Source: Burkholderia sp. TSV86 (GTDB lineage Bacteria > Pseudomonadota > Gammaproteobacteria > Burkholderiales > Burkholderiaceae). From it: a stretch of 64,000 bases of DNA. The first letter of the stretch is position 1. Each line of letters starts with the position of its first letter. Position numbers and translations under genes: made by a program. This document shows positions 1-64,000 of the stretch, in pieces. The notes under the pieces are model-generated. The model saw nothing but the letters and a program-made list of their open reading frames with translations, had not been told where the DNA came from and searched no databases. Location of the stretch: positions 1 to 64,000 of the forward strand of contig NZ_LOWB01000085.1 in assembly GCF_001522865.1 (NCBI RefSeq), given 5' to 3'.

Positions 1-115
1 GCCTCGTTTCCGTTTCCGTGAAAGAGGCGTGATTCTAGTCAGCCCGCGCCCTTCGCGCAACCCCATATCGAAAAAAATTTCGTCGGCGGCTTTATGCACG
101 CCGATATCCATGCAA

Positions 116-892
116 TCAACGATGCTTGAACGCCGGCTTGCGCTTTTCAACGAATGCGGCCATTCCTTCCTTCTGATCTTCGGTGGCAAACAGCGAATGG
201 AATAAGCGTCGCTCGAAATGCACACCCTCGGCCAACGTCGTCTCGTAAGCTCGATTAACTGCTTCCTTCACCATCATCACGGCCGGCAGCGAAAACTCAG
301 CAATCGTCGCGGCAGCGGCAATCGACTCATCAAGCAACTTGTCAGCGGGCAGGATCCGCGAAACCAACCCAGCGCGCTCCGCCTCCTCCGCATCCATGAA
401 ACGCGCGGTCAGACACATGTCCATCGCCTTCGCCTTCGATACCGCACGCGTCAGACGTTGCGTGCCGCCCGCCCCTGGCATCACGCCAAGCTTGATTTCC
501 GGCTGGCCGAATTTCGCCGTGTCCGCTGCGAAAATGATGTCGCACATCATTGCCAACTCACAGCCGCCGCCCAGCGCAAATCCCGCGACAGCCGCGATGA
601 TCGGCTTGCGGATCTGCCGCACGGTCTCCCAGTTGCGCGTGATGTAATCGCCTTTGTATGCATCCATGTACGAGTACTTGGCCATCATGCCGATATCGGC
701 GCCAGCAGCAAACGCCTTCTCACTGCCGGTGATGACGATCGCACCGATACCTTCATCAGCATCGAACGCCTTCAATGCCGCGCCCAGTTCGTCCATCAAC
801 GCATCATTCAGCGCGTTCAACGCCTTCGGGCGATTCAGCGTAATCAGCCCGACCCGGCCGCGCGTCTGCGTCAGGATATTTTCGTAAGCCAT
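116..892 (-). CDS. paaF: Enoyl-CoA hydratase, probable PaaF of phenylacetate degradation
   Basis: 258-residue crotonase-fold protein of normal length. Visible family signatures are the AAGADI oxyanion stretch near residue 62, [11 protein letters not shown] near residue 108 and FGQPE slightly later; the two glutamates (in CEL and QPE) match the catalytic pair of enoyl-CoA hydratases. The start has a strong ribosome site (GAGGAGG about five bases upstream). It is transcribed divergently from paaN across a 129-bp region holding a TetR-type operator, which argues that it hydrates 2,3-dehydroadipyl-CoA in the phenylacetyl-CoA pathway. A generic beta-oxidation hydratase cannot be excluded from sequence alone. 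Confidence 0.8.
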
Positions 893-962
893 CTATTCCT
901 CCTCGATCAAGGCAGCGCGAAACATCGCGCACACGCAAATAATTTGATGCTACCATTCATCG

Positions 963-976
963 ACCAACCGGTCGGT
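963..976. promoter_or_regulatory. Probable PaaR (TetR-type) operator in the paaF/paaN divergent promoter
   Basis: ACCAACCGGTCGGT is a near-perfect dyad centred on ACCGGT (12 of 14 positions symmetric), followed directly by AT-rich TTAATTAAT. It lies in the only divergent promoter region of the phenylacetate genes. Burkholderia phenylacetate promoters are known to be repressed by a TetR-family PaaR that binds a short inverted repeat and is released by phenylacetyl-CoA. Assignment to PaaR is inference; no regulator gene lies in the window. Confidence 0.5.
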
Positions 977-1021
977 TAATTAATCGACATCGATCACTTC
1001 ATCGCACATTAGGCTGCCGTC

Positions 1022-2728
1022 ATGACACACTCCTTGTTCACAAAGCACGAAGCCACGCTGAAGCAAGCCCTTTCCGCGATCGAAACGCGCGGCTATTGGA
1101 GCCCGTTTGCCGAAATGCCGAGCCCCAAAGTGTACGGGGAAAGCGCGAACGCAGACGGTGAAGCCGCCTTCAAAACGCAGCTCAATCAGCCGTTCACACT
1201 CGACCAGCCCGCGTCGGGCGGCACGGTTGGCGCCGAGCAATCGCCATACGGCTTCGCACTCGGCATCCGATACCCGAAATCATCCCCCGACGAATTGATC
1301 GCCGCAGCCGCAAACGCGCAACCTGCGTGGCGCGCCGCCGGCCCGAGCGCCTGGGCAGGTGTCTGCCTCGAAATCCTTGCCCGCCTGAATCGCGCGAGTT
1401 TCGAAATCGCATACAGCGTGATGCATACCACCGGCCAAGCATTCATGATGGCGTTCCAGGCAGGTGGGCCGCACGCGCAGGACCGCGCACTCGAAGCCGT
1501 CGCCTACGCGTGGCAGGAACTGCAGCGCATTCCTGCCGATACGTACTGGGAAAAGCCGCAAGGCAAGAATCCGCCGCTTGCGATGCACAAGCGTTATATG
1601 GTCGTGCCCCGCGGCACGGGCCTTGTGCTCGGCTGCTCGACGTTCCCCACGTGGAACGGCTATCCCGGCATGTTCGCCGACCTCGCCACCGGCAACACGG
1701 TGATCGTCAAGCCACACCCCGGCGCAATCCTGCCGCTCGCAATCACCGTACGCATTGCGCGCGATACGCTACGCGACGCGGGCTTCGACCCGAATGTGGT
1801 CACGCTGCTCGCAACCGAAGGCGACGACGGCGCTCTCGTTCAAGCGCTCGCGCTGCGCCCCGAAATCAAATTGATCGACTTCACGGGCAGCACGCCGAAC
1901 GGCAACTGGCTTGAACGAAACGCTCATCAAGCGCAGGTGTATACCGAGAAAGCGGGCGTCAATCAGATCGTGATCGATTCCGTTGACGATCTGAAAGCCG
2001 CCGCCAGGAACATCGCGTTCTCGCTGTCGCTCTACTCGGGCCAGATGTGTACTGCGCCACAAAATATCTACGTACCTCGCGACGGCATTCGCACTGCGGA
2101 CGGGCACATCGGTTTCGACGAAGTCGCGCGGGCGATTGCCGATGCCGTGAAGAAGCTGACCGGCGATCCGGAACGTGCGGTCGAACTCATCGGCGCGCTC
2201 CAGAACGAAGGGGTCGCGACGCGCATCGACGCAGCGCGCAAGCTCGGCCCAGTGCTCATCGACAGTCAAGCACTCGTTCACCCGGCATTCGACACCGCCC
2301 GCGTGCGCACACCGCTGGTGTTACAGCTCGACGCAGCAGACCATGCGAAGTTCACGCAGGAATGGTTCGGCCCGATCTCGTTCGTCATCGCGACCGATTC
2401 GACTGCGCAATCGCTTGACCTCGCTGGTTCGATCGCAGCCGAACACGGCGCGCTCACGCTTTCCGTCTATAGCACGGATGACGCTGTCGTCGATGCGGCG
2501 CATGAAGCCGCCGTGCGCGGCGGCGTCGCGCTGTCGATCAACTTGACGAGCGGCGTGTTCGTCAACCAGTCCGCGGCTTTCTCGGATTTCCACGGGACCG
2601 GCGCCAATCCGGCCGCGAACGCATCGCTGTCCGACGCCGCATTTGTCGCGAATCGCTTTCGTGTCGTGCAAAGTCGACACCATATTGCGCCCAAGGCCGC
2701 TCCCGCGGAAGCCGGCCAAACGGCATAG
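1022..2728 (+). CDS. paaN: Phenylacetate degradation protein PaaN, ring-opening aldehyde dehydrogenase
   Basis: 568-residue aldehyde dehydrogenase of the PaaN type. It oxidises the semialdehyde formed when oxepin-CoA is hydrolysed, giving 3-oxo-5,6-dehydrosuberyl-CoA. The catalytic cysteine is visible in YSGQMCTAPQN (around residue 345) and the general-base glutamate in YTEKAGVNQ (around residue 308). Unlike E. coli PaaZ (about 680 residues) there is no C-terminal MaoC-like hydratase domain, so oxepin-CoA hydrolysis must be done by a separate hydratase. First gene of the rightward paaN-G-I-K run; the ATG is chosen by family length, and no strong ribosome site is visible. Confidence 0.88.
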   Translation: MTHSLFTKHEATLKQALSAIETRGYWSPFAEMPSPKVYGESANADGEAAFKTQLNQPFTLDQPASGGTVGAEQSPYGFALGIRYPKSSPDELIAAAANAQPAWRAAGPSAWAGVCLEILARLNRASFEIAYSVMHTTGQAFMMAFQAGGPHAQDRALEAVAYAWQELQRIPADTYWEKPQGKNPPLAMHKRYMVVPRGTGLVLGCSTFPTWNGYPGMFADLATGNTVIVKPHPGAILPLAITVRIARDTLRDAGFDPNVVTLLATEGDDGALVQALALRPEIKLIDFTGSTPNGNWLERNAHQAQVYTEKAGVNQIVIDSVDDLKAAARNIAFSLSLYSGQMCTAPQNIYVPRDGIRTADGHIGFDEVARAIADAVKKLTGDPERAVELIGALQNEGVATRIDAARKLGPVLIDSQALVHPAFDTARVRTPLVLQLDAADHAKFTQEWFGPISFVIATDSTAQSLDLAGSIAAEHGALTLSVYSTDDAVVDAAHEAAVRGGVALSINLTSGVFVNQSAAFSDFHGTGANPAANASLSDAAFVANRFRVVQSRHHIAPKAAPAEAGQTA

Positions 2729-2825
2729 CCCGTTCGGCCAGGCTGTCTATCACGCCGTCGTTCGCTACGATGCATGAATCCCCGAGGAGCCGTGCAAGCC
2801 TATCTCGACTGACAGGAGACATTCG

Positions 2826-3617
2826 ATGTCCTATCAAGCGATTCGTGTCGAAATCGATCAGGCCGCACACGTTGCGACGATCGAACTCAATCGGCCCGAC
2901 AAGCTCAATAGCTTTACGCGTGCGATGCATGGCGAACTCCAATCGGCATTAAACGATGTGCAAGCCGCGAACGCGCGCGCGTTGATTCTCACCGGCGCGG
3001 GACGCGGCTTCTGCGCTGGCCAGGATCTCGCCGACCTCGATTCCTCGCCCGACTCGGTAACCGATCTCGGCGCGCTGATCGAAGCGCAATTCAATCCGCT
3101 GATCCGCCGGCTACAGGCGCTGCCGCTGCCCGTCATCGCGGCCGTCAACGGCACTGCTGCGGGTGCGGGAGCCAATCTCGCATTGGCGTGCGACCTTGTG
3201 ATCGCGGCTCAATCGAGCAGCTTCATCCAGTCGTTCGTGAAGATCGGCCTCGTTCCCGACTCGGGCGGTACGTGGTTTCTGCCGCAACGCATCGGCTTTG
3301 CGCGTGCGCTCGGCCTCGCGCTGACAGGTGAAAAACTCTCTGCCGAGCAGGCGCAGCGCTGGGGACTCATCTGGCGCGTCGTCGACGATGGCGAACTCAT
3401 CGACACGGCCACCCAGCTTGCCCGTCAACTTGCCCAACAGCCGACGCGCGCCATTGCCGCCATCAAGCAGGCAATGCGCGCGGGCATGACCAACACGCTC
3501 GACCAGCAGCTCGACCTCGAACGAGACCTGCAACGCGAGCTTGGGCAATCGCACGACTATTCGGAAGGTGTCCGGGCATTCATCGAAAAGCGCGCGCCCC
3601 GATTCGAGGGGCGCTGA
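2826..3617 (+). CDS. paaG: PaaG, 1,2-epoxyphenylacetyl-CoA isomerase (crotonase family)
   Basis: 263-residue crotonase-fold protein. Sequence features are GRGFCAGQDLADL (oxyanion region, around residue 58), GTAAGAGANLALACDLV (around residue 105) and LVPDSGGTWFLP, whose aspartate matches the catalytic residue of PaaG isomerases rather than the Glu pair of hydratases. It isomerises ring-1,2-epoxyphenylacetyl-CoA to oxepin-CoA. AGGAG lies seven bases before the ATG. It follows paaN by 97 bp and ends one base before the paaI start, indicating co-translation. Confidence 0.87.
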   Translation: MSYQAIRVEIDQAAHVATIELNRPDKLNSFTRAMHGELQSALNDVQAANARALILTGAGRGFCAGQDLADLDSSPDSVTDLGALIEAQFNPLIRRLQALPLPVIAAVNGTAAGAGANLALACDLVIAAQSSSFIQSFVKIGLVPDSGGTWFLPQRIGFARALGLALTGEKLSAEQAQRWGLIWRVVDDGELIDTATQLARQLAQQPTRAIAAIKQAMRAGMTNTLDQQLDLERDLQRELGQSHDYSEGVRAFIEKRAPRFEGR

Positions 3618-3618
3618 G

Positions 3619-4077
3619 ATGCCCGAGTATTCCGCAACCGGCGCGCTGCCGGCCGAAGCGCTCGCCGAAACCGTCGCCCAGGCGATGTATGCCGCCGACA
3701 CCTGCAGCCGGGCGCTCGGCATCGAACTGCTCGAGGTACGGCCCGGCTATGCGCGCATGCGCATGCCCGTTAGACCTGACTTTCTGAACGGCCACCAGAT
3801 CTGCCATGGAGGGCTCATCTTCACGCTGGCGGACTCGGCGTTCGCGTTCGCATGTAATTCATACAACGTCAATACGGTAGCAGCCGGTTGTTCGATCGAA
3901 TTCCTGCGGCCGGCAGCGGCAGGCGACACGCTTACCGCGGAAGCGAGAGAGCAGGCATTGAATGGGCGGCATGGCATCTATGACATTCAGGTAACGAATC
4001 AGGCCGGTGAAATTGTCGCAATGTTCCGCGGTAAATCAGCCCGAATTGCGGGAACCGTCGTCCCGCGAGATCGATAG
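3619..4077 (+). CDS. paaI: PaaI hotdog-fold acyl-CoA thioesterase
   Basis: 152 residues, the usual size for PaaI. The hotdog core NGHQICHGGLIFTLADSA (around residues 55-72) contains the conserved His-Gly-Gly and the catalytic Asp of the family. PaaI is thought to rescue CoA by hydrolysing dead-end hydroxyphenylacetyl-CoA products. The ATG at 3619 begins two bases after the paaG stop codon; a longer in-frame extension into paaG exists but would overlap a well-conserved C-terminus and is rejected. Confidence 0.88.
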   Translation: MPEYSATGALPAEALAETVAQAMYAADTCSRALGIELLEVRPGYARMRMPVRPDFLNGHQICHGGLIFTLADSAFAFACNSYNVNTVAAGCSIEFLRPAAAGDTLTAEAREQALNGRHGIYDIQVTNQAGEIVAMFRGKSARIAGTVVPRDR

Positions 4078-4120
4078 CCTCGTTTTACGCGAACGGCCTA
4101 TAAAAATATCGGAGACAACC

Positions 4121-5419
4121 ATGCCCCCATCGCTTCCGCTAGAACCCATCGAACAAGCGAGCCGGGACGAATTGCTCGCACTTCAGCTCGAACGGCTCAA
4201 ATGGTCGCTCGCGCATGCATACGAGCATTCGCCCGTCTACCGTCGCAAATTCGACGCGGCGGGGGTTCATCCGAACGATTTGAAAACGCTCGCCGATTTA
4301 TCCCACTTCCCGTTTACGGCCAAGCAAGACTTGCGCGACAACTATCCGTTCGGCATGTTCGCCGTGCCACCCGAGCGGATCTCGCGCATTCACGCATCGT
4401 CGGGCATGACAGGCAAGCCGACCGTGGTCGGCTACACGGCGCGCGACATCGACACGTGGGCCGGCGTCGTCGCGCGGTCTATCCGCGCGGCAGGCGCGCG
4501 GCCCGGCGACAAGGTCCATGTCAGTTACGGCTACGGTCTCTTCACAGGCGGCCTCGGCGCGCACTACGGCGCGGAGCGCGCCGGGCTCACCGTCATCCCG
4601 TTCGGCGGCGGCCAGACGGAAAAACAGGTGCAGCTCATTCAGGATTTCCGGCCCGATATCATCATGGTGACGCCGAGCTACATGCTGTCGATCGTCGATG
4701 AGATGGAGCGGCAGCATCTCGATCCTGCCCAGTGCTCGCTGCGCATTGGCATCTTTGGTGCGGAACCATGGACCAACGATATGCGGCAGGCGATCGAGCG
4801 CCGGGTTGGAATCGACGCCGTCGACATTTATGGGCTGTCTGAAGTGATCGGTCCGGGCGTCGCGTCGGAATGCGTCGAAACGAAGGACGGCCCGACGATC
4901 TGGGAAGATCATTTCTATCCGGAGATCATCGATCCGGATACCGGCGAAGCGCTGCCTGATGGTGAATTCGGCGAGCTGGTGTTTACTTCGCTCACCAAGG
5001 AGGCAATGCCGATCATTCGTTACCGCACGCGTGATCTGACGCGGCTATTGCCAGGCACAGCGCGCACGATGCGACGGATGGACAAAATTACCGGCCGTTG
5101 CGATGACATGATGATCGTGCGCGGCGTCAATGTGTTTCCGACTCAGCTCGAAGAACAGCTATTCAAGCAGCACGTATTTGCGCCGCACTATCAGATCGTG
5201 CTGACAAAGGACGGGCCGCTCGACGTGCTGACGCTCAATATCGAGCCCAATTCGGACATTTCGCCAGACGCGGCCGCGATCGAAGCGGGCCGCCGGGCGC
5301 TTGCACATGACATCAAGGCGATGGTCGGCGTGACGGCGATCATCGACGTGCTGCCTGTCGGCGGTATCGAGCGCTCCGTGGGTAAAGCACGCCGAATCGT
5401 CGACAAGCGTCGGCCGTGA
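4121..5419 (+). CDS. paaK: Phenylacetate-CoA ligase PaaK
   Basis: 432 residues, matching PaaK. It activates phenylacetate to phenylacetyl-CoA, the first committed step of the pathway. The AMP-binding loop SSGMTGKPTVVGYT (around residue 94) and the C-terminal hinge GRCDDMMIVRGVNVFPTQ (around residue 330) are clear. GGAGAC lies just before the ATG at 4121. It is the last paa gene here; the ring-epoxidase genes paaABCDE and paaH/paaJ are not in the window and must lie elsewhere. A tandem heptamer repeat follows 21 bases after the stop. Confidence 0.93.
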   Translation: MPPSLPLEPIEQASRDELLALQLERLKWSLAHAYEHSPVYRRKFDAAGVHPNDLKTLADLSHFPFTAKQDLRDNYPFGMFAVPPERISRIHASSGMTGKPTVVGYTARDIDTWAGVVARSIRAAGARPGDKVHVSYGYGLFTGGLGAHYGAERAGLTVIPFGGGQTEKQVQLIQDFRPDIIMVTPSYMLSIVDEMERQHLDPAQCSLRIGIFGAEPWTNDMRQAIERRVGIDAVDIYGLSEVIGPGVASECVETKDGPTIWEDHFYPEIIDPDTGEALPDGEFGELVFTSLTKEAMPIIRYRTRDLTRLLPGTARTMRRMDKITGRCDDMMIVRGVNVFPTQLEEQLFKQHVFAPHYQIVLTKDGPLDVLTLNIEPNSDISPDAAAIEAGRRALAHDIKAMVGVTAIIDVLPVGGIERSVGKARRIVDKRRP

Positions 5420-5439
5420 AGCGAGATTCGTCTTTTTGA

Positions 5440-5488
<49 letters not shown>

Positions 5489-5680
5489 AAAAAATAATGG
5501 AGTATTGGACGCATGAGTCAATAACCGCCGGCTCGCGCCGGCAACGCACGCCATCACGCATCGCATCCAATCAGGCAAACCAACCGGCCCCGGCCGGACG
5601 AAACCTCACGCGAAAAACGAGTCGCGTGCCTCTGCCCGCCCAGCCGGCGGGCCGCTCGCGCCAGCCCCCAACGTCATCGC

Positions 5681-6796
5681 TTACGAATTCGGGAAAAGCA
5701 GCCACATCCGGCCGACCTGCTTCATCCGCCCAGCCTGATCGCCCGCGTCGTCGCCGAGCCCCCAAAAATAGTCGGCACGCACGCCGCCCTTGATCGCGGT
5801 TCCCGTATCCTGCGCGAACACGAGCCGGTTGAGCGGTGCGTTCGTCATCGGCCGCGTCGTCTGCAGGAATACCGGCGTGCCGAGCGGAATCGACGACGGA
5901 TCGACCGCGATCGACCGCTCAGGCGTGAGCGGCACGCCAAGCGCGCCGACCGGACCGTCCGCGCCGCCTTGCGGAACGGCTTCCTGCGACGGCATTTCAC
6001 GGAAAAACACGAAGCGCGGATTGGTGTCGAGCAGCGCATCGACCCTGGCCGGATTCGCGCGCGCCCACGCCTTGATCCCCTGCATCGTCGCCTGTCCGGC
6101 GCTGAGTTCGCCACGATCGAGCAGCCATTTGCCGATCGAGCGGTACGGCTGATTGTTCGTGCCGCCATAGCCGACGCGCATCACTGTGCCGTCGTCGAGC
6201 ACGACCCGCCCAGAACCCTGCACTTGCAGGAAAAACGCTTCGATCGGATCGTCGACCCACACGAGTTCGTTGCCATTCAGTACGCCGGAGCGCATGAGCT
6301 GCGCGCGCGCTGGCAGCGGCGCGCCCGCCCGGTAGCCGGCGGGCCAGCGATAGAGCGCGTACTGGTACGCGCCGCGCCTCACCCGCGAGCCGCGCAGCAG
6401 CGGCTCGTAGTAGCCGGTCACGAGACCGTCGAGCGTGCCGTCGTTATTCGCGAACTGGAACGGCGTGAAATACGTCTCGAAGAACGTGCGTGCGCTGCCG
6501 ACGTCGAGATCGTCGAGCCGCGCGGCCGCGGCGCACGCACGCCGCCAGTTCGGCTGGCGCTCGAGACGCACGCAATTTTGCCGCAGCGCGATCGTCGCGC
6601 CGACCAGGCTGTCGTCCTGCCAGCCCGGCACCTGCTGCCATGCCACCGGCGTCAGCCGAGCGGCGGCGATCTGCCCCGGCACGATCGCGGCGCCTGTCGG
6701 CGGCTTCGTGCGCACCGGCGAGCCGCCGCATGCGGCCAGAAGCACGGCGGCCACCGCAGCAGCAGCCCACCCGGCAAACCGCCGGCTAAAACTCAT
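5681..6796 (-). CDS. mltA: Membrane-bound lytic murein transglycosylase A (lipoprotein)
   Basis: 371 residues from the ATG at 6796. The N-terminus is a lipoprotein signal with lipobox LLAAC (Cys around residue 23), so it should be anchored in the outer membrane. The MltA domain is recognisable from TGYYEPLLRGS, and the C-terminal 3D domain from DPSSIPLGTPVF and FAQDTGTAIKGGVRADYFWG with its conserved aspartates. It cleaves peptidoglycan glycan strands to 1,6-anhydro products. A longer in-frame extension upstream exists, but the signal peptide fixes this start. Divergent from a 47-residue membrane protein only 28 bp away. Confidence 0.93.
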   Translation of the reverse strand: MSFSRRFAGWAAAAVAAVLLAACGGSPVRTKPPTGAAIVPGQIAAARLTPVAWQQVPGWQDDSLVGATIALRQNCVRLERQPNWRRACAAAARLDDLDVGSARTFFETYFTPFQFANNDGTLDGLVTGYYEPLLRGSRVRRGAYQYALYRWPAGYRAGAPLPARAQLMRSGVLNGNELVWVDDPIEAFFLQVQGSGRVVLDDGTVMRVGYGGTNNQPYRSIGKWLLDRGELSAGQATMQGIKAWARANPARVDALLDTNPRFVFFREMPSQEAVPQGGADGPVGALGVPLTPERSIAVDPSSIPLGTPVFLQTTRPMTNAPLNRLVFAQDTGTAIKGGVRADYFWGLGDDAGDQAGRMKQVGRMWLLFPNS

Positions 6797-6824
6797 ACAA
6801 TGTCTGTTGTTGATGGAAACTGCC

Positions 6825-6968
6825 ATGTCCGATCTGCTCGACCAATACCCAATGCTCATCTTCGCGCTGGAATCTTTGCTGGCGCTCGCGCTACTCGTCT
6901 TCATCGTCTTCTGGACGACCTCGGGCAAAAAGAAATCGTCCAACCAGCCCGACAAGCCCCAGCGCTGA
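6825..6968 (+). CDS. Small single-pass membrane protein (47 aa), function unknown
   Basis: Short frame of 47 codons. An acidic N-terminus MSDLLDQYP is followed by one hydrophobic helix (about residues 10-31, LIFALESLLALALLVFIVFW) and a lysine/polar tail SGKKKSSNQPDKPQR. Another in-frame ATG lies four codons upstream at 6813, so the start is uncertain. It is arranged head to head with mltA. Hydrophobic character, sensible codon use and absence of any competing gene support it, but I do not recognise a family. Confidence 0.55.
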   Translation: MSDLLDQYPMLIFALESLLALALLVFIVFWTTSGKKKSSNQPDKPQR

Positions 6969-7026
6969 ACGCGCCCCCTCCCGACATTCATCCTGCCGCT
7001 AGCCGGCGCGGCCGCCGCGGCACGCT

Positions 7027-7401
7027 TCAATGCAGCGTACGCGGCATATGCAGCGCAAACTCTTCGACAGGCGCCTCGAAACGCTCGCCGTCCTCCGCGA
7101 CACAAAAGTACGCGCCGCGCATCGTACCCACCGGCGTCGCGATCACGGCCCAACTCGTATACTCGAACTGCTCGCCCGGCTGCAAAAGCGGCTGATGGCC
7201 GACTACGCCGAGCCCCTTGACCTCCTGCACGTCATTCTCGCTGTCCGTAATGATCCAGTGCCGCGCAATCAGCTGCGCGGCGACCTGCCCGGTATTCCGT
7301 ATCGTCAGCGTGTACGCGAATGCGTATTGACGGCGCTCGGGGTCGGATTGTTCCGGCAAATAGCACGTCTTCACCGACACGCTGAATTGGTACTGGCTCA
7401 T
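7027..7401 (-). CDS. apaG: ApaG domain protein (Co2+/Mg2+ efflux-associated)
   Basis: 124 residues, the standard ApaG length, starting MSQYQFSVSVKTCYLPEQS. Conserved ApaG blocks are visible: YTLTIRNTGQVAAQLIARHWIITD, EVKGLGVVGHQPLLQPGEQF and GTMRGAYFCVAEDG. ApaG is an immunoglobulin-like beta-sandwich protein linked to divalent-cation resistance in Salmonella; its biochemical role is not settled. Longer in-frame starts upstream lack conserved sequence. It diverges from rpe. Confidence 0.93.
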   Translation of the reverse strand: MSQYQFSVSVKTCYLPEQSDPERRQYAFAYTLTIRNTGQVAAQLIARHWIITDSENDVQEVKGLGVVGHQPLLQPGEQFEYTSWAVIATPVGTMRGAYFCVAEDGERFEAPVEEFALHMPRTLH

Positions 7402-7582
7402 GATGGTCTCGTCAGGGTCGCCGCACGCGTCCGGCGCGGGCTTGCGCACGCGCCGCCGTCGCCGCATTGGTCGGCATTCTGCTTGATGAGGCTCTGGCCC
7501 GCAACCGGGCGGCACGCGCATGGGCGGTAAAATGGCGTCTTTCGTCGCATCGCGGCGCTCCCCACGCACGCTCCTGAAAGCC

Positions 7583-8269
7583 ATGACGCAATTTCGCATC
7601 GCCCCCAGCATCCTGTCAGCCGACTTCGCGCGGCTCGGCGAAGAAGTCCGCAACGTGATCGCCGCCGGCGCAGACTGGATCCATTTCGACGTGATGGACA
7701 ACCATTATGTGCCGAACCTGACGATCGGCCCGCTCGTTTGCGAAGCGATCCGCCCGCACGTGCAGGCGCCGATCGACGTGCATCTGATGGTTCGGCCGGT
7801 CGACCGGATCGTGCCGGATTTCACGAAGGCGGGCGCGAACGTGATCAGCTTTCACCCGGAGGCGTCGGACCATATCGATCGCACGCTCGGCCTGATCCGC
7901 GACCACGGCTGCAAGGCGGGCCTCGTGTTCAATCCGGCGACGCCGCTCAATTACCTCGATCACGTGATGGATCGCGTGGATCTCGTGCTGATCATGTCGG
8001 TGAACCCTGGCTTCGGCGGCCAATCGTTCATTCCGCACGCGCTCGAGAAGCTGCGCGAAGCGCGCGCGCGGATCGACGCATATACCGAGCGCACCGGCCG
8101 CGAGATCCATCTCGAGATCGACGGCGGCGTGAAGGTGGACAACATCGCCGAGATTGCCGCGGCAGGCGCGGACACGTTCGTCGCGGGCTCGGCGATCTTC
8201 GGCAAGCCTGACTATCGGCAGGTCATCGGCGAGATGCGCGACGCGCTCGCCGCCGTCAAGCGCGCGTGA
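7583..8269 (+). CDS. rpe: Ribulose-phosphate 3-epimerase
   Basis: 228 residues, a TIM barrel. [16 protein letters not shown] opens the protein; [18 protein letters not shown] carries the metal/catalytic Asp and His, [10 protein letters not shown] binds phosphate, and LEIDGGV supplies the second catalytic Asp. It interconverts ribulose-5-phosphate and xylulose-5-phosphate. Its stop overlaps the GTG start of gph (GTGA), so the two are translationally coupled. TAAAAT at 7528-7533 is a possible -10 element, with no convincing -35. Confidence 0.95.
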
Positions 8270-8994
8270 CGGCGATGGCAATGCTCCCTCGCCTTGCCGC
8301 CGCGCCGCGGATCGACGCGGCGCTGATCGATCTCGACGGCACGATGGTCGACACTGCTGACGATTTCACGGCCAGCTTGAATGCAATGCTTGCCCGCCTC
8401 GGCGCGCCGGCGGCAACGCGCGACGAAGTGATGCACTACGTCGGCAAAGGCTCGGAGAACCTGATCCAGCGCGTCCTGGCGCCGCGCTTTGCGCAGCCCG
8501 AGGCGCAAGCGCGCTTCGCCGAGGCGCTTGCGCTCTATCAGGACGAGTACGCGAAGATCAACGGCCGCCACACGCGGCTTTATCCGGATGTCGCCGCAGG
8601 CTTGCAAGCGATGCACGATGCGGGCCTGAAACTCGCGTGCGTGACGAACAAGCCGCACCGCTTCGCGGCTGAGCTGCTCGCGCAATATCGGCTGGTCGGC
8701 TATTTTTCAGCGGTGCTCGGCGGCGACAGCCTGCCGCGCAAAAAGCCCGACCCGGCGCCGATGCTCGCCGCGTGCGATGCGCTCGGCGTCGCGCCGCATG
8801 CGGCGGTCGCGATCGGCGACTCGGAAAACGACGCGCTCGCCGGCCGCGCGGCCGGCATGGCGACGCTGACCGTACCGTATGGCTACAACCATGGCAAAGC
8901 TATACAAATGATCGAATCGGATGGTATAGTCGATTCACTTCTGGCCGCCGCGCAAGCAATTGCCGCACACAATTCGGCCAGTTCAGCCGTTTGA
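8266..8994 (+). CDS. gph: Phosphoglycolate phosphatase (HAD superfamily)
   Basis: 242 residues from the GTG overlapping the rpe stop; ATG codons at 8275 and 8281 are alternative starts. HAD motifs are complete: [12 protein letters not shown] (nucleophile Asp), CVTNKPHRF (motif II), KKPDPAPM (motif III) and [16 protein letters not shown] (motif IV). It dephosphorylates 2-phosphoglycolate. The rpe-gph-trpE order is the classical one in proteobacteria, and here trpE follows after the leader region. Confidence 0.92.
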
Positions 8995-9013
8995 TCATTT
9001 TTCTTCCATCCGC

Positions 9014-9088
9014 ATGTTTCTGAACAAAAAACGGAGTCTGAGCAGCATCGACCGGGGAGCCTGGCCCTGGCGTCGCTGGTCGCGCTAA
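9014..9088 (+). CDS. trpL: trp leader peptide TrpL (24 aa, three Trp codons)
   Basis: Short frame starting ATG at 9014 and ending TAA at 9086-9088. Its 24 codons include TGG at codons 17, 19 and 22, inside AWPWRRWSR just before the stop. It lies between gph and trpE and is followed within 15 bases by a strong intrinsic terminator. That combination is the hallmark of ribosome-mediated attenuation: ribosomes stalling on the Trp codons when charged tRNA-Trp is scarce would favour an antiterminator. No strong ribosome site is visible. Not long enough for routine gene callers. Confidence 0.82.
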   Translation: MFLNKKRSLSSIDRGAWPWRRWSR

Positions 9089-9102
9089 CCTCAATGAGGT
9101 AC

Positions 9103-9131
9103 GCTGAAGCTCGTCTTCAGCCCCGTTTTTT
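9103..9131 (+). terminator. Attenuator terminator of the trpE leader
   Basis: GCTGAAG (9103-9109) and CTTCAGC (9115-9121) form a perfect 7-bp stem with loop CTCGT, followed by CCCG and six T residues (9126-9131). A competing hairpin (GCG at 9082-9084 with CGC at 9102-9104, and ACCTC at 9088-9092 with GAGGT at 9096-9100) spans the leader stop codon and shares bases with the terminator stem, so the two are mutually exclusive. The T-tract is also complementary to bases 9023-9034 of the leader. From 9136 to 9359 nothing further is recognised. Confidence 0.8.
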
Positions 9132-9359
9132 GTTTCGCTGCGCACCAAGCGCCCCGATCGTCGTCCAACCCGTTGGCTCACCGCATTCGAATGCTTGCCG
9201 TTCGTGCGTAGGGCCGATGCACGGCGTGCGATCGCCGGGCCCTCATCCACCGGTTCGTCCTCCGCTCGTCGACGATCCCAAGAGACAGTGCCCGGGTCAC
9301 GCGCAGCCCTACCCGATTCCCGGCGCGCCGCGCCGATCGTCCCGACGAAGGACCGGAAC

Positions 9360-10853
9360 ATGACTGAACTCGAATTTCAATCGCTCGCCAACGCCGGCTA
9401 CAACCGCATTCCGCTGATCGCCGAAGCGCTCGCCGACCTTGAAACGCCGTTATCGCTATACCTGAAGCTCGCGCAGCCCGAACGCGGCGGCGCGAACTCG
9501 TTCCTGCTGGAATCCGTCGTCGGCGGCGAGCGCTTCGGACGCTATTCGTTCATCGGTCTGCCCGCCCGCACGCGGTTGCGCGTGAAAAACGGCATATCGG
9601 AAGTCGTGACGGACGGGCAAGTCGTCGAAACGAACGACGGCGATCCGTTCGCATTCATCGCGGCATTCCAGAGCCGCTTCAAAGTTGCGCAGCGCGCCGG
9701 CCTGCCACGCTTTTGCGGCGGCCTCGCAGGCTATTTCGGCTACGACGCGGTGCGCTATATCGAAAAGAAGCTCGCGCACACCGCACCGCACGACGATCTC
9801 GGCCTGCCCGACATCCAGTTGTTGCTGACCGAGGAAGTCGCCGTCATCGACAACCTCGCGGGCAAGCTCTACCTGATCGTCTATGCCGACCCGGCAACGC
9901 CCGAGGCGTACACGAAGGCAAAGCACCGGCTGCGCGAGCTGAAGCAGCGGCTGCGCGCGAGCGTCGAGCCGCCCGTCACGTCGGCGAGCGTGCGCACCGA
10001 GATCTACCGCGAGTTCAAGAAGGACGACTATCTCGCCGCGGTCCGGCGTGCGAAGGAATACATCGCGGAAGGCGAACTGATGCAGATCCAGGTGGGCCAG
10101 CGCCTGTCGAAGCCGTACCGCGACAATCCGTTGTCGCTGTACCGCGCGCTGCGCTCGCTGAATCCGTCGCCGTACATGTATTACTACAACTTCGGCGATT
10201 GCCATGTGGTCGGCGCGTCGCCGGAAATTCTCGTGCGCCAGGAAAAGCGCGGCGACGACGAAATCGTCACGATCCGCCCGCTCGCGGGCACGCGCGCCCG
10301 AGGCAACACGCCCGAGCGCGACGCCGAACTCGCGACCGAGTTGCTGAACGACCCGAAGGAAATCGCCGAGCATGTGATGCTGATCGATCTGGCGCGCAAC
10401 GACATCGGCCGGATTGCGCAAATCGGCTCGGTTGCCGTCACCGACAAGATGGTGATCGAAAAGTATTCGCATGTGCAGCACATCGTCAGTTCGGTCGAGG
10501 GCAAGCTCAAACCCGGCATGACGAATTTCGACGTGCTGCGCGCGACATTCCCGGCCGGCACGCTGTCCGGCGCGCCGAAGGTGCGCGCGATGGAACTGAT
10601 CGACCAGCTCGAGCCGGTGAAGCGCGGCCTCTATGGCGGCGCGGTCGGCTATCTGTCGTTCTCGGGCGAAATGGATCTCGCGATTGCGATCCGCACCGGC
10701 CTCATCCACAACGGCAATCTATACGTGCAGGCAGCGGCGGGCGTCGTCGCGGACTCGGTGCCCGAATCCGAATGGCAGGAAACCGAGAACAAGGCGCGCG
10801 CGGTACTGCGCGCGGCCGAGCAAGTGCAAGACGGCCTCGATTCCGATTTCTGA
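9360..10853 (+). CDS. trpE: Anthranilate synthase component I
   Basis: 497 residues from the ATG at 9360. The N-terminal [17 protein letters not shown] (around residue 43) contains the LLES element that binds tryptophan for feedback inhibition; the C-terminal half is the chorismate-binding domain, including [26 protein letters not shown] and [19 protein letters not shown]. It converts chorismate plus ammonia (supplied by TrpG) to anthranilate. It is controlled by the leader/attenuator upstream. It converges, with a 20-bp gap, on a methyltransferase gene that separates it from trpG. Confidence 0.96.
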
Positions 10854-10873
10854 CCGGAGATTGACCACGCGGC

Positions 10874-11692
10874 TCACAAGCGGTGTCCGATAAAGGCAGC
10901 GCGGGAAAGCCTGCCTTCGACCGACACCAGCCGGGTGGTCGCCAGGAAACGCTGCATGCGATCGAATGCCTCCTCGCCCTCGATCGCGACAAGTTGCGCG
11001 CGCCGCTTCTCGCGCGCAGCATGCCAGCGTTCGCTGAGTTTCACCACATTTGCCGTGAGATCGACTTGGTGCTCCAGTTTCAGCCCCGCTTCGGCGATCT
11101 GGCATTCATTCAAACCGACGGGCGTATATAGAAAATAACCTGGTGTACCACGCTCCACGACCTCGTCCTTGCTGACGATACCCGTAACCAACGTGGGGTC
11201 GGTATAGACGAACCGTCCGCCAGGTTTCAGCAGCCGCCGCCATTCGTTCAGCAGCGCCTGCCGATCGCGCAGATGAACGATCGAATCGACGCACAGCAAC
11301 GCATCGAAGCTGCCATCCGGAAACGGCAGCGGCTGACGCACGTCGCAGTCGACGAACTGGCTGCGATCTTGCAGCCCCTGCTCCCGCGCAAGCCGTCGCG
11401 CAGTTTGCAGGCCGTCCGGCTGAATATCGACACCCGTGACCCGGCATCCGCTCTGCTTGGCAACGAATAGCGCCGGCCCGCCTGAGCCGCTGCAAACGTC
11501 GAGCAGATGGGAATTGGCGGACAGGCCCAGCCACTGCCCAAACGCACGGAAGTCATCGGCGGTCGACCAGTCGTTCTGCCCCAGATCCTCTCCATAAGTT
11601 TCCGAGCGTACCTCCTCGATTGCCTGGACCGTGAAGCCGCCAAATGCGCGTTCGTAGAAACCGGCGTGAAGATGGGTGGGCTCGTGGGTCAT
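10874..11692 (-). CDS. Class I SAM-dependent methyltransferase in the trpE-trpG cassette
   Basis: 272 residues. The SAM-binding motif I is DVCSGSGGPALF (residues 65-76), motif II ends in VTGVDIQPDG with Asp89 for the ribose, and LLCVDSIVHLRDR and LKPGGRFVYTDP are the later Rossmann motifs typical of small-molecule methyltransferases. The N-terminal FYERAFGGF and NDWSTADDF resemble UbiE/phosphoethanolamine-type enzymes, but the substrate cannot be read. Its ATG overlaps the stop of the cysteine desulfurase gene (ATGA), so the two are translationally coupled. Third gene of a leftward three-gene operon. Substrate unknown; methylation of a sulfur-containing product is only a guess. Confidence 0.8.
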   Translation of the reverse strand: MTHEPTHLHAGFYERAFGGFTVQAIEEVRSETYGEDLGQNDWSTADDFRAFGQWLGLSANSHLLDVCSGSGGPALFVAKQSGCRVTGVDIQPDGLQTARRLAREQGLQDRSQFVDCDVRQPLPFPDGSFDALLCVDSIVHLRDRQALLNEWRRLLKPGGRFVYTDPTLVTGIVSKDEVVERGTPGYFLYTPVGLNECQIAEAGLKLEHQVDLTANVVKLSERWHAAREKRRAQLVAIEGEEAFDRMQRFLATTRLVSVEGRLSRAAFIGHRL

Positions 11693-12855
11693 CTGCGGGG
11701 CCCCTGACGAAGAGCATTGATCTTGTGGACAAGATGCTCGAGCGCCGTATCCAGCGTGGCCTCGTCGAGATCATGCGCGAAGCAGAACCGAACGGATGCC
11801 CGGGCCTGCTCGCCGCTCAGGCCGATCGCGGTAAGCACGGGCGAAGGCAGCAGTTCCGCGGAATTGCAGGCCGAGCCCGACGAAATAGCGACCTGATGCA
11901 TCCCGGATACCAGCGCCTCCGATGCGATGCCTTCGAAACGAACATTCACGACATATGGCGAGCTGCATGAGAGATCGGTGTTCAACACGGCATCCGATAC
12001 ACGTTGAAAGAGACGCTCGATGAAATAGTTCCGCAATGTCACGACTCTCGTGTGACGCTGGGCGAGCGAGGACTGCGCCATTTCGCACGCGAGACCGAAT
12101 CCGGCAATGAGCGGGGTCGGCAGTGTCCCGCTACGCAGGCGGCTCTGGCCGCCACCGTAAATAAAGGGCCGCAGCTTTGAGGCCACGCGCGTATCGACGA
12201 AAAGTGCGCCGATGCCTTTGGGCCCCTGTATCTTGTGAGCGGAAATCGACAGCATGCCGATACCGGTTTCCTTGACATTCAGCCCAATCTTTCCCGCCGA
12301 CTGAACCGCGTCTATATGCAGCCATGCGCCCGAACGGCGAGTGATCGACGCGATTTCGTCCACGGGCTGAATCGTGCCGAGTTCGGAGTTCACGTGACCG
12401 ATGCTGACAATGCGTGTGTCGGCCGACAGTCGCGCCTCGACCTCCGACGGCTGCACGCGTCCGCTGGACGTGACGCGCAGGGTGTCGACCGCGAGCCCCC
12501 GGCGCCTCAGTTCCCGGCCGACGGACAATACGGATTTGTGATCGATCGGGCAAAGCAGCGCGCCGGCAGGCGCGCGTTCATCATGCTCGAAGCTCGAGAA
12601 CAGCGCGATGTTGTTCGCCTCCGTCGCCCCCGACGTGAAGACGATCTCGTCAGCGCGCGCGCCGATCAGCAACGCGACTTGCCGGGCCGCGGTCTCGACC
12701 GCATGCTGCGCACGGCGCCCCATCGCATAGGCGGATGCGGGATTGCCGAACTCCCGCTCCATGTAAAACCGCACGATGTCGACCACTTCCGGCGAACATC
12801 GCGACGTGGCGCAGTGATCGAGATAGATCGCGTCACGGGAACTGTTGGCGTTCAC
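11689..12855 (-). CDS. Cysteine desulfurase, IscS/NifS type (PLP aminotransferase class V)
   Basis: 388 residues from a GTG at 12855 that has GGGGGAG seven bases upstream. The opening YLDHCATSRCSPEV corresponds to YLDxxATTP of IscS. SAHKIQGPKG supplies the PLP lysine (K208), GGGQSRLRSGTLP the phosphate/substrate loop, and SSGSACNSAELLPS the mobile-loop catalytic cysteine (C330). All catalytic residues of group I desulfurases are present, so it should make enzyme persulfide and alanine from cysteine. No iscU, iscA, fdx or sufE partner is adjacent, which suggests a dedicated sulfur donor for the neighbouring genes rather than general Fe-S assembly. Second gene of the cassette, 16 bp after the first. 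Confidence 0.85.
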   Translation of the reverse strand: MNANSSRDAIYLDHCATSRCSPEVVDIVRFYMEREFGNPASAYAMGRRAQHAVETAARQVALLIGARADEIVFTSGATEANNIALFSSFEHDERAPAGALLCPIDHKSVLSVGRELRRRGLAVDTLRVTSSGRVQPSEVEARLSADTRIVSIGHVNSELGTIQPVDEIASITRRSGAWLHIDAVQSAGKIGLNVKETGIGMLSISAHKIQGPKGIGALFVDTRVASKLRPFIYGGGQSRLRSGTLPTPLIAGFGLACEMAQSSLAQRHTRVVTLRNYFIERLFQRVSDAVLNTDLSCSSPYVVNVRFEGIASEALVSGMHQVAISSGSACNSAELLPSPVLTAIGLSGEQARASVRFCFAHDLDEATLDTALEHLVHKINALRQGPRR

Positions 12856-12871
12856 GACATCGCTCCCCCGC

Positions 12872-13774
12872 TCAGGATGTAATGACCTCGACGTTGACAA
12901 GCTTCGAGAAGATTTCGTCCGGCTGCATCTCGCCGCTCCCGCCTGGATCCGCGATGATGACCTTCATGCCGGTCAGCCCGTATAGGGACAGTGCGACCGA
13001 TACTCCCGTTTTGACGGGCTGAAAGCACTCGCCAGGAGCAAACATCAGGAGCAAGCGGTGCCCGCTCTTGTAAATCTCCGAGATCATCTCGGTGATCTCT
13101 CCCGCGCATCCGGTTACGCCGCAAGTAATGAGCGGTTTATAGTCGCCGTTCTCGTCGATGAGAGAAATTTCGGTTCCGGCATCTGGGCCGTCATCGAGCA
13201 CGCGGCGGTCGAGACGCCCCGCCTTGACCAGCTTGTCGGCGCTTTTCTGGAAGCGGTATTTAAGCCAGGTTTCCGGAAAAGCGATCGGGTGCTTGCGGCT
13301 GGCAAGCACATTGTCCGCGGAAAATTTCCCGCTGCGCTCAAGAGCCGCACGATACGACGCCGGGAGCCTGTCGAACTGCTCATAAAAAACGCGCCGCAGC
13401 TCGGACGCGGGGCCGCTGGAAGTCGAAACGTATTGCCAGTCATTGATGAGCAGCAGGAATCGGATCGAGTCGAAGCGCTGCTCGAACGCTTGCGCAATAC
13501 GAACGCCAAGTTCCCATGTATAGCCGGGAAATATGCCAACCCGCCGCGCAATCCTTTCGCGCATGGGCGATTCGTTTTCTTCGATTACGCCGGGTACGAG
13601 GCATCCCCGAGACTCGTCGAGGAAAAGCATGAAGTGCCCGGCCATGATAATGAGTTCCCGATTCGACGCAGCCGATATTTCCGTCTGGAGCAGGCCGAGC
13701 AGTTCCTCTTCGGATTGCACAAGGCGATGGTGATGGGAGTAGCTGGCGAGTCGGGGCTGGTCGAGAGCAGGCAT
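12872..13774 (-). CDS. Unrecognised 300-residue protein, first gene of the desulfurase cassette
   Basis: I do not recognise this family. It is 300 residues, without signal peptide or membrane helix, so probably cytosolic. The N-terminal half (residues 1-190) is mixed helix/strand with a hydrophobic strand ending LLLINDWQ (around 107-114) and GIFPGYTWELG (around 80-90). The C-terminal part (200-300) looks alpha/beta and contains all but one of its cysteines: C218 and C223 in CGVTGC, and C250 in APGEC; C58 lies in SRGCLVPG. These could be sulfur relay or metal ligands. AAGGA lies 16 bases before the ATG, farther than usual, and no alternative start is available. It leads the operon with cysteine desulfurase and methyltransferase. 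Confidence 0.7.
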   Translation of the reverse strand: MPALDQPRLASYSHHHRLVQSEEELLGLLQTEISAASNRELIIMAGHFMLFLDESRGCLVPGVIEENESPMRERIARRVGIFPGYTWELGVRIAQAFEQRFDSIRFLLLINDWQYVSTSSGPASELRRVFYEQFDRLPASYRAALERSGKFSADNVLASRKHPIAFPETWLKYRFQKSADKLVKAGRLDRRVLDDGPDAGTEISLIDENGDYKPLITCGVTGCAGEITEMISEIYKSGHRLLLMFAPGECFQPVKTGVSVALSLYGLTGMKVIIADPGGSGEMQPDEIFSKLVNVEVITS

Positions 13775-13797
13775 AGCAGTTTTGCAGATATCCTTAT

Positions 13798-13857
13798 GAC
13801 TATATTGATAAAGTAGTCTCGCCTACTCCCCATCGGGTACCTATCAAGGTTGATAGG
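13798..13857 (-). promoter_or_regulatory. Candidate operators/promoter of the desulfurase cassette
   Basis: Upstream of the cassette lies an 18-bp perfect palindrome, CCTATCAAGGTTGATAGG (13840-13857), and a second dyad with arms GACTA (13798-13802) and TAGTC (13814-13818). Both contain the core TATCAA/TTGATA. The second sits in AT-rich sequence only 24 bases from the gene start, where a promoter would be expected. The arrangement looks like a dimeric repressor or activator site; the regulator is unknown. Confidence 0.5.
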
Positions 13858-13992
13858 GAAACCGCGTTTCCGGTAGCGACTCCGCACGCTCGAGCATTGC
13901 GCATTTCGACGAACGAGGGCCGGCACCGCCCGCCGGATGCAAACCATTGCCCCCAATTCACCGCCAGGGCACGCGCGCCGCCGTTCCTTTTG

Positions 13993-14065
13993 TGCTGTTA
14001 GAATGCCGTTCATGCGACACAGCGCTCGATTCCCCTCCGTACTCCTCTTTTTTGGTTGGCGTTAA
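13993..14065 (+). promoter_or_regulatory. Possible trpG promoter with a short Trp-containing leader frame
   Basis: TGTTAGAAT (TAGAAT at 13999-14004 with the TG of an extended -10) is the best promoter match before trpG; no good -35 is seen. Just downstream, ATG at 14012 opens a 17-codon frame ending TAA at 14063-14065 with one TGG as the penultimate sense codon, followed by a TTGGC/GCCAA hairpin (14056-14074). The rest of the spacer to 14210 is GC-rich with a GGGGCG/CGCCCC dyad, but no U-tract terminator. A second leader is possible but weak. Confidence 0.3.
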
Positions 14066-14210
14066 GCCTGCCAAGTTCTTTGCACGGCCCCGCAGCGGGC
14101 GGCCCCATTTCCAGTCTGGCGAATTGGGGCGAATTTTGGGGTGGGCATCCCTTGAACGCCCCTGAATCCCAATCGAAAAATTGAGTATTTTCAAAGAATT
14201 AGGAGGAATC

Positions 14211-14801
<591 letters not shown>

Positions 14802-14819
14802 CGACGGCAGCCCGACACC

Positions 14820-15851
14820 ATGACCATCACCCCTCAGGAAGCGCTGCAGCGCACGATCGAGCACCGCGAGATCTTCCACGACGAGATGCTGCACCTGATG
14901 CGGCTCATCATGCGCGGCGACATGTCGCCCGTGATGGCGGCCGCGATCATCACCGGCCTGCGCGTGAAGAAGGAGACGATCGGCGAGATCGCCGCCGCCG
15001 CGACCGTGATGCGCGAGTTCGCGCACCATGTCGAGGTGCCTGACAACGCGCATTTCGTCGACATCGTCGGCACCGGCGGCGACGGCTCGCATACGTTCAA
15101 TATCTCGACCGCGACGATGTTCGTCGCGGCGGCAGCGGGCGCGAAGGTCGCGAAGCATGGCAATCGCGGCGTGTCGAGTAAATCCGGCAGCGCTGACGTG
15201 CTGGAGGCGCTCGGCGTCAACATCGACCTGCCGCCCGAGCAGGTGGCCGCATCGATCGCCGAGACGGGCATGGGCTTCATGTTCGCGCCGAACCATCATC
15301 CGGCGATGAAGAACATCGCGCCGGTGCGCCGCGAACTCGGCGTGCGCACAATCTTCAACATCCTCGGGCCGCTCACCAATCCGGCCGGCGCGCCCAACCA
15401 GTTGATGGGCGTGTTCCATCCGGATCTCGTCGGCATCCAGGTGCGCGTGATGCAGCGGCTTGGCGCTTCGCACGTGCTCGTCGTCTACGGCAAGGACGGG
15501 ATGGACGAGGTGTCGCTCGGCGCGGCGACGCTCGTCGGCGAACTCGTCGACGGCGACGTGCGAGAATACGAAATCCATCCGGAAGACTTCGGCCTGCAAA
15601 TGGTGTCGAACCGCACGCTGAAGGTGGAAAACGCCGACGAATCGCGCGTGATGCTGCTCGGCGCGCTGGACAACAAACCGGGCGTCGCGCGCGAGATCGT
15701 CACGCTGAACGCGGGTACCGCGCTTTACGCAGCGAACGTCGTGGACTCGATCGCGCATGGCATCGAGCTTGCGCGCGACGCCATCGCAAGCGGGCGCGCG
15801 CGCGCGAAGGTTGACGAACTGGTGCGCTTCACGCAGCAGTTCAAGCGCTGA
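14820..15851 (+). CDS. trpD: Anthranilate phosphoribosyltransferase
   Basis: 343 residues. The PRPP/anthranilate site signatures are [14 protein letters not shown] (around residue 81), [21 protein letters not shown] (around residue 108) and the NILGPLTNP motif. It transfers the phosphoribosyl group of PRPP to anthranilate. Separated from trpG by 18 bp and from trpC by 71 bp; a GC-rich dyad (GCCGGCTGCGCGCCGGC) lies in the latter gap. Confidence 0.96.
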
Positions 15852-15922
15852 ACGCCGGGTGCCGGCTGCGCGCCGGCGCGCATCGCCCCCGTCTGAACCG
15901 ATTCAAATCAGCAGGAATACCG

Positions 15923-16708
15923 ATGAGCGATATCCTCGACAAAATCATCGCGGTAAAACGCGAAGAAATCGCCGCCGCGCAAAAAAACACGCCGCTCGAC
16001 GCGCTGAAGCAGCAAGCGTCGTCGCGCGACGCGCGCGACTTTGTCGGCGCGCTGCTCAAGCAGCATGCGGCGGGCCATGCGGCCGTCATCGCCGAGGTGA
16101 AGAAGGCGAGCCCGTCGAAAGGCGTGCTGCGCGAGCATTTCGTGCCCGCCGACATCGCCCGCTCGTATGAGCGGCACGGCGCTGCATGCCTGTCGGTGTT
16201 GACCGACGAGCAGTTTTTCCAAGGCAGCGCGCGTTACCTCGAACAAGCGCGCGCCGCGTGCAGTCTGCCCGTACTGCGCAAGGACTTCATCGTCGACGCC
16301 TACCAAGTGCTCGAAGCCCGCGCGATGGGCGCGGATGCGATCCTGCTGATCGCCGCCGCGCTCGACACGCCGCTGATGCAGGATCTCGAAGCCTATGCGC
16401 ATTCGCTCGGCTTGGCGGTGCTCGTCGAAGTGCACAATCGCGACGAGCTGCGCGAGGCGCTCACGCTGAAGACCCCGCTCGTGGGCATCAACAACCGCAA
16501 TCTGCGCACGTTCGAAACGACGATCGACACGACGATCGGAATGCTCGACGCGATCCCGGACGACCGGATCGTCGTGACCGAATCGGGCATCCTGTCGCGC
16601 GCGGACGTCGAGCGCATGGAGGCGGCAGGCGTGCACACGTTCCTCGTCGGCGAGGCGTTCATGCGTGCCGACGATCCGGGCGCGGCGCTCGCGCAGATGT
16701 TTTTCTAA
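15923..16708 (+). CDS. trpC: Indole-3-glycerol phosphate synthase
   Basis: 261 residues, monofunctional (not fused to TrpF). TIM-barrel signatures: [16 protein letters not shown] (catalytic Lys and substrate binding), [36 protein letters not shown] and [11 protein letters not shown]. It closes the indole ring of carboxyphenylamino-deoxyribulose phosphate. AGGAAT precedes the ATG. trpF, trpB and trpA are not in the window. Confidence 0.96.
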
Positions 16709-16726
16709 CCCGCGGCGTATTCGACG

Positions 16727-17368
16727 ATGGCGATCGAACAGGAAATCAAACTCGCGCTGCCCTCCGCGCAGGCCGACGCGGCACGGCGCCTGCTCGATGC
16801 GCGCGCCGGCGCGCCCGGCCGTGACATCGCGCTCGCAAACATCTATTTCGATACGCCGTCGCTCGCGCTCGCACGCGCAAAAAGCGCGCTGCGGCTTAGG
16901 CGCGCGCCGCAAGGCTGGTTGCAGACGTTCAAAACGGCCGGCACCGCCGAAGGCGGGCTGCATCGCCGGCATGAATGGGAAATGCCCGTCGCGGGCGAGG
17001 CGCTCGACCTCGACGCGCTGATCGGCGCCTGTGACGTCGCCGCCGCCGCCGACGCGCTGCGCGCCGCCGCGCCCGAACTCGTCGCGCTCTTTCGCACCGA
17101 TTTCTCGCGCACGCTCTGGCAAATCCCGCACGCGGGCGCGACGATCGAAGCCGCGCTCGATCGCGGCGAAATCGTCGCACAAGTCGGCAGCGATGCGCGG
17201 CGCGAGCCGATCTGCGAGATCGAACTCGAACTCGTCGACGGCGACGCATCGGCGCTCGTCGCGCTGGCCGACGAGCTGAGCGCCAAGTTGCCGGGCATCG
17301 CGCCGGACAACCTGAGCAAGGCGCAGCGCGGTTACCGGCTGCGCGGCGGCACGCCGCACGCCGGCTGA
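16727..17368 (+). CDS. CYTH-domain triphosphatase
   Basis: 213 residues. The diagnostic ExExK motif is at the N-terminus (E4-Q-E6-I-K8 in MAIEQEIKLAL), followed by FDTPSLALARAKSALRLRRA with the basic residues that line the triphosphate tunnel. CYTH enzymes hydrolyse inorganic triphosphate or related substrates with Mg2+. The C-terminal CHAD domain of E. coli YgiF is absent. It starts 18 bp after trpC and precedes ung by 24 bp, so all three are probably co-transcribed. Confidence 0.85.
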   Translation: MAIEQEIKLALPSAQADAARRLLDARAGAPGRDIALANIYFDTPSLALARAKSALRLRRAPQGWLQTFKTAGTAEGGLHRRHEWEMPVAGEALDLDALIGACDVAAAADALRAAAPELVALFRTDFSRTLWQIPHAGATIEAALDRGEIVAQVGSDARREPICEIELELVDGDASALVALADELSAKLPGIAPDNLSKAQRGYRLRGGTPHAG

Positions 17369-17392
17369 CGCGCCCGCTGCACCCGCCTTCTC

Positions 17393-18241
17393 ATGACTCA
17401 GCCCAAGCCCCCAACATCCCGCCCGATGCAACAGACTTCGCTGTTCGACGATCCGTCGCCCGAATCGCCCGCTTCCGCGCCCACTTCGTGCGCCGTTCCC
17501 GCAACGGCAAACGCCGCCGCCGTGCCGTCTCTCGCCGCGCAATTCGACGCGCTGCCGCCCGACTGGCGCGCGCTCGTCGAACCGTTCATCGCAAGCAGCG
17601 CGTACGAACCGCTTTGCCACTTCGTCGACGGCGAGCGCGCGGCGGGCAAGCCGGTTTATCCGACCGACGTGTTTCGCGCGCTGCGGCTTACGCGCCCGGA
17701 CGACGTGAAAGTCGTGATCCTCGGCCAGGACCCGTATCACGGTGAAGATCACGGCACGCCGCAAGCGCACGGGCTCGCATTTTCAGTGCCGCCCGGCGTG
17801 AAGCCGCCGCCGTCGCTGCGCAACATCTTCAAGGAAATCTCGTCCGACTTCGGCTATGCGATCCCCCGTCACGGCTGTCTCGATTCATGGGCCCGGCAAG
17901 GCGTGCTGCTGCTCAATACGGTGCTGACCGTCGAGCGTTCGCGCGCCGCAAGCCATGCGAAGCGCGGCTGGGAACCCTGCACCGATACACTGATCCGCGA
18001 GCTTGCGAAGCGCGATCGGCATCTCGTTTTCATGCTATGGGGCGCACACGCGCAGGCCAAGCGCGCGCTCTTCGATGCGAGCGAGCATTGCGTGCTCGAA
18101 GCGCCGCATCCGTCGCCGCTGTCCGCGCATCGCGGGTTTCTCGGCTGCCGGCATTTCGCGCTCGCGAACGCGTACCTGGAACAACACGGCCGCGCGCCGA
18201 TCGATTGGCGGCTGCCGGACGACGCTCAAACGCTCGCGTAA
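17393..18241 (+). CDS. ung: Uracil-DNA glycosylase, family 1
   Basis: 282 residues. The water-activating motif [22 protein letters not shown] (catalytic Asp) and the DNA-binding [11 protein letters not shown] loop are intact. It removes uracil from DNA. An N-terminal extension of about 50 Pro/Ala/Ser-rich residues precedes the catalytic domain; an internal ATG at 17426 would shorten it. Followed by an intrinsic terminator. Confidence 0.95.
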
Positions 18242-18403
18242 TTTCCGCGCCAGCCGCGCCGGACAGAGTGCGTTGGGCTCGGCGGCGGCCTGGCGCTCCA
18301 ACGCGCAAACGGCGGCAGACTCAAGCCGCTGCCCCGCATACAAAAAAGCGCTCGCGACGCTGGCCGGCCTCGTCTTCGCTCCCCGCTTGCGTCGATGAAA
18401 TAC

Positions 18404-18440
18404 AAACGCCGCTCTCCTTTTCCGGGCAAGCGGCGTTTTT
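18404..18440. terminator. Bidirectional terminator between ung and azoR
   Basis: AAACGCCGCT (18404-18413) and AGCGGCGTTT (18429-18438) form a 10-bp perfect stem; a T-run ends the rightward side and the A residues at the 5' arm serve the leftward transcript. It separates two converging genes. Confidence 0.8.
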
Positions 18441-18487
18441 ACATCGGAACGAATCACTGAACGGACGCGTCGCGCCCGTGCACGGCG

Positions 18488-19084
18488 TCACGCGGCGGCA
18501 ATCGCCTCGCGCGCCGTGGCCAGGCCCGCGCTCTGCGCATCCGGGCCCATGTTCAAGCCTTCCGCGAAGATAAATTGCACATCGGTCATGCCGAGGAAGC
18601 CGAGGAAGGTTTTCAGGTAAGGCGTTTGCGAATCGTTCGGCGTGCCGGCATATTTGCCGCCGCGCGCGGATACCACATACACCTTCTTGCCGGTGACCAG
18701 GCCTTCGGGCCCGTTCGCCGTGTAGCGGAACGTCACCCCGGCGCGCGCGATCCAGTCGAAGTAAGTCTTCAGTTGCGACGAGATACCGAAGTTGTACAAC
18801 GGCGCGCCGATCACGATCACGTCGGCGGCTTGCAGTTCGGCGATCAGCGTATCGCTCTTCGCGACGATCGCGTTCTGCTCCGCGCTGCGCTTGTCGGCCG
18901 GAGTGAAGAATGCGCCGAGCACGGCGTCGTCGAGGTGCGGCAGCGGATCGGCCTGCAGGTTGCGCAGCGTCACTTGTGCGCCAGGATTCGATTGTTGCAG
19001 CTTTGCCGTCAGCTCATCGGCCAACAGCGTCGATTGCGCGCCTTGCGAGCGTGCGGCGGAATTGATTTGCAGAATGGTCGTCAT
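18488..19084 (-). CDS. azoR: FMN-dependent NADH-azoreductase
   Basis: 198 residues from [18 protein letters not shown], the standard AzoR length. Flavodoxin-like fold with [30 protein letters not shown] (FMN-binding) and VVSARGGKY visible. It reduces azo dyes and quinones by two-electron transfer from NADH. The 300 bp upstream of it (19085-19384) hold no gene; an AT-rich stretch near 19195-19225 could carry its promoter. Confidence 0.93.
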
Positions 19085-19384
19085 GTCGAACTCCGATGAA
19101 TTAGCGCACAAGCTGCGCGAGTGACGCCATTGTGCGTGGCCGCTTTGCATCGAAAAAGCTGAATTCCGGCGACGCATTGTTGCGACAGAGGAACAATCAA
19201 GCAGCCCCAATTTTTTATTCGTCGTGCTGCAGGTGCTTCCTTCCCTCAATCCAACGGCGCCGGCCCCTTCCTCTTTGGGCCGGTGGTTTCTAGCTTCTAT
19301 CCAGAGCCATTGCGGCCGTCCGCGTTCGGCCGGCGGCCACCGCCACGCGCGCCGGCGTGATCCGCCGCCCCCCGGCTCAACCGA
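19085..19384. other. Intergenic region upstream of azoR, no gene seen
   Basis: A 300-bp spacer between the azoR start and the end of the M61 peptidase gene. It contains a short AT-rich segment (around 19195-19225) that may hold the azoR promoter, and nothing else I can identify. Confidence 0.5.
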
Positions 19385-21190
19385 TCAACCCGCCAACCAG
19401 CCCGCCAGCGCCCGGCGGTGCGCCGGCGACGCAGCTTGCGCAGCCAGCTTGTAACGCGCGATCTCCGGGCCGTCGAGCTTGAGTTTCGTCACACGCAGTT
19501 CATCGCGTCTGAATGCATGGACCTCGACCTTGTCGCCCGGCCGGTAGCGCGCGAGCAACGCATCGAGATTCGAGCCCGTCACGCGCAGCCCATCGATCGC
19601 CACGAGCACATCGCCCGCCGACAGCCCCGCGCGATGCGCGGCGCTGCCCTCGTGGACAGCCGCGAGCGTGCACTCCGCGCCGCCGCGCGTGCGCGCGCCA
19701 AGTGCAGGCTTAGGCGGCTGCGCGCCGTTTGCCCCGGTATCGGGCGTGAGCGTCACGCCAAACGGCTCGAACAGCTCGGCCAGCGGCAGATCGCGCGTGC
19801 CAGACACCGCATCGTCGAACAACCGTCCCAGATCGACGCCGGTGGCCTCGGCGATCAGCGCCTTCACATCGTCCTCGCCAACGCCGCGCGGCGCGCCGCC
19901 GCGATAGAAATCGCGCCCGAACCGCTGCCACAACGCGCGCATCACGTCATCGAGCGATTTGCGCTGACGGCTTTGCGCGCGAATCGCCAAATCGAACGCC
20001 AACGCGACGAGCGAGCCCTTCGTGTAATAGCTGACGATCGCATTCGACGCATTCTCGTCCTGCCGGTAATACTTGATCCATGCGTCGAACGAGCTTTCGG
20101 CGACGCTCTGCCTGAGCCGGCCGGCACCGCGCAGCACGCCGCCGATCGTGCGGCCGAGCGCGCCGAAGTAGTCGTCCTGAGAAATCAGGCCGCTGCGCAC
20201 GAGCATCAGGTCGTCGTAATACGACGTGAACCCCTCGAAAAGCCACAGCAGCGACGTATAGTTTTCGCGCGACAAGTCATACGGCACGAACGCGGCCGGT
20301 TTGATCCGCTTGACGTTCCACGTATGGAAGTATTCGTGGCTGCACAGGCCGAGATAGGTCCGGTAGCCTTCCGTCGTGTCGGCGCGGCCCTTTACCGGCA
20401 GATCGGTGCGGCTGCAAATCAGCGCGGTCGACGCGCGGTGCTCGAGTCCGCCATAGCCGTCGCTCACCGCCTGCGTCATGAACACGTAGCGCTGCATCGG
20501 CGCGCGCTTCGTCTTCGGCTCGAACAGCGCGATCTGCGCTTCGCACACGCGCTTCAGATCCGCCGCGATCCGCTCGAGATCCAGGCCGATCACGCGGCCC
20601 GAAATCACGATGTCGTGCGGCACGCCATGCGCTTTGAACGAGGTCAGCGCGAATTCGCCGAGCGTGACCGGATGATCAACCAGTTCGTCGTAATTGTCCG
20701 CACGATACGTGCCGAAGCCGTAACGCTTGGTGCCGCGCGCCTCCGTCAGCGAAGTCGCGACGCGCCAGCGCCGGTACGCGCCGCCCGCCGGGCGCTCGAT
20801 GGTCACCTCGCACGGCTCGCCCTCACGCCCGAGCGCGGCGACAAATACGCTGGTGCCGTTGAAGAAGCCGCCGCTGTCATCGAGATGCGCCGCACGCACC
20901 GACAGATCCCACGCATAGACGTCATAGCGCAGCGTGATCGGCCCGTGCGCGGGCGCGGCTTGCCACGTGTGCTTGTCGATCTTGTCGATCCGCAGCTTGC
21001 GCCCCGCGTCGTTGAACGCGCGCAGCGTCACGATATGGCGTGCGAATTCGCGCACCATGTAGCTGCCAGGAATCCACACGGGCAGCATGAAACGCTGGCC
21101 GGCCGGATCGGGATCGGCGAGCGTGAGCGTGACTTCGAACAAATGGGCAGCGGGATCTTTCGGAACGATCGTGTAGCGAATGGGCTTCAT
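19385..21190 (-). CDS. M61-family metallopeptidase (glycyl aminopeptidase type) with PDZ domain
   Basis: 601 residues. The zinc-binding motif HEYFH is at residues 285-289 within GLCSHEYFHTWNVKRIKP, followed by LWLFEGFTSYYDDLMLVR, which is characteristic of M61. An N-terminal beta-sandwich domain (residues 1-180) and a C-terminal PDZ domain (about 490-570, RAGLSAGDVLVAIDGLRV) flank the catalytic domain. No signal peptide is evident, so it is probably cytosolic. Family members release N-terminal Gly or Ala. It lies downstream of dsbC on the same strand, separated by a hairpin. Confidence 0.88.
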   Translation of the reverse strand: MKPIRYTIVPKDPAAHLFEVTLTLADPDPAGQRFMLPVWIPGSYMVREFARHIVTLRAFNDAGRKLRIDKIDKHTWQAAPAHGPITLRYDVYAWDLSVRAAHLDDSGGFFNGTSVFVAALGREGEPCEVTIERPAGGAYRRWRVATSLTEARGTKRYGFGTYRADNYDELVDHPVTLGEFALTSFKAHGVPHDIVISGRVIGLDLERIAADLKRVCEAQIALFEPKTKRAPMQRYVFMTQAVSDGYGGLEHRASTALICSRTDLPVKGRADTTEGYRTYLGLCSHEYFHTWNVKRIKPAAFVPYDLSRENYTSLLWLFEGFTSYYDDLMLVRSGLISQDDYFGALGRTIGGVLRGAGRLRQSVAESSFDAWIKYYRQDENASNAIVSYYTKGSLVALAFDLAIRAQSRQRKSLDDVMRALWQRFGRDFYRGGAPRGVGEDDVKALIAEATGVDLGRLFDDAVSGTRDLPLAELFEPFGVTLTPDTGANGAQPPKPALGARTRGGAECTLAAVHEGSAAHRAGLSAGDVLVAIDGLRVTGSNLDALLARYRPGDKVEVHAFRRDELRVTKLKLDGPEIARYKLAAQAASPAHRRALAGWLAG

Positions 21191-21226
21191 CGTCGGAGTC
21201 GGTCGGGGCAGTCGGAAACGGATATG

Positions 21227-21257
21227 AAAAGAGGCGCCGGCTTGCCGCCGACGCCTC
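21227..21257 (-). terminator. Hairpin terminator after dsbC
   Basis: Read on the minus strand, GAGGCG...CGCCTC (21252-21257 with 21231-21236) encloses a further CGGC/GCCG pairing and is followed by TTTTC. It lies between the dsbC stop and the M61 gene. The U-run is short, so termination may be partial. Confidence 0.55.
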
Positions 21258-21310
21258 CGCTGCAGCGAAGAATCTGCGTCACGCCGCTCGGTGACGCACG
21301 TGACGCCGCG

Positions 21311-22036
21311 TCACTTCACGCCGGCAAGCGCCTGATTCAGCTCGTCGGCGGACACGGCACCCGGCAGACGCGTGCCGTCGGCGAGAAACACGGTCGGCGT
21401 GCCCGTCACGTTCATCCCGCGTCCGAGCGCGAGGTTCTTGTCGAGCGCGGCCGTATCGCACGTTGCGGCGGCGGGTGCGCGATGCTCGAGCATCCACGCC
21501 TGCCATGCCTTCGCGCGGTCGCTCGCGCACCAGATCGACTTCGATTTCACCGTCGAATCCGGCGACAGCACCGGATACAGGAACGTGTAGACCGTCACGT
21601 TGTCGATCGACTGCAGCGTCGTCTCGAATTTCTTGCAATACGGGCAATTCGGATCGGAAAACACCGCGATCTTGCGCGCGCCATTGCCCTTGACGACCTT
21701 GATCGCATTCGCAAGCGGCAGGCTCGCGAAATCGATCTTGTTGATCTCGGCCATGCGCGCGGCCGTGAGATTCTTGTGCGTCTTCGTGTCGATGAGTTCG
21801 CCGAGCAGCACGTAGTCGCCCGTCGCGTCGCTATAGATGATTTGCGAGCCGAGATTGACCTCGTACAGCCCCGCAACCGGCGATTTCGTCACGCTCTTGA
21901 CCGGCGCATCGGCGCCGAAGCGCGACTGCAGCGCGGCCTTCAGCTTATCGGTGGTCTGGTCTGCCTGCGCGGTACAGCCAAGCGTCGCCGCCGCAACGGC
22001 GAGCGCCAGCGAGGCGATGCGAATCGTTTTTTTCAT
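21311..22036 (-). CDS. dsbC: Thiol:disulfide interchange protein DsbC
   Basis: 241 residues with an N-terminal signal peptide (residues 1-25, likely cut after AQA). The N-terminal dimerisation domain is followed by a thioredoxin-fold domain whose active site is CPYC (residues 131-134, in FSDPNCPYCKKFE). A second cysteine pair typical of DsbC is in SIWCASDRAKAW and AATCDTAAL. It isomerises wrong disulfides in the periplasm. A cysteine also occurs in the signal (LGC at 19-21), but the lipobox context is poor. Downstream of the ubiH-like gene on the same strand. Confidence 0.93.
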   Translation of the reverse strand: MKKTIRIASLALAVAAATLGCTAQADQTTDKLKAALQSRFGADAPVKSVTKSPVAGLYEVNLGSQIIYSDATGDYVLLGELIDTKTHKNLTAARMAEINKIDFASLPLANAIKVVKGNGARKIAVFSDPNCPYCKKFETTLQSIDNVTVYTFLYPVLSPDSTVKSKSIWCASDRAKAWQAWMLEHRAPAAATCDTAALDKNLALGRGMNVTGTPTVFLADGTRLPGAVSADELNQALAGVK

Positions 22037-22148
22037 GCTGGATATTCCTTCAGAACATGCGTCGTGCGTCGCCACAGTGTACGACGGCAGCGACGCAGTG
22101 TCGGACCGCCACGCCGCGCGAAGGTTCGCCCGGCCGCATATCGCCCGC

Positions 22149-23321
22149 TCAACCGAGCGCCGATGCGACCAGCCAGCGCTTGACGAGCGGCTGCGCGCCG
22201 ACGAGCGCCATGCCCGTGTTGCGCACGACGCGCGCGAGCGTGCCGGGCAGCGCGAAGAGCCGCTGCAAGCCGTCGGTGGCGATCATCAGCGCGCGGATGT
22301 CCTCGCGGCGCGCGCGCTCGTAGCGGCGCAGCAGCACGGTATCACCGAGGCCGCGGAACGCTTCGCGCTGCGTGATCGTGTCGACAAGTGCCGCGACGTC
22401 GCGCAGGCCCAGATTCATCCCCTGGCCGGCGAGCGGGTGGATCAGATGCGCGGCATCGCCGACGAGCGCGACGCGCGGCGCGATCAGCCGCTCGAGCGTC
22501 TGCAGCGCGAGCGGGAAGCCTTGCGCGGGCGTCACGCAGTCAAGCGCGCCGAGCTGGCCGGACGTGACGCGCTCGACTTCGGCCACCAGGCGCGCGGGAT
22601 CGAGTGCGAGCAGCGCGTCGGCATGCGCGGTATGCGCGGACCAGACGAGCGACACATGACCGTCCGGCAGCGGCAGCAGCGCGATGATCTCGCCGTCGCG
22701 GAACCACTGATACGCGGTCTCGCGATGCGGCTGCGACGCCTTGAAGTTCGCGACCACGCCGGTTTGCCGGTAATCGCGCCGTTCGACCTTCGAGCCGATC
22801 TGCGCGCGCACCCACGAATGCGCGCCATCGGCGCCGACTACGAGATCCGCCGCGATCACCTCGCCGCTCGACAGCGTGAGCACCGCCTCGTCCGGCTTCA
22901 CGTCGAAGCCCTGCGCGCGCGCATCGAGCCACGTGAGGTTGGGCTGGAAGCGTAGCGCGGCATCGAGCGCGGCATCGATCAGCGACGATTCGCCGATCCA
23001 CGCGAGTTGCGGCACCGACGCCTGGAACGCGGAGAAATGCAGCTCGGCGTGCGCATCGCCGTAGACGCGCATGTCGTAGACGGGCGCGAGCCGGCTATGG
23101 TCGAGCGCCTGCCAGACGCGCAGCCGCTCGAGGAGCGCCTGCGAACTCGCCGACAATGCGTAGATGCGCGCATCGAACGCGCCATCGGCGGGACGCGGCG
23201 CGGCCGGCCGCGCGAGCAGCGCCGTCTTGTGGCCCGCCTGCGTCAGCGCGAGCGCGGCGGTCTTGCCGACGAGGCCGCCGCCGACGACAGCGACGTCGAA
23301 GGTCTGATGGTAGACAGTCAT
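22149..23321 (-). CDS. UbiH/UbiF/COQ6-type FAD monooxygenase
   Basis: 390 residues from MTVYHQTFDVAVVGGG. FAD-binding GGGLVGKTAALAL near the N-terminus, the central VVGADGAHSWVR (DG motif) and the C-terminal RVALVGDAAHLIHPLAGQGMNLGLRD are all present, as in ubiquinone-biosynthesis hydroxylases. It should hydroxylate a ubiquinone precursor ring; which position (UbiH, UbiF or UbiI role) cannot be told. A slightly longer start (23330) is possible. The 112-bp gap to dsbC suggests co-transcription. Confidence 0.88.
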   Translation of the reverse strand: MTVYHQTFDVAVVGGGLVGKTAALALTQAGHKTALLARPAAPRPADGAFDARIYALSASSQALLERLRVWQALDHSRLAPVYDMRVYGDAHAELHFSAFQASVPQLAWIGESSLIDAALDAALRFQPNLTWLDARAQGFDVKPDEAVLTLSSGEVIAADLVVGADGAHSWVRAQIGSKVERRDYRQTGVVANFKASQPHRETAYQWFRDGEIIALLPLPDGHVSLVWSAHTAHADALLALDPARLVAEVERVTSGQLGALDCVTPAQGFPLALQTLERLIAPRVALVGDAAHLIHPLAGQGMNLGLRDVAALVDTITQREAFRGLGDTVLLRRYERARREDIRALMIATDGLQRLFALPGTLARVVRNTGMALVGAQPLVKRWLVASALG

Positions 23322-23565
23322 GGCGCGCATTATAGCCGGGCCTGCCGCACCGGCTCGCGCGCCGGTTTGCGCTCCGTCAGGCTCCCGCGAACTCGCGCGC
23401 GCGATCCGTCGATTACCGGCCGATGCTGATGTAACCGGCGCGCGTGGCGCAGCCGGCGCAGCCAGGCCGCCGCATTACGCGCCGCACGTTTTCTTACAAA
23501 CGCACACCGCCTGTCATACGGCCGGCCGCTACAGTGAACCGGCGTTATCCCGATAGGAGATGTCG

Positions 23566-23691
23566 ATGAAACGGATCGCCGCATTCGCCGCGCTCGCGCT
23601 CGCGCTGGGCAGCCTGCTCGGCGGTTGCATCGTGGTGCCGGACGGCGGATACCACCATCACCGCGACTATTACTACGACCGCTACCGATAG
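23566..23691 (+). CDS. Very small His/Tyr-rich lipoprotein (41 aa)
   Basis: 41 codons, starting MKRIAAFAALALALG. The signal peptide ends in a perfect lipobox LLGGC (Cys21), and the mature tail is only about 20 residues: CIVVPDGGYHHHRDYYYDRYR. AGGAG lies six bases before this ATG; another ATG at 23560 sits too close to it. The tail could bind metal through the His/Tyr cluster. Function is not known. Confidence 0.7.
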   Translation: MKRIAAFAALALALGSLLGGCIVVPDGGYHHHRDYYYDRYR

Positions 23692-23861
23692 GCGTGCCGC
23701 GCGGCGCGAGCCGCCGGCGCGCCGGCCGCGCTCAGCGCTTTAAGTATTCCCCCCCACTGAACGGCCCCCTGATCCGGCCTGCCGCGTGCTATCGTTTCTA
23801 TGACGGCGCGTGGATTGCGCGCGTCGGAAAACCGGTCTCGACCACCATCGTGAGCACGGCC

Positions 23862-24227
23862 ATGAGCGACTTAAGCCACCATCTCAATCAACAGGACCGA
23901 GTGGAGTTGCTCTGCTGGCTTTGCGTCGGCAACCTCGGTGCGTATTACCTGAACGAAAGCTGGCCCGGCGCGGCGTTCCAAGTGCAGTCGGCGCACAAAT
24001 GGCTCGATCGGCACGCGCGCGAAGCCGATTGGTTGTCGCTCGCGAAATTGTCGCTCATCGCGCTCGATATCGCGAAGCGGCATGCGGATTTCGTCAACGC
24101 GTCGTGGGCACGCGATGCGGTCGAGGAAATTATCGATACCGACGATCTGAATTTCGAATCGCGCCTCGCGCTGCTCGTGCTGGACGATTGCCGCGCGGCG
24201 CTCGCCGACCGGCGGATCGCTGATTAG
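23862..24227 (+). CDS. Conserved-looking hypothetical protein (121 aa)
   Basis: 121 residues from MSDLSHHLNQQDRVELLCWLCVGN. Mostly helical and soluble in appearance, with CWLCVGNLGAYYLNESW near the N-terminus and an acidic C-terminal part. No signal peptide. Sensible codon use supports it; the start is uncertain because no ribosome site is seen (a GTG lies 12 bases upstream). I do not recognise the family. Confidence 0.6.
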   Translation: MSDLSHHLNQQDRVELLCWLCVGNLGAYYLNESWPGAAFQVQSAHKWLDRHAREADWLSLAKLSLIALDIAKRHADFVNASWARDAVEEIIDTDDLNFESRLALLVLDDCRAALADRRIAD

Positions 24228-24594
24228 CGTTGCGTTGATGGGCGCCGATTGGTACCGGTTGATGCCGATAGCGCCGGTCAGCATGGGCTAAAGGCGGGTC
24301 ATGGCGGGTCACGGCGGCGGCCGGCGCGATCCGCTCGGCGGGCAGCGCACACTGCGAGCGGTGCGCTGCCCGCCATCGCCGGCCGGCGGTCAGCAATCGG
24401 AACCGTGCCGCGCGGCGGCGCCACTTCGGCCGGCCCCATTCGATGACCGCGGCGATCGGATATCGCTTGGAGCCGCTCCCGCCCGTAGCCCGCTCCCGTC
24501 CGTCCACGCGCCACCCGCCCGCCGCCCCGTTGCGCCCGTCACGCAGCAGCGCACCTCCACCGGGCTTAGCGCGAATCAGCCCGCGCGGCACCCG
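24228..24594. other. Intergenic region without recognisable feature
   Basis: A 367-bp GC-rich spacer between converging genes. Open frames here are Arg/Pro-rich shadows. I see no terminator, RNA gene or repeat that I can support. Confidence 0.5.
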
Positions 24595-25125
24595 TCATCC
24601 TTCGATCCGGATGGGCGGAAACCACTTGTCGCCGTTCTTGCCGAAAATCCGGCAGCGATGCGCGCCGTCGATATGCAGGCGAATGATGTCGACGCCGGAT
24701 TGCTTCGCGAGCCATTCCACGCCGGGACGCTCGACGAGCGCATTGCCGTCCGGGCTGATACGGCCCTCCGGAAAGACCATGACGCTGTTGCCGTTCTTGA
24801 GTTCGCGCAGCAAACGGCGCATGCCGTAGGGCGAACCGGAATCGACGGAAACCATGCGGCCGAGCCCCAGCGCCTGCCCGAGCAGAAGTGCCCAGCGGGT
24901 GCGCCTGAGGCGGCGCGAATGCAGCGTATCGATGCAAAAAACGAGCCGCACCGGACTCGCGAAAGCGACGAGCAAACCATCGTGATAGGAAACGTGATTC
25001 GCGCAAACGATATGAGGCGACGCTTTCAGGCGCGCCACGGTCTCGTCCGACAAAGAAACGCGGGTTCGAAACAGCCGCAGACCGGCCAAACTCAGCCAGC
25101 GCGTGAGAATAAATGTCGATTTCAT
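24595..25125 (-). CDS. PlsC-like 1-acyl-glycerol-3-phosphate acyltransferase (short form)
   Basis: 176 residues, shorter than the usual 230-250. The acyltransferase block I is NHVSYHD (HX4D) around residue 43 and block III is FPEGRIS around residue 118; substrate-binding block II (SVDSGSPYGMRRLL) lies between. GAGG sits five bases before the ATG. It should esterify lysophospholipids, but substrate preference is unknown. The upstream region is unusually AT-rich. Confidence 0.75.
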   Translation of the reverse strand: MKSTFILTRWLSLAGLRLFRTRVSLSDETVARLKASPHIVCANHVSYHDGLLVAFASPVRLVFCIDTLHSRRLRRTRWALLLGQALGLGRMVSVDSGSPYGMRRLLRELKNGNSVMVFPEGRISPDGNALVERPGVEWLAKQSGVDIIRLHIDGAHRCRIFGKNGDKWFPPIRIEG

Positions 25126-25606
25126 TTCAGCCTCGTTGCTGAACGCCTAGGCGATCGACTTCCGGCGCAGATCGATTTGGATAACTGAGCGTCAATGACT
25201 GAACGATGACGCCGGCAATGCTTCCTGCTGTTGATCTTCGGTGCCGTGCATCGCGGCCGCGAGCCGGCTGCAACGCCATGGAGAGGATGCGGCCACGCTG
25301 CGCAGCCGCTACTTTATATTTTTTCCCTGTTTTTTTCACCGTTTTCGGCGATGTTTTAACATTATTAATAAAGTTCGGATTAAATTTTCGGCGGTTAATC
25401 ATGCTGCAACGCGGAAATTCGATGAATCGGCCGCACGTTTTTCATACCGAAAGAAATTTACCGTCTTCGTGAATACACCCGGTTCGCACGGATTTGATTT
25501 GCCGCCGCCGCGCCTCGTCTTTTAGGGCTGGATCGCGGACGAAAGCGGACGGCCGAAAGCGTTACAATCGCTGCTTCACCGAATCTCCGAAATCCCGAAG
25601 GAACCC
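25126..25606. promoter_or_regulatory. AT-rich divergent intergenic region between plsC-like gene and ychF
   Basis: This 481-bp spacer contains a strikingly AT-rich segment (about 25305-25475) in otherwise GC-rich DNA. On the minus strand TATAAA (25313-25318) is a candidate -10 for the plsC-like gene, which would give a long leader of about 180 bases. On the plus strand TACAAT (25563-25568) is a good -10 for ychF, about 39 bases before its ATG. -35 elements are weak. A Lys-rich 91-codon frame on the minus strand (25127-25402) is not convincing as a gene. Confidence 0.45.
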
Positions 25607-26701
25607 ATGAGCCTCAAATGCGGCATCGTCGGCTTGCCTAACGTCGGCAAGTCCACCCTGTTCAACGCGCTGACGAAGGCCGGCATCGCCGCCGAGAACT
25701 ATCCGTTCTGCACGATCGAGCCGAACGTCGGCGTCGTCGAAGTGCCCGATGCGCGCCTGAAGGCGCTCGCCGACATCATTCAGCCCGAGCGCGTGGTGCC
25801 TGCTGTCGTCGAGTTCGTCGACATCGCGGGCCTCGTCGCCGGCGCGAGCAAGGGCGAGGGCCTCGGCAACCAGTTTCTCGCGAACATCCGCGAAACCGAC
25901 GCGATCACGCACGTCGTGCGCTGCTTCGAGGACGACAACGTGATCCACGTCGCAGGCAAGGTGAGCCCGCTCGACGACATCGAGGTGATCAACACCGAAC
26001 TCGCGCTCGCGGACCTCGGCACCGTCGAGAAGGCGCTCGCCCGCTACTCGAAGGCGGCGAAGTCGGGCAACGACAAGGAGGCCGCGAAGCTCGTCGCGGT
26101 GCTCGACAAGGCGCGCGCGCATCTCGACCAGGGCCGCGCCGTGCGCGGGCTCGATCTGTCGGAGGACGAAAAGGCGCTGCTCAAGCCGTTTTGCCTGATC
26201 ACCGCTAAACCGGCAATGTACGTGGCGAACGTGAAGGAAGACGGCTTCGAGAACAATCCGCACCTCGACGCGGTGCGCCGGTACGCGGAGGCGGAAAAAT
26301 CGCCGGTTGTCGCGGTGTGCGCGGCGATCGAGGCGGAAATCGCCGATCTCGACGACGCCGACAAGGAAGCCTTCCTCGCCGATATGGGCATGGACGAGCC
26401 GGGCCTGGACCGCGTGATCCGCGCGGGCTTCAAGCTGCTCGGGCTGCAAACGTATTTCACCGCGGGCGTGAAGGAGGTCCGCGCGTGGACGATCCATATC
26501 GGCGATACCGCGCCGCAGGCGGCGGGCGTGATCCATACGGATTTCGAGCGCGGCTTCATCCGCGCGCAGACGATCGCGTATGACGATTTCATCGCGTACA
26601 AGGGCGAGCAAGGCGCGAAGGAAGCGGGCAAGATGCGCGCGGAAGGCAAGGAGTACGTCGTGCACGACGGCGACGTGATGAACTTCCTGTTCAACGTCTG
26701 A
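25607..26701 (+). CDS. ychF: Redox-responsive GTPase/ATPase YchF (OLA1 family)
   Basis: 364 residues, the standard length. G1 loop [17 protein letters not shown] at residues 8-24, [10 protein letters not shown] (G2), [20 protein letters not shown] (G3 region) and a C-terminal TGS-like domain ending in [18 protein letters not shown]. YchF prefers ATP and associates with ribosomes. Start has AAGGAAC upstream. Followed 60 bases later by a strong terminator that marks the left edge of the sugar-catabolism block. Confidence 0.95.
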
Positions 26702-26761
26702 CACCACGCGCCCAAGCCCGAAGCAAGCCCACCAGCATTCCGGCCTGCTGCGATTCGCATG

Positions 26762-26788
26762 AAAAAGCCCGCGTAAAGCGGGCTTTTT
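26762..26788. terminator. Strong bidirectional terminator after ychF
   Basis: AAAAAGCCCGC / GCGGGCTTTTT form an 11-bp perfect stem with loop GTAAA. It terminates ychF rightwards and, by its symmetric A/T arms, can also terminate the leftward sugar operon that ends at 26881. Confidence 0.9.
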
Positions 26789-26880
26789 CGTTTCGTCGCA
26801 CGTCATCAACGCCTGCAGGTTCGAACCGCGCTGCCACTGCCGCACGCAAGCGCGTGCGTGCGCGGCCGTCCGCCTCTGCA

Positions 26881-27762
26881 TCACCCGCCGACACCAAACA
26901 CCGGCTCCGCCAGCCCGTACACGCCGGGCTGCGCGGCAAACACACCGCCCGCATGCGGATCGGCCCGGCGCGCGGCATCGGTAAGGTCAACGGCGGCGCT
27001 CGTCACATAAAGCGTGCCGAGCCGCGGCCCGCCGAACGCGACGCAGCTCGGCTGACAGGTCGGCACGGCGATGCGCGCGGCCTCGCTGCCGTCATGCGCA
27101 TATCGCACCACGCGCGATGCGCCCCATTGCGCATTCCACAAATAGCCGTCGCGGTCGACGGTCGAGCCGTCGGGCACGCCGTCGGCGCCGTCCAGCTCGA
27201 CAAACACCCGGTTGGACGCGAACGTGGGGTAGTCGCACGCATGAATCCGCCGGGTGGGCGAATCGCAGTAATACATCGTCCGGCCGTCCGGCGCGAACGC
27301 GATGCTGTTCGAAATCGCGCAGTTCGGCAACGGCAAGCGCTCGAGCGTTAGATCGGCGTTCAGCCGATAGAAGCCGCCGATCGGCTCCGGCTCGTCGACA
27401 TCATGCTTGGTGCCGAATACGAAACGGCCCTGCCGGTCGCAGCGGCCGTCGTTCAGACGTGTCGGCAAGCCGGGTTCGACATCGACGATCGCCGTCATCG
27501 CGGCGTGTTCCGTATCGAAATAGGCCAGATGCGTCGCCAGCCCGAGCAGCAGGTAACGCGGGTTGGTGCACAGCGCGAAGCACGCAAGCCGTTCGGGCAT
27601 CGGAAACGATACGCTTGTGTTCGTGCTGGGATCGTGGCGCCACAGTTGCCGGCCTTCGATGTCGGTCCAATACAGCAGGCCGCTGCGCCAGCACCAGGTC
27701 GCGCCCTCTCCCAGCGCGCACCGGCTGTCGATCAGCAAATCGGCGCGTATCTCGTTCGTCAT
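26881..27762 (-). CDS. SMP-30/gluconolactonase family lactonase, probable L-arabinolactonase
   Basis: 293 residues of the SMP-30/LRE beta-propeller family. Metal-site signatures are ALGEGATWCWRSGLLYWTDIEG near the N-terminus, LNDGRCDRQGRFVFGTK in the middle (Asn/Asp ligands) and GVPDGSTVDRDGYLWNAQWG with the conserved catalytic Asp. It would hydrolyse the sugar lactone made by the co-encoded dehydrogenase to L-arabonate (or galactonate). Last gene of the 16-kb minus-strand block. Substrate is inferred from neighbours. The 270 bp separating it from the next gene (27763-28032) show no feature. Confidence 0.82.
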   Translation of the reverse strand: MTNEIRADLLIDSRCALGEGATWCWRSGLLYWTDIEGRQLWRHDPSTNTSVSFPMPERLACFALCTNPRYLLLGLATHLAYFDTEHAAMTAIVDVEPGLPTRLNDGRCDRQGRFVFGTKHDVDEPEPIGGFYRLNADLTLERLPLPNCAISNSIAFAPDGRTMYYCDSPTRRIHACDYPTFASNRVFVELDGADGVPDGSTVDRDGYLWNAQWGASRVVRYAHDGSEAARIAVPTCQPSCVAFGGPRLGTLYVTSAAVDLTDAARRADPHAGGVFAAQPGVYGLAEPVFGVGG

Positions 27763-28032
27763 GCGTTTGTCTCCATCGATGCAACAATCGTTATTCTTGA
27801 TTCCTGGCCGCCGTAGCGCCGCGGTCCGGCTCCGGCATATCGCGGCCTGTCGAGTCGCGCATCGGCACGATCCGGGTATCTATCGGAGAAGAGCCGGGCG
27901 TCTCGCGCCCGGCGCGGTGTCTCGGTGCTCCGGCGCTCAGGCATCCTCCGACGTCTCGGCGCCCCTTCAGCCCGGCGCGGCCGCGCGCGTCACCTCCAAG
28001 CCCACCCGGCGCATCCGATGCGCGCCGCTCGA

Positions 28033-28311
28033 TCAATCCGGCACGTCAACCCGCTCCACCGTGCGCAGCAGCCGCAGGATATCGCTCAGCCCGAAGCCGC
28101 CGGGGTCGGGCCGCGGCTGGCCATGTTCGGCGGCGATGCGCATCGCGAAATTCAGCGCGTCCGAGCGCTCGCGCAGCAGCAGGCGCAGTGCATCGGCGAC
28201 GATGCGTCTGTCCGGCGCGCTGCTCAGGTCGAGGACGAATTGTGTCACCAGCGGGGCGGCCGATTCCACGGCGTCCACGGCATCGATGTCGAATCCGGTT
28301 TCCGGTTGCAT
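28033..28311 (-). CDS. Hypothetical 92-residue protein in the sugar operon
   Basis: 92 residues from MQPETGFDIDAVDAVESA. Acidic, helical, no signal peptide; LVTQFVLDLSSAPDRRIVADALRLLLRERSDALNFAMRIA suggests a small helical domain. GAGG lies eight bases upstream of the ATG. It follows yjfF by 37 bp on the same strand. I recognise no family and suggest no function. Confidence 0.55.
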   Translation of the reverse strand: MQPETGFDIDAVDAVESAAPLVTQFVLDLSSAPDRRIVADALRLLLRERSDALNFAMRIAAEHGQPRPDPGGFGLSDILRLLRTVERVDVPD

Positions 28312-28348
28312 GTTTTTTTCCTCGTTGTCAGGTGGCTCTGAACCCACA

Positions 28349-29425
28349 TCATCTCATCGATACGAGGCCGGCATCATCATCGGCGCCGTTGGGCCGCGAC
28401 GCCGTGCCGCCCGGCGGCTGCGGCGCGGCGTCGAATCCGCCGCCGGCCGGGCGCCGCGCGGCATGCCGCTCGATGATCCGTTGCAGCAGGCAGAAAGCGC
28501 AGAGCAGCGCGCCAATCACGATGCGGGTCCACCACGAGCTGAGCGTGCCGTCGAACGTAATCAGTGTCTGGATCGTGCCGAGTATGCCGACGCCGAACAC
28601 CGAACCGATCACGTAGCCGACGCCGCCCGTCAGCAGCGTGCCGCCGATCACGGTCGCCGCGATGGCGTCGAGTTCCATGCCTTGCGCCTGCAAGCCGTAG
28701 CCCGACAACACGTAAAGCGTGAACACCACGCCGCCGAGCGCCGAGCACAGGCCGCTCAGCGCATACACGCCGATCTTGGTTCGCGCGACCGGCAGCCCCA
28801 TCAGCAACGCCGAGCGCTCGTTGCCGCCGATCGCGTAGACGTTGCGTCCGAAATGCGTGAAATGCGCGACGTAGATCGCCGCCGCGAGCACCGCGAGCGC
28901 GATCAGCGCGCCCGCATTCAGCGCGCCGCCGCCGAGCGGCACGCTCAGGCCAGCGACCGCATGAAACGTCGGCTCGTTGATCGTGATCGACTGCGTGGTG
29001 ATCAGAAAGCACGCGCCGCGCGCGAGGAACATGCCCGCCAGCGTGACGATGAAAGGCTGCAGGCGGAAATAATGGATCAGCGCGCCCATCGCCGCGCCAT
29101 ACAGCGTGCCCATCGCGAGCACGACCGGCACGACCGCCCAAATGGGCCAGCGCAGCCATTCAGCGCCGAGCGCGCAGAGAATCGTCGTCAGCGCGACGAC
29201 CGAGCCGACCGACAGATCGATCCCGCCCGATACGATCACGAACGTCATGCCGATCGCCACGATCAGCAGGAACGCATTGTCGACGATGAGCCCCGACAGC
29301 ACCTGCAGCGAAAAGAACCCGGTGTACATCACGCAGCCGAAGCCGAACAGCACGGCGAACAACGCGATCGTCACGGCGATCGGCAGGACTCGGGGGTCGG
29401 CCAGCCGGCCGGTCAGCTTGCTCAT
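28349..29425 (-). CDS. yjfF: Galactofuranose-type ABC transporter permease YjfF
   Basis: 358 residues from MSKLTGRLADPRVLPIAV. A BPD_transp_2-type permease with about eight to ten membrane segments and the typical FVIVSGGIDLSVGSVVALT motif. A polar, Pro/Gly-rich tail of about 40 residues extends beyond the usual YjfF end. Its ATG overlaps the stop of ytfT (ATGA). With YtfT it forms the membrane channel of a hexose/pentofuranose importer; in this context arabinofuranose is as likely a substrate as galactofuranose. Confidence 0.87.
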   Translation of the reverse strand: MSKLTGRLADPRVLPIAVTIALFAVLFGFGCVMYTGFFSLQVLSGLIVDNAFLLIVAIGMTFVIVSGGIDLSVGSVVALTTILCALGAEWLRWPIWAVVPVVLAMGTLYGAAMGALIHYFRLQPFIVTLAGMFLARGACFLITTQSITINEPTFHAVAGLSVPLGGGALNAGALIALAVLAAAIYVAHFTHFGRNVYAIGGNERSALLMGLPVARTKIGVYALSGLCSALGGVVFTLYVLSGYGLQAQGMELDAIAATVIGGTLLTGGVGYVIGSVFGVGILGTIQTLITFDGTLSSWWTRIVIGALLCAFCLLQRIIERHAARRPAGGGFDAAPQPPGGTASRPNGADDDAGLVSMR

Positions 29426-30498
29426 GGCGTGCGTGCTCCTGTTTCGGTGGCGGTGCGCGGCCGCGCGAAGCGCAGGTAACGCGCCGCCGCCCGCACGAGC
29501 AGCGCGCGCGCCGATTCGGACTGGATCACGCTCACCGCGATCACGACGATCGCCTTGACCACGAGCGTCGCCTCCGGCGGCACGCCGATCGAATAGGTCG
29601 TGTAGGTCAGGGTCTGGATGATCAGCGCGCCGAGCACCGTGCCGGCGAGGCTGAAGCGCCCGCCCGCGAGCGACGTGCCGCCGAGCGTCACCGCGAGAAT
29701 CGCGTCGAGTTCGAGCAGCAGCCCCGCGTGATTGCCGTCGGCGCTGCGCACGTTCGAGCTGGCGATGATGCCGGCGAGCGCGGCCATCAAGCCGCAGAAC
29801 ACGTAGACGCCGAACACGATCGCGCCGGATCGCAGGCCCACCAACCGGGCGGCGACCGGATTCACGCCGATCGACCGGATAAACAGGCCGAGCGCCGTGC
29901 GATTCGCGAGCCACGCGGTCACGGCCGTCGCGCCGGCCGCGATCCATATCGCGCACGGCACGGCCGCGAGGTAGCCGCCGCCGAGCGACAGGTAGCCTGG
30001 CGCTTCGATCGGAATGATTTGGCCACCCGTGAGCAATTGGGCAATGCCGCGCCCGGCAACCATCAGGATCAATGTGGCGACGATCGGCTGCATTCCGACG
30101 AACGCGACCAGCACGCCGTTCCATACGCCCGCCAGCAACCCGACACCCGCCGCCGCGAGCAGCGCCGCGCCGATATCCGCGCGATGCGCCAACGGATGCG
30201 CTTCGAGAACCACTGCGGCGGCGGCCCCGGCGATCGCGACCACTGCGCCGACCGAAATGTCGATGCCGCGCGTGGCGATCACGAGTGTCATGCCGAGCGA
30301 GACGATCGCGAGCGGCGCCGCGCGGTTCAGGATATCGATCGGCGCGCCGAACAGGTGGCCGTCGAGCAACGTGATCGACAGGAAGTCGGCGCGGTGCGCG
30401 ACGTCGATCGCGAGCAGCAGCGCAAGCGTCAGCGACGGCCAGGCGAGCGGATGGCGCAACAGCGCGCGCATGAACGTCACAGGTGCCGTGGATGTCAT
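29422..30498 (-). CDS. ytfT: Galactofuranose-type ABC transporter permease YtfT
   Basis: 358 residues from MTSTAPVTFMRALLRHP. Multi-pass permease; the signature VIATRGIDISVGAVVAIAGA matches the conserved IDLSVG-type motif of sugar permeases of the RbsC class. It overlaps ytfR upstream (ATGA) and yjfF downstream (ATGA), so the three are translationally coupled. Confidence 0.87.
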   Translation of the reverse strand: MTSTAPVTFMRALLRHPLAWPSLTLALLLAIDVAHRADFLSITLLDGHLFGAPIDILNRAAPLAIVSLGMTLVIATRGIDISVGAVVAIAGAAAAVVLEAHPLAHRADIGAALLAAAGVGLLAGVWNGVLVAFVGMQPIVATLILMVAGRGIAQLLTGGQIIPIEAPGYLSLGGGYLAAVPCAIWIAAGATAVTAWLANRTALGLFIRSIGVNPVAARLVGLRSGAIVFGVYVFCGLMAALAGIIASSNVRSADGNHAGLLLELDAILAVTLGGTSLAGGRFSLAGTVLGALIIQTLTYTTYSIGVPPEATLVVKAIVVIAVSVIQSESARALLVRAAARYLRFARPRTATETGARTP

Positions 30499-32009
30499 GC
30501 GTCGTCTCCTGCAATGAGCCGATACACGCGGTCCTCCGCGATCGCGCCGCCCGACAGCTCGGCAACCTTGCGCCGGTCGCGCAGCACGGCGATCCGATGG
30601 CTCACGCGCACCACCTCGGCGATTTCGGACGAAATGAAGAGGATCGCAAGCCCCTTGGCGCACAGCGCCAGCACGCGCTCCATGATGTCGAACTTCGCGG
30701 CGATATCGATGCCGCGCGTCGGTTCGTCGAGAATCAGCAGCTTCGGCTCGATGACCAGCCAGCGCGCGAGCAGCACCTTCTGCTGGTTACCGCCCGACAG
30801 CAGGCCGACCGGCTGCTCGGCGTCGCGTGCGCTGATGCCGAGCCGCGCAATCCACTCGTCGGCGATCTGGCGCTGGCGCGCGCGGCCGATCATGCGCCAC
30901 CAGCCGCGCCGCGCCTGCAGCGCGAGAATGATGTTCTCGCGAATCGACAGCGTGGCGACGATCCCCTCTTTCTTGCGATCCTCCGGGCAATACGCGATGC
31001 CGTGCCGCACCGCGTCGCGCGGCGACGCCAGTTTCACGGGCCGGCCGTCGATGTGTATCGCGCCCGCGTCGGCGCGCTCGGCGGCGAATGCGAGCCGCGC
31101 GGTCTCGGTGCGCCCGGAGCCGAGCAGCCCGGCGAGCCCGAGAATCCGGCCCGCGCGCACGTCGAGATCGACGGGAGGCAGCATGCCGCGCCGCGCCACG
31201 CCGCGCATCGACAAGAACGGCTCGGCCGAATCGCCGCCGCGTGCGGCGGCGGGCACGCCGCCGTCGAGCCGCGCGCCCGCCGGCTCGCGGCCCGTCATTT
31301 TCGCGACGAGCTGCTCGACGCTCAGCTCGCTGGCCGGATAGTCGCCCTCGCGCTCGCCGTTGCGCAGCACCGTAATGCGATCGGAGATGGCGTAGGTCTG
31401 TTCGAGAAAATGCGTGACGAACAGAATCGCGAGCCCCGCCTGCTTCAACCGGCGCAGCACGTCGAAGAGCCGCGCGACCTCGCCGTCGTCGAGGCTCGAT
31501 GTCGGCTCGTCGAGGATCAGCACGCGCGCGTCGACCGACACCGCCCGCGCGATCGCCACCATCTGCTGGACGGCGATCGGATAGGCGTCGAGCGAGCGCG
31601 TGACGTCGATCGACAGCTTCAGATTCGCGAGCGCCTCGCGTGCGCGCGCGTGAATCGTGCGCCAATCGATCGCGCCGCGCCTGGTCGGCTGCCGGCCGGC
31701 GAAGATGTTCTCCGCGACAGACAAATTCGGGCACAGATTCACTTCCTGGTAGATCGTCTGGATACCCGCCGCCTCGGCCTCGCGCGGCGTGGCGAAGCGC
31801 ACCGGTCGGCCGTCGAGGCGAATCTCGCCGGCATCGTGCGCGCATACGCCCGTCAGCACGTTGATGAGCGTCGACTTGCCAGCGCCGTTCTGCCCCATCA
31901 ACGCATGAATCTCACCCGGCGCGAGGCGCAAGCTCACGCGCCGCAGCGCGCTCACGCCGGGGAAGGTTTTGTCGATGCCGGTCATCTCGAGCACAGGAGC
32001 ATGCGTCAT
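30495..32009 (-). CDS. ytfR: Galactofuranose-type ABC transporter ATP-binding protein YtfR
   Basis: 504 residues from MTHAPVLEMTGIDKTFPGV, with two nucleotide-binding domains as in RbsA-like proteins. The first has Walker A GQNGAGKST and Walker B LILDEPTSSLD; the second has signature LSGGNQQK and [12 protein letters not shown]. As usual for this class, the second domain's Walker A is degenerate (GLLGSGRTE). AGGAG lies about eight bases before the ATG. Confidence 0.9.
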   Translation of the reverse strand: MTHAPVLEMTGIDKTFPGVSALRRVSLRLAPGEIHALMGQNGAGKSTLINVLTGVCAHDAGEIRLDGRPVRFATPREAEAAGIQTIYQEVNLCPNLSVAENIFAGRQPTRRGAIDWRTIHARAREALANLKLSIDVTRSLDAYPIAVQQMVAIARAVSVDARVLILDEPTSSLDDGEVARLFDVLRRLKQAGLAILFVTHFLEQTYAISDRITVLRNGEREGDYPASELSVEQLVAKMTGREPAGARLDGGVPAAARGGDSAEPFLSMRGVARRGMLPPVDLDVRAGRILGLAGLLGSGRTETARLAFAAERADAGAIHIDGRPVKLASPRDAVRHGIAYCPEDRKKEGIVATLSIRENIILALQARRGWWRMIGRARQRQIADEWIARLGISARDAEQPVGLLSGGNQQKVLLARWLVIEPKLLILDEPTRGIDIAAKFDIMERVLALCAKGLAILFISSEIAEVVRVSHRIAVLRDRRKVAELSGGAIAEDRVYRLIAGDDA

Positions 32010-32058
32010 GTCGGAGCAAACCTCGAGGGTGAAGAAGCCGGCCGTCCTGGCCAGGCAA

Positions 32059-32079
32059 GCGCGCCGGCGCCCGGCGCGC
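32059..32079. promoter_or_regulatory. Stem-loop in the ytfQ-ytfR intercistronic gap
   Basis: GCGCGCCGG (32059-32067) and CCGGCGCGC (32071-32079) form a 9-bp perfect G/C stem with a 3-base loop and no U-tract. Such hairpins after a binding-protein gene commonly protect its 3' end and raise its expression over the membrane components. This role is inferred. Confidence 0.55.
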
Positions 32080-32101
32080 GCGCGACGCCGCCGTTTCGGC
32101 T

Positions 32102-33064
32102 TCAATACTTGCGGGTCGGCAGCACTTGCGCGGCCACGTTCATCGGGAACACCGTCTCGTTCGTCACGATGCGCTTGGGCAACGGCTTGCCCGCGACCAC
32201 GTCCTTCACCGCGCTCATCAATTGCGGGCCGAGCAGCGGGCTGCACTCGACATCGACGTTGATCTTGCCGGCGACCATCGCCTGGAAGCCGGCCTTCGTC
32301 GCATCGAACGACACGACGCTCACGTCCTTGCCCGGCTTGATGCCCGCCTCCTCCATCGCCTGAATCGCACCGAGCGCCATGTCGTCGTTGTGCGCGTAGA
32401 CGACGTTGATCTGCTTGCCGTAGCTCTTCGCGAATGCTTCCATCACCTGCTTGCCGCCCGCGAGCGTGAAATCGCCGCTTTGCGACGCGACGATCTTGAA
32501 CTTCGGATCGTTGCGGATCACTTCCATCAGGCCCGCGTGACGATCGTTGGCGGGCGCCGAGCCGACGGTGCCTTGCAACTCGACGATATTGACAGGCCCC
32601 GCGTCGGCCTTGTAGCGCTCCTCGAGCCAGCGGCCCGCCCGCCGCCCTTCCTCGAGGAAATCGGAGCCGATCATCGTCACGTACAGCGATTTGTCTTTCA
32701 CGTCGATCGCGCGGTCGGTCAGAATCACCGGAATGCGCGCCGCCTTCGCCTCGGTCAGCACCGGCTCCCAGCCGGATTCGACAACGGGCGAAAACGCGAT
32801 CACGTCGACCTTCTGCGCGATGAACGAGCGGATCGCGCGGATCTGGTTCTCCTGCTTTTGCTGCGCGTCGGAGAATTTGAGCGTGATGCCGGCGTCCTTC
32901 GCCGCGTTTTTCACCGACACCGTATTGGCCGTGCGCCACGCGCTCTCGACGCCCACCTGCGAAAACCCAACGGTGATCGGCTTGTCCTGCGCCGATGCCG
33001 CGGCACTCACCGCCAGCGCCGAACCGACCAGCGCGCCGAACACGAGCTGCTTGATGGATTTCAT
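32102..33064 (-). CDS. ytfQ: Periplasmic sugar-binding protein YtfQ
   Basis: 320 residues with a Sec signal peptide (MKSIKQLVFGALVGSALAVSAAASA, cut after ASA). The mature protein begins QDKPITVGFSQVGVESAWRTANT, matching YtfQ, and contains VIAFSPVVESGWEPVLTEAK and YAHNDDMALGAIQAMEEAGIKPGKDV. It binds furanose sugars in the periplasm and delivers them to YtfRT-YjfF. It lies 100 bp downstream of araH on the same strand. Confidence 0.9.
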   Translation of the reverse strand: MKSIKQLVFGALVGSALAVSAAASAQDKPITVGFSQVGVESAWRTANTVSVKNAAKDAGITLKFSDAQQKQENQIRAIRSFIAQKVDVIAFSPVVESGWEPVLTEAKAARIPVILTDRAIDVKDKSLYVTMIGSDFLEEGRRAGRWLEERYKADAGPVNIVELQGTVGSAPANDRHAGLMEVIRNDPKFKIVASQSGDFTLAGGKQVMEAFAKSYGKQINVVYAHNDDMALGAIQAMEEAGIKPGKDVSVVSFDATKAGFQAMVAGKINVDVECSPLLGPQLMSAVKDVVAGKPLPKRIVTNETVFPMNVAAQVLPTRKY

Positions 33065-33164
33065 GATCTGTCTCCTATGTAGTCGTTATCCAGCAGGGCC
33101 GCGCCGCCCGCACCCCGGCGCGGCCTGTTCTTGCACACGCCGCCTGGGTTTCGCGCCGCGCGGA

Positions 33165-34178
33165 TCAGACCGCCCGCCGGCTGCGGCGAAACCGGTCGAA
33201 CAGCACGGCGAGCAGCAGAATGCCGCCGCGAATCAGGTACTGATAGAACGTCGGCACGTTCATCAAGCTCATCGCGTCCTGCACCGCCCCCATGATGAGC
33301 ACCCCCACCAGCACGCCCGAGATGGTCGCGACGCCGCCCGTGAGCGACACGCCGCCCAGCACGCACGCGGAAATCACGCCGAGTTCGAGCCCGACCGACG
33401 TCTTCGGATCGCCCAAGCTCATGCGCGACGCGAGCATCACGCCGGAGAAGCCCGTCACGAGCCCCTGCAACACGAACACGGCAATCTTGATCCGCGTGAC
33501 CGGCAGCCCCGCGAGCCGCGCGGCCTCGCTATTGCCGCCGACCGCCAGCACGTTCTTGCCGAACACGGTCTTCTTCAGCAGGAAGCCGAACACGGCAAAG
33601 CCGACGATATTGCTCCAAATCGGATACGAGATGCCGAGGAACGAGCCGCCGCCGAGCTCGAAGAAGCGTTCCTCGGAAATCATCACGGCGTCGCCGTTCG
33701 ACGTCAGAAACGCGAGGCCGCGCACGGCTTCCATCATCGCGAGCGTCGCGATCAGCGAATTGATCTCGAAGCGCGCGATCAGCACGCCGTTCACGAAGCC
33801 CACCGCGCCACCCGCGAGCACGCCCGCGGCCACGCCGAGCAGCACGCTGTGCGACTGCGTGATGACCGTGGAGGCGACGACGCCGGAGAACGCGACGATC
33901 GACGCGACAGACAAATCGACCTCGCCGAGCGCGAGCACGAACATCATCGTGACGGCGATCGAGCCGATCAGCGTGACCGACAGCAGCAATCCCTGGATGT
34001 TGCGCACGGTGAGGAAATCGGGCACCACGGCGCAGAGCACCGCGAACAGCACGACGAACACCACGACGATGCCCGACCGGTTGATCGCGTCCCACACACG
34101 CACACGCGGCGCGGCGGTTTCGGTAACAGAGGAGGTGCGCTGAGGTTGCATCGCTTGGCTCATTTCAGGTTCATCCAT
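33165..34178 (-). CDS. araH: L-arabinose ABC transporter permease AraH
   Basis: 337 residues. About ten hydrophobic segments; FVLALGEVDLSVASIVAFSGVVAS is the conserved permease motif of the RbsC/AraH class, and LGVISACVLGGVSLTGGVATISG the coupling loop. The adjacent AraF homolog supports L-arabinose as substrate. The start is ambiguous between 34178 and an internal ATG at 34163. Confidence 0.87.
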   Translation of the reverse strand: MDEPEMSQAMQPQRTSSVTETAAPRVRVWDAINRSGIVVVFVVLFAVLCAVVPDFLTVRNIQGLLLSVTLIGSIAVTMMFVLALGEVDLSVASIVAFSGVVASTVITQSHSVLLGVAAGVLAGGAVGFVNGVLIARFEINSLIATLAMMEAVRGLAFLTSNGDAVMISEERFFELGGGSFLGISYPIWSNIVGFAVFGFLLKKTVFGKNVLAVGGNSEAARLAGLPVTRIKIAVFVLQGLVTGFSGVMLASRMSLGDPKTSVGLELGVISACVLGGVSLTGGVATISGVLVGVLIMGAVQDAMSLMNVPTFYQYLIRGGILLLAVLFDRFRRSRRAV

Positions 34179-34231
34179 TCATTCAGGGTTCGGTCCGGCC
34201 GCGCGGCGCGGCGCAGCGGCCACGGCGTGCG

Positions 34232-35746
34232 TCATTGCGGCAACGCGAGCCGGATCAGTTCGTCGGGGCTCGCCTGCGCTTTCGGCACGCAGCCGGCAAT
34301 GCGCCCCTCGCGCATCACGACGATGCGATCGGACACGCCGATCACTTCGGCAAGATCGCTCGACACCATCACCACCGCGCGCCCCGCTTGCGCGAGTTCA
34401 TACAGCAGGTTGTAGATCTCGGCGCGCGCGCCCACGTCGATGCCGCGCGTGGGCTCGTCCATCAGGAACACGTCGATGCGCTCGGCGAGCCAGCGCGACA
34501 GAATCACTTTCTGCTGGTTGCCGCCCGACAGCGTGCCGATCGGCGTATCGCCGTCGCGCGTCTTGATCGCGAGCTTCGCGATGTAGTCGCGCGCGAGCGC
34601 GCGCTCGCGGCGCGTGTCGAGCAGCACGCGCGCGGGGCTGAAATGGCGCCGCACGCTGATGTTCAGGTTGTCGGCAACCGACGCGATCGCGACAATCCCC
34701 TCCTGCTTGCGGTCCTCCGGGCACAGCGCGACGCCGGCGCGCACCGCGTCGCGCGGGCTCGCGAACGTGACGCGCTTGCCGTTCAACTCGATGTGGCCCG
34801 CGCTCGCGCGCGTCGCGCCGTACAGCAGCTTCATCAGCTCGGAGCGCCCCGCGCCCACCAGCCCGAAAAAACCGACGATCTCGCCGCGCCGTGCGGCGAA
34901 CGACACCGGCTCGGCCAGCCCCGGGCCGAGCAGCCCCTTGGCTTCGATCAACACGTCGCCGGCCGCGCGCGGGCGATAGCCGTACACGTCATGGATCGAG
35001 CGGCCCACCATCGCGCTGATCAGCCGGCGGCGGTCGAGCGTCGCGATCGAGTCGAACGTGTCGATACGCCGTCCGTCGCGGAACACCGTCACGCGGTCGC
35101 ACAGCGCGTCGACTTCGTCCATCCGGTGCGTGACGTAGATAATCGCGCGGCCTTCGTCGCGCAGCGTGCCGATGATCCGGAACAGGCGCTCGGTTTCGCG
35201 CGCGGACAGCGAACTGGTGGGCTCGTCGAACGCGATCACGCGCGCATCGCGCATCAGCGCCTTGCCGATCTCGATCATCTGGCGCTGGCCGATCGACAGC
35301 GCCTTGACCGGCGTGCGCGGATCGATACGCTCGCCGAGGCGCTCCAGCTCGCCGAGCGCGCGCGCGACCAGCGCTTTCTCGTCGAGCACGCCGAAGCGGC
35401 TCGGCAACTGCCCGAGCATCAGGTTTTCGGCGACGGTCAACTCGGGCACGAGATGCAATTCCTGATAGATGATCGCGATGCCCGCGTCGAGCGCTGCGCG
35501 CGTGCTCGCAAAGCGCCGCTCGACGCCCGCCACGCGCAGCGTGCCTTCCCTCGGCTGATTCACGCCGGAGAGCACCTTGAGCAGCGTCGATTTGCCCGCG
35601 CCGTTCTCGCCCATCAGGCCGTGCACTTCGCCCGCGCGCACGTCGAGCGAAACCCGGTCGAGCGCGCGCACGCCCGGAAAGCTGACGGTGATGCCGTCGA
35701 GTTCGAGATACGCGGCGCGCGCCGCGCTGGTCGTCGTTTCAGTCAT
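34232..35746 (-). CDS. araG: L-arabinose ABC transporter ATP-binding protein AraG
   Basis: 504 residues from [26 protein letters not shown]; a GTG eight codons upstream (35770) is an alternative. First nucleotide-binding domain: Walker [25 protein letters not shown], Walker [13 protein letters not shown]. Second: [32 protein letters not shown]. Located between araF and araH as in E. coli. The 234-bp gap to araF contains degenerate CTTCATCGCCGC-like short repeats and no gene. Confidence 0.9.
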
Positions 35747-35980
35747 CGCGTTTTTCGTTTCATCGCCCACGCTGTTTCATTGCTACGCTGTTTCATCGCC
35801 GTATGCTTGCGTCGCTGCGCCGCCTCATGCACCTACATCGATCCATCGCCGCGCCGCTTCATTGCAGTGCCGCTTCATCGCCGCACGCTGCCATCGCCGC
35901 GCCGCTCCATGCGCCCACGCCAATCCGCCACCGCGCCGCGCCCGCGCTCACCCGCCTGCGCGGCGCCGGCAAGCCGCCGC

Positions 35981-36985
35981 TCAGATGCCAAGTTCGGTCC
36001 GCACCGCCTTCCAGTTCTCGCGCGTCATCAGCTTGCCGGTGGTTTGCGTGTCGGCGGGCGGCTGCTTGCCGGTGCGAATCCAGTCCACCAGGTTCTGCGC
36101 GCTCGCCTTGCCGTGGTTCGTCGAGCTGACCGCAATCGTGCCGAAAAAGCCTGTCGGCTCCTTTTTCTGGAATTCGGCGAACGCCTCGCCCGCGCCGTTG
36201 ATCCCCACACCGATCACGCTCGCCGCCGGAATATGCAGTTGCTCGGTCGCACGCACGGCGCCGAGCACGGTCTCCTCGTTGAGCGCGAAGATCACCCACT
36301 GCTTGATGTTCGGATGCTGCGCGAGCACGGGCGACGCCGCATTGAAGCCGCCTTCGTCGTCCGTGGTCTTTTGCGGCGCGTCGAAGATGTTTTCCTTCTT
36401 GAAGCCGCGCGCGAGCAGTGCCTGCGTCGCGCCGTCGGTGCGCAGCTTCGCCGTGGGCAGCTCGTAATCGGTGATGCGCAGCGCGCCGACCTCCTCCGGC
36501 TTCCAGCCGCGCTTTTTCATCTCGTCCGAGATCGCGTCGCCCACCTGGTTGCCGATCTTGAATGCCGACATCCCGAGATGCGGCACGCCCGCGAGCGGCT
36601 TGCCGGCCGAATCGACCAACTGGTCGTCGACCGTGACGAACTTCATGTTGTAGCGCTTCGCGCGCGCGGCGATCGCCGGCCCGAGCCGCACGTCGGGCGC
36701 GCAGATCACGAAGCCCTGCGCGCCTTGCGCGCCGAGATTGTCGATGGCGGCGAGCACCTTCTCGCCGTCGGGCGTGCCGATATTCACGACCGAGAAGCTG
36801 GCCTGCTTGCCGAGCGCGGTCGCCGCCTTCTGCTCGTTGATGAACCACGCCTGCTCCGGCATCTTCACCAGAAAGCCAATCTTGACGGGCGCATCCGCCC
36901 TCGCCGCCACCTGCATGCCGAGCGGCACCACGCACGCGGCGGCGAGAGCGGCGCGAAGCGTGAGCCGGCGAAATTTGCTGATCAT
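35981..36985 (-). CDS. araF: L-arabinose-binding periplasmic protein AraF
   Basis: 334 residues with a Sec signal peptide ending AARA. The mature sequence DAPVKIGFLVKMPEQAWFINEQKAATALGK aligns closely with the start of E. coli AraF, and GAQGFVICAPDVRLGPAIAARAK, FVTVDDQLV and VIGVGINGAGEAFAEFQKKEPTGFFG follow the same order. It captures L-arabinose (and probably D-galactose) for AraGH. This is the clearest evidence that the block handles L-arabinose. Confidence 0.9.
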   Translation of the reverse strand: MISKFRRLTLRAALAAACVVPLGMQVAARADAPVKIGFLVKMPEQAWFINEQKAATALGKQASFSVVNIGTPDGEKVLAAIDNLGAQGAQGFVICAPDVRLGPAIAARAKRYNMKFVTVDDQLVDSAGKPLAGVPHLGMSAFKIGNQVGDAISDEMKKRGWKPEEVGALRITDYELPTAKLRTDGATQALLARGFKKENIFDAPQKTTDDEGGFNAASPVLAQHPNIKQWVIFALNEETVLGAVRATEQLHIPAASVIGVGINGAGEAFAEFQKKEPTGFFGTIAVSSTNHGKASAQNLVDWIRTGKQPPADTQTTGKLMTRENWKAVRTELGI

Positions 36986-37074
36986 CGTGTGTCTCCAAGG
37001 TTTGTGGTTGAAATATCGAATTCATTGCCGGTGCGCGAGCGGCGCAGGCACCCGCGCTCGCGCGCCGGCTCGCA

Positions 37075-39017
<1,943 letters not shown>

Positions 39018-39411
39018 CGCGCGGCTCCCGTGACGAGCGCTGGTGATTGCGCTTGGGTTTGCGGGCGCCGCGCCGCAGGGCGGCCGGTCAGCCGGCCGGC
39101 CGCGGCTCGCGCGCCGGATGCGAGATCGCCGTCGAATCGGTCACGGTGCGCAGACGGCCGCGAAACGGCAATCCACGCACGGGATGCATCGGATACTCCG
39201 GCCGCGCGGAACGCACCGGAACAGGGAAGACGCCGGCATCGCGTCCGACGCTGCATTTTCGTCATGTCGTCTCCTTGGGCTGCGCCGCCTGCCGACTCGC
39301 CCGCTTTTTCATCTGCTCTTGTAACTGCGCTTTTGACGGTTTCCTGTCCGTCCGCCGCCTGCGCCCGCGTCTGCCCGATCGCCCGATGCCCGCGGCGCGC
39401 TCGGCATCCGG
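39018..39411 (-). other. 394-bp gap with strong ribosome site and a possible decayed small gene
   Basis: On the minus strand AAGGAGACGAC immediately precedes an ATG at 39265 that opens an 83-codon frame ending at 39014 in an ATGA overlap with the L-KDA dehydratase start. The frame is Arg/Ala-rich and unlike a normal protein, while a second frame through the same DNA has better codon use (ending in a TGA near 39092). A 7-bp hairpin CGGCCGG/CCGGCCG lies at 39081-39098. It may be a remnant gene whose translation start survives. Confidence 0.35.
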
Positions 39412-40992
39412 TCATTCTCCCGATTCCGGCCTGCCGCCGCGACGGCGGTGCAAGCCTAGCGGATTCGCTTCGCGCAATGCCGGCGGCAGCAGCACGTCCG
39501 GCAGATCCTGGTAACACACCGGGCGCAAAAAGCGCTCGATCGCAGCCGTGCCGACCGACGTGCTGCGCCCATCGGACGTCGCCGGATAAGGGCCGCCGTG
39601 GACCATCGCGTCGCACACCTCGACGCCGGTCGGAAATCCGTTCGCGAGCACCCGGCCGGCCTTGCGCTCGGCAAGCGGCAACAACACGCGCGCAAGTTCG
39701 GTGTCGCTTTCGTCCAGATGCAGCGTGATCGTCAGCTGCCCCTCCAGCCCGCGCAGCGCCGCGTGCAGCTCGTCGGCGCTGACGCATTCGACGAGCAGGC
39801 TGCTCGGCCCGAACACCTCGTCACCGAGCGTGCGATCGGCAAGCAAATCGCGCGCGCCGACGCGCATCAGCACCGCCTGCGCGCGCCCCGGCGACGCGCC
39901 GCCGCGCGCGAGCGTCGTCACGGCCGGATGCCGCGCGAGGCGCTCGACGCCGCGCTCATACGCGCGCAGGATACCGGGGCTCAGCATCACGCCGGCCGGC
40001 ACTTCGCCGATTGCCTGCGCGGCGGCACGGGCGAACCGCTCGAACCCGTCGCTCGCGATGCCGAGCATCAAACCAGGATTCGTGCAGAATTGCCCGCAGC
40101 CGAGCGTCGCCGATGTGACGAACTCGCGCGCGAGCGTCTCGGCGCGCGCGGCAAGCGCGCCGGGCAGCAGCAGATTCGGATTCACGCTGCTCATCTCGGC
40201 GTAGACGGGAATCGGTTCGGCGCGCGCCGCCGCAAGCTCGACCAGCGCGAGGCCGCCCGAGCGCGAGCCGGTAAAGCCGACCGCGCGAATCGCCGGATGC
40301 CGGACGAGCGCGCGCCCCACGTCGTGGCCGGCGTCGTGCAGCAGCGCGAACACGCCGGGCGGCAGGCCAGCGGCCGCGGCCGCCTGCTGAATCGCGCGTC
40401 CGACCAGCTCGGAGGTGCCGGGATGCGCCGGATGCGCCTTGACGATCACCGGGCAGCCCGCCGCCAGCGCGGACGCCGTATCGCCGCCCGCCACCGAGAA
40501 CGCGAGCGGAAAATTGCTTGCGCCGAACACGGCCACCGGCCCGACGCCGATCCGCCAAAAGCGCAGATCGGCGCGCGGCGGCTGGCGCTCGGGCAGCGCG
40601 GGTTCGATTCGCGGGTCGAGCGCATTGCCGCTGCGCACGAGCGCGGCGAACATCCGCAATTGATTCGCGGTGCGTGCGCGCTCGCCTTCAAGACGCGCGC
40701 GCGGCAAGCCGGTCTCGGCCATCGCGCGCTCGATCAGCGCGCCGCCGAGCGCTTCGATGCGCGCGGCGCAGTCTTCGAGAAAGCGCGCACGCGTCTCGGC
40801 GGGCTGCGCGCGGTACGGATCGAACGCCGCGTCGGCGAGCTGGCACGCGTCGTCGACGTCGCGCGGCTGCGCGCCATGAAAGGCCGGCTGCGCGATCGGC
40901 TGGCCCGTCGCTGCATCGAGCGCGTGGAACAGCTCGCCTTCGCCGCGCCGCGCGACGCCCGCGATCAGTAAATCTCCGCTCGGTTGCATCAT
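39412..40992 (-). CDS. 2-oxoglutarate semialdehyde (2,5-dioxovalerate) dehydrogenase
   Basis: 526 residues from the ATG at 40992, with GGAG seven bases upstream. Aldehyde-dehydrogenase residues are clear: Glu in [18 protein letters not shown] and Cys in [14 protein letters not shown], with cofactor loop GFTGSRSGG. The length and the [27 protein letters not shown] stretch match the type III KGSADH of sugar-acid pathways. It oxidises 2-oxoglutarate semialdehyde to 2-oxoglutarate, the last step of the L-arabinose route. Downstream of L-arabonate dehydratase by 35 bp. Confidence 0.9.
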
Positions 40993-41027
40993 GATGTTTC
41001 TCCGTGCTGGCGCGCTTGCCGCGCGCT

Positions 41028-42776
41028 TCAATGCGAGTGACGCGGCACGGCGGCGCCGCGCATGCCGACGAGGAAATCGAGATCGCAGCCTTCGTCGGCC
41101 TGCAACACGTGGTCGACATAAAGACGCGCATAGCCGCCGTCGCCCACGCCGTTGTGCTGCGCCACGGCCTGCGGGACGGCCTCGGCCAGACGCCGGCGCA
41201 GTTCGTCTTCGCTGACATCGAGATGCAGCCTGCCGGCCTCGCAATCGAGTTCGATCCAGTCGCCGTTGCGCACCGCGGCGAGCGGGCCGCCCGCCGCGGC
41301 CTCCGGCGCGACGTGCAGTACCACCGTGCCGTATGCGGTGCCGCTCATCCGCGCATCCGAGATCCGCACCATGTCCTTCACGCCCTGACGCAGCAGCTTC
41401 GGCGGCAGGCCCATGTTGCCGACCTCGGCCATCCCCGGATAGCCGCGCGGCCCACAGTTCTTCATCACGAGCACGGAGTTCGCGTCGACGTCGAGCGATT
41501 CGTCGGCGATCGTCGCCTTGTAGTGATCGAAGTTCTCGAACACCACGGCGCGGCCGCGATGCTTGAGCAGCGCGGGCGTGGCCGCCGACGGCTTGAGCAC
41601 CGCGCCGCGCGGCGCGAGATTGCCGCGCAGGATGCAGATGCCGCCGTCGCGCACCAGCGGCCGTTCGAGCGGGCGGATCACCTCGTCGTTGTGGATCGGC
41701 GCATCGCGCACGTTGTCCCACAGCGTCTTGCCGTTCACGGTGAGCGCATCCGGATGCGCAAGCAGCCCGCCTTCGCCGAGGCGGCGCAGCACCGCGGGCA
41801 GCCCGCCAGCGTAATAGAACTCCTCCATCAGGAAACGGCCCGACGGCATCAGATCGACGAGCGTCGGCGTATTGCGGCCGATGCGCACCCAATCTTCGAG
41901 CGCGAGCGGCACGCCGATGCGCCCGGCGATCGCCTTCAGGTGGATCACCGCGTTGGTCGAGCCGCCGATCGCCGCATTGACACGGATCGCGTTCTCGAAC
42001 GCGTCGCGCGTCAGAACCTTCGACAGCTTCAGATCCTCGAGCGCCATCTGCACGATGCGGATGCCCGACATGTGCGCGAGCACGTAGCGGCGCGAATCGA
42101 CGGCCGGAATCGCCGCATTGTGCGGCAGCGTGACGCCGAGCGCCTCGGCCATGCAGGCCATCGTCGACGCGGTGCCCATCGTGTTGCAGGTGCCGGCCGA
42201 GCGCGACATGCCCGCCTCGGCCGACAAAAAACGGTGCAGATCGATCTCGCCCGCCTTCAGCGCTTCGTGCAGTTGCCACACGGCCGTGCCCGAGCCGATG
42301 TCCTTGCCGTCGAGCTTGCCGTTCAGCATCGGGCCGCCGGAGACGACGATCGCCGGTACGTCGCAACTCGCCGCGCCCATCAGCAGCGCGGGCGTGGTCT
42401 TGTCGCAGCCGCACAGCAGCACGACGGCGTCGATCGGATTGCCGCGGATCGCCTCCTCGACATCCATCGACGCGAGGTTGCGCGTGAGCATCGCCGACGG
42501 CCGCAGGTTCGACTCGCCGTTCGAGAACACCGGAAATTCGACCGGAAAACCGCCCGCCTCGTAAATGCCGCGCTTCACGTGCTCGGCGAGCTTGCGAAAG
42601 TGCGCGTTGCACGGCGTCAGCTCGGACCACGTGTTGCAGATGCCGATAACCGGCCGGCCGTCGAACTCGTGATCGGGAATGCCTTGATTCTTCATCCAGC
42701 TCCGGTACATGAAGCCATTTTTGTCCGTGGTGCCGAACCACTGTTGGGAGCGCAGCTTGGGTTTTGTCTCCGACAT
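41028..42776 (-). CDS. L-arabonate dehydratase (IlvD/Edd family)
   Basis: 582 residues. The Fe-S cluster cysteines of the IlvD/Edd family are seen in [27 protein letters not shown] and [19 protein letters not shown]. The N-terminus [50 protein letters not shown] resembles pentonate dehydratases rather than IlvD. It dehydrates L-arabonate to L-2-keto-3-deoxyarabonate. First gene of the 16-kb minus-strand block, divergent from the LysR regulator. Confidence 0.88.
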
Positions 42777-42833
42777 CGTCTCGCCTGATTCATCTCAATA
42801 TTCGGCCCAGTCTAAGGACAAGTCTGATAACCT

Positions 42834-42850
42834 TCCAATGAAAAATTGGA
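42834..42850. promoter_or_regulatory. Candidate LysR-type operator
   Basis: TCCAATGAAAAATTGGA is a perfect dyad (6-bp arms TCCAAT/ATTGGA, 5-bp AT-rich centre), containing the T-N11-A core expected of LysR-family sites. It lies in the 140-bp divergent region between L-arabonate dehydratase and the LysR gene. A half-site ATTGG recurs at 42873-42877. Binding by the adjacent regulator is inferred. Confidence 0.6.
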
Positions 42851-42916
42851 CGCAATCGATATCGCTATCGGCATTGGTATAAACACTTAGCCTGCGCGTT
42901 CGGCGCGCATCGAATC

Positions 42917-43912
42917 ATGTTGGATACGAGCCCCTGGTATGTGCGCACCCGTCTGAAAACGCGGCAATTGCTGCTCGTCGTCGCGCTTGCCGAGGAAGGC
43001 AACATCCATCGCGCGGCGGCGGCGCTCAACATCACGCAGCCCGCCGCGTCGAAGCTGCTGCGCGAGCTGGAGGACACGCTAGGCGCGGTGCTGTTCGAGC
43101 GGCTGCCGCGCGGCATGCGGCCCACGCTGTATGGCGACGCGCTGATCCGCCACGCGCGCGCGGTGCTCGGCAGCCTGGATCAGGCGCAGGAAGAATTGAG
43201 CGCGCTCAAGGCGGGGCGCCTCGGCCATGTGGCGGTGGGCGCGATCACGTCGCCCGGCGTGCGCGTGCTGCCCGCGGCGGTCGCGGCGGTCAAGCACACA
43301 CACGCGAACCTGCGCGTCGCCGTGGAGATCGACGCGAGCAACGCGCTGCTGGAGCGGCTCGGACAGGACAAGCTCGATATCGTGATCGCCCGGCTGTCCG
43401 CCGAGCACGACAAGGTGCAGTTGCGCTACGAACCGCTCGCGAGCGAGCCGGTGTGCGCGGCGGTGCGGCCCGGCCATCCGCTCGCGGGCGGCGCGCCGAT
43501 CCCGCTTGCCGATGCGCAGCGCGCGACATGGCTCGTGCCGCCCGTGGGCAGCGTGCTGCGGCACCGGTTCGAGCTGATGTTCCAGCGCGCGAGTCTCGCG
43601 CCGCCATCGAACCTGGTGGAGACGGCGGCGCTCCTTTTCATCACGCGCGTGCTCGAGCAAAGCGACATGATCGCGGTGCTCACCGACGATGTCGCGCGCT
43701 ACTACGCCGCGCACGGAATGATCGAGATCCTGCCGCTCGCGATGGACTGCCAGATGGACGACTTCGGCCTGATCACCCGCGCCGACCGGCTGCCGTCGCC
43801 CGCCGTGAGCCTGATGATCGATGCGCTGCGCGACGCGAGCCGCGCTAGTTACGGCCAGCCCCACGGCGGGGGGGCCTGGCCACAGCGCGCACGTTCCGGG
43901 CGGTTCGCGTAG
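42917..43912 (+). CDS. gbpR: LysR-family regulator, GbpR-like
   Basis: 331 residues. The N-terminal winged helix-turn-helix is clear (EEGNIHRAAAALNITQPAASKLLRELEDTLGAVLFERLPRGM, about residues 28-70), followed by a substrate-binding domain. The sequence resembles GbpR, the galactose/arabinose-responsive LysR protein described in Azospirillum. A Gly/Arg-rich tail (GGGAWPQRARSGRFA) extends the C-terminus. Divergent from the L-arabinose genes, it most likely activates them in response to sugar. Confidence 0.8.
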   Translation: MLDTSPWYVRTRLKTRQLLLVVALAEEGNIHRAAAALNITQPAASKLLRELEDTLGAVLFERLPRGMRPTLYGDALIRHARAVLGSLDQAQEELSALKAGRLGHVAVGAITSPGVRVLPAAVAAVKHTHANLRVAVEIDASNALLERLGQDKLDIVIARLSAEHDKVQLRYEPLASEPVCAAVRPGHPLAGGAPIPLADAQRATWLVPPVGSVLRHRFELMFQRASLAPPSNLVETAALLFITRVLEQSDMIAVLTDDVARYYAAHGMIEILPLAMDCQMDDFGLITRADRLPSPAVSLMIDALRDASRASYGQPHGGGAWPQRARSGRFA

Positions 43913-43981
43913 GGCGCGTAGGCGCGGACACGGGTGAGTACGCGGGCCGGGCGATCGTTAGCTGAATTGCGAATGCGTGAG

Positions 43982-44190
43982 CCGTTCCCATCATCACCGG
44001 TGCCGCCTATCCAACCGCCGCGCCGATCGCCATTAATACCGCCGTTAGCCAGTTGCGGCCACCGCCGATATCGCCCATTCGACAACCGCTCCCGCCATCA
44101 CCGGCGCCGCGCATCCAACCGCCGCGCCGATCGCCGCTGACGCCGCCCTGTCAGCCGTTGCGGCCAAAGCCGGCGTCACCGCCCGCATCG
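43982..44190. repeat. Imperfect tandem duplication, period about 104 bp
   Basis: Unit A (43982-44085) and unit B (44086-about 44190) align along their length, for example CCGTTCCCATCATCACCGG against CCGCTCCCGCCATCACCGG, and share an exact 23-base core beginning ATCCAACCGCC. The units have diverged by scattered substitutions. They fill most of the 382-bp noncoding gap (43913-44294) between the LysR gene and xylH, in which I see no other feature. Confidence 0.8.
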
Positions 44191-44294
44191 CCGATTCAAC
44201 CGCCGCCCCGTCACGCCCGGCGCCGCCAATCCGACAACCGCGCCACGCCCCGACGGCACCGCTGCGCCGAACCGCCGCGCCCATGCCCCGCGCG

Positions 44295-45494
44295 TCACCG
44301 CCGGTTCGACCCCGACACCACGTCGATCCACACCGCGAGCACGAGCACGCCGCCTTTCACGATCATTTGCCAGTACGCATCGACATCGAGCATCGACATT
44401 CCGTTGTCGAGGCTGGCCATCACGAGCGCGCCAATCAGCGCGCCGTGGACGGTGCCCGAGCCGCCGCGCATCGACGTGCCGCCGATGAAGCACGCGGCGA
44501 TCGCGTCGAGCTCGCCCATCGTGCCCGCCGAAGGCGAGCCGGCCGCGAGCCGCGCGGTATTGACGAGACCGGCGAATCCGCACATCAGCCCCATCAGCGC
44601 GAAGATCGCGAGCTTCACGCGATCCGTGTTGACGCCCGACAGCCGCGTCGCCTCCAGATTCGAGCCGACCGCATAGATACGCCGGCCGAATACGGTCTGC
44701 GTCGCGATCCACGAGAATGCGCCGAGCAGCGCGAGCAGCAGCAGCACGGGCACGGGAATGCCGCCGTAGCGGTCCAGCATCGCGACGAACGCGAACAGCA
44801 CCACCCCCGCGCCGGCCACCTTCGCGGCATCCTGCCAGAGCGGCGCGAGCGCGAGATGATAGCGCCGCTGGTTGCCGCGCTGCCGGACCACGAGCGATAC
44901 GGCAAGCGCGAACAGCAGCACGGCGAGCGCGTCGCCCGCGGCACGCGGCAGATAACCCTGCCCGATGAACACGAACGGCTCCGACACCGGCGCGATCGTC
45001 GAGCCGCCCGTCACGCCGAGCAGGCAGCCGCGAAACGCGAGCATGCCGCCCAGCCCGACGATGAACGACGGCACGCGCCGATACGTCGACCACCAGCCGT
45101 TGAAAAGGCCGATCAGCACGCCGAGCGCGAGCACCGCCGGCACGGTCGCGGCGACCGGCCAGTGCCGGTTCGCATCGAGGATCGCCGCGACGCCGCCCAG
45201 CAGGCCGAGCAGCGAGCCGACCGACAGATCGATCTCGCCGGCGATGATGACGAACACCATCCCGCACGCGAGCATCCCGGTGATCGACATCTGCCGCAAC
45301 AGGTTCGACACGTTGCGCGGCGTGATGAACGCACCCTGCGTCAGCACCGAGAAGAACAGCCAGATCGCCGCGACGGCGAACAGCAGCGCGACGATCTTGT
45401 AGCGCGCGAACCATTGCCTGAAGCGCTGCGCGCCGGCCAGGCGGCCATCCGCGCGAGAGTGGCCGGCCGGCCGGGAAGTGATGTCGGGTGTCAT
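44295..45494 (-). CDS. xylH: D-xylose ABC transporter permease XylH
   Basis: 399 residues, about ten to twelve membrane helices. Contains [24 protein letters not shown], the conserved permease motif, and [42 protein letters not shown], typical of XylH. Its ATG overlaps the xylG stop (ATGA). Imports D-xylose together with XylF and XylG. Confidence 0.9.
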
Positions 45495-47050
45495 GCTGCG
45501 CTCGCTGCGGTGGAGTTCGGGGCGGGCCGCGCGCGCTGCAGCGCGGCGCCGAGGAGATGTTCCTGCGTGAGGCCATCGTTGACGAAATCGCCGCGCAGCT
45601 CGCCTTCGCCCATCACGAGCACGCGATCGGCCAGCCCGAGCACTTCGGGCAGCTCCGACGACACGACGACGATCGCGACGCCGCGCTGCGCCAGCGCGAA
45701 CACGAGCTTGTAGATCTCGTACTTCGCGCCGACGTCGACGCCACGCGTCGGCTCGTCGAGAATCAGCACCTGCGGATCGGTCAACAGCATCTTCGTGAGC
45801 ACCGCCTTTTGCTGATTGCCGCCCGACAGGCTCGCGATCGGCAGCAACGGATGCGCGGCGCGCACCGACAGCCGCTGCATCTCGGTGCGGATCACGTCGA
45901 GTTCGGCGGCCGCGTCGATGCGCCCGCGCTTGGCGAAGCGCTGCAGCACCGACAGCGTGATGTTGTGGCCGACGCCAAGCTGCGGCACGATCCCGTGCCG
46001 CTTGCGGTCCTCAGGCACCATCGCGATGCCCGCGCGGATCGCATCCTCGGGCGAGCGGATCGCCAACGCGCGGCCGTTCATCCGCACGCTCGCCGTGCTC
46101 GCGCCCGGATACGCGCCGAACACCGCCTGCATCAGCTCGGTGCGCCCCGCGCCGACCAGCCCCGCGACGCCGAGAATCTCGCCGCGCCGCACCTGGAACG
46201 ACACGTCGTCGACGCGCTTGCGGCGCGGGTTCGTCACGTCCAAGCAGGTTACGTTGCGCACGTCGAGCACGACGTCGCCGATCTCGTGCGGCTCGCGCGC
46301 AAACAGATTGCGGATCTCGCGGCCAACCATCATCGCGATGATCTGCTGCGTCGTCAGTGCGCGCATCGGCTCGGTCGCGACGTGGCGGCCGTCGCGGATC
46401 ACGGTGACGGTGTCGCACACCGCCCGCACCTCGTCGAGCTTGTGCGAGATATACACGCACGCGACGCCGCGCCGCTTCAGGCCGCGCACGATATCGAGCA
46501 GGATGCGCGTTTCCGCGCCGGTGAGCGACGACGACGGCTCGTCGAGAATCAGAAGCATCGCGCGCTTGTTCAGCGCCTTCGCGATCTCGATCAACTGTTG
46601 ATGGCCGCCGCCGTAGTGCAACACCGGCTGCGCGACGTTGATCCCGTCGATGCGCAACTCGCGCAGCAATTCGTCCGCGCGCGCATACATCGCCGCGTAA
46701 TGCATCCGGCCGCCCGGCAGCGTGATCTCGTTGCCGAGAAAGATGTTCTCCGCAACCGACAGCTCGGGCACCAGCATCAGCTCCTGGTGAATGATCACGA
46801 TGCCCGCACGCTCGGTGTCGCGCACGCCGGAGGCGACGAGCGGCGCGCCTTCCCAGCGGATTTCGCCGCTCCAGGTGCCGTGCGGATACACCCCCGAGAG
46901 CACCTTCATCAGCGTCGACTTGCCGGCGCCGTTCTCGCCGCACAGCCCGACGCACTCGCCCGGATACACGCTCAGATCGATGCCGTCGAGCGCTTTCACG
47001 CCGGAGAAGTCCTTGACGATGCCGCGCATCGTCAGCAATGGTTCGGTCAT
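45491..47050 (-). CDS. xylG: D-xylose ABC transporter ATP-binding protein XylG
   Basis: 519 residues with two nucleotide-binding domains: Walker [10 protein letters not shown] and [13 protein letters not shown] in the first, [32 protein letters not shown] in the second. [17 protein letters not shown] and [16 protein letters not shown] are XylG-like. Located between xylF (312-bp gap) and xylH (4-bp overlap). Confidence 0.9.
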
Positions 47051-47260
47051 AGGCTCGTGTCTCGCTGCACGCGCGCGGCGCGCCGCATCATGCCGGCGGC
47101 CGGCCGCGCGCTGCCGGTTGTCGCGTTGCTGCTCCAGTGCTTGGCTGCCCGAGCGGCGGTCAGCGTCGAATTGCGCCGGATGCGCGCCGGCCGTCGGCCA
47201 TACGCGGCGCGTTGCCGGTAGCGGCTCATGGCGGCCCGTGGGCCACTACCTGCGGCAGCC

Positions 47261-47310
47261 CGCGCCGGCGTCGACCGGTTCTTGCGATGGTCCGCGCCGG
47301 CGTCGACCGG
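47261..47310. repeat. Two direct repeats of an 18-base motif between xylF and xylG
   Basis: CGCGCCGGCGTCGACCGG occurs at 47261-47278 and again at 47293-47310 (period 32 bp) in the 312-bp xylF-xylG gap (47051-47362). The gap contains no gene. The GC-rich sequence may form RNA structure that reduces xylG expression relative to xylF, but no single clear hairpin stands out. Confidence 0.7.
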
Positions 47311-47362
47311 CTCATCGGCATTGGCCGGCCCGCCGCTTGCGCCGGCCCGCGCCCGCCATCCG

Positions 47363-48391
47363 TCACTGACTCGCCAATTGCGCCTGCGTGTAGAAGCCAT
47401 CCTTGACGACCAGATCGACATTGCGCTTGGTCAGCAGCGTCGGCTGCAACAGCACCGTGTCCACCTTCTTTTTCCCGTTGTCGTATTGCGCGTTGTACGC
47501 AGGCTTCGCGCCCTTCGCGAGATCCACCGCGAGCTTCGCGGCCTCGCCGGCGATCAACTTCAGCGGCTTGTAGACCGTCATCGTCTGCGTGCCCGTGATC
47601 ACGCGCTTGACCGCGGCGAGATCCGCATCCTGCCCCGACACCGGCACCTTGCCCGCGAGATGCTGCGCGGCAAGCGCCTGGATCGCGCCGCCCGCGGTGC
47701 CGTCGTTGGACGCGACGATCGCGTCGATCCGGTTGTTGTTCGCGGTCAACGCATCCTCGACGATGCGCAGCGCCGTCGAAGCACTCCACTCCGGCACCCA
47801 CTGCTGGCCGACGACCTTGATGTCGCCGCGCTCGATCGCCGGCTTGAGCACCTTCATCTGACCTTCGCGCAGCATCTTCGCGTTGTTGTCGGTCGGCGCG
47901 CCGCCGAGCAGGAAGTAGTTGCCCTTCGGCTTCACGTCGTAGACGCCCCGCGCCTGAAGTTCGCCGACCTTCTCATTGTCGAACGAGATATACGCGTCGA
48001 CGTCGGCATCGAGGATCAGCCGGTCGTATGACACGATCTTGATGCCCGCCTTCTTCGCATCGGCGACTACATTGCCGAGCGTCTTCGAGTTGAACGGGAC
48101 GATCACGATCACATCGACGCCGCGCGCGATCAGATTCTCGATCTGCGCGATCTGGCGCTCCTCGCTTGCGTCCGCCGACTGCACGGACACCTTCGCGCCG
48201 AGCTTCGTCGCGGCGGCAACGAAATAGTCCCGGTCGCGCGACCAGCGCTCGACGCGCAGATCATCGATGCAAAAGCCGATCTCCGGCTTGTCCTTGCTCG
48301 CGTGCGCGAGCGGCGCGGCAAGCGGCAGGCTGCCGAGCGCCGCGCTCCAGAGCAGCGCTTTCAATGCGGTACGACGCGTGACGGATTTCAT
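47363..48391 (-). CDS. xylF: D-xylose-binding periplasmic protein XylF
   Basis: 342 residues. The mature part contains KPEIGFCIDDLRVERWSRDRDYFVAAATKLGAKV and IENLIARGVDVIVIVPFNSKTLGNVVADAKKAGIKIVSYDRLI, hallmarks of XylF. The N-terminus MKSVTRRTALKALLWSAALG carries a twin-arginine before the hydrophobic stretch and ends APLAHA, so export may be by the Tat route. First transport gene downstream of xylA on the minus strand. Confidence 0.92.
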   Translation of the reverse strand: MKSVTRRTALKALLWSAALGSLPLAAPLAHASKDKPEIGFCIDDLRVERWSRDRDYFVAAATKLGAKVSVQSADASEERQIAQIENLIARGVDVIVIVPFNSKTLGNVVADAKKAGIKIVSYDRLILDADVDAYISFDNEKVGELQARGVYDVKPKGNYFLLGGAPTDNNAKMLREGQMKVLKPAIERGDIKVVGQQWVPEWSASTALRIVEDALTANNNRIDAIVASNDGTAGGAIQALAAQHLAGKVPVSGQDADLAAVKRVITGTQTMTVYKPLKLIAGEAAKLAVDLAKGAKPAYNAQYDNGKKKVDTVLLQPTLLTKRNVDLVVKDGFYTQAQLASQ

Positions 48392-48517
48392 GTCTCCACT
48401 CCTCTCTTTATTGGCTCTCTATTGGCGGTCCATCCACTGCCGATCAGCTGCCATCGACGCCCGGCGGGCCTCATCGCGCACCGCCCGCCGCCGCGCCGCG
48501 TGCAAACCCGCGCCGCG

Positions 48518-49840
48518 TCAGCGCAGCGCGTAAATTGCCTGGTTCACGATGTTCTCGAACCGCTCCTGCGCGCCGCTCGCATGCTGTGGATTCACGCCGC
48601 GCGCGAGCGCGTCGGCCGCGAGCGACGACAGAGAGTAGCCGCCCGCGAGGATCTTGCGTCCGAACTCGGTATCCCATCCGGCGTAGCGCGCGCGGCGCAA
48701 TGCGCCGAGCCGGTCGTTCTCGACGAGCACCGCCGCGCGCTCGAGCGCGAGCGCGAGCACGTCGATCGCGCCGATATGTCCGTAGAACAAATCTTCGAGA
48801 TCGACGCTCTGGCGCCGCACCTTCGCATCGAAGTTCATCCCGCCCGTCGTGAAGCCGCCGTGGCGCAGGATTTCGTAGAACGCGAGCGTCAGTTCCTCGA
48901 CGCTGTTCGGAAACTGATCGGTATCCCAGCCGTTTTGCGGATCGCCACGATTCGCGTCGATGCTGCCGAACACGCCGAGCGCAAACGCGTTCGCGATCTC
49001 GTGATGAAACGAATGGCCGGCGAGCGTCGCGTGATTGGCTTCGATGTTCACGCGGATCTCGTCCTGCAACCCATACTGCGTGAGAAAGCCGTGCACGGTC
49101 GCCACGTCGTAGTCGTACTGATGCTTGGTCGGCTCCTGCGGCTTCGGCTCGATCAGCAGCGCACCGGTGAAGCCGGTGCGATGCTTGTGCTCGACCACCA
49201 TCGACAGAAAACGCGCAAACTGCTCGCGCTCGCGCACGAGATCGGTGTTCAGCAGGGTTTCGTAGCCTTCGCGGCCGCCCCACAGCACGTAGTTTTCGCC
49301 GCCGAGCCGGCGCGTCGCGTCGAGCGCGTGGCACACCTGCGTGGCCGCCCACGCGAACACGTCGGGATTCGGGTTCGTCGCCGCGCCCGCCGCGTAGCGC
49401 GGATGCGAGAACAGATTCGCGGTGCCCCACAGCAGGCGCACGCCGCTTTGCTGCTGGCGCTCGCCGAGATAATCGGTCATCCGCGCGAAGTTCTCGACAT
49501 ACTCGTGCAGGCTCGCGCCTTCTGGCGCGACGTCGGTATCGTGAAACGTATAGAACGGCGCGCCCAGCTTCGTGAAGAATTCGAACGCCGCGTCGGCCTT
49601 CTGCCGCGCGCGCTCGAGCGGCTCGCCCGCCTGCTGCCACGGCCGCTGGAATGCGCCGTGACCGAACATGTCATGTCCTGGCCAGACGAATGTATGCCAA
49701 TAGCACACCGCAATGCGCAAATGCGCTTCGAGCGTCTTGCCAAGCACCTGCTTCGTGCGATCGTAGTGACGATACGCGAACGGATTATCCGACTGCGGGC
49801 CTTCGTAACGGATCGCGGGAATATGTTCGAAATACGGCAT
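48518..49840 (-). CDS. xylA: Xylose isomerase
   Basis: 440 residues from [20 protein letters not shown], the usual size of class II xylose isomerases. Active-site features are [12 protein letters not shown]-type catalytic His/Asp (here [12 protein letters not shown]), [28 protein letters not shown] (metal-binding Glu) and [17 protein letters not shown]. It converts D-xylose to D-xylulose. No xylulokinase gene follows. Divergent from xylR. Confidence 0.95.
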
Positions 49841-50059
49841 GGCGTCTCCATCCAGTGTCTTGTTGCGGCGCAGCGGCGCGGCGCTGACGCCGTGCCCGCC
49901 GCGCGCCCGGCGGCCCGCGCTTGCCGCGCGGTGCGGCGGCGCATGCCGGTGGCATGACCGGTCAGGCGCCATACTGCTCGCGTCGCGCAGGCGCCGGCAA
50001 TTGCGAAATTGCGCAGCGCCCATAACGTTTCTTGCCAGTCGCACACACGGCGCACGCGA

Positions 50060-50090
50060 TCGAGCGAATCACGTCCTAAAATACGCTCGA
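50060..50090. promoter_or_regulatory. Inverted repeat over a putative -10 in the xylA/xylR divergent region
   Basis: TCGAGCG (50060-50066) and CGCTCGA (50084-50090) are perfect 7-bp arms separated by 17 bp; TAAAAT (50077-50082) in the spacer reads as a -10 towards xylR, and TATTTT as one towards xylA. A dimeric regulator such as XylR could bind here. The rest of the 322-bp divergent region (49841-50162) holds no gene. Confidence 0.4.
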
Positions 50091-50162
50091 CCCAACCACC
50101 GCGCGGCACGGCGCGCCAACCAGGAGACACCGGCACCGGCGCCGCCCGCGGCCGTCACCGAC

Positions 50163-51371
50163 ATGAACCGCGCCCCCTTCGCCCAGACGCCGCACCGCAT
50201 CGCGCTGCTGTTCAACGCGAACAAGGTCTACGATCGCGAGATCATCAGCGGCATCGGCCACTACCTGCGCTCGACGCGCGTCGCGTGGGATCTGTTCCTC
50301 GAAGACGATTTCCGCTGCCGGCTCGCCGGTATCGAGCGCTTCGGCGGTGACGGCATCATCGCCGATTTCGACGATCCGGCCGTCGCCGATGCGCTCGCCG
50401 GCTCGCCGCTGCCGGTCGTCGCGGTCGGCTCGTCATACGAAAACCCGGCGCACTATCCGCCGGAGTTGCCGTACATCGCCACCGACAACCCGAAGCTCGT
50501 GTCGCTCGCCTATACGCACCTGATCGGTGCGGGGCTCGAGCGCTTCGCGATGTACAGCCTGCCCGCCGCGCAGCAGAACCGCTGGGCGCAGCAGCGCGAA
50601 CTGGCATTCGAGCAGCTCGCGCGCGCCGACGGGCTCGATGCGCCCGTCTATCGCGGGCTGCCGACGAGCGCGTCGGCATGGAATCACGCGATCGAACAGT
50701 TGATCGACTGGCTGCACGGGCTGCCCAAGCCCGTCGGCGTGATCGCGGTAACCGATGCGCGCGCGCGGCATCTGCTGCAGGCGTGCCTGATCGCGGGGAT
50801 TCCCGTGCCCGAGCAGGTCGCGATCATCGGCATCGATAACGATCCGCTGACGCGCACGCTCACGCGCATTCCGCTGTCGTCGGTCATCCAGGGCACCGAG
50901 GAGATGGGCTACACAGCCGCGCACCTGCTGCACCAGATGCTGCGCGGCGCGCGCTTTCCCGGCCGGCGCATTCTCGTGCCGCCGGTCGGAATCAACGTGC
51001 TCGAATCCACGCACCATCAGCCGCTCGCGAGCCCGCATGTGATGCGCGCGCGGCATTTCATCCGGCAGTACGCATGTCAGGGCATCAAGACCGAGCAAGT
51101 CGCCGATTACGTCGGCGTGTCGCGCTCGCTGCTCGAAGAGCACTTCCGCCGCGAGCTGCAATGCACGGTCCATCAGGAAATCCTGCGCCACAAGCTCGAC
51201 GCGGCGAAAACGCTGCTGGCCAGCCGCGACGCATCGAGCGCCGAAGTGGCGATCCGCTGCGGCTTCACGTCGCTGCAATATATGTACGCGGTATTTCGGC
51301 GCGAACTCGGTTGCACGCCGCGCGAATACCAAGCGCGAGTCGCGCCGGTGAACGCGCCGGTGAACGGATGA
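50163..51371 (+). CDS. xylR: Xylose operon regulator XylR (AraC family with LacI-like sensor)
   Basis: 402 residues from MNRAPFAQTPHRIALLFNANKVYDREIISGIGHYL. The N-terminal two thirds resemble a periplasmic-binding/LacI sensor (VGVIAVTDARARHLLQACLIAGIPVPEQVAIIGIDNDPL, around residues 190-235); the last 100 residues are two AraC helix-turn-helix units (GIKTEQVADYVGVSRSLLEEHF and SSAEVAIRCGFTSLQYMYAVFRRELGCTPREY). In this family D-xylose binding activates xylA and xylFGH transcription. The start is uncertain: no close ribosome site. Confidence 0.9.
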   Translation: MNRAPFAQTPHRIALLFNANKVYDREIISGIGHYLRSTRVAWDLFLEDDFRCRLAGIERFGGDGIIADFDDPAVADALAGSPLPVVAVGSSYENPAHYPPELPYIATDNPKLVSLAYTHLIGAGLERFAMYSLPAAQQNRWAQQRELAFEQLARADGLDAPVYRGLPTSASAWNHAIEQLIDWLHGLPKPVGVIAVTDARARHLLQACLIAGIPVPEQVAIIGIDNDPLTRTLTRIPLSSVIQGTEEMGYTAAHLLHQMLRGARFPGRRILVPPVGINVLESTHHQPLASPHVMRARHFIRQYACQGIKTEQVADYVGVSRSLLEEHFRRELQCTVHQEILRHKLDAAKTLLASRDASSAEVAIRCGFTSLQYMYAVFRRELGCTPREYQARVAPVNAPVNG

Positions 51372-51459
51372 CTGGTGCGCATTCGGATGCCTTGCGGTGC
51401 AGCAGCCAGGCGAGCCGTTGATGAACCGGGGCGGGGGCGGGCGCCCGCCGGCACGGACT

Positions 51460-51488
51460 GCCGGCAATCGGCGATGCCGATTGCCGGC
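51460..51488 (+). terminator. Long hairpin downstream of xylR, possible terminator
   Basis: CCGGCAATCGGC (51461-51472) and GCCGATTGCCGG (51476-51487) pair perfectly with loop GAT; a flanking G-C pair extends the stem to 13 bp. It lies 89 bases after the xylR stop. There is no U-tract, so it may stabilise the mRNA 3' end rather than terminate by itself. Confidence 0.5.
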
Positions 51489-51572
51489 TGGCACAGGTCC
51501 GCGAACCGGCGCCGCCGACGGCCTGCGCCGGTCACGCGCGAACCGTCACGCATGAACCGCTTGTGGACGGCT

Positions 51573-51783
51573 GTTGTGGATCGTCGTTATGGACCACCGT
51601 TGCGAGAACCGCCGTTACGGACCGCCGTTACGGACCGCTGTTATGGGCTGCTGTTATGGGCTGCTGTTGTGAACCGCCGTTATGGACCGCTGTTATGAGA
51701 ACCGCCGTTACGGACCGCTGTTATGGACTGCCGTTGTGAACGCCGTTGCGGATCGCCGTTGTGAACCTCTGTTGTAAACCACC
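51573..51783. repeat. Degenerate 13-bp tandem array, 16 units
   Basis: Sixteen consecutive units, each starting GTT, with consensus GTTATGGACCGCY. Most units are 13 bases; two are 15 (51599 and 51692) and one is 12 (51733). Unit starts include 51573, 51586, 51614, 51627, 51640, 51653, 51666, 51679, 51707, 51720, 51745, 51758 and 51771. It fills much of the 556-bp noncoding gap between xylR and galM (51372-51927). A 13-base period cannot encode a repeated peptide. Confidence 0.92.
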
Positions 51784-51927
51784 ATTACCAACGATTTGCA
51801 CGAACCGCCCATACCACGGCCACCGCCCAAACCCGACGTCAATCGCCCATCCACCGACGCCGCGAATAACCGAAGCCAATCATTTTCGCCAACACCCGCC
51901 CCTCATTCTCGCCCGACGATATCGCCG

Positions 51928-53058
51928 ATGACCGCCGCCCCGACCGCCCACGAGCCGACACCGCCCATGCATCCCGCCACCGGCACCCCCCGCCCGACGC
52001 TCAACACCGCCCGCCTCTCATGCGAGCCGTGGGGCACGCTGCCGGACGGCGACCCGGTGCAGCGCTTCACGCTGCGCAACGCGCGCGGCACGAAAATCGC
52101 GATCAGCAATCTCGGCGCGGCGATCGTATCGTGGCTCGCGCCCGACCGCGCGGGACGCCTGGCCGAGGTCGTGCTCGCGCATGACACGCCCGCCGAATAC
52201 CTCGCGTCGCCCGCCTACCTGGGCGCGACCATCGGCCGTTGGGCGAACCGGATCGCGGGCGCCCGCTTCACGCTCGGCGGCATCGATTACACGCTCGATC
52301 GCAACGAGCGCGACAACCTGCTGCACGGCGGCGCGAGCGGCTTTCACCGAGCGCTGTGGAACACGCGCGACGAAGACGGCGCGCTGGTGCTGCGGCTCGA
52401 TTCTCCAGAAGGCGACGCGGGTTTTCCGGGCAACGTGAGCGTGCAGGTGCGCTACTCGCTCGACGAAGACGATACGCTGACGATCGAATACGAAGGCATC
52501 ACCGATGCGCCCACGCCGCTCAATCTGACCAACCACGCATACTTCAACCTGACCGGCCAGCCTGCGGCCGACGTGCGCGGCCATATGCTGACGATCGACG
52601 CCGACGCGTTCCTCGAAGTCGATGACGCGTTGATCCCGCTGCGAGAAGCCGACGTGAGCGGCACGGCGTTCGACTTCCGGCACGGCGCGCCGCTCGGCGC
52701 CCGGCTCGACTGGCCGCACGCGCAACTCGCGCGCGCGGGCGGCTTCGATCACTGCTACGTGCTGCGCGACGGCGACGCGCGCCGGTTGCGGCGCGTCGCC
52801 CGTGTCTACGATCCGGGCAGCGGCCGGGAGCTGAGCGTCTCGACTGATCAGCGCGGGCTGCAATGCTATACGGGCAATCATCTGGAAGGGCTGCGCGTGC
52901 GAAACGGCACGCGCTGCATGCGGCACGCGGCGCTGTGCCTCGAGGCCGGAGCGTTTCCGAATCAGATCAACATGCGCAACCGATGCGACGAAGTCGTGCT
53001 GATGCCCGGCGCGACATACCGGCAAGTCACGCAGTATCGAATCAGCCCGTCGGCCTGA
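51928..53058 (+). CDS. galM: Aldose 1-epimerase (mutarotase)
   Basis: 376 residues from the ATG at 51928; an ATG at 51967 and earlier in-frame starts are possible. GalM motifs: ISNLGAAIVSWLAPDRAG, LGATIGRWANRIAGARFTLGG, LHGGASGFHRALW (catalytic His region), NLTNHAYFNLTG and LEAGAFPNQIN (catalytic Glu region). It interconverts sugar anomers and would feed the xylose, arabinose and galactose enzymes encoded nearby. It converges on the permease gene with 22 bp between them. Confidence 0.87.
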   Translation: MTAAPTAHEPTPPMHPATGTPRPTLNTARLSCEPWGTLPDGDPVQRFTLRNARGTKIAISNLGAAIVSWLAPDRAGRLAEVVLAHDTPAEYLASPAYLGATIGRWANRIAGARFTLGGIDYTLDRNERDNLLHGGASGFHRALWNTRDEDGALVLRLDSPEGDAGFPGNVSVQVRYSLDEDDTLTIEYEGITDAPTPLNLTNHAYFNLTGQPAADVRGHMLTIDADAFLEVDDALIPLREADVSGTAFDFRHGAPLGARLDWPHAQLARAGGFDHCYVLRDGDARRLRRVARVYDPGSGRELSVSTDQRGLQCYTGNHLEGLRVRNGTRCMRHAALCLEAGAFPNQINMRNRCDEVVLMPGATYRQVTQYRISPSA

Positions 53059-53080
53059 CGCGCGCGCCGCCTCGCGTCGA

Positions 53081-54478
53081 TCAGCGCACGCGCGCCGGTG
53101 CCCGCTGCGCCGGCGCGGCGCTGCCGCCCGCGCGCCGGCCGAGCCGCGACGCGGCAACCACGATCACCGCCAGCACCGCGGTTGCCGCCACCTCCATCCG
53201 GTGATCTTCGCGCAGCAGCATCGTCACGAGCACACCGCAGATGAACAAGATCACCGCCCACGTCAGCCACGGAAAGCACCACATCCGCAGCGGCGGGCGA
53301 ATGCCGTTCGCATCGAGCACCGCGCGCATCCGCAATTGCGACACCGCGATCACCAGATAAACGAGCAGCGCGATCGCGCCCGACGTCGCGAGCAAAAAGC
53401 TGAACACCTGCTCGGGCATCGCGTAGTTCGCAATCACCGTCAGAAAGCCGAACGCGGTCGACGCGAGCACGGCCGCGCGCGGCGTGCCCGTCGCATCGGT
53501 GCGGCTCAGCGATGCGGGCGCGTCGCCGCGCGTGGACAGCGAAAAGATCATCCGCGACGCGGTATAGAGCGCCGAATTCAGGCAGCTCGCCACCGACACC
53601 AGCACGATCACGTCGATGATTCCCTTCGCGTGCGGCACGCCGATCAGCTCCATCGCGCGCTGATACGAGCCGTGCGCGGGCAGCAGCGCGTCGTTCCACG
53701 GCACGAGCGCCGCGACGACGAAAATCGAGCCCAGATAAAAGAGCGAGATCCGCCAGATCACCGAGTTCGTCGCACGGACAATTTGGCGCTCAGGGTGCTC
53801 GGATTCGGCGGCGGCGATCGTGACGATCTCCGTGCCGAGGAACGAGAACATCGTCGTCAGCATCGCGGCGAGCACCGCGCCGATTCCGTTCGGCATGAAG
53901 CCGCCCGCGTTGAAGAGCCGCGCCGCGCCGGACACGTTCGAGCCCGGCAGCACACCGACGATCGCCGCGCCGCCGATCACGAGGAACACGACGATCGCCA
54001 CCACCTTGATGAGCGCGAACCAGAATTCGAATTCGCCGTAGTGCTTGACCGAAAACAGATTGGTCAGCGTGAGCACCGACGTGATGCCGAGCGCGAACAC
54101 CCATGTCGCGATGCCGGGGAACCACGCATTGAGGATCGTCGCGGCAGCCGTCGCCTCGATCGGAATCACCAGCACCCAGAACCACCAGTAGAGCCAGCCG
54201 ATCGTGAAGCCCGCCCAATGGCCGATCGCGCGGTCTGCGTAGGTCGAGAACGAGCCGCTGTCCGGCTGCGCGACCGCCATTTCGCCAAGCATGCGCATCA
54301 CGAGCACGACGAGCAACCCCGCGATCGCATACGCGATCAGCGCGGCGGGCCCGGCCTCCGCGATCGCATGACCGGAGCCGACGAACAACCCCGCGCCGAT
54401 CACCCCCGCGATCGACAACATCGTCACGTGGCGTTGCTTCAAGCCGGTGCCGAGGCCCGTGCCGCTATTTGCTTTCAT
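53081..54478 (-). CDS. Amino-acid permease, APC superfamily (GabP/AnsP-like)
   Basis: 465 residues, about twelve membrane helices, from MKANSGTGLGTGLKQRHVTMLSIAGVIGAGLFVGSG with GGAGGAGAC at the ribosome site. The substrate-binding GxGLFVGSG loop in helix 1 and ETATAAT-like IPIEATAAATILNAWFPG (helix 4) place it in the amino-acid transporter family; the overall sequence is closest in style to GABA permeases. Substrate not determinable from sequence. TAGAGCCA direct repeats upstream may be regulatory. Confidence 0.85.
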   Translation of the reverse strand: MKANSGTGLGTGLKQRHVTMLSIAGVIGAGLFVGSGHAIAEAGPAALIAYAIAGLLVVLVMRMLGEMAVAQPDSGSFSTYADRAIGHWAGFTIGWLYWWFWVLVIPIEATAAATILNAWFPGIATWVFALGITSVLTLTNLFSVKHYGEFEFWFALIKVVAIVVFLVIGGAAIVGVLPGSNVSGAARLFNAGGFMPNGIGAVLAAMLTTMFSFLGTEIVTIAAAESEHPERQIVRATNSVIWRISLFYLGSIFVVAALVPWNDALLPAHGSYQRAMELIGVPHAKGIIDVIVLVSVASCLNSALYTASRMIFSLSTRGDAPASLSRTDATGTPRAAVLASTAFGFLTVIANYAMPEQVFSFLLATSGAIALLVYLVIAVSQLRMRAVLDANGIRPPLRMWCFPWLTWAVILFICGVLVTMLLREDHRMEVAATAVLAVIVVAASRLGRRAGGSAAPAQRAPARVR

Positions 54479-54583
54479 GTCTCCTCCAAAAACGGATGCT
54501 TTGGGCGCCGATACCGGCACGCCTATGCGTTCGGCTGCCCATCGGTGCAGCGCGGTGCAGTTTACGCAGCCAGTGGTCCGATC

Positions 54584-54617
54584 AATTAGAGCCAATCGAA
54601 TTTTTTTAATAGAGCCA
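54584..54617 (-). promoter_or_regulatory. AT-rich region with direct repeats upstream of the permease gene
   Basis: TAGAGCCA occurs at 54587-54594 and 54610-54617 (23 bp apart) flanking a run of seven T residues; on the minus strand TTGATC and TAAACT nearby are a plausible but imperfect promoter (15-bp spacing). Repeats on one face of the helix suggest a regulator site. The remaining 325-bp gap (54479-54803) shows nothing else. Confidence 0.35.
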
Positions 54618-54803
54618 TTTTTGACGTGCGCCGCGCCCGTGTACTGTTCGGCGGCACCAGTCTGCGCGCCACGGCGAACGTCCGGAATCGGCACGGCGGA
54701 GCGCCCGCTCAGCAGGCCGGTTATGATCCGCTGCGGCCGGCGCGGCGCGCCAGCCTAGATACAACCAATAAAGAATTCGACTCATCATCGAACGAGAGAG
54801 ACC

Positions 54804-55133
54804 ATGCCCGATCGAACACCCGTCGTTCGCGCGTGGCGCGCCGTCGCGCCGCACGTGCTCGCGCTCAGCCTCGTCGCGGCGACATTGCCGCTTGGCGCCC
54901 CCAGCGCGCATGCGTATTCGTCGTCAACATCCCGTCATGCCGACCCAAGCGAACTCGACAATCACCGCAGCTACCGCAATCGCGACGGCGACACCATCCA
55001 CGCGCCCGCGCATTCTAAGTCGAACTCTCCCCCCGCAGGGGCAACGGCCCGCTGCCGGGACGGCGCGTACAGTTTCAGCCGCCATCGACGCGGCACGTGT
55101 TCGGGGCACGGCGGCGTCGATGCGTGGCTTTGA
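54804..55133 (+). CDS. DUF3761 family small secreted protein
   Basis: 109 residues. A Sec signal peptide (ending SAHA) is followed by a mature domain YRNRDGDTIHAPAHSKSNSPPAGATARCRDGAYSFSRHRRGTCSGHGGVDAWL, the recognisable DUF3761 pattern with two cysteines (likely one disulfide) and GTCSxHGGV near the end. It is expected to be periplasmic or extracellular. The family has no established function. GAGAGAGACC precedes the ATG. Confidence 0.8.
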   Translation: MPDRTPVVRAWRAVAPHVLALSLVAATLPLGAPSAHAYSSSTSRHADPSELDNHRSYRNRDGDTIHAPAHSKSNSPPAGATARCRDGAYSFSRHRRGTCSGHGGVDAWL

Positions 55134-55366
55134 CGCCGCGGCAGCGTAGCAGCGGCGCGATTTGCCGGGAGCCGCGGCGCGCGCAACGGTTTCGAATGCG
55201 CCGAGGCGTCGATGCCGGCGTGAGCGCCGATCCGCGCGCGCCGATTGCGTCGCGATACACGAATGCGAAACACGCTAACGCGCGCCGCCGCGCTTTTCAA
55301 ATTCCCGGCCGCGCGTGGCAGCCGCCTCGCGCGGCGCCACCCCGCTTGCGCCGCCGGCCGACGCAG

Positions 55367-55372
55367 TACAAT
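55367..55372 (+). promoter_or_regulatory. Probable -10 of the ettA promoter
   Basis: TACAAT at 55367-55372 with TTGCGC at 55346-55351 (15-bp spacer, slightly short) is the best promoter match in the 383-bp gap before ettA (55134-55516). Transcription would begin near 55379, giving a leader of about 140 bases. No leader peptide or terminator was recognised in it. Confidence 0.4.
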
Positions 55373-55516
55373 GACGGTTCGCGCCGCTTTCGCGCGGCAA
55401 GCCGCCCGCCATCGCCGCGCCGGCCTGCGATCAGACAAGCCGAATCGCGCGCCATCTCACCGCGCCCCGCGTGCCGGACCTACGCGGCGCTCATTTTGAC
55501 TCTCTCACTGACACAC

Positions 55517-57184
<1,668 letters not shown>

Positions 57185-57229
57185 AACGGCGTCCGGCGTC
57201 CGCGCGCGGCGTCCGAGGTCCGGCGCTTG

Positions 57230-57275
57230 GCGTTGAACGTCGAACATTCAACGCTCCACGTTCGATGTTCAACGC
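57230..57275. repeat. 16-bp inverted repeat downstream of ettA
   Basis: GCGTTGAACGTCGAAC (57230-57245) and GTTCGATGTTCAACGC (57260-57275) are complementary at 15 of 16 positions with a 14-base loop. A shorter copy ATTCAACGC lies inside the loop. It can form a hairpin in either transcript; no U-tract follows. Confidence 0.75.
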
Positions 57276-57415
57276 TCGCGCGGCCGCGCCGCCGATCGGC
57301 GGCGTCGGCGGCCGGCGCCGTCGCGCGCGGCGCCCGCGCGGGCGCTCAGGGCCCGCCAGCGGCATACGCCTTACCTGCGGCATATCGCGGCGCAAAGCAT
57401 GCGATGGCCCGCGCA

Positions 57416-57449
57416 AAAAAAGCGGGCAACCGGAATTGCCCGCTTTTTT
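57416..57449. terminator. Strong bidirectional terminator between ettA and the HAD gene
   Basis: AAAAAAGCGGGCAA (57416-57429) and TTGCCCGCTTTTTT (57436-57449) form a 14-bp perfect stem with loop CCGGAA and A/T tracts at both ends. It separates converging ettA and the HAD/cysteine-hydrolase pair. The rest of the gap holds the hairpin and the 12-bp array. Confidence 0.92.
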
Positions 57450-57506
57450 CATGGTCATCGCCGCCACGCCGCCATCGCCAATACGGCGCATCACCGCCGC
57501 CGCGCC

Positions 57507-57590
57507 GTCAATCAAACCGTCAATCAAACCGTCAATCAAACCGTCAATCAAACCGTCAATCAAACCGTCAATCGAACCGTCAATCGAACA
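57507..57590. repeat. 12-bp tandem array overlapping the stop codon of the HAD gene
   Basis: Seven units of GTCAATCRAACC (starts 57507, 57519, 57531, 57543, 57555, 57567, 57579); the first five read TCAATCAAACC, the last two TCAATCGAAC. The unit nearest the gene contains its last codons and stop (minus strand GTG TTC GAT TGA). Every unit carries an in-frame TGA. Confidence 0.95.
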
Positions 57591-58203
57591 CGCCCAATTC
57601 GCGCAGCCGCGCCTCGGTCGCATCCGCGCTCGTATGATGGATGCCATGCCAGCCGAGCGCCGTCGCGGCAGCCGCGTTCTTTGCGTTGTCGTCGATGAAC
57701 ACGATTTCATCCGCGGCGATGCCGGGCAAGTGCGGCTCGATCCGCGCATGCATTGCTCGATAGATCGCCGGATCGGGCTTCACGAGCTTCACGTGCCCCG
57801 ACACGACGATCTCCTTGAAGCGGTGCAATACCGCAAAACGCTCCCATGCATACGGAAACGTCTGCGCCGACCAGTTGGTGAGCCCGAACAGCGGCACGCA
57901 ATGCGCGTCGAGCTTATCGACGAGCGCCGCGCCGCCGTCGAGCACCCCGCCGATCATTTCGTGCCAGCGCGCGTAGAACGCGCGGATCATCGCCTCGTGC
58001 TCGGGAAACTGCGCAATGCGCTCGGCCGTGCCTTCGTCGATCGGCTGCCCGCCGTCTTGCTTGATCACCCAGTCCATCGGGCAAACGTGCGTGAGGAACC
58101 AGCGGCGCTCGGCGTCGTCGGCAATCAGCTTGCGGTACAGATACTCCGGATTCCAATCGATCAACACGCCGCCAAAATCGAATACCACTGCCCTGACGCT
58201 CAT
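57580..58203 (-). CDS. HAD-family hydrolase, YihX-like
   Basis: 207 residues from MSVRAVVFDFGGVLIDWNPEYLY. The nucleophile Asp is D9 in VVFDFGGVLID, the DxGxV form seen in YihX-like sugar-phosphate phosphatases; FGLTNWSAQTFPYAWERF holds motif II, KPDPAIYRAM motif III and IVFIDDNAKNAAAATALGWHG motif IV. Substrate unknown. The ATG overlaps the stop of the cysteine hydrolase gene (ATGA). Its stop codon lies inside a 12-bp tandem repeat. Confidence 0.85.
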   Translation of the reverse strand: MSVRAVVFDFGGVLIDWNPEYLYRKLIADDAERRWFLTHVCPMDWVIKQDGGQPIDEGTAERIAQFPEHEAMIRAFYARWHEMIGGVLDGGAALVDKLDAHCVPLFGLTNWSAQTFPYAWERFAVLHRFKEIVVSGHVKLVKPDPAIYRAMHARIEPHLPGIAADEIVFIDDNAKNAAAATALGWHGIHHTSADATEARLRELGVFD

Positions 58204-58757
58204 GCGAACTCCATCGCGAGCACGTCGTCGAGCGGACGCGGCACGACGCCGTTGCCCGAGTACGTGCAGTTTTTCCAAGTGAGATTGTGATGCGTGATCA
58301 TTTGCGCTGCGCTCAGATGCGGCCAGTCGCACGTCGTGTGCAGATCAGCGACGACCGTGGTGCGGTAGCCGATCAGCGCGGCCCGGCGGGCGGTCGCATC
58401 GACGCAGAACTGCGTTGCGTAACCGCACAGGATCACGTGCGAGATGCGGCGGCGGTCGAGCCCGGCCGCCAGCGGCGTGTCCTGGAATGCGTCGCTCACG
58501 CGCTTGCGGATCGACCAGTCGGTGCGCGCGCGCACGAGATCCGCGTGCAGTTCCCAGCCCGGCGTGCCGGGCGCGATGTCGTCGCCGTCATCCGGCTCGC
58601 CGTCATGCTGAACGAAGCACACCGGCGCATGCGCCGCGCGCGCGGCGGCCGTCAGCCGGTTGATGCCAGCGACGATTTCGCCAAGCCCGTGCGCCGGCCG
58701 CGCCCCTTGCAGCAAACCGCGCTGCATGTCGATCACGATGACCGCCGCGCCCTTCAT
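58200..58757 (-). CDS. Isochorismatase-family cysteine hydrolase
   Basis: 185 residues. The catalytic triad of the family is visible: D10 in VIVIDMQRG, K85 in SIRKRVSDAF and C118 in GYATQFCVDATAR, with the non-proline cis-peptide region before it. Members hydrolyse isochorismate, nicotinamide or amides such as N-carbamoyl compounds; the substrate cannot be fixed here. Translationally coupled to the HAD gene and 92 bp from pepP. Confidence 0.85.
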   Translation of the reverse strand: MKGAAVIVIDMQRGLLQGARPAHGLGEIVAGINRLTAAARAAHAPVCFVQHDGEPDDGDDIAPGTPGWELHADLVRARTDWSIRKRVSDAFQDTPLAAGLDRRRISHVILCGYATQFCVDATARRAALIGYRTTVVADLHTTCDWPHLSAAQMITHHNLTWKNCTYSGNGVVPRPLDDVLAMEFA

Positions 58758-58849
58758 CTATTGCTCTCGCCGTTGAAGCCGCCGTTGCGGAAAAGCGCGG
58801 CCCCGGCCTGCACCGGCAGGCCCAGCACCGCCGCACCGCGTGCAGCCGC

Positions 58850-60664
58850 TCAGATCGGCTGCGTGCGCGCGTCGAGCCATGCCTTCGCATCGCCCGACAC
58901 ATGCGGCGCGATCCGCTCGCGCACCGTTGCGTGATACGCGTTGAGCCACGCGCGCTCGTCGTCCGTCATCAACGCCGGCAGCATGCAGCGCGTATCGATC
59001 GGGCACAGCGTCAGCGTCTCGAATTCGAGGAAATCGCCGAATTCGGTCTGCCCGGCCGCGCGGTTGACGACCAGATTCTCGATGCGCACGCCCCACTGGC
59101 CGGGCCGGTACACGCCCGGCTCGATCGACGTGATCATCCCCTCTTCCATCGCCGTGTAGGGCTCCGCGCTCGCATAGTGCGAAATCACCTGCGGCCCTTC
59201 GTGGACGTTCAGGAAATAGCCGACGCCATGCCCGGTGCCGTGCCCGTAATCGAGCCCGGCCGCCCACATCGGCGCGCGCGCGATCGCGTCGAGCATCGGC
59301 GAGCGGATGCCGCGCGGAAAGCGCGCGCGCGACAGCGCCATCATCGCCTTCAACACGATCGTGAAATCGCGCCGGTGAGCGTCGCCGATCGTGCCGACGG
59401 GCACGACCCGCGTAACGTCGGTCGTGCCGCTCAGATACTGGCCGCCCGAATCGATCAGCAACAGGCCGTCGCCGTCGATTGTCGCGTGCGCGCCGCGCGT
59501 GGCCCGATAATGCGGCATCGCGCCGTTGCCGTTGAAGCCCGCGATCGTCGCGAAGCTCGGCGACACGTAGCCGGGCCGCCGCGCGCGCGCGGCCGTCAGC
59601 CGCTCGTCGATCGTGAGTTCGGTAATCGTCTCGCGGCCGAGCGCGCCTTCGAACCACGCGAAGAATTCCGCGAGCGCCGCGCCGTCCTGCACCATCGTCG
59701 CGCGCACGTGTTCGATCTCGGCCGGCGTCTTGCGCGATTTCGCGAATGTCGACGGATTCACCGCCTCGATCACCCGCACTTCGCGCGGCACGGCCTGCAA
59801 CAGGCCGTGCGTGACGCGGCGCGGATCGATCAGGAGCGCCGCGCCGGTCGGCAGCGCGGCGAGCGCGGCGGCCGCGGCGGCATACGGCTGCACGTCGACG
59901 CCGTCTTGCGCGAGCGACGCCGCAAGCTCCGCGGACACCTTGCCGTCGGCGACGAAGAGCGTCGCGCGCTCGAGGCCGACGAGCGCGTGCGCGACGAACA
60001 CCGGGTTGTAGTTGACATCGGTGCCGCGCAAATTGAAGAGCCACGCGAGATCGTCGAGCGCCGACACGAAATGCCACTGCGCGCGCTGCTCGTGCATCGC
60101 GCGACGCACCTGCGCGAGCTTGCCCGCACGCGACGCATCCGCGTGCGGCGCGGCGTGCTCGAAGACCGCCGCGGCAGGCAGCGACGGACGCCGCGGCCAG
60201 ATCGTGTCGATCAGATCGACGTCGGTGCGCAGCGCGATGCCGCGCGGCGTCAGCGCCGCGTCGAGCGCGCGCGCCGCCGCCACGCCGAGCACGGCCCCGT
60301 CGACACCGACCGTGCCGCCCGCTTCGACATGCGTCGCGAGCCACTCGACATGCGGCTGGGTCTGCTGACCGCCCGTCATTTTCATCAACTGCACGCCGCT
60401 GCCCGCGAGTTGCGCATCGGCCTGCACCCAATAACGGCTATCGACCCACAGGCCGGCGAAATCGGCGGTCACCACGAGCGTGCCGACCGAGCCGGTGAAG
60501 CCGGACAGCCATTGGCGCGCCTGCCAGCGCTCGGGCAGATATTCGGACAGATGGGGATCGGCGGACGGCACCAGATAGGCGGCCAGATTCTCGCGCGCCA
60601 TCGCGTCGCGCAATGCGGCAAGGCGCGCCGGCACGGTCGACGAGTTGGGGACTCGGGCATTCAT
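58850..60664 (-). CDS. pepP: Xaa-Pro aminopeptidase (M24B), long form
   Basis: 604 residues from MNARVPNSSTVPARLAALRDAMARENL. Two creatinase-type N-terminal domains precede a C-terminal pita-bread metallopeptidase domain; metal ligands are seen in LLIDSGGQYLSGTTDVTR (two Asp), HGTGHGVGYFLNVHEGP (His) and EEGMITSIEPGVY (Glu). The three-domain layout matches eukaryotic-type aminopeptidase P1 rather than the 440-residue E. coli PepP. It removes an N-terminal residue preceding proline. Confidence 0.88.
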   Translation of the reverse strand: MNARVPNSSTVPARLAALRDAMARENLAAYLVPSADPHLSEYLPERWQARQWLSGFTGSVGTLVVTADFAGLWVDSRYWVQADAQLAGSGVQLMKMTGGQQTQPHVEWLATHVEAGGTVGVDGAVLGVAAARALDAALTPRGIALRTDVDLIDTIWPRRPSLPAAAVFEHAAPHADASRAGKLAQVRRAMHEQRAQWHFVSALDDLAWLFNLRGTDVNYNPVFVAHALVGLERATLFVADGKVSAELAASLAQDGVDVQPYAAAAAALAALPTGAALLIDPRRVTHGLLQAVPREVRVIEAVNPSTFAKSRKTPAEIEHVRATMVQDGAALAEFFAWFEGALGRETITELTIDERLTAARARRPGYVSPSFATIAGFNGNGAMPHYRATRGAHATIDGDGLLLIDSGGQYLSGTTDVTRVVPVGTIGDAHRRDFTIVLKAMMALSRARFPRGIRSPMLDAIARAPMWAAGLDYGHGTGHGVGYFLNVHEGPQVISHYASAEPYTAMEEGMITSIEPGVYRPGQWGVRIENLVVNRAAGQTEFGDFLEFETLTLCPIDTRCMLPALMTDDERAWLNAYHATVRERIAPHVSGDAKAWLDARTQPI

Positions 60665-60686
60665 GATTTTTTTCACCTGCAAACAT

Positions 60687-60941
60687 TCAGCGGCGGGCCG
60701 ACAAGCCCACCGTCAAAGTAACGGCAACGAACGCAACGACGGCGCAAACCGGCCATTCGAGCGTCTCGCCGTCATAAAAGAATCCGGCGACATTGCCCGC
60801 CATGCGCGCGGCGGCCGCACCGAGCACGCCAGCCGCGACGGCCGCCCACAGCGGCACACGGCTCAGGCGGCGCAGCGGATGCAACGCCCAGCCAAGCAAA
60901 CCGACGGCACAACCCAGCACCACGACTCCAAACCAGTTCAT
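60687..60941 (-). CDS. Small membrane protein, GlsB/YeaQ/YmgE-like
   Basis: 84 residues, largely hydrophobic, with about three membrane segments (residues 3-20, 32-48, 63-80). The layout GLLGWALHPLRR, LWAAVAAGVLGAAAARMAGNVAGFF and the C-terminal VCAVVAFVAVTLTVGL suggest the transglycosylase-associated (GlsB/YeaQ) family of stress-linked membrane proteins. It lies 22 bp upstream of pepP on the same strand. Confidence 0.55.
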   Translation of the reverse strand: MNWFGVVVLGCAVGLLGWALHPLRRLSRVPLWAAVAAGVLGAAAARMAGNVAGFFYDGETLEWPVCAVVAFVAVTLTVGLSARR

Positions 60942-61173
60942 CCAACGCCTCTTTTTTGCGACCGGGACCGTTCCGTCGGCACTGAACGATGTTTCCGTTT
61001 CGCAATTGTCATTTTCGCACTGTTTTGGGGCTACTTCTCACACTATCAAAAAAAGCGCGTCATGACGTCGCAGCAGCCCCAAGCTGCGGCGCGCGCCGCC
61101 AGGCCCTGCGTGCGCCGGTCCGCCTAATGCCGCCGGCGCGGCACGCGCCGACGATCGCTCGCCGTCAAAACGC

Positions 61174-61179
61174 TATAAT
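61174..61179 (+). promoter_or_regulatory. Perfect -10 of the hemA promoter
   Basis: TATAAT at 61174-61179, 26 bases before the hemA ATG, so transcription should start near 61186 with a very short leader of about 20 bases. No good -35 is seen at 17-bp spacing (ACGATC). The rest of the divergent region (60942-61173) contains AT-rich sequence but no clear gene. Confidence 0.65.
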
Positions 61180-61196
61180 ATGGGCCTAAACGATAG

Positions 61197-62504
<1,308 letters not shown>

Positions 62505-62570
62505 CGGCGCCGAACCCGCCGCGCTTTCTTCCCTTTTTCGAATTCCTCTCCGGGAGCCCCGCTCCGCACC

Positions 62571-63653
62571 ATGAAGACGAGCATGCAAAGCAAGCTCGAC
62601 CAGCTTACAACCCGGCTGGCCGAATTGAACGATCTGCTAAGCCGCGAAAACGTCACCGCAGATCTCGACCAGTACCGGAAACTGACGCGCGAGCACGCCG
62701 AGATCGGCCCCGTCGTTGATCACTATGCGCAATGGCGCACGGCCCGCGCCGACGAGCAGGCCGCGCAGGAGCTGCTCGGCGATGCGGCAATGCGCGATTT
62801 CGCCGAAGACGAGCTGCGCGGCGCGCGTGAGCGGATGAGCCGCCTCGAGGCCGAACTGCAAACGATGCTGCTGCCGAAAGACCCGAACGACGAGCGCAAC
62901 ATCTTCGTCGAAATCCGCGCGGGCACGGGCGGCGACGAATCGGCGCTGTTCGCGGGCGATCTGCTGCGCATGTACCTGCGCTACGCGGAGCGGCAGCGCT
63001 GGCAAGTCGAGATGATGTCGGAAAGCGCGTCGGATCTCGGCGGCTACAAGGAAGTGATCGTGCGCATCGCGGGCTACGGCGCGTACTCGCGGTTGAAGTT
63101 CGAATCGGGCGGCCACCGCGTGCAGCGCGTGCCGGCAACCGAAACGCAGGGCCGCATCCACACGTCCGCATGCACGGTCGCGGTGATGCCCGAGGCCGAC
63201 GAGATCGGCGAAGTGGAGATCAACCCGGCCGATCTGCGCATCGACACGTTCCGCGCATCCGGCGCGGGCGGCCAGCACATCAACAAGACCGATTCGGCGG
63301 TGCGCGTCACGCACATTCCGACGGGCATCGTCGTCGAATGCCAGGACGATCGCTCGCAGCACAAGAACAAGGACCGCGCGCTGAAGGTGCTCGCCGCGCG
63401 GATCAAGGACAAGCAGTACCACGAGCAGCACGCGAAGGAGGCGGCGACGCGCAAGAGCCTGATCGGCTCGGGCGACCGCTCCGAGCGCATCCGCACGTAC
63501 AACTTTCCGCAAGGCCGGATGACCGATCACCGGATCAACCTGACGCTGTACAAGCTCGAGCAGATCATGGACGGCGATCTGGACGAGTTGATCGCCGCGC
63601 TTGTGAGCGAACATCAGGCCGAGCTGCTCGCATCGCTCGGCGACGCGGAATGA
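62571..63653 (+). CDS. prfA: Peptide chain release factor 1
   Basis: 360 residues. The anticodon-mimicking tripeptide is in [21 protein letters not shown] (around residue 185) and the universal GGQ is in [18 protein letters not shown] (around residue 230). It reads UAA and UAG stop codons. Start [12 protein letters not shown]; 66 bp after hemA. The GGQ glutamine is the substrate of PrmC, whose gene follows after 28 bp. Confidence 0.97.
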
Positions 63654-63681
63654 ACGCCCGCGCCTGCCGGCGCCTCGCCCG

Positions 63682-64000
63682 ATGAAGCCCGCGCCCGCCA
63701 CCGTCGCCGAACTGCTGCGCGCGTCGCCGCTCGACGCGCTCGATGCGCGCGTCCTGCTCGCGCACGCGCTCGGCTGGAGCCGCACGCAACTCATCACACG
63801 CGCCGACGCGCCGCTCGACGCGCACGCGCTCGCGCGCTATCGCGCGCTCGAAGCGCGCCGCGCGGCGGGCGAGCCGGTCGCGCAGCTCACCGGCACGCGC
63901 GAATTCTTCGGGCGCGCGTTCGAGATCACGCCCGACGTGCTGATTCCGCGGCCCGAAACGGAGTTGCTCGTCGAAATCGCGCTCGACGCGCTTGACGGCA
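63682..64000 (+). CDS. prmC: Release-factor glutamine methyltransferase PrmC (5' part, runs off the window)
   Basis: 106 codons are present from MKPAPATVAELLRASPLDALDARVLLAHALGW; the SAM-binding domain lies beyond the edge. Recognisable N-terminal family features are the helical domain and VAQLTGTREFFGRAFEITPDVLIPRPETELLVE, where LIPRPETE is a PrmC hallmark. It methylates the GGQ glutamine of RF1/RF2 and is coupled to prfA. Confidence 0.92.
   Translation, partial: MKPAPATVAELLRASPLDALDARVLLAHALGWSRTQLITRADAPLDAHALARYRALEARRAAGEPVAQLTGTREFFGRAFEITPDVLIPRPETELLVEIALDALDG

Follow-up and report, generated by a model that had tools for sequence, protein, structure and literature searches.

We find that a three-gene cassette in Burkholderia sp. 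TSV86, made up of genes here called A, B and C, is an insertion into the trpE-trpG junction. In the window (the whole 64,000-nt stretch of DNA that was analyzed), the leftward A-B-C operon separates trpE from trpG (Table 1). Among the 37 same-genus genomes searched, A was found in only two (G000 and G030), and all 13 uninterrupted junctions that we read in genomes lacking A had a trpE-trpG spacing of 16 nt; the cassette is therefore an insertion. The junction sequence, printed for three genomes without A, is TGACCGGAGACTGACC-ATG. This spacer is retained in the window at 10851-10866 with one change, and the trpG ATG now lies at 14211. An earlier, sequence-only reading had described a leftward three-gene operon that splits trpE from trpG, lacks an Fe-S scaffold gene and, if the reading is right, should not occur in every Burkholderia. 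This was borne out: all three genes lie on the minus strand, the cassette consists of these three alone, with no scaffold among them, and 35 of the 37 genomes lack A. The same reading was mistaken in ending the insert at 13857, because the insert reaches the trpG start codon.

Table 1. Features of the trpE-trpG region, in window coordinates.
Feature	Position	Strand	Remarks
trpE, left flank	9360..10853	+	
Whole insertion between trpE and trpG	10867..14210		about 3.34 kb; from junction comparison with genomes without A
C, SAM-dependent class I methyltransferase	10874..11692	-	272 aa
B, type I (IscS/NifS-like) cysteine desulfurase	11689..12855	-	388 aa; GTG start, placed from relatives; Aminotran_5 match
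A	12872..13774	-	300 aa
Palindrome CCTATCAA-GG-TTGATAGG	13840..13857		upstream of A; possible operator
129-bp insert stretch identical in the window and B. singularis	13985..14113		leader for either trpG or A
AGGAGG, ribosome-binding-site-like, given to trpG by the insert	14201..14210	+	by-eye reading
trpG, right flank	14211..14801	+	

Three other origins were rejected. An ancestral trp-operon gene does not fit the absence of A from most of the genus, and a sequencing or assembly artefact does not fit a second genome with the same insert. Phage origin was dismissed because A had no match among 50,697 phage records and no relative in a pattern scan of viral contigs. A viral-contig scan with a fusion protein described below returned one locus (L106), matching the desulfurase part only.

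The genes are tightly coupled and differ in composition from their surroundings, as had been claimed. The longest B reading frame begins at TTG 12900, but the start used by relatives corresponds roughly to GTG 12855; with the latter start, the gap between A and B is 16 nt. C and B overlap by 4 nt (ATGA, 11692-11689). GC3 is 0.70 in A, 0.74 in B and 0.71 in C, against 0.77-0.88 in six neighboring genes (rpe, gph, trpE, trpG, trpD and trpC, named by eye). The suggestion that the cassette has its own palindromic regulatory region holds in part. The palindrome is present, and identical in B. singularis, but taken alone it is only modestly unusual, because a comparable perfect inverted repeat (8 bp, spacer up to 6) arose 20 times when this intergenic stretch was mononucleotide-shuffled 500 times. 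No second copy exists in the 64-kb window, and an alignment of seven upstream regions from Xenorhabdus/Photorhabdus does not show the palindrome. The 129-bp stretch was present only in the two cassette carriers among 10 genomes searched, and Rfam gave no match in 13700-14300, which includes it.

B is a type I cysteine desulfurase of the IscS/NifS kind, having both the PLP lysine (SAHK, K223) and the catalytic-cysteine loop (SSGSAC, C345; 403-aa numbering) that the earlier reading had pointed to, along with a Pfam Aminotran_5 match (3.3e-66). Its scores lie below the NCBIfam cut-offs for NifS (340 of 531 bits), IscS (320 of 643) and DndA (336 of 480). A housekeeping Fe-S role was rejected, given a cassette without a scaffold gene and a genome with another desulfurase-like gene (39% identity to B). 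C resembles the glycine/sarcosine and sarcosine/dimethylglycine N-methyltransferases, the latter being its best NCBIfam model; however, C scores 79.3 bits where 550 are required, and in the PDB a different methyltransferase, 7v6h, matches it best.

A and B are the conserved core of the cassette, judging from homologous loci: B adjoins A in 44 of the 47 loci found by homology, and one further locus, together with a second genome, encodes a single protein with desulfurase, A and methyltransferase-like parts (a SufS-type domain scan covered one of these two fusions). A and B also co-diverge. The exceptions are Photorhabdus thracensis, which lacks B and has shortened A and C genes; a fragment at a contig edge; a remnant in decay; and a distant homologue (L055) with no desulfurase within the 16 kb read around A. 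The methyltransferase is not a constant partner. The earlier reading would have been refuted by homologues occurring without the desulfurase or the methyltransferase, and the two genes differ on this point: the desulfurase stays with A, but C-like genes occur in only 13 of the 47 loci, all in Burkholderia, Xenorhabdus or Photorhabdus, plus the window. In both fusions the methyltransferase signal is weak: the best PDB-profile or NCBIfam matches of their C-terminal domain are the same N-methyltransferase families, an hhalign comparison of C with this domain (probability 12%, E 0.0024) is too weak alone, and its AlphaFold model (pLDDT 52.7) is too poor for use.

The A-B pair is rare and horizontally spread, occurring in Burkholderia, Xenorhabdus, Photorhabdus, Pseudomonas, Brucella, Bacillales and Streptosporangiales. 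Its neighbors at other loci are exporters, D-Ala-D-Ala-ligase (Ddl) homologues, quorum-signal genes or NRPS-like genes (LuxR neighbors were assigned by eye only), and A-B therefore looks like a small-molecule biosynthesis module. Two Pseudomonas have compact luxI-A-B-Ddl-EamA versions, a Priestia plasmid has A-B beside comX signaling genes, and an actinobacterial NRPS-like family also has the pair. A Ddl homologue and a transporter accompany A-B in Pseudomonas, Brucella and Priestia, the last also with alanine racemase and alanine permease genes, and an AlaP-like permease lies upstream in all eight Photorhabdus loci. Searches for Ddl and Alr gave no match at the loci of B. singularis and Xenorhabdus, nor at the 27 loci from actinobacteria. 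Because neighborhoods differ so strongly, a single product would not fit all loci.

The sole Pfam match of A at E ≤ 1 is LPD16 (31.4 bits; cut-off 27), with no thiouridylase, PP-loop or tRNA thiolase domain at that threshold and no match in NCBIfam, PHROGs or PADLOC. In a family search covering 398 genomes of this phylum and 14 controls, LPD16 turned up solely in the genome from which the window comes. LPD16 is reported from conjugative elements (PMC5512222). A is unlike the LPD16 polyvalent proteins, which are large, have several domains and belong to conjugative elements, as it has 300 residues and a trpE/trpG context, and the two plasmid hits were typed as non-mobilizable. Against PDB sequences, phmmer gave a best E of 0.4, and a profile search reached 0.0028 with an acyltransferase from a plant, aligned to part of A only.

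Structure comparison gives A the predicted fold of a class I aminoacyl-tRNA synthetase catalytic domain, with matches to ArgRS, CysRS and MshC. The assignment rests on a model built from 25 sequences, because hhalign against ArgRS and CysRS profiles was not significant (probability 0.2% each) and Foldseek gave only one match under E 0.001. Its top ArgRS and CysRS rows had query-normalized TM-scores of 0.30-0.41, and from rank 10 on it listed unrelated proteins (Argonaute, SPARDA) at a probability of at most 0.15. In another listing of 50 structure matches, the 12 ArgRS rows showed 7-13% identity over the aligned part. A differs from class I synthetases in its desulfurase partner and in lacking the HIGH (H-x-G-H) motif, KMSKS and a tRNA-binding domain. 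hhalign pairs HVGH with RVGI in a nonsignificant alignment, and the catalytic-domain alignments span model residues 11-293 of this 300-residue protein, leaving no room for an anticodon or tRNA-binding domain. Close members conserve a glycine-rich loop, PGGSGE (277-282), behind the penultimate core strand, at about the place of KMSKS. H47, N111-D112, C223, E226 and C250 are invariant. The cysteines singled out earlier as possible sulfur acceptors, C218 and C223 of a CX4C motif and C250, hold for the last two; C218 varies in divergent members. In the strand and helix order of the predicted model, H47, C223 and C250 fall where the zinc ligands of CysRS and MshC would lie, and form a candidate site of this type.

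We consider it about an even chance that A and B together form a two-protein module that inserts sulfur during small-molecule biosynthesis, joined here by a methylating C. From its family and catalytic residues, B would take sulfur off L-cysteine as a persulfide. A would receive this sulfur at a candidate active site formed by its invariant residues and attach it to a small molecule that resembles an amino acid and sits in the former amino-acid pocket; C would then methylate the product (N- or S-methylation). The gene anatomy, the insertion, the linkage and co-divergence of A and B, the fusions, the predicted fold of A and the neighborhoods are direct results, whereas we infer that sulfur passes from B to A, and likewise the reaction, the substrate and the product; no gene at A-B loci indicates the substrate. 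Cysteine sulfur moved to a substrate that is then methylated was also the earlier proposal. Its sulfur half agrees with a desulfurase beside A in 44 of 47 loci and fused to A in another, and with the conserved cysteines of A; its methylation half lacks this support, the methyltransferase being an inconstant partner. Both L055 and P. thracensis, which lost B, argue against sulfur insertion. What the module makes is probably a small metabolite similar to an amino acid, which many producers would export and which perhaps acts as an antimetabolite in D-alanine metabolism; if the mechanism holds, the neighboring genes for Ddl, alanine racemase and alanine permease suggest a cell-wall-related target for some products.

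The class I synthetase fold originally carried out adenylation, and MshC, among the structure matches of A, uses ATP to couple cysteine to a small molecule. A might accordingly still activate a carboxylate, with B's persulfide attacking the aminoacyl-AMP to yield an amino thioacid. The position of the PGGSGE loop favors this, but A lacks HIGH and KMSKS, with RVGI opposite HVGH in the nonsignificant hhalign alignment, and the loop is missing from the second fusion and the distant member (the aligned part of the first fusion stops short of it). We regard this route as unlikely. It is improbable that B serves as an L-alanine source for an alanine-derived compound, with sulfur as waste or co-product. 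The Ddl, racemase and permease genes fit this idea; however, cells have other alanine sources, A has two invariant cysteines, and several loci have no Ddl or Alr match. Very improbable is action on aminoacyl-tRNA with B providing the sulfur nucleophile, in the manner of cyclodipeptide synthases, which are class I synthetase-like (title of Sauguet 2011, cited in PMC5816076). Two of these enzymes are in the Foldseek list (3oqh, probability 0.35; 3s7t, 0.23), but far below ArgRS and CysRS, and none is among the 50 matches of the other comparison, which is not an exclusion. There is only a slim chance of a nucleic-acid modification or defence system, to which PADLOC matches of B to SspA (1.6e-119) and DndA (2.3e-117) and of C to mad2 (8.9e-26), and the LPD16 assignment of part of A (PMC5512222), would point, given that B is under the DndA cut-off with NifS and IscS models fitting equally well, that the immediate neighbors are A, C, trpE and trpG with no dndBCDE or sspBCD partner, that the 50,697 phage records gave no match to A and the pattern scan of viral contigs no relative, and that other A-B loci look biosynthetic.

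The proposed sulfur insertion by A-B also differs from known systems. For thiotetronate antibiotics, which involve StuJ/StuS (TlmJ/TlmS), stuS loss is reported to have abolished production (PMC5518548). In contrast, Pfam matches A to neither a thiouridylase nor a PP-loop domain, the model of A is class I synthetase-like, A-B is a tight, rare operon, and the window's cassette has no adjacent PKS-NRPS. Like B, paulomycin Pau30/Pau31 include a cluster-borne cysteine desulfurase proposed to supply a small molecule with sulfur; this parallel was set aside because the desulfurase's proposed partner is ThiF-like and not A-like (PMC4425429). In the D-cycloserine cluster, self-resistance involves a homologue of Ddl together with a membrane protein (DcsI/DcsJ), resembling the Ddl-transporter pairs of the Pseudomonas, Brucella and Priestia clusters (PMC6100412). 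Both a Ddl and a transporter gene are missing from the window's cassette. To our knowledge, the D-cycloserine cluster contains neither a desulfurase nor A.

We found no publication on A or the A-B pair in the open-access PMC literature; A gives a handle on this proposed sulfur-incorporation route. Furthermore, the pair is a genome-mining marker for small clusters of unrelated bacteria and for an actinobacterial NRPS-like family. A bolder and more doubtful proposal is that A founds a new enzyme family: a class I synthetase core without ATP and tRNA signatures, performing metal- or persulfide-dependent sulfur insertion and feeding often quorum-controlled, exported sulfur amino-acid antimetabolites of Gram-positive and Gram-negative bacteria, with a one-protein version in Patescibacteria. 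If the mechanism is true, this would be another reuse of one of the oldest translation folds for new chemistry.

The three-gene cassette is an insertion between trpE and trpG. We searched for A, the 300-residue protein, in 61 genomes (37 of the window's genus, its own included, and 24 from the order) and found it in two, both of that genus: the window's own and G030. The trpE-trpG junction was read in 15 of the 61, two of which carry A. The sequence-only reading held that the cassette splits a pair that usually stands together, and comparison with relatives agrees: all 13 junctions without A are unsplit, with a gap of 16 nt; the three printed on the + strand read TGA-CCGGAGACTGACC-ATG. The window retains this 16-nt stretch after trpE with one change, to about 10866, and native sequence resumes at the trpG ATG (14211). 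The stretch just before trpG is replaced by the insert, which provides AGGAGG at that place. By eye, no transposase or integrase was recognised in the insert.

Cassette features in the window
Feature	Position	Strand	Basis
A	12872-13774	-	window sequence
B	11689-12855	-	GTG start, by comparison with relatives
C	10874-11692	-	window sequence
Palindrome CCTATCAA-GG-TTGATAGG	13840-13857		

All three genes were found on the - strand as first placed. The mechanical reading frame of B, the cysteine desulfurase, begins at TTG 12900; we took the GTG as its start because relatives start there. A and B are separated by 16 nt, and B overlaps C, the methyltransferase gene, by 4 nt. Third-position GC is 0.70-0.74 in A, B and C versus 0.77-0.88 in six neighbouring genes. 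The palindrome is weak by itself, since a comparable inverted repeat occurred in 20 of 500 mononucleotide shuffles; the same sequence is present in Burkholderia singularis. Also within the insert, 129 bp (13985-14113) are identical in the window and B. singularis, though A differs by 5 % (95 % identity). Among 10 genomes searched, this stretch occurs in the two cassette carriers only, and it matched no Rfam family. A 17-residue ORF (MRHSARFPSVLLFFGWR, 14012-14065, + strand) was seen inside it by eye, followed by GC-rich inverted repeats; together these could be a leader of trpG.

One scan of a species-genome collection gave 47 A loci, a lower bound because the scan relied on short peptide patterns. 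They span Burkholderia, Xenorhabdus, Photorhabdus, Pseudomonas, Brucella pecoris, Bacillales, many Streptosporangiales and one Patescibacteria MAG. Judged from gene neighbourhoods, A and B belong together. B adjoins A in 44 of the 47 loci and is fused to it in one (L047); the remaining two are L046, with a partial A near a contig end, and L011 of Photorhabdus thracensis. The latter lacks B and retains shortened forms of A and C, and the cassette looks to be decaying in this species. Two further intact loci, in Priestia and a second Pseudomonas, also have B beside A. The expectation that A always travels with a desulfurase held for nearly all loci but failed at L011, at the fragment L046 and at two loci outside the 47: no desulfurase lies in the 16 kb read around a distant homologue (L055), and none at a remnant (L057). 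The L055 homologue (7260-8105) retains H47, ND, C223 and C250 and lies directly downstream of a sodium/solute symporter-like gene (by eye). The L057 remnant, from another genome of the order, is an 82-residue ORF (6999-7247) that covers the first part of A alone (model positions 3-51) and immediately precedes an EamA-like transporter. Pairwise distances of A and B correlate at r = 0.95 over the 47 loci, a figure that includes the common descent of the genomes. Between groups A is conserved more than B (57 versus 46 % for the window and Halalkalibacter, for example), which would fit A as the defining enzyme.

A is rare in sampled whole genomes. Partial samples were queried with the A alignment; each includes its centre genome, and some matches are loci already found (G1079 is L014). 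A occurred in 3 of 398 genomes sampled from the window's phylum (its own, a remnant and one distant homologue), in 2 of 239 from the phylum of the Patescibacteria MAG, in 3 of 298 from the genus that includes Pseudomonas sp. TH31 and in 2 of 398 from the class to which Paenibacillus L015 belongs. It lies on two Priestia plasmids, and 50,697 phage records gave no match.

The comparison of A covered 29 sequences, made up of the 25 in alignment A1 together with L055, the second fusion, and those of Priestia and the second Pseudomonas. All 29 share G46, H47, F82, N111, D112 and P138, and C223, E226, P247 and C250 are invariant in all 28 that cover them; because many of the 29 are closely related, this invariance rests mainly on the three divergent sequences. 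C218 is present in 25 of 28, being absent from both fusions and from L055, where another cysteine is near. The predicted model puts H47 on the first long strand of the core; helix 223-236 begins with C223, and helix 248-264 has C250 near its start. We take the zinc ligands of CysRS and MshC to occupy the same three places in fold order as H47, C223 and C250, which suggests that A may bind a thiol, a persulfide or metal-bound sulfur.

The METHYLTRANSFERASE (C) is optional in the cassette. The sequence-only reading asked whether it always accompanies A, which it does not: C-like genes occur in 13 of the 47 loci, all in Burkholderia, Xenorhabdus or Photorhabdus. Outside these genera and Actinobacteria, seven loci have intact A and B, and an EamA/DMT-family transporter lies beside them in six (L013, L015, L016, L042, L059, L112); the seventh, L014, has none, its contig beginning 585 nt before A. 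A Ddl homologue comes after B in Pseudomonas L016 and L112, in Brucella L042 and in Priestia L059. In the two intact Pseudomonas loci, luxI is directly upstream of A and adjoins a LuxR-like gene (by eye only). The upstream genes in Brucella encode a radical SAM protein of the B12-binding type (TIGR04434, scoring over its cut-off) and a PLP enzyme of Cys/Met metabolism; two IS3-type transposase-like ORFs (L042:6501-7714, by eye) lie between the PLP gene and A, and a second Ddl-like match is at about 305. Beyond A-B, the Priestia plasmid cluster holds a polyprenyl synthetase, comX, a histidine kinase and response regulator, acpS and an ACP, then an acyl-CoA dehydrogenase, amino acid-ACP ligase, DMT transporter, ATP-grasp enzyme (dapdiamide-synthase model, 211 of 840 bits), hydrolase, alaP and alr. 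The Priestia megaterium plasmid NZ_CP085444.1 (97000-112100; L060) bears what looks like a complete biosynthetic cluster: besides comX signalling, it includes an amino acid-ACP ligase, an acyl-CoA dehydrogenase, an ATP-grasp enzyme, and a permease and a racemase for alanine. The 27 actinobacterial loci carry condensation-domain genes of two types (27/27 and 26/27), a carrier protein (26/27), an ABC exporter and regulator (26/27) and an AMP ligase (25/27; strong in 11, about 1e-26 to 1e-32 in 14), with genes missing only at loci cut by contig ends (L017, L033, L035). An AlaP-like permease lies upstream of A in all eight Photorhabdus loci (L004-L011), and at L004, the one read, it follows genes of ast-type arginine catabolism (named by eye); none of the four Xenorhabdus loci gave a match.

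Single proteins combining these parts occur in two genomes (L047/L058 and L056; 1005 and 1008 residues, 56 % identical). In the one scanned, the desulfurase domain differs in type from B, its best model being sufS (2.4e-105, 353 of 475 bits). The A domain of L047 is 25 % identical to the window's A. The C-terminal domains match Pfam Methyltransf_31 at 9.4e-4 and 5.7e-4, both under the curated cut-off; their joint profile has glycine sarcosine N-methyltransferase as top match among PDB sequences (0.0025), and one of the two matches the NCBIfam glycine/sarcosine N-methyltransferase (2.6e-5, 24 of 350 bits). The match to C itself is weak (12 % profile comparison probability), and the AlphaFold model of the domain is poor. 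We read the fusions as the same trio independently assembled, the methyltransferase part provisionally.

As a whole, the system probably works from B through A to C, by sulfur insertion and then methylation: B would form a persulfide from cysteine, A would take its sulfur and set it on an amino-acid-like molecule, and C would add methyl groups, while genes of the other clusters would ligate, load or export the product. The closest known case in logic is StuJ/StuS of the thiotetronates, where a thiouridylase-like sulfur transferase is paired with a desulfurase of NifS-like type (PMC5518548). Unlike the A-B clusters with Ddl, Alr or AlaP neighbours, the window's cassette is without these genes. 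Because such neighbours resemble D-cycloserine self-resistance, which involves a Ddl and a membrane protein (PMC6100412), we guess by analogy that the products of some A-B clusters may target the D-alanine pathway.
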